Assembly (NCBI GenBank): GCA_015069495.1
Contig: SVIN01000019.1
Location: forward strand, 1 to 33,092
Length of the DNA: 33,092 bases
Source of the DNA: Clostridiales bacterium
GTDB lineage: Bacteria > Bacillota > Clostridia > Christensenellales > Borkfalkiaceae
Reading direction: 5' to 3'
Shown here: in pieces, positions 1 to 33,092 of the stretch
How positions within the stretch are numbered: position 1 is the stretch's first letter
Layout of the letters: each line of letters starts with the position of its first letter
The notes under the pieces: generated by a model
What the model was told of the DNA's origin: nothing
What the model saw: only the letters and a program-made list of their open reading frames with translations
The model's database searches: none
Made by a program: the position numbers and the translations under genes

Positions 1-262
1 CAAAACCACCGAAGCCACCGCCGCCGAAACCGCCCATACCGGGGTGTTCCAACTCGTAATCGTACGCCGCGCGCTTTTGTTGGTCGGACAGCGTTTCATG
101 TGCTTCGTTGACTTCTTTGAATTTTTCCGCCGCTACTTCATCGCCTTGATTGCGGTCGGGATGGTATTTCATCGCCAACTTTCTGTAAGCGGATTTTATT
201 TGTTCCGGTGTAGCGTTTTTCTCCACGCCGAGAATGTCGTAATAGTTCTTTTTATCTGCCAT
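1..262 (-). CDS. dnaJ: DnaJ (Hsp40) co-chaperone, N-terminal part only
   Basis: This is the start of the Hsp40 co-chaperone that delivers unfolded clients to DnaK and stimulates its ATPase in the cytoplasm. The visible 87 codons begin [13 protein letters not shown] and contain a complete J domain with the HPD tripeptide (YHPDRNQGD) needed for DnaK stimulation. A Gly/Phe-rich stretch ([13 protein letters not shown]) follows and runs off the left edge, so the zinc-finger and C-terminal substrate domains are not visible. The ATG at 262 is preceded by AGAGGT at good spacing. It lies downstream of dnaK on the same strand, separated by about 240 bases that hold a hairpin array. The dnaK-dnaJ order is standard for Bacillota. 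Confidence 0.95.
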
Positions 263-280
263 AAATTTACCTCTGCGATT

Positions 281-450
281 GTGAATTGCGCATTCGCGCG
301 TGAATCGCCTATCGGCATGAATTGCATTGCCCCGCAATGCGTTGCGGAATCATTGCCACAACGGCAACATCGTTGCCTATTCACGAAACCCAAAGTTTCA
401 ATTCACGAAAACGCTCTTTTCAATTCACGACGGCACAGCCGTCAATTCAC
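281..450. repeat. Array of short hairpins separated by GTGAATTG-type spacers (dnaK-dnaJ intergenic)
   Basis: The stretch begins with GTGAATTG (281-288) and ends with its inverse CAATTCAC (443-450). CAATTCAC-type motifs recur at about 378, 399, 421 and 443, close to a 22-base period. On the left, GTGAAT-type motifs lie at 281, 300 and 317 in the opposite orientation. Between them sit small palindromes with different stems: CGC/GCG, GCC/GGC, CATTGC-CCC-GCAATG (325-339), GGCAAC-ATC-GTTGCC (363-377), AAAC/GTTT, AAAA/TTTT and ACGGC-ACA-GCCGT. The spacer is conserved while the stems vary but stay paired. Function unknown; it would be transcribed as part of a dnaK-dnaJ message if the operon is continuous. 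Confidence 0.8.
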
Positions 451-465
451 TATTATAGCGTAAGA

Positions 466-486
466 GGGTTTGGAGACACCAAACCC
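466..486 (-). terminator. Hairpin just after dnaK stop (weak terminator or processing/stabilising stem)
   Basis: GGGTTTGG (466-473) and CCAAACCC (479-486) form a perfect 8-bp stem about 20 bases after the dnaK stop. On the minus strand it is followed by TCTTACGC rather than a clean U run, so termination would be inefficient. It may instead protect the dnaK 3' end. A TATAAT-like hexamer follows on the minus strand (452-457), so dnaJ might also have a weak promoter of its own, though no good -35 is seen. Confidence 0.45.
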
Positions 487-504
487 TATTCCGCGTATTA
501 TTTT

Positions 505-2348
<1,844 letters not shown>

Positions 2349-2403
2349 TGTAACCCACAAAAACAGCGTTTAAACACAAAAAGATAAAAATTTTTTAAAG
2401 AAA

Positions 2404-2432
2404 GAAGCTGAACCCCATAAGAGCTCAGCTTC
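2404..2432 (-). terminator. Terminator of the MACPF gene
   Basis: GAAGCTGA (2404-2411) pairs with TCAGCTTC (2425-2432). Read on the minus strand, the stem is followed by TTTCTTTAAAAAATTTTT. It lies about 60 bases beyond the stop codon of the MACPF gene and ahead of dnaK, so it should separate the two units. Confidence 0.7.
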
Positions 2433-2491
2433 ACGCGTTTAAATGGTTATGATATTACCTAACATCACGCGATAAAAAATAGAGTAGTTGT

Positions 2492-5400
2492 TTAGTTTGG
2501 TACCTCAACCAAAAAAGCATACACAGTTGTAGGACCAACAGATAAATCATTCCACCGCCCATTGTAATTCTCTAAATAAAACTCTATTCCGCCATTATTG
2601 TTTGGCTCTCCTTCACCCCAATTACTGTAAACAAATTCCTCACCAGTTACCCATTTCCACTCACCAGATGTAGATTCTGCACCAAGCCAGCAACCGCCAA
2701 TCACTACCTCATTAAGAAGTTGACTAACAATTTCATTTTCCTCAGCAGAAGTGATTACCGCAAGAGTACCTCCCATATTTTGCGCATAAGCATTGGCATC
2801 ATACCAACTTAATGTTCCCGATATTAAATAATACGTATGGCAATCATAGCTAATACTGCCCCTATTGATAAGATTCGTTGAACCATTATTTCCAGAAATA
2901 CCATCTACTGCATTATTCCCAAAGTCATGGTATATAACACCATAGTTAATACCTATACCAATGCCATTTACTGGATTATTTGACCCAGTATCACCCTTTA
3001 AGCCTGCTGCGCCGCCTACGCCATAAACCCGTCCATCGCCACCGCGACCGCCGTTACCGCCTGAACCACCGCCACAACGCCAAACAGTTCCTAAAGAATT
3101 GTAGTAATTACCGCCTTTACCACCTTTACCACCGTTACCGCCGTTGCCGCCGTCACCATAGACACCATTCAACACCTTGGCACAATTGTTAACGTCGTTT
3201 AATATTCCTATAATAGCTAATCCCGCAGCCCCGCCGTTACCGCCGTTACCGCCGTTACCACCTTTTCCGCCATAATTCTTATTACCATCTTTCCCACCAG
3301 TAAGAATATTCACTACTGTTTTACCAGTAGAACCGATTTGGCCATCGCCGCCACGGGCACCATTACCACCGTTACCGCCTTTTATAATCACTTCTCCAGC
3401 ATTTACGTTAAGTTGATTTACTTGGATGGCTGCACCACCGCTGCCACCATTACCGCCATTACCGCCGTTCTCACCCGCATTGACACCAAAATAGCCAATC
3501 TGCCCGTTACCGCCATTACCACCCGTAATGCTCAACGCACCCACCATATCAACTGTTAAAGTACCAACGGACATAGCCATTCCACCATTACCGCCAGCAC
3601 CACCAGTCACTGTTGCGCTGATACCATGACCACCAACAATTATAAATTCGTCTCCATTGATGGTCATATTTTTGTTATTTGCCAAAACAGCTACTTGACC
3701 GCTTGCCCCAGCCATACTGCCGTTTCCACCTTTGATATATGCTTTATTAATAATATTCAGCGTAATATTTTCACTTTGCACCGCACTGAAATCCAAGGCA
3801 ACATGTCCAGTCTTCGCCTCATATGCAAAACTGTCAAATTCCACAAAGATATCTGTATCCCAATGCTGATTAAAGACGATAGACATGTTTTCAAAATGAT
3901 TTATCTTCAATTGGCCGCTTCTATCCTTTTGGTAATATCCACCCTTGAAAATTACTTTTTCCACGGGTACACCGTTAATCATAGGATATACCGTCAACAC
4001 TCCATCCACAAAATCAATACCATTTGCATTTTGCTCATAGGAAACCCCTGCCAAACTTGCCGAAGTATACGTTTGAAGTCCTGCAAAGTTTACTGTCAAA
4101 ATACCGCGTTCTTCGTCAAACGTAACCGATTCGCTGTACAAACTGCTGATTTTATCTTTCAAAGCATAATATTGCTCATCACATTGCGAATAGAAGTATT
4201 CATTGAGGATATTTTTCGTTTCTTCATATTCACTTCCAAGGAAATCCCATACCAATACCAAGCTTTCGTTAGGTACGTCAATCAAAACACAATTATCGTC
4301 ATTCAAACCTGCTGCCCATACTTCACAAGCGGATGAGAAAGCATCCAACGATGTAGCACCGCTCACGCCCTGCGCCGCACCGCCGATTGCCGTCGCTGTG
4401 AATTTCGATTGCAAACTTTCATTGGTCGTGCTTACAAAATCACTCGTTTTGGCTGTTGTACTATTAGAGGTATCTACACCAAGCTCAACCCCATAAACCG
4501 TACCGCTGATTCCTGCGGAAATTGTATTTTTGATATTAGTTCCAAACATTTCTTCCGCAGTTGCTTTATTGGTCAACAGTTCGTAATGCGCATTAAACTT
4601 CGCACCATAAATCCCCGCCGTAACAATATGCGTACCATACTTCTTCACAAATTCACCTGCGCTCATGGTGCCATTAGCAACCCTGTTTGCGTCCGCCTTA
4701 AAGCTTACCGACAAGATTGAGGAAAGCTTTTCCGTATCATTGTAACCGTAAATTTCCTTTTGATTGCTGATATAGTAGTAATCCATATCATAGAAAATGG
4801 CTTTCGTTTCGTTGTAATTGCTCGCTTCGTATTCAGCCCCTACTTCAAACTCAAAACCTGCCGTAGCCTTGGCAACCTTTGCATAGCCTACAGAGGCGCT
4901 TACACTCGTCTTATTGTTAATATTAGACGTAATTTTGTTCAAATAGGTATCCAACCCTTCAGCATAAGTAACCACCGTTTGTTGTTTCTTAACACTAGTG
5001 TCATTAACCAAACGAAGGCGGTTAAACAACGTTTCATCAAAAATTTTGGTCGTACCGTCTGCAAATTCGGTATATCCGCCCGTCAACAAGTTGACAGCAT
5101 CCCCGACGCCACGTGTACCTACAACCGTTTCCCCTGCAATTTCATAAGTATATACACTTGACCAAACGGAATTTACGTAATCGCCTGCAGGGTCCGCCAC
5201 CGCTTGAATATATACGTACAAATATTTATTTCCTGCAAAATATTCTTCCACGTTCATCATTGTGGTATTTACATCCACGTACACATCTTGAGGTAAAATA
5301 TGTACCGCGTAATATTCTGCATTTGCAACGTTATTCCAAACAATGCTGGTATCGTCTGCCGCTTGTACCGCAGGCGTTGCCAATCTGTTTTTAATCGTCT

Positions 5401-5947
5401 TTTTACATACGCCACATACGCCATCCGCGCCTACTGCATGGTCGTCCGTTTTAGGAATAGAACGAGTTTCGGTGTGCGAAGTATCATTGCCACACACTCG
5501 AATTTGTTCCCCTTCAACTGCACAAGTAGCCTCTTTCGTAGTTTCCCATGCGCCATAGTTATGCCCAAGCGGAGCAAACTCACGGGTTTCTTTGTGGGTA
5601 TTGTCAAATAAGCAAACGCGTTCTTCTACGCCTTTTTCTTCGCACGTTGCCTCTTTTGCTACTTTCCAAACGTCATAACTGTGCCCCGTCGCCTTGATAG
5701 GGCTGGTATGAACGTCTCCGCAATAATAACAAGTATAGGTCATAACGCCTTCATTTTCACAAGTCGGCTGTTGCGTAATAACCCCAACGCCGTACATGTG
5801 ACCGCGCGCAGAAACTTCCGTATAGGTATTATACCCGCAATACGAGCACATAACGTACGCCAACCAACCCGCTTCTGTGCAAGTAGGCTCTTTTTGTTCA
5901 TGAGAAACAATATCGTGCGAAATCATCGCAATTGTTTCCGTCTTCAC
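2492..5947 (-). CDS. MACPF/CDC-like pore-forming domain protein with C-type lectin tail (3' piece of an interrupted gene)
   Basis: About 1151 residues, in the same frame as the signal-peptide piece at 6026-6442 and separated from it only by one TGA. Order: four or more Cys-pair repeats (TC...G...Y.C..C pattern, residues 1-185), a short beta-type linker, then a MACPF core (about 270-600). The core carries the family signature KKYGTHIVTAGIYGA near residue 436. A Gly/Asn-rich segment (GGNGGNGG, about 735-980) follows, then a C-type lectin fold (about 1035-1151) with the calcium/sugar motifs EPN and WND and the WLGA block. The family forms membrane pores or acts in adhesion, and the lectin tail suggests glycan targeting (inference). 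The frame opens at a GTG (5947) with no good ribosome site, so independent translation is doubtful. Confidence 0.8.
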   Translation of the reverse strand: MKTETIAMISHDIVSHEQKEPTCTEAGWLAYVMCSYCGYNTYTEVSARGHMYGVGVITQQPTCENEGVMTYTCYYCGDVHTSPIKATGHSYDVWKVAKEATCEEKGVEERVCLFDNTHKETREFAPLGHNYGAWETTKEATCAVEGEQIRVCGNDTSHTETRSIPKTDDHAVGADGVCGVCKKTIKNRLATPAVQAADDTSIVWNNVANAEYYAVHILPQDVYVDVNTTMMNVEEYFAGNKYLYVYIQAVADPAGDYVNSVWSSVYTYEIAGETVVGTRGVGDAVNLLTGGYTEFADGTTKIFDETLFNRLRLVNDTSVKKQQTVVTYAEGLDTYLNKITSNINNKTSVSASVGYAKVAKATAGFEFEVGAEYEASNYNETKAIFYDMDYYYISNQKEIYGYNDTEKLSSILSVSFKADANRVANGTMSAGEFVKKYGTHIVTAGIYGAKFNAHYELLTNKATAEEMFGTNIKNTISAGISGTVYGVELGVDTSNSTTAKTSDFVSTTNESLQSKFTATAIGGAAQGVSGATSLDAFSSACEVWAAGLNDDNCVLIDVPNESLVLVWDFLGSEYEETKNILNEYFYSQCDEQYYALKDKISSLYSESVTFDEERGILTVNFAGLQTYTSASLAGVSYEQNANGIDFVDGVLTVYPMINGVPVEKVIFKGGYYQKDRSGQLKINHFENMSIVFNQHWDTDIFVEFDSFAYEAKTGHVALDFSAVQSENITLNIINKAYIKGGNGSMAGASGQVAVLANNKNMTINGDEFIIVGGHGISATVTGGAGGNGGMAMSVGTLTVDMVGALSITGGNGGNGQIGYFGVNAGENGGNGGNGGSGGAAIQVNQLNVNAGEVIIKGGNGGNGARGGDGQIGSTGKTVVNILTGGKDGNKNYGGKGGNGGNGGNGGAAGLAIIGILNDVNNCAKVLNGVYGDGGNGGNGGKGGKGGNYYNSLGTVWRCGGGSGGNGGRGGDGRVYGVGGAAGLKGDTGSNNPVNGIGIGINYGVIYHDFGNNAVDGISGNNGSTNLINRGSISYDCHTYYLISGTLSWYDANAYAQNMGGTLAVITSAEENEIVSQLLNEVVIGGCWLGAESTSGEWKWVTGEEFVYSNWGEGEPNNNGGIEFYLENYNGRWNDLSVGPTTVYAFLVEVPN

Positions 5948-6025
5948 TTCTTCACAATTTTCACAAAAATAAGATTTGATACCTTCATATATACACGTCG
6001 GTTCTTGCGTAATTTGCGCTTCGCC

Positions 6026-6442
6026 TCACATGTGAACGTGGTCGCTTTCAGGCAATCCGCAAACTGTACATTCTTTGTTGTAATAAACGTGGTCAACCGT
6101 CGCCACGCTTTCCGTACGCACTTCATCACACGTTGAACATGTATAGGATATTTCACCTACTTCTGTACAAGTAGCGGGAACCGTGATGACGCCTTCCCCC
6201 CAAGTATGCGTGTGTGAGGGAGTTTCGCTTGCGTCACTTTCCTGCTCGCTAGAGGGTAAAATGCTTACAAGACTGTCCTGCCCGCTATTTGTGTTTGGAT
6301 TACCGCTATTGGGCGTAATTACCACCCCGCCGCTACCGTTCGGGTCAACGTTCACACCGTTACAAGCCGCGAAACCGCCTGCTCCAATACAAAGCGTCAA
6401 AACAGAAAGTAGCATTGTTGCCAATTTTTTGAAGCCTTTCAT
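6026..6442 (-). CDS. Lipoprotein signal peptide and first Cys-repeat of the MACPF-lectin protein (5' piece, ends at in-frame TGA)
   Basis: 138 residues. It starts with a lipoprotein signal (KK, hydrophobic stretch, lipobox GGFAAC with Cys27), then a Ser/Asn/Gly-rich spacer and the first Cys-pair repeats. It ends at TGA (6028-6026) directly before GEAQIT. Aligning SHTHTWGEGVIT in this piece with DHVHM-stop-GEAQIT shows the stop falls where the repeat has Trp, so TGG to TGA is the simplest explanation. Everything beyond continues in frame into the MACPF piece; full length would be about 1316 residues. The start has GGAGGTG upstream and a consensus promoter. As it stands this would yield only a short secreted lipoprotein stub. 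Confidence 0.85.
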   Translation of the reverse strand: MKGFKKLATMLLSVLTLCIGAGGFAACNGVNVDPNGSGGVVITPNSGNPNTNSGQDSLVSILPSSEQESDASETPSHTHTWGEGVITVPATCTEVGEISYTCSTCDEVRTESVATVDHVYYNKECTVCGLPESDHVHM

Positions 6443-6468
6443 AAAGACACCTCCACATTTTTAATATC

Positions 6469-6526
6469 TAATGTATACATTATATAACGTAAAAATCTAT
6501 TTGTCAAGGATTTTTTGTAATATAAT
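6469..6526. promoter_or_regulatory. Divergent promoter and operator region between MACPF gene and regulator
   Basis: Minus strand, for the MACPF gene: TTGACA (6502-6507), 17 bases, TATAAT (6479-6484). The perfect 14-base palindrome TAATGTATACATTA (6469-6482) overlaps this -10. Plus strand, for the regulator: TATAAT (6521-6526) with a less convincing -35 (TTGTCA at 6501, only 14 bases away). The string ATCTAATGTA occurs twice (about 6467 and 6537), and both -10 boxes read TATAATGTA. This is what an autoregulated Cro/CI-type switch would look like; binding itself is inference. Confidence 0.75.
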
Positions 6527-6559
6527 GTAAATATTATCTAATGTAGAGGTGATATAATC

Positions 6560-6760
6560 ATGAAATTGCGCATATTGGAGATATTAAAGGAAAAAGGCAA
6601 GAGTAAATATTGGCTGTATATTCAACTGGGTTTGAGCTACCAAAATTTCAACAAGCTTGTCAACAACCAAACCAACGGTATCAAGTTTGAAAATTTGAAA
6701 GCATTGTGTGATATCCTTGAATGTACTCCCAACGACTTATTTGAAGAATATCACAAGTAA
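6560..6760 (+). CDS. Small Cro/CI-type helix-turn-helix regulator
   Basis: 66 residues, essentially one HTH DNA-binding domain (MKLRILEILKEKGKSKYWLY..., KLVNNQTNGIKFENLKALCDILEC, ending PNDLFEEYHK). It matches the short XRE/HTH_26 class that represses its own promoter in many Bacillota. AGAGGTGAT precedes the ATG at good distance. It is divergent from the MACPF-lectin gene and the two share a 117-base promoter region with a palindrome, so it is the likely regulator of that gene. No second sensory domain is present. Confidence 0.88.
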   Translation: MKLRILEILKEKGKSKYWLYIQLGLSYQNFNKLVNNQTNGIKFENLKALCDILECTPNDLFEEYHK

Positions 6761-6762
6761 AA

Positions 6763-6789
6763 GGCGACGGAAATCATCCGCCGCCTTTC
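6763..6789. terminator. Terminator after the HTH regulator (probably bidirectional)
   Basis: GGCGACGG (6763-6770) pairs with CCGCCGCC (6778-6785) with one mismatch, followed by TTTCT. It begins right after the regulator's TAA and lies between convergent genes, so it can also serve the SDR gene on the minus strand. Confidence 0.75.
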
Positions 6790-6804
6790 TCTATTCAATA
6801 CATA

Positions 6805-7566
6805 TTACGGTCTTAAACCGCTGCCGCCTTGCAAGGTTATCGTTTCGCCCGTGACGAAGCTCGCTTCGTCACTGCACAAGAATACGCACATTCCGCCAAC
6901 GTCCTTTTCAGGGTCGGCAAATCTGCCCATGGGCACGCCCTTAATCGTTTGCTCGTAACGTTCGGGGTATTCTTCCTTGAACTTCTGCAAACCTTCGGTC
7001 ATGGCAAGGGGACAAATCACGTTCACGCGTACACCGTCAGGCGCCCATTCGGTTGCCGCAACACGCGACAGACCGCGGATACCTTCCTTTGCCGCCGCAT
7101 AGGACGATTGTGCGATACGCCCAAACAAGCCCGCGCCGCTGGCGAAATTCACCACCGCGCCCTTGGTTTCTTTCAGGTAAGGATACGCCTTTTGCATGTA
7201 GAAGAAGGTCGCATAAATCCCCGAATAAATCGCCAAATCCAAATCCTCTTTGGTATGGTCGACGAGCATTTTGCCCGACGAGGATGCCTGCGCGTTGTTG
7301 ATAACCGCGTCTATCTTGCCAAAACGTTCCACCGTCTTGTCGATAACGTTTTGAATTGCCGCCTCATCCGCGCCGTCTGCCGTCACGCACAATACTTCAC
7401 AACCGTATGCCGTTTCCAATTTTTCCTTTGCGGAAAGTAAAGTCGATTCTGTTCTGCCCGTAATCACCAACTTCGCACCCGCTTTTGCAAAGGCTGTGGA
7501 CAAACCGAACCCGATACCTCTGCCGCCGCCTGTAATTATAACCACTTTATCTTGTAAACTTATCAT
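6805..7566 (-). CDS. SDR-family NAD(P)-dependent oxidoreductase
   Basis: 253 residues, the usual length of a classical short-chain dehydrogenase/reductase. Visible: the cofactor loop TGGGRGIG (12-19), the NNA motif as NNAQ (90-93), catalytic Ser143 in NFASGAG, and the Tyr156-x3-Lys160 pair in SYAAAK. The C-terminus FVTGETITLQGGSGL is typical of FabG-like members. It would reduce or oxidise a carbonyl/alcohol in the cytoplasm; the substrate cannot be told. A TAAGGAG ribosome site precedes the ATG, and a consensus promoter lies just upstream. It appears monocistronic. Confidence 0.93.
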   Translation of the reverse strand: MISLQDKVVIITGGGRGIGFGLSTAFAKAGAKLVITGRTESTLLSAKEKLETAYGCEVLCVTADGADEAAIQNVIDKTVERFGKIDAVINNAQASSSGKMLVDHTKEDLDLAIYSGIYATFFYMQKAYPYLKETKGAVVNFASGAGLFGRIAQSSYAAAKEGIRGLSRVAATEWAPDGVRVNVICPLAMTEGLQKFKEEYPERYEQTIKGVPMGRFADPEKDVGGMCVFLCSDEASFVTGETITLQGGSGLRP

Positions 7567-7599
7567 ATTTATTACTCCTTAATAAGATTCAGTATCGTT

Positions 7600-7628
7600 A
7601 TTATAGCACTATATTTTATATTTGTCAA
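7600..7628 (-). promoter_or_regulatory. Sigma-A promoter of the SDR gene
   Basis: Minus strand TTGACA (7623-7628), 17-base spacer, TATAAT (7600-7605). Both hexamers are consensus. Confidence 0.85.
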
Positions 7629-7672
7629 GGGGTTTTAGAAAAATTTTTTCCAATTTTTGAAAAAATTTTAAA

Positions 7673-7698
7673 CCGCGCCTCGTTTTCGCGAGGCGCGG
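7673..7698 (-). terminator. Terminator of the flavoprotein reductase gene
   Basis: CCGCGCCTCG (7673-7682) pairs perfectly with CGAGGCGCGG (7689-7698), followed on the minus strand by TTTAAAATTTTTTC. It starts a few bases after the stop at 7705. Confidence 0.9.
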
Positions 7699-7704
7699 TA
7701 TGTC

Positions 7705-8322
7705 TTATCTAATAAAGTTAGTCCAAATCTTCTTTTCGGTTTCAGGAGAAATCCCTGCTTCTTTTCCGAGTTCAATACACTTCAACAACCAAGCCATATT
7801 GTTACCCAATACGCGCATAGTCTGCAAACCTTCCGCATCCTGCGCCGCTTCTTCCGCGGTATTGCCGTGAATTTCATTCCAATAATTGGACGCTACGATG
7901 GGCATATTGTTGATGGTGAAATACTTGTTTATAACGTCAAAAGTCGTGCTTGCGCCCGCACGTCTGCAACTAACCACTGCCGCCGCAGGTTTGTACGCAA
8001 GATGCTTACCACCACTGTAAAATACGCGATCCATGAAGCTAACCAACGCACCCGCCGCCGATGCATAATACACGGGCGAACCGAATACGAAACCGTCAAA
8101 TTCCGCCGCCTTTTCCACGAACTCGTTCACACCGTCTTCAATGACGCACTTTTTCGTCTTTTTACAAATCCAACAGCCTTTGCAACCGCTGACCTGCTGT
8201 TTGCCAATCCAATAAATTTCCGTTTCCACACCGTTTGCGTTCAACGCCTTTGCAACTTCTGCAAGAGCGGTATAGGTGCAACCTTTTTCGTGGCAACTGC
8301 CGTTTACAAGTAATACTTTCAT
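7705..8322 (-). CDS. NADPH-dependent FMN reductase / iron-sulfur flavoprotein family
   Basis: 205 residues with a flavodoxin-like fold. The N-terminal strand and phosphate loop read KVLLVNGSCHEKGCTY, where FMN would bind. A Cys cluster CKGCWICKKTKKC (about residues 47-59) resembles the 4Fe-4S ligand motif of archaeal/clostridial iron-sulfur flavoproteins, followed by GSPVYYASAAGALVSFMDR. These are cytoplasmic electron-transfer or quinone/nitro-reducing enzymes, but the donor and acceptor here are unknown. An AGGAG precedes the ATG. It is a single gene with its own terminator. Confidence 0.88.
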   Translation of the reverse strand: MKVLLVNGSCHEKGCTYTALAEVAKALNANGVETEIYWIGKQQVSGCKGCWICKKTKKCVIEDGVNEFVEKAAEFDGFVFGSPVYYASAAGALVSFMDRVFYSGGKHLAYKPAAAVVSCRRAGASTTFDVINKYFTINNMPIVASNYWNEIHGNTAEEAAQDAEGLQTMRVLGNNMAWLLKCIELGKEAGISPETEKKIWTNFIR

Positions 8323-8415
8323 ATCGTTCTCCTATGTTATATATTTTCTATTTTATAAAATCCGTAAAATGCATAGATGTAAGCAGTTCAAGAAACCGCG
8401 AGCACACCGACGGAA

Positions 8416-8433
8416 GCATACACAATCGTATGC
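8416..8433. repeat. Hairpin in a GC-rich intergenic stretch
   Basis: GCATAC (8416-8421) and GTATGC (8428-8433) flank ACAATC. The surrounding bases 8395-8480 are richer in GCGAGC/GCGCGGAGCGACGAC-type sequence than other spacers here and contain no gene. It may be a decayed interspersed repeat; no second copy was seen in the window. Confidence 0.4.
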
Positions 8434-8483
8434 GAGCAAGGTGCGCGGAGCGACGACAAAGAAATGCACCGCATAGACGCGTT

Positions 8484-8927
8484 TTATTTTATGTTATAGT
8501 TGTCCTTTAACCAACTAATATCCGTGACCCAACCCTCAACTCTATTGCGTTGAAGATATTCTTCGTTCGTCTGCTGTAAAGCGTCGTGAAAATCCATTTG
8601 CGAACATTGATTCACACGCATGAAATGCTCCATCGCATCCATACCCCGCCCCATCAATTGTGTACGGCTGATGTGCTTCACCTCGTGACATTCACGGCAC
8701 AGCGCAATCACGTCTTCCAATTTCTGTAAAGCCCGCTCGTCGTCGTAACTCCACTTTTCATGCGCTTCCAACCTTCCCGACCGACCGCAAATCACACACC
8801 GACCCTTTGCACGAGCATACGCATCCTTGCGTACAATATCCCAATCAGCAGGTTTTAACACACTTCTTAAGTTACTGTACCAACATTCTTCAGGCACCAT
8901 TTCAAAAGTCAATTTATAACTTTTCAT
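8484..8927 (-). CDS. HNH endonuclease-like zinc-binding protein
   Basis: 147 residues from the ATG at 8927. The centre has the layout of an HNH nuclease: CVICG (first Cys pair), LEAHEKWSY (His of the beta-beta-alpha metal fold), then CRECHEVKH (second Cys pair plus His). Family members cut DNA in mobile elements, restriction or repair; some are of unknown function. An upstream in-frame start at 8951 would lie inside mutY. The chosen ATG overlaps the mutY stop by ATGA, which implies translational coupling and a shared message with mutY. No toxin partner or phage gene is nearby. Confidence 0.78.
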   Translation of the reverse strand: MKSYKLTFEMVPEECWYSNLRSVLKPADWDIVRKDAYARAKGRCVICGRSGRLEAHEKWSYDDERALQKLEDVIALCRECHEVKHISRTQLMGRGMDAMEHFMRVNQCSQMDFHDALQQTNEEYLQRNRVEGWVTDISWLKDNYNIK

Positions 8928-9964
8928 ACTTCTTTCCATATCCCCAAACATTGTTTAAACGCCGTGGGCAACGAGATGTTTTCTTCAATTTCATCCATGG
9001 TATAAGTGTCGAACGGCGCACTGTCCGCGCGCACCCAAACACAGGTAATATCCCACCGTATATGGGTGAAAATATGAACGTATTTTTTACGAGAAACTTC
9101 CGTGAACGCATACATGCCCCACTCGTTTAACACTTTTTCAGGGGTATCTTCTTCTTGTAAAACCTCAGAGGGAAGCTCGTTCATACCGCGCAAAACCCCT
9201 GCTTCGCGCCTGCGTATGCAAAACCCTTCGGGGGTTTCAATCAAGAACACCGCCACCCTTTCCTGCCGTTTGGCTTTCTTTTCGGGCATCACGGGAAACA
9301 ACGCTTGCGTTCCGTTTGCATTCGACCTACATATATCCCGCAACGGACATTGCGCGCAATCGGGATTTTGCGGTTTACAAACCAATGCGCCCAACTCGAA
9401 CAAGCTTTGCGTAAAAGCACTGCAATCTTCCCCCGACGAGGGGTAGATTTTCGACAATTTTTCTTCCAAATATCTGCGGTATTTCGGGTCGGCTATGCAG
9501 GTAGAATTCTCCTCCAAACGAGCCATGACACGAAAAACGTTTCCGTCCACCGCGGGGGCGGGCATACCGAACGCAATGGAAGCAATTGCCCCTGCCGTAT
9601 AGCTGCCAATCCCAGGCAAATCCATCAAAGCGCGCAAATCACGGGGAAATTCTCCGCCGTAAAAATTTACCAATACCTTCGCCGCTTTTTGCAAATTGCG
9701 GGCGCGGCTGTAATACCCCAACCCTTCCCACAATTTCAACAGCTTTTCTTCCTCGCAAGAAGCAAGTGCAAACACGTCGGGAAGTTCCGCCATGAACCGC
9801 GCGAAATATTCCCTCACCGCTTCCACGCGGGTTTGCTGCAACATAATTTCCGATACCCACACCCGATACGGCGTTGGGTTTTCCCGCCAAGGCAGGTCGC
9901 GTTTATTCGCCCGATACCATGAAAGCAAGGGGGCAGGTATGCGTTGAAATAAAAATTCTGTCAT
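8924..9964 (-). CDS. mutY: A/G-specific adenine DNA glycosylase MutY
   Basis: 346 residues. MutY removes adenine mispaired with 8-oxoguanine in base excision repair. Seen: SEIMLQQTR with the catalytic Glu, a helix-hairpin-helix (LPGIGSYTAGAI), the catalytic Asp in VDGNVFRV, the 4Fe-4S ligand set C-x6-C-x2-C-x5-C (CKPQNPDCAQCPLRDIC), and a C-terminal NUDIX-like domain with FTHIRWD that recognises 8-oxoG. Length is normal. It lies 4 bases after the FtsK-like gene and its TGA stop overlaps the HNH gene start, so the three form one transcription unit. This TGA is a genuine stop, which argues for the standard code. Confidence 0.96.
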   Translation of the reverse strand: MTEFLFQRIPAPLLSWYRANKRDLPWRENPTPYRVWVSEIMLQQTRVEAVREYFARFMAELPDVFALASCEEEKLLKLWEGLGYYSRARNLQKAAKVLVNFYGGEFPRDLRALMDLPGIGSYTAGAIASIAFGMPAPAVDGNVFRVMARLEENSTCIADPKYRRYLEEKLSKIYPSSGEDCSAFTQSLFELGALVCKPQNPDCAQCPLRDICRSNANGTQALFPVMPEKKAKRQERVAVFLIETPEGFCIRRREAGVLRGMNELPSEVLQEEDTPEKVLNEWGMYAFTEVSRKKYVHIFTHIRWDITCVWVRADSAPFDTYTMDEIEENISLPTAFKQCLGIWKEV

Positions 9965-9968
9965 AATT

Positions 9969-10706
9969 TTATCTATCCGCAGGCAATGCGTTGAGGTAAA
10001 TAATACTCTCCATCACCGTAGGCTCATTGGGGTAAACGATGGGCATAGGCAACGTCAAAGACGAATCCTCGTTGACGTAGGTTACGTCCGCTTTTCCGCT
10101 TTCGCGGGTCGTCACAAGACAGTTACCGATACCGAGAAACGCACCGGGATAACCGGAGAAAATACTCCTGCCCAAATCCACCCCGCAAATCACGTCCACG
10201 TCAGGTTTGCGTATCAAAATTTCAAAGATATCTCGATATTCTTCCAAATCCCCATTTTTATTGCAATCGGGCAAATCGTCCAAACCGTCCAACACCACAA
10301 ACAACCGAGGGTAGCCCTTTCCGTATTCGCGCATGCGAATTAACTCTTTTAAGGTCTCTATTGCCTGCGCCAAGTCCGCGCGTTCGCGGATATATGGTAC
10401 AGTGAAATCCGCCGATACCAAGCGGAGCAATTCACCGTATTCTTGATTGGTGGACAGCACGAAAAAGGACGCTTCATCGCGATCGTACAAACAAGACAGC
10501 GTAATCAGCGTGCGACGGATAAAATTCCCCCGCCCATTCCCCGTTACACAGGTATTGCGAATTGTCAAAGGTTTTAACCTTTTCTGCGCCAACACAAGAT
10601 TATCGCTCACATCTTTTCCAATCGGCATCCCCAATTTCAATTCTTCAAAACGATCGTTGTCTTGGGCTTCCCCCGAGATGGCTTTCATTAAATCTTCCGT
10701 ACGCAT
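9969..10706 (-). CDS. FtsK/SpoIIIE/EssC-like ATPase-domain protein with degenerate Walker A
   Basis: 245 residues, one P-loop-type domain. LGMPIGKDVSDNLVL resembles the entry of FtsK-family motor domains. It is followed by CVTGNGRGNFIRRTLIT (about 53-69), where FtsK has GxTGSGKS, so the conserved Lys and Ser are lost. A Walker B-like LFVVLDGLDDL (135-145) is preserved. FtsK relatives pump DNA, and EssC relatives drive type VII secretion; this protein lacks membrane segments and is far shorter. It may be a non-hydrolysing relative. AAGGA precedes the ATG, with a consensus-like promoter upstream; mutY and HNH follow. Family call is moderate, function unknown. Confidence 0.6.
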   Translation of the reverse strand: MRTEDLMKAISGEAQDNDRFEELKLGMPIGKDVSDNLVLAQKRLKPLTIRNTCVTGNGRGNFIRRTLITLSCLYDRDEASFFVLSTNQEYGELLRLVSADFTVPYIRERADLAQAIETLKELIRMREYGKGYPRLFVVLDGLDDLPDCNKNGDLEEYRDIFEILIRKPDVDVICGVDLGRSIFSGYPGAFLGIGNCLVTTRESGKADVTYVNEDSSLTLPMPIVYPNEPTVMESIIYLNALPADR

Positions 10707-10735
10707 ACCATACCGTCCTTTGCTGTATTAAATAT

Positions 10736-10764
10736 AGTATACTATACAATTTAGAAATTGTCAA
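10736..10764 (-). promoter_or_regulatory. Promoter of the FtsK-like/mutY/HNH unit, with palindrome on the -10
   Basis: TTGACA (10759-10764), 17 bases, TATACT (10736-10741) on the minus strand. The -10 is embedded in a perfect palindrome TATAGTATACTATA (10733-10746), a possible operator. Confidence 0.8.
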
Positions 10765-10781
10765 GTACCCTAAAAGAAAAA

Positions 10782-10808
10782 GAGTGTATTCCGTGATAGA
10801 ATACACTC
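10782..10808 (-). terminator. Terminator of the HtrA-like gene
   Basis: GAGTGTATTC (10782-10791) pairs with GAATACACTC (10799-10808), followed on the minus strand by TTTTTCTTTT. It lies just beyond the protease stop codon. Confidence 0.9.
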
Positions 10809-10814
10809 GAAATC

Positions 10815-12221
10815 TTAATCATACGTGGTGAAATAGGCATCCTTGTCATAGACGATGGAAATAGTCTCCTCTATGCCGTTTGAATTGATGATTTTCAACT
10901 TTACAGTATCGCCTTTACGTACGCATAACAATTGGTCAATCAATTGATATTGTCTGGTGAAGTTCACCCATTCGCCGTCGTTAATGGAAATCGCCTTGAT
11001 ACGGTCGCCCGTCTTCAAATCCTTCCCCGCTGCATTCGCTGTCACGGACACAACCTCAAATTCTTCCGCGATACGCAAACGCCCGTTTTCATCGTAATAG
11101 GCGTTGGATTTTACGACTTGCACCATAATCCCCAAGGTCGCGACGCGCGCGCCCGAATACGCACGGTTTGCCTTGATATTGCCGACAAGGTTTTTCACCT
11201 GCGAGCTGGGCAAAGCGTAACCCATATTATCAATGTCAGAAGCTGCGTTTTTCGCATTGGTGATCCCTATCAATTCCCCTATGGAGTTGAATAACGCGCC
11301 ACCCGAGTTCCCACTGTTGATTGCTGCGTCCGTACGCATAACACGGTACTGCAACACTTCACTGCCGTCGAAAGCGGTCATCTGAATATATTCCGATTCC
11401 ACAGAGATAATCCCTTCCGTAACCGCAATACCCGCGCCGTCAGGGTTACCGATAGCAAATACCTTTTCGCCAACCTGCACTTCGTCGTCCGCGCTGAACG
11501 TCGCCGCCGTAGCAACGCAGGTCTTCAAATAATCGCTGGTTACTTCCAACACGGCGATATCATATTCCATCGCACCGCCTACGTAGGTCGCTTTCATACC
11601 GTTGCCCGTTTGATCGCCGTTTTGCGCGTCAAAACCGTTCAACGCACCGTAGGTGTATAAGTAAATCGCATCCGAAATACCACCCTTCGCGTTGCTTTCG
11701 CTGTCATAAATAACGTGGTAGTTGGTCACAACCAGCGCCGTACCCGTGGATTTATCCAAATCAATGATAACCCCCGCGCCCGCTGAGTAGTAATATTCTA
11801 ACTGCGGTTCATAACCGCCTCCGCCAATCAAACCGCCGACGATACCGCCCATTCCGCCCAGACCGCCTACGTAAGTAGTCTTAGAAAATCCACTGTAAAT
11901 GCTTACAACCGAAGTCGCGTTTTTGGCAATCATATCCACGTCGTTGTTTTCACGAACATCCACACCGAGCACTTCGCTGCAAAACTCAAGAAACGTACCC
12001 GTAAAACCTTCCGATACAGCTTCGTTGTACAAATCACGCGCGGTCAAGTCCTTACCGTCTTTACCATCTTTACCTTGTAAAGTGGTAAGCCATTCCTTTT
12101 CCGTACCTTTATATCCGTTTTGCACCGCAATTTGATACGCACTTGTTCCACAAGCCGTTGCGCCAAGCAAAAGCGTGGTTGCGAAAATCGTTGCAAGAAT
12201 TGTCTTCGTTATTTTTTTCAT
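10815..12221 (-). CDS. HtrA/DegP-like trypsin-family serine protease, lipoprotein
   Basis: 468 residues. The signal peptide ends in lipobox LGATAC (Cys24), so it is anchored outside the membrane. Residues 25-60 read SAYQIAVQNGYKGTEKEWL and then GKDGKDGKD, a collagen-like short repeat. The chymotrypsin-type domain carries the triad His169 (TNYHV), Asp221 (YDIAVL) and Ser306 (NSGNSGG). A PDZ-like C-terminal domain follows (about 370-460: GDRIKAISINDGEW). HtrA proteases degrade or refold damaged exported proteins. A Gly-rich loop GGLGGMGGIVGGLIGGGG (about 119-136) precedes the catalytic domain, which is unusual. GGGAG lies before the ATG. It appears monocistronic with its own terminator. Confidence 0.93.
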   Translation of the reverse strand: MKKITKTILATIFATTLLLGATACGTSAYQIAVQNGYKGTEKEWLTTLQGKDGKDGKDLTARDLYNEAVSEGFTGTFLEFCSEVLGVDVRENNDVDMIAKNATSVVSIYSGFSKTTYVGGLGGMGGIVGGLIGGGGYEPQLEYYYSAGAGVIIDLDKSTGTALVVTNYHVIYDSESNAKGGISDAIYLYTYGALNGFDAQNGDQTGNGMKATYVGGAMEYDIAVLEVTSDYLKTCVATAATFSADDEVQVGEKVFAIGNPDGAGIAVTEGIISVESEYIQMTAFDGSEVLQYRVMRTDAAINSGNSGGALFNSIGELIGITNAKNAASDIDNMGYALPSSQVKNLVGNIKANRAYSGARVATLGIMVQVVKSNAYYDENGRLRIAEEFEVVSVTANAAGKDLKTGDRIKAISINDGEWVNFTRQYQLIDQLLCVRKGDTVKLKIINSNGIEETISIVYDKDAYFTTYD

Positions 12222-12320
12222 CTTTATTCTGCTCCCAAAATTAAGATTTTTCCACTACATTATATAGTATACACATTCTTTTTGTTTATTTCTTAAAGGA
12301 TTTTTGAAAATTGTGTGATA

Positions 12321-12905
12321 TTAAAAGCATTCCAAATCGTCCAAAGTCAATTTCAGAGAAGGAATAAAATGTTCGAAGAAATATTCCACTTCGGGCATTT
12401 TTTTTGCATGCAAATCCGCTTCGATACTCTTTTTCGCCTTACTAAATTCACCGTTGCCTGAACGAAGTTCTTCCAAGCATTTGATATATGCCGCCAAACG
12501 ATCCGCCGCCTTTACAAGCTGTCCTTCGATACAATCTTCGTCCGCAAGCACGTACGGTTCGATGCCAGGTTTCATTTCCTCGGGCAGAGTTGCGACAATC
12601 TTTTCGCAGGCGCTTTTTTCCAATTCTTTATACGCCCCGCGGATACTGCGGTTGTAATACTTGATTGGCGTGGGTAAATCCCCCGTCATCACTTCACTGA
12701 CCTCGTGATACATGGCGTAAAGCACCGTTTTCAGTACGTCCGCATGACCGCCGTAAACGTCGTTGTGTATGGTGACAAGCGCGTGCGCAAGCACTGCAAC
12801 CGATTGCGAATGTTCCATGATGTTTTCCTTTCTGGTCGAACGCATCAATTGCCAACGCTTGATATATTTCATTCTGTCCATATATGCATAAAAATCGTAA
12901 CGCAT
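12321..12905 (-). CDS. HD-domain phosphohydrolase, YfbR-like (5'-deoxynucleotidase family)
   Basis: 194 residues from the ATG at 12905, chosen because AGAGG lies just upstream; longer in-frame starts lack this. The HD metal site is seen as EHSQSVAVLAHAL and AMYHEVSEVMTGDLPTP, with a later D (KAADRLAAYIKCLEE). This pattern, together with the N-terminal RWQLMRS, is characteristic of YfbR enzymes, which dephosphorylate deoxynucleoside 5'-monophosphates in the cytoplasm. It is divergent from the thiamine transporter unit. No clear regulatory tie between them was seen. Confidence 0.87.
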   Translation of the reverse strand: MRYDFYAYMDRMKYIKRWQLMRSTRKENIMEHSQSVAVLAHALVTIHNDVYGGHADVLKTVLYAMYHEVSEVMTGDLPTPIKYYNRSIRGAYKELEKSACEKIVATLPEEMKPGIEPYVLADEDCIEGQLVKAADRLAAYIKCLEELRSGNGEFSKAKKSIEADLHAKKMPEVEYFFEHFIPSLKLTLDDLECF

Positions 12906-12933
12906 TTTTTTCCTCTTTTTTTGATTGTAACCC

Positions 12934-12962
12934 TTGACAAACATATTTGCATATTGTATAAT
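12934..12962 (+). promoter_or_regulatory. Promoter of the thiamine riboswitch unit
   Basis: TTGACA (12934-12939), 17 bases, TATAAT (12957-12962), both consensus, about 60 bases ahead of the riboswitch aptamer. Confidence 0.88.
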
Positions 12963-13020
12963 AACAATATAATTGGTTGCGCCGCAATATACGGTCAAGC
13001 CAAAATACAATTTAACATTC

Positions 13021-13163
13021 CGTCGTGGGTGCCCGATTTATCGGGCTGAGATTATACCATTTGAATCGGCAAGGTAATACTTGAGCGAGAGAACTGACGC
13101 TTTATCCCTTTGGATAGGGGTAGAAGCACCGTACACCCACACCATTGCGTTGGGTGTTTTTTT
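13021..13163 (+). ncRNA. TPP (THI-box) riboswitch with downstream transcription terminator
   Basis: Conserved aptamer pieces: GGGTGC then CGGGCTGAGATTATACC, the later TTTGAA, and the GGTAATACTTGAGCG block; CGTC (13021-13024) and GACG (13096-13099) can close P1. It is followed by a terminator: ACACCCA (13133-13139) pairs with TGGGTGT (13151-13157), then a T run to 13163. GTGGGTG at 13025-13031 inside the aptamer is an exact complement of CACCCAC (13134-13140), so without ligand it could act as anti-terminator. This fits an OFF switch for thiamine uptake when thiamine pyrophosphate is high. Confidence 0.9.
13133..13163 (+). terminator. Riboswitch-controlled intrinsic terminator
   Basis: 7-bp stem ACACCCA/TGGGTGT with an 11-base loop and seven T. 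It is the expression platform of the TPP riboswitch. Confidence 0.85.
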
Positions 13164-13164
13164 A

Positions 13165-13252
13165 GGCTATGTCACATAGAATGGTTGATTTTAGCTGAAA
13201 TCTATTTTCAGCAATTTGATTTCAAAAATCAACCAAGTGAGGTGACATCGCC
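13165..13252. mobile_element. MITE-like inverted-repeat element, copy 1 (88 bp)
   Basis: Begins GGCTATGTCACATAGAATGG and ends with a near-inverse that reads GTGACATCGCC on the plus strand. Inner ends TGGTTGATTTT and AAAAATCAACCA match perfectly as inverted repeats. An inner hairpin GCTGAAA/TTTCAGC lies inside. No gene is contained. The end motifs recur at 24435-24607, which supports mobility. It sits immediately after the riboswitch T run and before the ThiT ribosome site. Confidence 0.8.
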
Positions 13253-13288
13253 TCATGTTAAAGTCCGAACGGCGGAGAAGGAGGTCCT

Positions 13289-14401
13289 ATGTTTCCCTAT
13301 TCCCTTTTAAGCGGCTGGACGTGGTATTTCGCCTCGTTTGATACGCCCTTAAACACCGCGCGTTCGATCGCCATTTGGCTGTCCCTTGCGCTGTTCATCG
13401 CATACCTGGTATGCTCGTTTGTCTTAAAATCGGACAAACGGAAAACTTTTCACCGCGCTTTGCTACCGATATTTATCGTGTATGTGTGCGCGCTGTGCGG
13501 TCTGTTTCTGACCCTTAGTTTTTTGGAAGACGGGATTGAACCTATCTTGTTCATCCCCCTGCTTATCCTCTTGTGCTTGGTAGGAATGACCGCTGTCGTC
13601 ATCAGCTTGCACCGCACAAGAATGCTGACGCTTATCCTTAGTATTGCCATTGGGTGCGCTTTTCTTACCACCCTTGTGTGTATGGGGATACACTTCGCAT
13701 CGGGTAAAGCCGCCGAAAATAATTGGCTGACCAATGAGGACGTGCAATCGGTGGGTTTGTACCTTGTCAGCGGAATTTCCGCAATCGCATTGGTATGCCT
13801 TGCCTTGTTTGGTGATAAGCGCAGTAAAAAGGAATTTGATTCGAAAAGCGTTACCTATGCCGCGATTTGCATCGCGATGAGTTTCGCCCTTTCCTTTATG
13901 CGCCTCGCGCGCTTACCGCAAGGCGGTTCGATTACACCCGCATCGCTGTTGCCTTTAATGCTGTACGCCTACATGTTCGGTGTGCGTAAAGGAATTTTTG
14001 CAGGGTTTGTCTACGGCTTGTTGCAAGCATTTCAAGACCCTACGGTGTTACACCCCGCGCAATTTCTGCTCGATTACCCCATGGCATTTGCATGGATGGG
14101 GTTGGCGGGCGTGTTGGCGCAGTGTAAAGCTTTACGAAAATATCCGCAAGCGCAATTCGCTTTAGGCGGTACCCTCGCGGGACTTGGTCGGTTTTGCATG
14201 CACTTCCTTTCGGGCACGTTTGCCTTTGGTGCATTTGCCCCTGAAGGCACCCCCGCCGCATTGTACAGCTTTGTGTATCAAGCGGGGTACGTGTTGCCAG
14301 ACCTTGCCATCGCAATCACCGTCGGTATCGCTTTGTTTTCCTCAAAAGCTTTCGTCAAAGAAAGCCGAAAATTTCACACTTTATTAAAAAAAGAAGTGTA
14401 A
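13289..14401 (+). CDS. ThiT-like thiamine ECF transporter subunit with extra N-terminal membrane domain
   Basis: 370 residues. From about residue 185 the protein reads as ThiT/YuaJ, the thiamine-binding S component of an ECF transporter: MRLARLPQGGSITPASLLPL, YMFGVRKGIFAGFVYGLLQ, then HPAQFLLDYPMAFAWMGLAG. ThiT alone is normally near 180-200 residues. The N-terminal 180 residues add roughly five to six hydrophobic segments not typical of ThiT. It would work with a shared EcfA/EcfA'/EcfT energising module not present here. A strong AGGAGG precedes the ATG at 13289. A TPP riboswitch upstream supports thiamine uptake. Confidence 0.88.
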   Translation: MFPYSLLSGWTWYFASFDTPLNTARSIAIWLSLALFIAYLVCSFVLKSDKRKTFHRALLPIFIVYVCALCGLFLTLSFLEDGIEPILFIPLLILLCLVGMTAVVISLHRTRMLTLILSIAIGCAFLTTLVCMGIHFASGKAAENNWLTNEDVQSVGLYLVSGISAIALVCLALFGDKRSKKEFDSKSVTYAAICIAMSFALSFMRLARLPQGGSITPASLLPLMLYAYMFGVRKGIFAGFVYGLLQAFQDPTVLHPAQFLLDYPMAFAWMGLAGVLAQCKALRKYPQAQFALGGTLAGLGRFCMHFLSGTFAFGAFAPEGTPAALYSFVYQAGYVLPDLAIAITVGIALFSSKAFVKESRKFHTLLKKEV

Positions 14402-14417
14402 CCTTTTGTTATGAAAT

Positions 14418-14450
14418 ACTCCTTCGCTGATAGCGGGGGAGTTTTATTTT
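14418..14450 (+). terminator. Terminator after the ThiT-like gene
   Basis: ACTCC (14418-14422) and CGCT (14425-14428) pair with AGCG (14432-14435) and GGAGT (14438-14442), followed by TTTATTTT. It lies between convergent genes; the tail overlaps the rimM 3' end. Confidence 0.8.
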
Positions 14451-14944
14451 ACGGCGATTTGGTCAAATTTTTCCTTATTGACCACGATTTTACCGTTTTC
14501 CACGTCAAATTTTACAATAACACCATTCACGGACGGGAATAAAATTTCCTTGCCGTCCTTTTCCAAGGTGTATACGTCCGAAGAAAGATTGACGATATTT
14601 TTTACAGTACCGAGAAATTCGCCTGCTTCCGTTTCACATGCCAAACCGAGGATATCCACGATATAATGTCTGCCTTCTTCCAACGGGGGTGCATCTTCAC
14701 GGTCCCCTTCAAGCTTCTTGCCACGAAAAAGTTCCGCCGCATTGCGGTCGGGAATCCCGCGCAAACCCATATACGCCGCTCCGTCGGGCCCCACACGGAA
14801 GGATAAAATTTTATAAGGCTTATCATCGATATATACCGTACCAAACTCCTTCACGTCTTCGGGAAAATCCGTGAACGTTTTCACCTTTAATTCCCCGCGG
14901 ATACCTTGCGGTTTTAACACTTCGCCAATAATCAAACGATCCAT
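14444..14944 (-). CDS. rimM: Ribosome maturation factor RimM
   Basis: 166 residues. RimM binds ribosomal protein S19 and helps 30S head assembly. The N-terminal barrel shows IIGEVLKPQGIRGELKV and the PRC-type C-terminal domain starts near HYIVDILGLAC and includes GTVKNIV and ILFPSVNGVIVKFD. Length and layout match the family. It follows khpA and rpsP in the conserved order, but a strong terminator-like hairpin lies between khpA and rimM, and trmD/rplS, which usually follow, are absent here. Confidence 0.95.
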   Translation of the reverse strand: MDRLIIGEVLKPQGIRGELKVKTFTDFPEDVKEFGTVYIDDKPYKILSFRVGPDGAAYMGLRGIPDRNAAELFRGKKLEGDREDAPPLEEGRHYIVDILGLACETEAGEFLGTVKNIVNLSSDVYTLEKDGKEILFPSVNGVIVKFDVENGKIVVNKEKFDQIAVK

Positions 14945-14967
14945 GCCGTCTCCTTTTCTCTAATGGT

Positions 14968-15000
14968 AAAAAAAGGCTTTTATTTCAAAAGCCTTTTTTT
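14968..15000. terminator. Bidirectional terminator-like hairpin between khpA and rimM
   Basis: AAAAAAAGGCTTTT (14968-14981) pairs with AAAAGCCTTTTTTT (14987-15000). U tracts exist on both strands. On the minus strand this could stop or attenuate transcription before rimM. Confidence 0.8.
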
Positions 15001-15012
15001 CACCGTTTTTTC

Positions 15013-15270
15013 TTATTCTGCGTCTACAACGTTACCGCCGCGTTCGCAAATTTCAATCACGTAGCGTTTACTGCTTGCAGGCGTTGCCGAACGAACGATG
15101 GTACGCATCGCCTTGGCAATTTTACCCTGCTTGCCGATCACTTTACCCATATCGGACGGCGAAAGAATAATTGTAACCTCAATCACGCGGTCCTTTTCAT
15201 TAACCACGTATTCAACGTTTTCCTTGTCTTCCGCAAACTGGCCGACAATGTATTTAATTAAATCCAGCAT
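15013..15270 (-). CDS. khpA: KH-domain RNA-binding protein KhpA (YlqC)
   Basis: 85 residues, a single KH domain with the RNA-binding loop GKVIGKQGKIAKAMRTIV (GxxG as GKQG) followed by ATPASSKRYVIEI. KhpA, with KhpB, binds RNA and influences cell division and elongation in Gram-positives. It sits between rpsP and rimM, its usual place. Confidence 0.93.
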   Translation of the reverse strand: MLDLIKYIVGQFAEDKENVEYVVNEKDRVIEVTIILSPSDMGKVIGKQGKIAKAMRTIVRSATPASSKRYVIEICERGGNVVDAE

Positions 15271-15310
15271 AGTATACCTCTATATTTATTTTGCGATATA
15301 TAATGCGAGA

Positions 15311-15601
15311 TTATTTGCTCTTTTTCGTTTTGGTCTTAGGAGTGCTGAGTTTTTCGCTCTTTTCCATTGCGCCAGTCTTAACAAGCAAGTTTTTAACGGT
15401 TTCGGTGGGTTGAACGCCCTTTGCAAGCCAATCCTTTGCCTTTGCTACGTCGATGTCAAGTTCTGCGGGTTCGCAGGTAGGTCTGTAGTGGCCAACGCAG
15501 TCGATGTATTCGCCCGTTGCAGCCTTTCTGCCGTCAACAACTACTACACGATAGATAGGGTTCTTCTTGTCGCCCATTCTGAAAAGTCTCATTTTTACCA
15601 T
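15311..15601 (-). CDS. rpsP: 30S ribosomal protein S16
   Basis: 96 residues from ATG 15601, which has GGAGGT at the right spacing; an extension to 15616 lacks this. MVKMRLFRMGDKKNPIYRVVVVD and the GEYIDCVGHYRPT region are classic S16. The C-terminus has a Lys/Thr-rich tail (TKTKKSK). S16 binds early in 30S assembly. It is part of the ylxM-ffh-rpsP-khpA-rimM cluster. Confidence 0.97.
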   Translation of the reverse strand: MVKMRLFRMGDKKNPIYRVVVVDGRKAATGEYIDCVGHYRPTCEPAELDIDVAKAKDWLAKGVQPTETVKNLLVKTGAMEKSEKLSTPKTKTKKSK

Positions 15602-15720
15602 AATAAATACCTCCAAAGTATCTTAAAATTTTTTTCTTTCTATATTTACGGTTTCCACCGCATTTAGCTTTTGTAAATTGTGTTCATCGCGTACATGGTA
15701 CGGTCATTTTATTGTTTTCT

Positions 15721-17040
15721 TTAGAAAGGAAGACGGAATTTACCGCGCCCCCCCTTCAACTGTTTCATCAACATTTTCGTTTGGTCAAACTGTTTCAGCA
15801 ACTGATTGATTTCCTGAACGGTCGTGCCTGAGCCTGCCGCGATACGGCGTTTACGCTTACTGTCGATGATGGAAGGATTGTCACGTTCTTGCTTGGTCAT
15901 CGAAAGAATGATGGCTTTGGTACGTTCGATTCTCTTTTCATCGATATCTCCTTCGCCAACCTTCAATTTATTTGCGCCAGGCAACATGGAAAGCATTGCG
16001 GACGCGCCGCCCATCTTTTTCATCATTGCAAATTGCTCAAGGTAATCGTTCAATGTGAACGTATTTGCCAGCATTTTCTGCTGCATTTTCTTCGCGTCTT
16101 CTTCCGTAATCGCTTGCTGCGCTTTTTCAATCAAGGACAGCACGTCACCCATACCGAGGATACGCGACGCCATACGGTCGGGATAGAAGGGTTCGAGATC
16201 CCCCATTTTTTCGCCCACACCGATAAATTTGATGGGCTTGCCCGTAACCGCTTTAATCGAAAGACATGCACCGCCGCGGGTATCGCCGTCAAGCTTTGTC
16301 AAGATAACCCCCGTTACGTCCAACCTTTGATTGAAGGTGTCCGCTACGTTGACCGCTTCCTGACCGGTCATAGCGTCTACAACCAACAGCGTTTCCGTCA
16401 CTTCGACTTCTTTTTTGATATTTTCCAACTCCTGCATGAGCGTGTCGTCAATTTGCAAACGGCCTGCCGTGTCCAGGATTACGGTGTCATAATTCATCGA
16501 ACGCGCGTAGTCAATCGCTTGTTTTGCGGTTTTGACAGGGTTTTGCGTGCCCTTTTCAAACACCTCGACCTGCGCATTTTTACCTACCACCTGCAACTGT
16601 GTAATCGCCGCGGGGCGGTAAATATCGCCCGCCACCAAAAGGGGGCGTTTGCCTTGTTTTTTCAAAAGATTGGCGAGCTTTCCGCAAAGGGTAGTTTTAC
16701 CCGCGCCTTGCAAACCGCACATCATGATGACGGTGGGAAGCTTGGACGAAACCTCCAACTTCGCATTTTTCGACCCCATCAAGTTAATCAATTCTTCATT
16801 GACAATTTTAATAACCTGCTGAGCGGGGTTGAGCGAGGACAAAATTTCCTGCCCGACCGCTTTTTCCGAAACGTCTGCGATGAATTGTTTCGCCACGCGC
16901 AAGTTGACGTCCGCTTCCAACAGCGCAACGCGCACTTCACGCATTGCCGTACGAATTTCCAATTCCGTCAGCTTACCGCGCTTGGTCAATTTTGAAAATA
17001 TATGATTTAATCTGTCCGATAAGGAACCGAATAAAGCCAT
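15721..17040 (-). CDS. ffh: Signal recognition particle GTPase Ffh
   Basis: 439 residues. Ffh, with 4.5S RNA, binds signal sequences of nascent membrane proteins and docks with FtsY. Order: helical N domain; G domain with P-loop GLQGAGKTTLCGKLA, DTAGRL, and TKLDGDTRGG; then an M domain with ASAMLSMLPG and the RNA-binding region RKRRIAAGSGTTVQEINQLL. The Met-rich tail is shorter than in some orthologues. It lies directly after ylxM (5-base gap) and is co-transcribed with it. Confidence 0.98.
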   Translation of the reverse strand: MALFGSLSDRLNHIFSKLTKRGKLTELEIRTAMREVRVALLEADVNLRVAKQFIADVSEKAVGQEILSSLNPAQQVIKIVNEELINLMGSKNAKLEVSSKLPTVIMMCGLQGAGKTTLCGKLANLLKKQGKRPLLVAGDIYRPAAITQLQVVGKNAQVEVFEKGTQNPVKTAKQAIDYARSMNYDTVILDTAGRLQIDDTLMQELENIKKEVEVTETLLVVDAMTGQEAVNVADTFNQRLDVTGVILTKLDGDTRGGACLSIKAVTGKPIKFIGVGEKMGDLEPFYPDRMASRILGMGDVLSLIEKAQQAITEEDAKKMQQKMLANTFTLNDYLEQFAMMKKMGGASAMLSMLPGANKLKVGEGDIDEKRIERTKAIILSMTKQERDNPSIIDSKRKRRIAAGSGTTVQEINQLLKQFDQTKMLMKQLKGGRGKFRLPF

Positions 17041-17045
17041 CTTAC

Positions 17046-17459
17046 TTACTCCTCTTCGCGGAACACTTTACCTATAATCGCGCCGTCCGCAACCTCGGTT
17101 TTCTCCGCGCCGAATTGTTTTTGCACCCCGTCCAACTTTTCTTTCAATGCCGACAGCGGTTCAAAATTTTGTTTTTCCTTTTCCACAAAGCGTTCCACCT
17201 CTGTCATGTAGGCTGAATACTCGTGAGAAAGGTCGTCCAAAGCTTGTAAAAAGTGAAGTTTATCCTCGTACTTTTCCAATTGCTTTCTGCATTTTTGTAA
17301 GCAATCGGATACGCTTTGGCGGGACACCCCTTTCTGTTCGGCAATTTCACCGAGAGAAAGGTCATAATTGAAATAGAGATCGGTAATCTCTTTCTGTGTG
17401 GCAGTCAGCAAGGGGGAATACGTATCCCACAGCCGAAGAAAATGCAAATCGTCTTTCAT
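17046..17459 (-). CDS. ylxM: YlxM-like SRP operon helix-turn-helix protein (UPF0122)
   Basis: 137 residues. The N-terminal half has a sigma-70 region 4-like HTH (LTATQKEITDLYFNYDLSLG, EIAEQKGVSRQSVSDCLQKCRKQLEKYEDKL) typical of YlxM, which modulates SRP assembly in other Gram-positives. The C-terminal helices are longer than in the shortest orthologues. It is the first gene of the ffh unit, with a consensus promoter about 30 bases upstream and GGAGGG before the ATG. Confidence 0.92.
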   Translation of the reverse strand: MKDDLHFLRLWDTYSPLLTATQKEITDLYFNYDLSLGEIAEQKGVSRQSVSDCLQKCRKQLEKYEDKLHFLQALDDLSHEYSAYMTEVERFVEKEKQNFEPLSALKEKLDGVQKQFGAEKTEVADGAIIGKVFREEE

Positions 17460-17491
17460 TTTCTCGCCCTCCTACCCAATGTCCGTATGGT

Positions 17492-17520
17492 ATTATACTC
17501 CAAAAGAAAACAACTGTCAA
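17492..17520 (-). promoter_or_regulatory. Promoter of the ylxM-ffh unit
   Basis: TTGACA (17515-17520), 17 bases, TATAAT (17492-17497) on the minus strand. The -35 lies inside the right arm of the rseP terminator stem. Confidence 0.88.
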
Positions 17521-17537
17521 GCATTTTTACTTGACAG
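17514..17537 (-). terminator. Terminator of the pyrH-rseP operon
   Basis: CTGTCAAG (17514-17521) pairs perfectly with CTTGACAG (17530-17537); minus strand continues TTGTTTTCTTTT. It lies just after the rseP stop (17550) and shares bases with the next promoter. Confidence 0.7.
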
Positions 17538-17549
17538 TCGCAATTTTTC

Positions 17550-18794
17550 TTAAAAAAGTTGTAAAATATCTACTAGAATCGCAAAACCGAACAAAACAAC
17601 GATACCGATAAAGTGAATAATCGTTTCCACCTTGCGGTTGACAGGCTTTTTACGAATCCATTCGATGAGGCAGAAAATGACTTTACAGCCGTCCAATGCA
17701 GGAATGGGCAATAAATTAAACACGGCAAGATTCACACCGATAAAGGACGCAATATACAAGAAGCTGAACCAACTGCCCGTTGCACTGGAAATCGCACCAA
17801 TCGTCGTCACGGGTCCGCCTACGGCATTCAACCCCAACTGTCCCGTCAGCAACTGACCCAACGTCTTCAAAACCGCCGTCGCCATCTCCCAAGAGTAGGC
17901 AAATGCACCGCCAATCGTCTCCCAGAATCCGCCCGGTAACGTGGTCGTATAGGTGTCATAACCCAGACAGCTTGCCAGCTCTGCTATTACACCGTCTGCG
18001 TCACCCATATCTGCAAACACGCCATCGGCGTATACTTGTACGGTAACGGTCTTTTCTTGCCACTTTCCGTCTTTCTTTCGAAGCACTTGCGCGGTGAAAG
18101 TGTCTCCTGCTTGCTTGCCCTTTAATACGTCCACGATATCCGTCATCATGGCAACCTTTTCACCATCCATCGACAGCAAGACGTCGCGTTGAGAAAGGTT
18201 TTCCACTTCCCATTCCGCATGCGGAACGTCGGTAGGGTTTTTCGGGTCATAAGTGGTAGGCATCATCATCAGTTTCGGTACCCCGAACGTTGCCACCATA
18301 ATCAACAGTAAAATCATGGCAAACAGATAATTCATCGTCGCGCCCGCAATCAATACAATGATACGTTTCCAAGGCGCCTGATCGTTGAATTGCGCCCCCT
18401 GCGGTTCGGGGTATTCATCCTGAGGTTTTTCATTCACCTCAACCATGCCCCCTTCGTTTTGCGTTTCTTCCGTTTTCATTTCGCCAAACGGTTCATTTTC
18501 GGGGTCTTTGTTTTCTTCCTCTTCCTCCGTATAATCTTCGCCGTCGAACGCACAATAACCGCCCAAGGGAATCACACGCAAGGCGAACAATTCACCCGTT
18601 TTTTTACTGCGTTTTTTGAAGATAGCGGGACCAAATCCCACCGCAAATTCGGTGATTTTGAACCCTAAAATTTTACCCGCAACGTAGTGTCCAAACTCGT
18701 GCACGGTAACCATCACAAGCAAAATCAATACCGCCAACAATACACTGCCGACACTTTTCATCGCGCTTGCAAAAGACAATAAATTACTAATCAT
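17550..18794 (-). CDS. rseP: RseP-family site-2 zinc metalloprotease
   Basis: 414 residues. Membrane-embedded protease that cuts transmembrane regulators or signal peptides. HEFGH at residues 32-36 is the zinc site in the first membrane helix; a PDZ-like domain occupies the middle (LSQRDVLLSMDGEKV), and NLLPIPALDGCKVIF gives the second conserved motif, with DGC instead of the common DGG. A very acidic segment (TEEEEENKDPENEPFGEMK and onward, about 85-130) separates the first helix region from the PDZ; this is longer than usual. Last gene of the conserved operon. Confidence 0.95.
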   Translation of the reverse strand: MISNLLSFASAMKSVGSVLLAVLILLVMVTVHEFGHYVAGKILGFKITEFAVGFGPAIFKKRSKKTGELFALRVIPLGGYCAFDGEDYTEEEEENKDPENEPFGEMKTEETQNEGGMVEVNEKPQDEYPEPQGAQFNDQAPWKRIIVLIAGATMNYLFAMILLLIMVATFGVPKLMMMPTTYDPKNPTDVPHAEWEVENLSQRDVLLSMDGEKVAMMTDIVDVLKGKQAGDTFTAQVLRKKDGKWQEKTVTVQVYADGVFADMGDADGVIAELASCLGYDTYTTTLPGGFWETIGGAFAYSWEMATAVLKTLGQLLTGQLGLNAVGGPVTTIGAISSATGSWFSFLYIASFIGVNLAVFNLLPIPALDGCKVIFCLIEWIRKKPVNRKVETIIHFIGIVVLFGFAILVDILQLF

Positions 18795-18805
18795 ATACTC
18801 TTTCC

Positions 18806-19957
18806 TTATTTATACACCGCGCTGATATTTTCTCTCGCCAACGCACGTGCGCGCGCGTCCGTTGTTTTTAATATCTCGTAAGAATCCGTTTGCATGCGTT
18901 CGGTCTGTTCCAATACCGAGCGCATAACGTCCGCGATGGCGAGGAAGGGAATTTTCTCGTCCAAGAATGCGCGGACGGCAATTTCACCCGCACCGTTTAA
19001 GGCGCAAGGGTAATTGTCCCCCATCTCCAAAGCTGTCAATGCCAAGTCGTAACACGGGAAGCGTTTTCTATCCAATGGTAAAAAACGAATCGCGCCAAGC
19101 GCCTCGAAATTCAAGGGCTTTAACCCGCAATCAAAACGGTCGGGATAGGTCAGTGCAAGCTGAATGGGAAGTTCCATCGTGGGATAACTCATTTGCGCCA
19201 TCACACAGCCGTCGTCAAATTCCACCATGGAATGGATAATGCTTTCCGGTTGTACAATCGTATGGATTTTTTCCAGCGGAGCATCATACAGCCAACGAGC
19301 CTCAATCACCTCAAAACCCTTATTCAAAAGCGTCGCGCTGTCGATGGTAATTTTCGCCCCCATTTGCCACGTGGGATGTTTCAACGCAGACATGGGTGTC
19401 ACATTTTGCAATTGTTCGTTCGTATACGCGTAAAATGGACCGCCGCTTGCGGTGATAATTAAGCGACGAAAAGGTGCGTTTGCGCGAAAACTCAACGCCT
19501 GCCACAGAGCCGAATGTTCGCTGTCTACGGGCATTAAATCAATACCTGCTCCCTTGACTTTACCCATCACAAGTTCTCCGCCGCACACCAAAGTTTCCTT
19601 ATTTGCAAGGGCGATATCCTTGTGAAGTTCCACCGCTTTCAAGCTGTATTTCAAACCCGCGAAACCCGTTGCCGCAACGAAAGCAACTTCGCCATAAGCA
19701 ATCGCCTCTTCCGCCGCTTGCTCGCCATAGCCGAATTTTATCCCCGCAGGGATTTGAGAAGCAATCGCTTTGCCTGCTTCTTCGTCCGCCAAAGCGGCGT
19801 ATTCAGGCATAAACTCTTTCACTTGCGCTAAGAACAAATCCGCAGAAGCGTTAGCAACGATGCTTTTAATCTTGAATTTATCGGGATGACGGCGTACTAC
19901 TGAACAGACCTGCGTACCGATAGAACCCGTCGAACCAATCAATGCAATCGTTTTCAT
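18806..19957 (-). CDS. dxr: 1-deoxy-D-xylulose 5-phosphate reductoisomerase
   Basis: 383 residues. Second step of the MEP isoprenoid pathway: converts DXP to MEP with NADPH. N-terminal cofactor loop IGSTGSIGTQ, ANKETLVCGGE, substrate/metal block VDSEHSALWQAL and TASGGPFY, and a C-terminal helical domain. Normal length. Feeds UppS, two genes upstream, with isoprenoid units. Confidence 0.97.
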   Translation of the reverse strand: MKTIALIGSTGSIGTQVCSVVRRHPDKFKIKSIVANASADLFLAQVKEFMPEYAALADEEAGKAIASQIPAGIKFGYGEQAAEEAIAYGEVAFVAATGFAGLKYSLKAVELHKDIALANKETLVCGGELVMGKVKGAGIDLMPVDSEHSALWQALSFRANAPFRRLIITASGGPFYAYTNEQLQNVTPMSALKHPTWQMGAKITIDSATLLNKGFEVIEARWLYDAPLEKIHTIVQPESIIHSMVEFDDGCVMAQMSYPTMELPIQLALTYPDRFDCGLKPLNFEALGAIRFLPLDRKRFPCYDLALTALEMGDNYPCALNGAGEIAVRAFLDEKIPFLAIADVMRSVLEQTERMQTDSYEILKTTDARARALARENISAVYK

Positions 19958-19960
19958 AAC

Positions 19961-20854
19961 TTATACCACCAAACCAATGATTACAAACGCCAAGTACGCG
20001 ATGATTGTGGAATACAACGCACTGTCCAAACGGTCAAGCGCACCGCCGTGCCCGGGCATGATATTGCCCATATCCTTCAAACCAAGCTTGCGCTTGATAC
20101 AGCTTTCCACCAAATCGCCAAATGCCGTAGCCACCGCGCCAACCAAACCAATCGCCAAATACACGGGCAGCCAAATATACATCTGGTCAAACGAACCCGC
20201 CGTTGCGTTGTAGATAAAATACAACGCCGCCGCGCCGAGCATACCGCCCACCAAACCGCCGATACCGCCAATCACCGTCTTATTCGGACTGATGACAGGA
20301 GTCATTTTCTTAGGGAAATATTTCCGTAAGAATCTGCCGAACACATACGCAATCGAATCCGCGCAAGGGGAAACGACAAATACGAGCAATATCAACAATC
20401 GGGAATCAAAGGCAAATTTTTCCAACGCCTTGGGTGCAACCGCATGGTTGGCAATCACCATCAGCGCAAGCAATACGCTTGGATATACCGCTGACAAAAA
20501 CGCCATACCTAAGCTTTCCAGCGAAGTTTCTTCGTGCTTCACCACCAACAGCGACAACAGCAACACCGACAACGCCAGTACCGCAACGCCTATCACGGTA
20601 AAGCCCCAACCTTTGAAATATTCGCCCAACGCACACGCGGGGATGGTCAGTGCGGAAAAAGCATAGACAATCCCTCGCCCCGCCTTGGTCGTTTTTTCCT
20701 TGGTCGCGCGGAGTATTTCAAACGTACCCAATAACGCAAAGGCATAAATCAAGGCATCGAAGTAAAAATCACCGTAAGGCAGGAATATTTTCAAGCAGAA
20801 AAATCCCGCCAACAGGGCAATATAACACGACCCCGAAATCAATCTTATCTTCAT
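19961..20854 (-). CDS. cdsA: Phosphatidate cytidylyltransferase
   Basis: 297 residues. Integral membrane enzyme that makes CDP-diacylglycerol from phosphatidate and CTP. About eight hydrophobic segments, ending in the family signature SCIKRKLGLKDMG followed by PGHGGALDRLDS. Lies 3 bases before dxr; a hairpin separates it from uppS. Confidence 0.96.
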   Translation of the reverse strand: MKIRLISGSCYIALLAGFFCLKIFLPYGDFYFDALIYAFALLGTFEILRATKEKTTKAGRGIVYAFSALTIPACALGEYFKGWGFTVIGVAVLALSVLLLSLLVVKHEETSLESLGMAFLSAVYPSVLLALMVIANHAVAPKALEKFAFDSRLLILLVFVVSPCADSIAYVFGRFLRKYFPKKMTPVISPNKTVIGGIGGLVGGMLGAAALYFIYNATAGSFDQMYIWLPVYLAIGLVGAVATAFGDLVESCIKRKLGLKDMGNIMPGHGGALDRLDSALYSTIIAYLAFVIIGLVV

Positions 20855-20885
20855 ATTTTCTCCTTTTTCCTTGCGGAAAAACGAA

Positions 20886-20926
20886 GGGGCAACTGCGTTT
20901 TTTATAACTCAACGCATACCTGCCCC
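20886..20926 (-). terminator. Hairpin between uppS and cdsA (possible attenuator)
   Basis: GGGGCA (20886-20891) and TGCGTT (20894-20899) pair with AACGCA (20911-20916) and TGCCCC (20921-20926). On the minus strand it is followed by TTCGTTTTTCC. This is in the only sizeable gap of the operon, so it may reduce expression of downstream genes. Confidence 0.5.
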
Positions 20927-20937
20927 CTTTGTTTGTC

Positions 20938-21657
20938 TTATGTAAGCTGTTCGTCCGTCTTACCGAATCTACGTGTGCGGTTGGAAAAATCAATGATGGC
21001 TTTATCCAATTCCTTATCGGAAAATTCGGGGAACATTTTATTGGAAAAATATAATTCCGCATACGCCGCTTGATACAATAAGAAGTTAGACAAGCGCACT
21101 TCTTTCCCCGTACGGATAATCAAATCGGGGTCGGGTAAATCGCTGGTATAGAGCAGTTTAGAAAAACTCTCTTCCGTAACCTTTTCCCCATTTTCTATCG
21201 CCTTATTCACCGCGTGAATGATTTCATCGCGCGCGCCATAGGCAACCGCAATGTTAATCCCTCGCCCTTCGTAGTGTTCGGTGTCCTTTTCACTCTCACG
21301 CAAACCTTGCATGACGTCATCAGGCAACAAGGACAAATCCCCCAGCGTGCGCAAACGTACACCGCGTTCAAATATTTTTTGCAGTTCCTTTCGGAAATTA
21401 TTACGGAACAAATTAAACAATCCGTCCAATTCCTCTTTCGGACGTTTTAAATTTTCCGTAGATAAAGCGTATACGGTGATATACTGCACCCCCAAATCAA
21501 AGGCGTGTTCCATCAACCCAATCATACGCTCCATCCCATTTTTATGTCCAAAGGAACGAGGCATCATACGTTTTTTCGCCCAACGCCCATTGCCGTCCAT
21601 AATGATGGCGATATGACGGGGTATCGTTACCCCTTGTAACAGTGTATTCTTACGCAT
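20938..21657 (-). CDS. uppS: Undecaprenyl diphosphate synthase
   Basis: 239 residues. Condenses isopentenyl diphosphate onto farnesyl diphosphate to give the C55 lipid carrier for cell-wall synthesis. IIMDGNGRWAKKR near the N-terminus carries the catalytic Asp, with later PDLIIRTGKEVRLSNFLL and the C-terminal IIDFSNRTRRFGK. The RTGKE form is slightly altered from the common RTSGE. Lies 3 bases after frr. Confidence 0.96.
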   Translation of the reverse strand: MRKNTLLQGVTIPRHIAIIMDGNGRWAKKRMMPRSFGHKNGMERMIGLMEHAFDLGVQYITVYALSTENLKRPKEELDGLFNLFRNNFRKELQKIFERGVRLRTLGDLSLLPDDVMQGLRESEKDTEHYEGRGINIAVAYGARDEIIHAVNKAIENGEKVTEESFSKLLYTSDLPDPDLIIRTGKEVRLSNFLLYQAAYAELYFSNKMFPEFSDKELDKAIIDFSNRTRRFGKTDEQLT

Positions 21658-21660
21658 GGC

Positions 21661-22233
21661 TTAAATAGTCATCAATTCTTTTTCTTTTGCAGAAATAATT
21701 CCTTCCAATTTGGTCATGTAACCAGAAATCGCCTTTTCAACGTCTGCTTCACAGCCAGCCGCTTCATCTTCGGACAATTCTTTTGCGGTCTTCATTTTCT
21801 TAATCAAATCCATTGCGTCACGGCGGTGGTTACGAATTGCAACCTTCGAATCTTCCCCCATCTTCTTCGCCTGCTTTACCAATTCACGTCTGCGTTCTTC
21901 GGTCATATCAGGGAAAACAAGGCGGATTACGTTACCGTCATTGCTAGGGTTTAAGCCGATGTTCGATTGCAAAATTGCCTTTTCAACCGCTTTCAAAAGG
22001 GATTTATCCCAAAGGCTGATTTGCAAGCATTTTGCATCCAATGCGGATACGTTGCCAAGTTCAATCAACTTGCTCATACCGCCGTAAGCTTCCACTTCCA
22101 AACGGTCCAAAATACGGGGATTTGCTCTGCCCGTACGGATGGCGCCGTATTCTCTGTCCAATGCAGTTAAAGTGTTTTCCGATTTTTCTTCCAACTCAAA
22201 CATCATTTCTTCAATCTTTTCGTTTTCAATCAT
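21661..22233 (-). CDS. frr: Ribosome recycling factor
   Basis: 190 residues, tRNA-shaped protein that, with EF-G, splits post-termination ribosomes. Typical blocks: REYGAIRTGRANPRILDRLEV, INLWD-like SLWDKSLLKAVEKAI, and LVKQAKKMGEDSKVAIRNHR. Sits between pyrH and uppS, the standard place. Confidence 0.97.
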   Translation of the reverse strand: MIENEKIEEMMFELEEKSENTLTALDREYGAIRTGRANPRILDRLEVEAYGGMSKLIELGNVSALDAKCLQISLWDKSLLKAVEKAILQSNIGLNPSNDGNVIRLVFPDMTEERRRELVKQAKKMGEDSKVAIRNHRRDAMDLIKKMKTAKELSEDEAAGCEADVEKAISGYMTKLEGIISAKEKELMTI

Positions 22234-22264
22234 GGTTATATCTCCTAATTTTTTTATTTCTCAT

Positions 22265-22972
22265 TTATACCTCTATAAGGGTGCCGAGGCGTTCGCCGCA
22301 AACAGCGCGCACCAACGAGTTTTCTTCATTCAACCCAAACGCCAAGGTCGGCACGTCGTTTTCCATACACATCGTTGCCGCGGTAAAGTCAATTACCTTC
22401 AAGTTGCGGTTGATAATGTCGGAATATTTCAAAACGTCATACTTACGCGCCGCGGGATTGGTTTTGGGGTCGGAATCATAAATCCCGTCCACGTTTTTCG
22501 CCATCAACAAAATGTCAGCGTCGATTTCACAAGCACGAAGCGCGGCAGCCGTATCCGTCGAACAGTAGGGATGCCCCGTACCGCAAGCAAAGATAACCAC
22601 TCTGCCCATTTCAAAATGACGAAGCGCCTTTCTCAAAATCAAAGGTTCCGCCAAGGAAATCATGTTCAACGCCGTTTGAACACGTACAGGCACGCCGTGT
22701 TGTTCAATCGCGTCCATCATGGCAAGCGAGTTCATCACCGTTGCCAACATACCCATTTGGTCAGCCGTCGTGCGATCCATTTTCGTACCCTGACGCCCGC
22801 GCCAAAAGTTACCGCCGCCGATAACCAAACCAACCTCAACGCCCATATTGTGGATTTTTACAATCTGCTCTACCACAGGCGCGATGACTTCGTGATTAAG
22901 CCCAAATCTTTGATCTCCCGCCAAGGCTTCGCCCGACAGTTTAAGCAATACTCTTTTGTATTTTGGCTGCAT
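22265..22972 (-). CDS. pyrH: UMP kinase
   Basis: 235 residues from ATG 22972, which has AAGGAG upstream; a 34-residue extension lacks a ribosome site. Phosphorylates UMP to UDP. KRVLLKLSGEALAG, VIGGGNFWRG, TADQMGMLATVMN, and ACGTGHPYCSTDTAA are typical. First gene of the pyrH-frr-uppS-cdsA-dxr-rseP order; rpsB/tsf, which often precede, are not here. Confidence 0.97.
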   Translation of the reverse strand: MQPKYKRVLLKLSGEALAGDQRFGLNHEVIAPVVEQIVKIHNMGVEVGLVIGGGNFWRGRQGTKMDRTTADQMGMLATVMNSLAMMDAIEQHGVPVRVQTALNMISLAEPLILRKALRHFEMGRVVIFACGTGHPYCSTDTAAALRACEIDADILLMAKNVDGIYDSDPKTNPAARKYDVLKYSDIINRNLKVIDFTAATMCMENDVPTLAFGLNEENSLVRAVCGERLGTLIEV

Positions 22973-23101
22973 AAGTGATTTTCTCCTTCTTATTGCTGAC
23001 GGCGAACGAACAAAAACATGGTTTTTCCCTTTGATTTTTGCCCGCAATCGCTCATTGTAACTATTATAGCACATTTTTTCAAAGAATGCTATACTATTTG
23101 C

Positions 23102-23159
23102 AAAAAAAATCGGTAAAAATCAAAACTTTTTTTCAGTCGATTTTTTACCGATTTTTTTT
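23102..23159. terminator. Bidirectional terminator upstream of pyrH
   Basis: AAAAAATCGGTAAAAATC (ending 23121) pairs with GATTTTTTACCGATTTTTTT (from 23139). T runs flank both ends. It terminates the small-protein gene at 23167. Confidence 0.8.
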
Positions 23160-23166
23160 CTTAGGA

Positions 23167-23376
23167 TTACCAATCTTGTTTTTTCAAGGATTTATCCTTT
23201 ACGTCATCATAATAGGCAAAATATTTTTCCTTAAACGCCGCGGGGGTCAAGGGCATACTTTCGCCGTTATTGCGCATTTCTTCTAAGATTTCCTGCAATT
23301 CTTCAGGGGTGAAATCCCCCAGTTCGGTTTCTTCACCGTACGCTTGCATCAATTTCAATAAATCCAATTCCGACAT
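23167..23376 (-). CDS. Small acidic protein, unknown
   Basis: 69 residues, rich in Glu/Leu (ELDLLKLMQAYGEE, FTPEELQEILEEM) and probably alpha-helical, no Cys or membrane segment. Its ATG overlaps the TAA of the PHP gene (TAATG), so translation is coupled. I do not recognise a family. A role linked to the phosphoesterase is possible but only from position. Confidence 0.75.
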   Translation of the reverse strand: MSELDLLKLMQAYGEETELGDFTPEELQEILEEMRNNGESMPLTPAAFKEKYFAYYDDVKDKSLKKQDW

Positions 23377-24203
23377 TATAATTCTACCTTAATATGTTCT
23401 CCGCGGCAAGGCACAGTCAAATGGGTAAAGCCGATGCGTTTTAACATTGCCACCACTTCGTCCCACTTATCCAAAATCCGTTCAGGGAAATGGGAATCCG
23501 AACCAAAGGAAACTTTTCTTCCGCCAAGTTGGTAATATCTTTCCACAATATAATCAGCAGGCAAGGTGCGATTGGGTAACTGCTTGTTTGACGAGTTGAT
23601 TTCTAAAATTTTATCCTTACGTATAATCGTTTTTAAGATATCGTCGATTTGCTCACCGAATTCCTCAAGGTCAAAATCTTTATTTTCAAAAGGCACGTAA
23701 CGCGCCACGTAGCCAATATGTCCGACAATATCATAATGGTAAGGCACGTCCAAACTATTTCTCACCAGCTGCAAATATTCCCCGTAAATTTCAGGCTTCG
23801 GCATATTATTATCTCTATAGAAAAAGTCCAAACCATCCTTGCTATGCACACTGTTGATAACGTAGTCGGGACGGTACTTTTCATACGTCAACGCATACCT
23901 GCCCTGCACCTCTGCCTTGTCCGAGTATCCAAATTCTGCCCCGACAAGCACGTTGACAACACCCGCATAATCCTCCTGCAAGTGTCTAAGGGTGTGAAAA
24001 CATTCTTCCTCGTCACCGTTTCTTGTACGCTTATATTCCGTCTCATCCATCAAGGAAATATCGTAATCATAATCAAAATGATCGGTAAAACCGTAAAAGG
24101 CAACCCCGCGTTTTTGCGCGCACGCCAACATTTCCGCAGGGGTATTTTGCCCATCGTGCGAAAACGTCGTATGCGTGTGTAAATCCATCGATAATTTATT
24201 CAT
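23376..24203 (-). CDS. PHP-domain phosphoesterase, histidinol-phosphatase-like
   Basis: 275 residues. Metal-binding PHP motifs: MDLHTHTTFSHDG at the start, GFTDHFDYD near 40, INSVHSKDG near 137, EINSSN and SFGSDSHFPER at the end. HisJ/HisK-type enzymes have this layout, hydrolysing histidinol phosphate; no other his genes are near, so the substrate may differ. GAGGG precedes the ATG, and TTGCGG-17-TATAAT lies upstream. Confidence 0.88.
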   Translation of the reverse strand: MNKLSMDLHTHTTFSHDGQNTPAEMLACAQKRGVAFYGFTDHFDYDYDISLMDETEYKRTRNGDEEECFHTLRHLQEDYAGVVNVLVGAEFGYSDKAEVQGRYALTYEKYRPDYVINSVHSKDGLDFFYRDNNMPKPEIYGEYLQLVRNSLDVPYHYDIVGHIGYVARYVPFENKDFDLEEFGEQIDDILKTIIRKDKILEINSSNKQLPNRTLPADYIVERYYQLGGRKVSFGSDSHFPERILDKWDEVVAMLKRIGFTHLTVPCRGEHIKVEL

Positions 24204-24231
24204 AACATACCCTCTGTTTGATTTCTGTTAC

Positions 24232-24260
24232 ATTATAACACATTTTTTTATTTTCCGCAA
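24232..24260 (-). promoter_or_regulatory. Promoter of the PHP unit
   Basis: TTGCGG (24255-24260), 17 bases, TATAAT (24232-24237) on the minus strand. Confidence 0.7.
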
Positions 24261-24319
24261 GCGTTCGACAGCATTTTCATCATTTGGAAAATGCAGGATT
24301 TTCTGCCTTTTATCCCCTA

Positions 24320-24348
24320 TTGACACGAAGTTGCATTGGCTTTATAAT
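24320..24348 (+). promoter_or_regulatory. Promoter of the NlpC/P60 lipoprotein gene
   Basis: TTGACA (24320-24325), 17 bases, TATAAT (24343-24348), fully consensus. It is about 290 bases before the coding start, giving an unusually long leader. Confidence 0.88.
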
Positions 24349-24381
24349 ACCACCAAAGGCAAACCTTTCTTTGCCTCAGCT

Positions 24382-24434
24382 TATCCTTTTGCCAGTCTTA
24401 CACTTTACATTCACCTCCTATCGGTAAAAGGATA
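24382..24434 (+). promoter_or_regulatory. Long hairpin in the NlpC/P60 leader
   Basis: TATCCTTTTGCC (24382-24393) pairs with GGTAAAAGGATA (24423-24434) with one mismatch. The loop contains CACCTCC, complementary to a ribosome-binding site. It directly abuts the MITE-like element. Confidence 0.6.

Positions 24435-33092: not shown

What the first reader, a model, noticed from the sequence alone, without database searches (positions are those of the whole stretch)
6023..6031. MACPF-lectin gene interrupted by one TGA exactly at a conserved Trp
The 6026-6442 and 2492-5947 pieces share a frame and only one stop separates them. Aligning the Cys-repeat in the first piece (HTHTWGEGVIT) with DHVHM-stop-GEAQIT places TGA where Trp stands. 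A TGG to TGA change, a sequencing error, readthrough or recoding are all possible. The rest of the 3.4-kb frame is clean, so if the change is real it is recent or the stop is suppressed. The aldo/keto reductase and mutY both end in TGA at sensible places, so a full code change is unlikely.
Basis: partly seen in the sequence, partly recalled or inferred. Interest (0 to 1): 0.8.

Follow-up and report, generated by a model that had tools for sequence, protein, structure and literature searches.

The report
Pore-protein gene split by stop codon
A gut bacterium's gene for a large exported protein with a pore-forming and a sugar-binding domain carries one early stop codon; the evidence points to an ordinary recent inactivating mutation (or an assembly error) rather than a special reading of the genetic code.

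Summary
On the minus strand a TGA at 6028-6026 separates a 138-aa piece (lipoprotein-type signal, first Cys repeats) from 1,177 open codons in the same frame (Cys repeats, MACPF domain, Gly-rich linker, C-type lectin). The stop lies inside a repeat unit, where other units carry an aromatic residue: mostly Tyr in this genome, sometimes Trp, so "conserved Trp" is too strong. A code change is not supported: RF2 is present here and over cut-off in 53 of 57 genus genomes; SelB reaches its cut-off in 0 of 57; no tRNA-Sec over cut-off; the 21 tRNA-Trp genes found in relatives have ordinary five-pair anticodon stems; no RNA structure marks the stop. In 791 kb of this genome (46%) one other interruption was found, a TAG in another envelope protein, so the effect is not TGA-specific. 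The gene is accessory, yet promoter, Shine-Dalgarno and terminator look intact. Best reading: a recent nonsense allele of an accessory surface protein, with at most leaky read-through. A consensus error cannot be excluded without reads.

The parts
6026..6442 (-). Upstream piece, 138 aa: signal peptide with lipobox-like GFAAC, linker, first Cys-repeat units; ends in the TGA
   Evidence: lipobox read by eye
6026..6028 (-). In-frame TGA inside a Cys-repeat unit
2492..6025 (-). Downstream frame, 1,177 codons then TAA: Cys repeats, MACPF, Gly-rich region, C-type lectin
   Evidence: no second stop
4277..4786 (-). MACPF domain match (PF01823), with YGTH signature
2546..2812 (-). C-type lectin domain match (PF00059, residues 1072-1160 of the downstream piece; window coordinates computed from that)
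6479..6507 (-). Promoter-like TTGACA-17-TATAAT, 12 of 12 positions, overlapped by an 11+11 nt inverted repeat at 6465-6486
6560..6760 (+). Divergent Cro/C1-type HTH regulator (PF13443, 56.8 bits), candidate repressor of the shared promoter region
   Evidence: regulatory role inferred
2404..2432 (-). Terminator-like hairpin (13 pairs) and T-rich tail after the gene

Best explanation
An ordinary, recent nonsense allele of an accessory gene. An intact gene of this build would make an exported lipoprotein with a Cys-repeat stalk, a MACPF pore-forming domain, a Gly-rich linker and a C-type lectin at the end; the sugar-binding end would aim the pore at a cell surface (inferred). Its promoter is probably controlled by the divergent HTH regulator (inferred). 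In this genome translation stops after 138 aa, leaving a short lipoprotein stub. A restart inside the frame would give a product without an export signal, so no exported MACPF protein is expected beyond the low background of UGA read-through. The gene is present in few relatives, and its neighbourhood differs in the one relative compared, so loss probably costs little. Shown: the stop, the domains, the export signal only in the upstream piece, lack of recoding machinery over cut-off in the draft, patchy distribution. Inferred: that the allele is biologically real and inactive.
For: Same frame and one stop; repeat unit continuous across it. RF2 over cut-off in this genome and in 53 of 57 genus genomes. 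SelB over cut-off in 0 of 57; tRNA-Sec not over cut-off in this genome. TGA is an ordinary terminator here: 115 of 602 stop-ended long frames in 791,227 sampled bases. In that sample 7 frames looked continued past their stop; 2 are real interruptions, this one and a TAG in another envelope protein, and 5 are ordinary gene ends or starts. The stop's surroundings fold no better than shuffles: z 0.57, -0.30, 0.07. The restart codons GTG 5947 and ATG 5926 have weak upstream context and no signal peptide follows them, against GGAGGTG before ATG 6442 (by eye). MACPF occurs in 16 of 301 family genomes searched, four of them in the genus, own included. In relative G006, 7 of 13 neighbouring genes queried matched the 18 kb fetched; SDR, HTH, both MACPF-gene pieces, dnaK and the HNH-like gene did not. 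In the 15 relatives' MACPF frames printed (16 loci examined), the domain is in frame with its own N-terminal signal, 3 of 15 judged by eye.
Against: No second copy of the site was found, so the truth of the base, its frequency and purifying selection are untested. Promoter, Shine-Dalgarno, terminator and 1,177 codons are intact, which a functional read-through product would also show. PMC7918605 (abstract, Results part 1 and passages seen) holds that many bacterial genes with in-frame stops keep dN/dS below 1 and may not be pseudogenes, and cites 6% UGA read-through in a B. subtilis prfB+ strain.
Confidence: 0.68

Rival explanations
1. Consensus or assembly error: the source population has no stop here, or is mixed, and the assembly kept a minority or wrong base.
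For: The window lies in an incomplete draft (50 contigs, 76.43% complete, 2.12% contaminated). No independent copy was found to confirm the base. The rest of the frame is clean.
Against: Errors should also strike housekeeping genes. In 791 kb the two interruptions found are both in large envelope proteins; the other five candidates are ordinary gene ends or starts. Two events are few, and the scan finds only stops with a long open continuation, not frameshifts.
Confidence: 0.2
2. Leaky or regulated UGA read-through keeps a low dose of the full-length surface protein, perhaps as bet-hedging.
For: UGA, called a leaky stop in PMC7918605, at an aromatic position; clean downstream frame and intact signals. 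Precedent for UGA read-through by Trp-tRNA in bacteria (PMC13092985 and PMC7918605, passages seen).
Against: No structure at the stop; RF2 present; 21 of 21 tRNA-Trp genes found in the genus have five-pair anticodon stems (the own genome's tRNA-Trp was not found); no such split in the 15 relatives' MACPF frames printed and no stop in the 17 domain matches; no orthologue known to keep the stop.
Confidence: 0.1
3. Recoding: UGA read as Trp genome-wide, or as selenocysteine here.
For: One in-frame TGA at an aromatic position; no tRNA-Trp of any anticodon was found in this incomplete genome.
Against: RF2 in own genome and genus; SelB over cut-off in 0 of 57; no tRNA-Sec over cut-off; TGG used at 9.2 per 1000 codons; no second TGA interruption in 791 kb.
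Confidence: 0.01
4. Two genes: a short lipoprotein, and a separate MACPF gene that starts after the stop.
For: In-frame starts exist at GTG 5947 and ATG 5926.
Against: The repeat unit spans the stop; the later start would drop the export signal and half a repeat; weak ribosome-binding context; the 15 relatives' MACPF frames printed each carry a signal.
Confidence: 0.01

Closest known systems
In-frame stop codons / nonsense alleles of bacterial genes (Belinky et al. 2021, PMC7918605)
   Same: Single in-frame stop, otherwise intact gene; such stops tend to persist on the time scale of population polymorphism (Results part 1 read).
   Different: Here no orthologous stop or dN/dS could be measured.
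Bacteroidales secreted antimicrobial proteins (BSAP-1, BSAP-2; PMC4999547, passages seen)
   Same: Gut bacterial MACPF proteins with an export signal (signal sequence seen for BSAP-2); killing of competitors is a plausible shared role.
   Different: Host is a Clostridia-type bacterium; Cys repeats and a C-terminal C-type lectin here; split by a stop; no activity known.
MACPF proteins of related draft genomes (G029, G038 and others)
   Same: YGTH-containing MACPF domain in exported, mostly lipoprotein-like proteins; G029 40-41% identical in the domain.
   Different: Uninterrupted; a Cys-repeat pattern that finds 3 units in this gene's downstream piece found 0 in the 15 relatives' frames.
UGA read-through by tRNA-Trp(CCA) with four-pair anticodon stem (PMC13092985, passages seen)
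   Same: UGA where Trp could be inserted.
   Different: All 21 tRNA-Trp genes found in the genus have five-pair stems; the genome's own tRNA-Trp was not found in the draft.

Membership tests
MACPF (PF01823) | Profile score over curated cut-off | tested here: met
   35.8 bits against 21.5
MACPF (PF01823) | Conserved YGTH...G and GG core | tested here: met
   Invariant in the 11 aligned sequences; a profile of them finds MACPF/perforin structures, best E 5.8e-24
MACPF (PF01823) | Oligomeric pore formation | not testable with these tools
   needs protein
C-type lectin domain (PF00059) | Profile score over cut-off | tested here: met
   44.2 bits against 22.6; EPN and WND motifs seen by eye, their meaning recalled
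BSAP antimicrobial proteins | Bacteroidales origin | tested here: not met
   The best four named records by mutY are Clostridia or Clostridiales MAGs
BSAP antimicrobial proteins | Shown killing of bacteria | not testable with these tools
   needs protein
Genetic code with UGA = Trp | RF2 lost | tested here: not met
   prfB over cut-off although cut by a contig end; over cut-off in 53 of 57 genus genomes
Genetic code with UGA = Trp | tRNA-Trp(UCA) present | tested here: inconclusive
   22 tRNA hits, 21 typed by ARAGORN, no Trp and no UCA anticodon; draft 76% complete
Genetic code with UGA = Trp | Many in-frame UGA in genes | tested here: not met
   One real TGA case in 791,227 bases; the two other TGA candidates are a gene end (alpha/beta hydrolase) and a gene start (P-II)
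Selenoprotein | SelB and tRNA-Sec encoded | tested here: not met
   SelB over cut-off 0 of 57; best tRNA-Sec hit in this genome 42.1 bits, cut-off 47, is a tRNA-Ser; draft incomplete
Selenoprotein | Hairpin just after UGA | tested here: not met
   z-scores 0.57, -0.30, 0.07
Pseudogene / nonsense allele | Premature stop in a frame that is otherwise one gene | tested here: met
Pseudogene / nonsense allele | Relaxed selection after the stop | not testable with these tools
   No close copy of the gene was found

The most novel reading that the evidence does not exclude
The UGA is a kept dose-control device: slow, leaky read-through at an aromatic repeat position lets a small share of cells or molecules make the full surface MACPF-lectin, under the divergent HTH regulator, while most molecules end as a short lipoprotein.
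Probability: 0.06. Interest if true: 0.6.

Novelty: new member of a known kind. Interest (0 to 1): 0.2.

Why it matters
If ordinary, it is one more example of a large accessory surface protein being switched off by a point nonsense change in a gut bacterium, and a caution for annotating draft genomes. The build of the protein (lipoprotein-type signal, Cys-repeat stalk, MACPF, Gly-rich linker, C-type lectin, with a divergent HTH gene at a consensus promoter) is worth noting as a possible lectin-aimed pore in a Clostridia lineage. If read-through were real, it would be a natural case of stop-codon dosing of a secreted pore protein.

Tried and rejected
Genome-wide code change and selenocysteine: rejected as far as the draft allows. 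Structured read-through element: not found. Two-gene reading: rejected. A scan of genome contigs with the MACPF piece matched 33 stretches, none a relative. A viral-contig scan for 40 bases around the stop found none. The tools say that records very near the window's genome may be left out of both scans. The first tRNA-Trp pattern gave 0 of 57 because I had mis-spaced it and tells nothing; the corrected one hit 28 places in 23 of 57 genomes, 21 of them tRNA-Trp by ARAGORN, none in the own genome. It presupposes a CCA anticodon, so it cannot find UCA. The first stop scan's score threshold missed the site itself and was replaced. In one search, 7 of 168 frames passed the filters. I hold 2 to be real interruptions; checked afterwards, 4 are gene ends (the upstream frame fills its Pfam domain almost to the last position: GtrA-like, alpha/beta hydrolase, histidine kinase, Met-tRNA synthetase) and 1 is a P-II-like gene starting at GTG. 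The closest MACPF homologue, G029, has no Cys repeats by eye, so it cannot say what stood at the stop. NCBIfam gave only matches far below cut-off for both pieces.

Full report
What is there. The window is contig C19 of a draft genome of 1,738,295 bases in 50 contigs, 76.43% complete. By mutY the best four named records are Clostridia or Clostridiales MAGs, three of them from roe-deer gut, the best at 76% identity. On the minus strand, ATG 6442 with GGAGGTG before it opens a frame that runs through a lipoprotein-type signal (GFAAC, by eye) and Cys repeats and stops at TGA 6028-6026. The same frame is then open for 1,177 codons to TAA 2494-2492. Pfam finds MACPF (35.8 bits) and C-type lectin (44.2 bits) in the downstream piece and nothing in the upstream one. 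A profile of this MACPF domain and ten relatives' finds MACPF/perforin structures in the PDB, best E 5.8e-24.

Is the stop inside one gene? Yes. The repeat unit begins before the stop and ends after it. In 46 repeat hits from the DNA fetched by then (duplicates, L001 and L002 left out) the residue in the stop's column was Tyr 23, Trp 12, others 10, stop 1. In the 26 from this genome it was Tyr 17, Trp 4, Ile 2, Gln 1, Phe 1, stop 1 (recount of the other own loci adds none). These are regular-expression hits, some of them chance matches. The column is aromatic; Trp is one of its usual residues, not the rule here. The restart codons in the downstream frame lack a signal peptide and a good ribosome-binding site (by eye). 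Of 16 relatives' loci examined, 15 gave a MACPF frame by my motif (L104 gave none); in these 15 the domain is in frame with an N-terminal signal, 12 by lipobox pattern and 3 by eye. A few pattern hits may be chance, and L092 and L093 are near-copies at the N-terminus.

Could the stop be read? RF2 scores over its cut-off in this genome, although its gene is cut by a contig end, and in 53 of 57 genomes of the genus; the other four have partial or lower matches. SelB reaches its cut-off in 0 of 57; the matches below it are in all 57 and most likely other translation GTPases (inference). The best tRNA-Sec hit in this genome, 42.1 bits against a cut-off of 47, is a tRNA-Ser. The draft gives 22 tRNA hits, 21 typed by ARAGORN, none Trp and none with anticodon UCA, so its own tRNA-Trp is unknown. 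In the genus a pattern for tRNA-Trp(CCA) hit 28 places in 23 of 57 genomes; ARAGORN of them tRNA-Trp, all with five-pair anticodon stems. That matters because a four-pair stem raised UGA read-through in E. coli (PMC13092985, passages seen). Three stretches at and after the stop fold no better than shuffles.

How unusual is it in this genome? In 791,227 sampled bases (46%), 632 dominant frames of at least 100 codons were found; 602 end in a stop: TAA 446, TGA 115, TAG 41. Of these, 168 are followed by at least 30 open codons, and 7 have a coding-like continuation without an early ATG. Two are real interruptions: this one, and a TAG after 1,115 codons of an envelope protein with a DUF5050 match (L069 12595-12593). 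There too the stop stands at an aromatic position: Trp in the sister unit, mostly Tyr in the relatives G006 and G027. The other five are ordinary: four gene ends and a P-II-like gene with a GTG start. So the effect is not specific to TGA, and both cases lie in large, repeat-bearing envelope proteins, as expected of dispensable genes. Two cases are too few for statistics, and the unsampled 54% of the draft is unknown.

How old is it? Between 3.0 and 4.2% of possible substitutions in the downstream frame would make a stop (kappa 4 to 1). No second stop in 1,177 codons therefore bounds neutral change since the event at about 71-101 substitutions, 2.0-2.9%. That says recent, or under selection, or not real.

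Setting. The promoter-like TTGACA-17-TATAAT at 6507-6479 matches 12 of 12 positions, the best of 11 hits in the region, though the number of hits equals that of shuffles (11 against a mean of 11.2). An 11+11 nt inverted repeat at 6465-6486 overlaps its second hexamer. A divergent Cro/C1-type HTH gene lies at 6560-6760, and a 13-pair terminator-like hairpin follows the MACPF gene (6 such sites in the region, shuffles 3.9). MACPF is found in 16 of 301 family genomes searched, own included, at 17 places, none with a stop inside the match; four of the 16 are of the genus. In the one relative compared, G006, 7 of 13 genes queried match the 18 kb fetched (SRP54, RimM, thiamine transporter, protease, the 9969 gene, mutY, FMN reductase); SDR, HTH, both MACPF-gene pieces, dnaK and the HNH-like gene do not (names). 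The gene is thus accessory.

Conclusion. The plainest account is a recent nonsense allele in an accessory surface gene, or an assembly error that mimics one. Functional read-through is possible but has no positive evidence, and recoding is excluded as far as this draft allows. Literature: PMC7918605 (abstract, Results part 1 and passages), PMC13092985 (passages), PMC8629427 (passages; its table of known bacterial UGA changes lists mycoplasma-type bacteria, insect symbionts, Gracilibacteria and Absconditabacteria), PMC4999547 (passages). Three paper searches were made; I make no claim that anything is absent from print.

Noticed in passing
L069:12593-12595 (minus strand; G000:C39): In-frame TAG inside the C-terminal repeats of a 1,115+129-codon envelope protein (DUF5050 match), at a position that is Trp in the sister unit and mostly Tyr in relatives.
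   Followed up: partly
window:6440-6570: Divergent HTH_26 regulator and a consensus promoter share an AT-rich region with inverted repeats; looks like a compact repressor-operator switch for the MACPF gene.
   Followed up: partly
   Followed up: partly
window:2990-3530: Gly/Asn-rich GGNGG-type linker between MACPF and lectin; the MACPF frame of G148 (L100) also has a Gly-rich stretch near its end.
   Followed up: no
G006:C12 and SVHW01000005.1: Both contigs are 99,978 bases long and give the same mutY and FMN-reductase identities, so G006 is probably MAG SIG394.
   Followed up: partly
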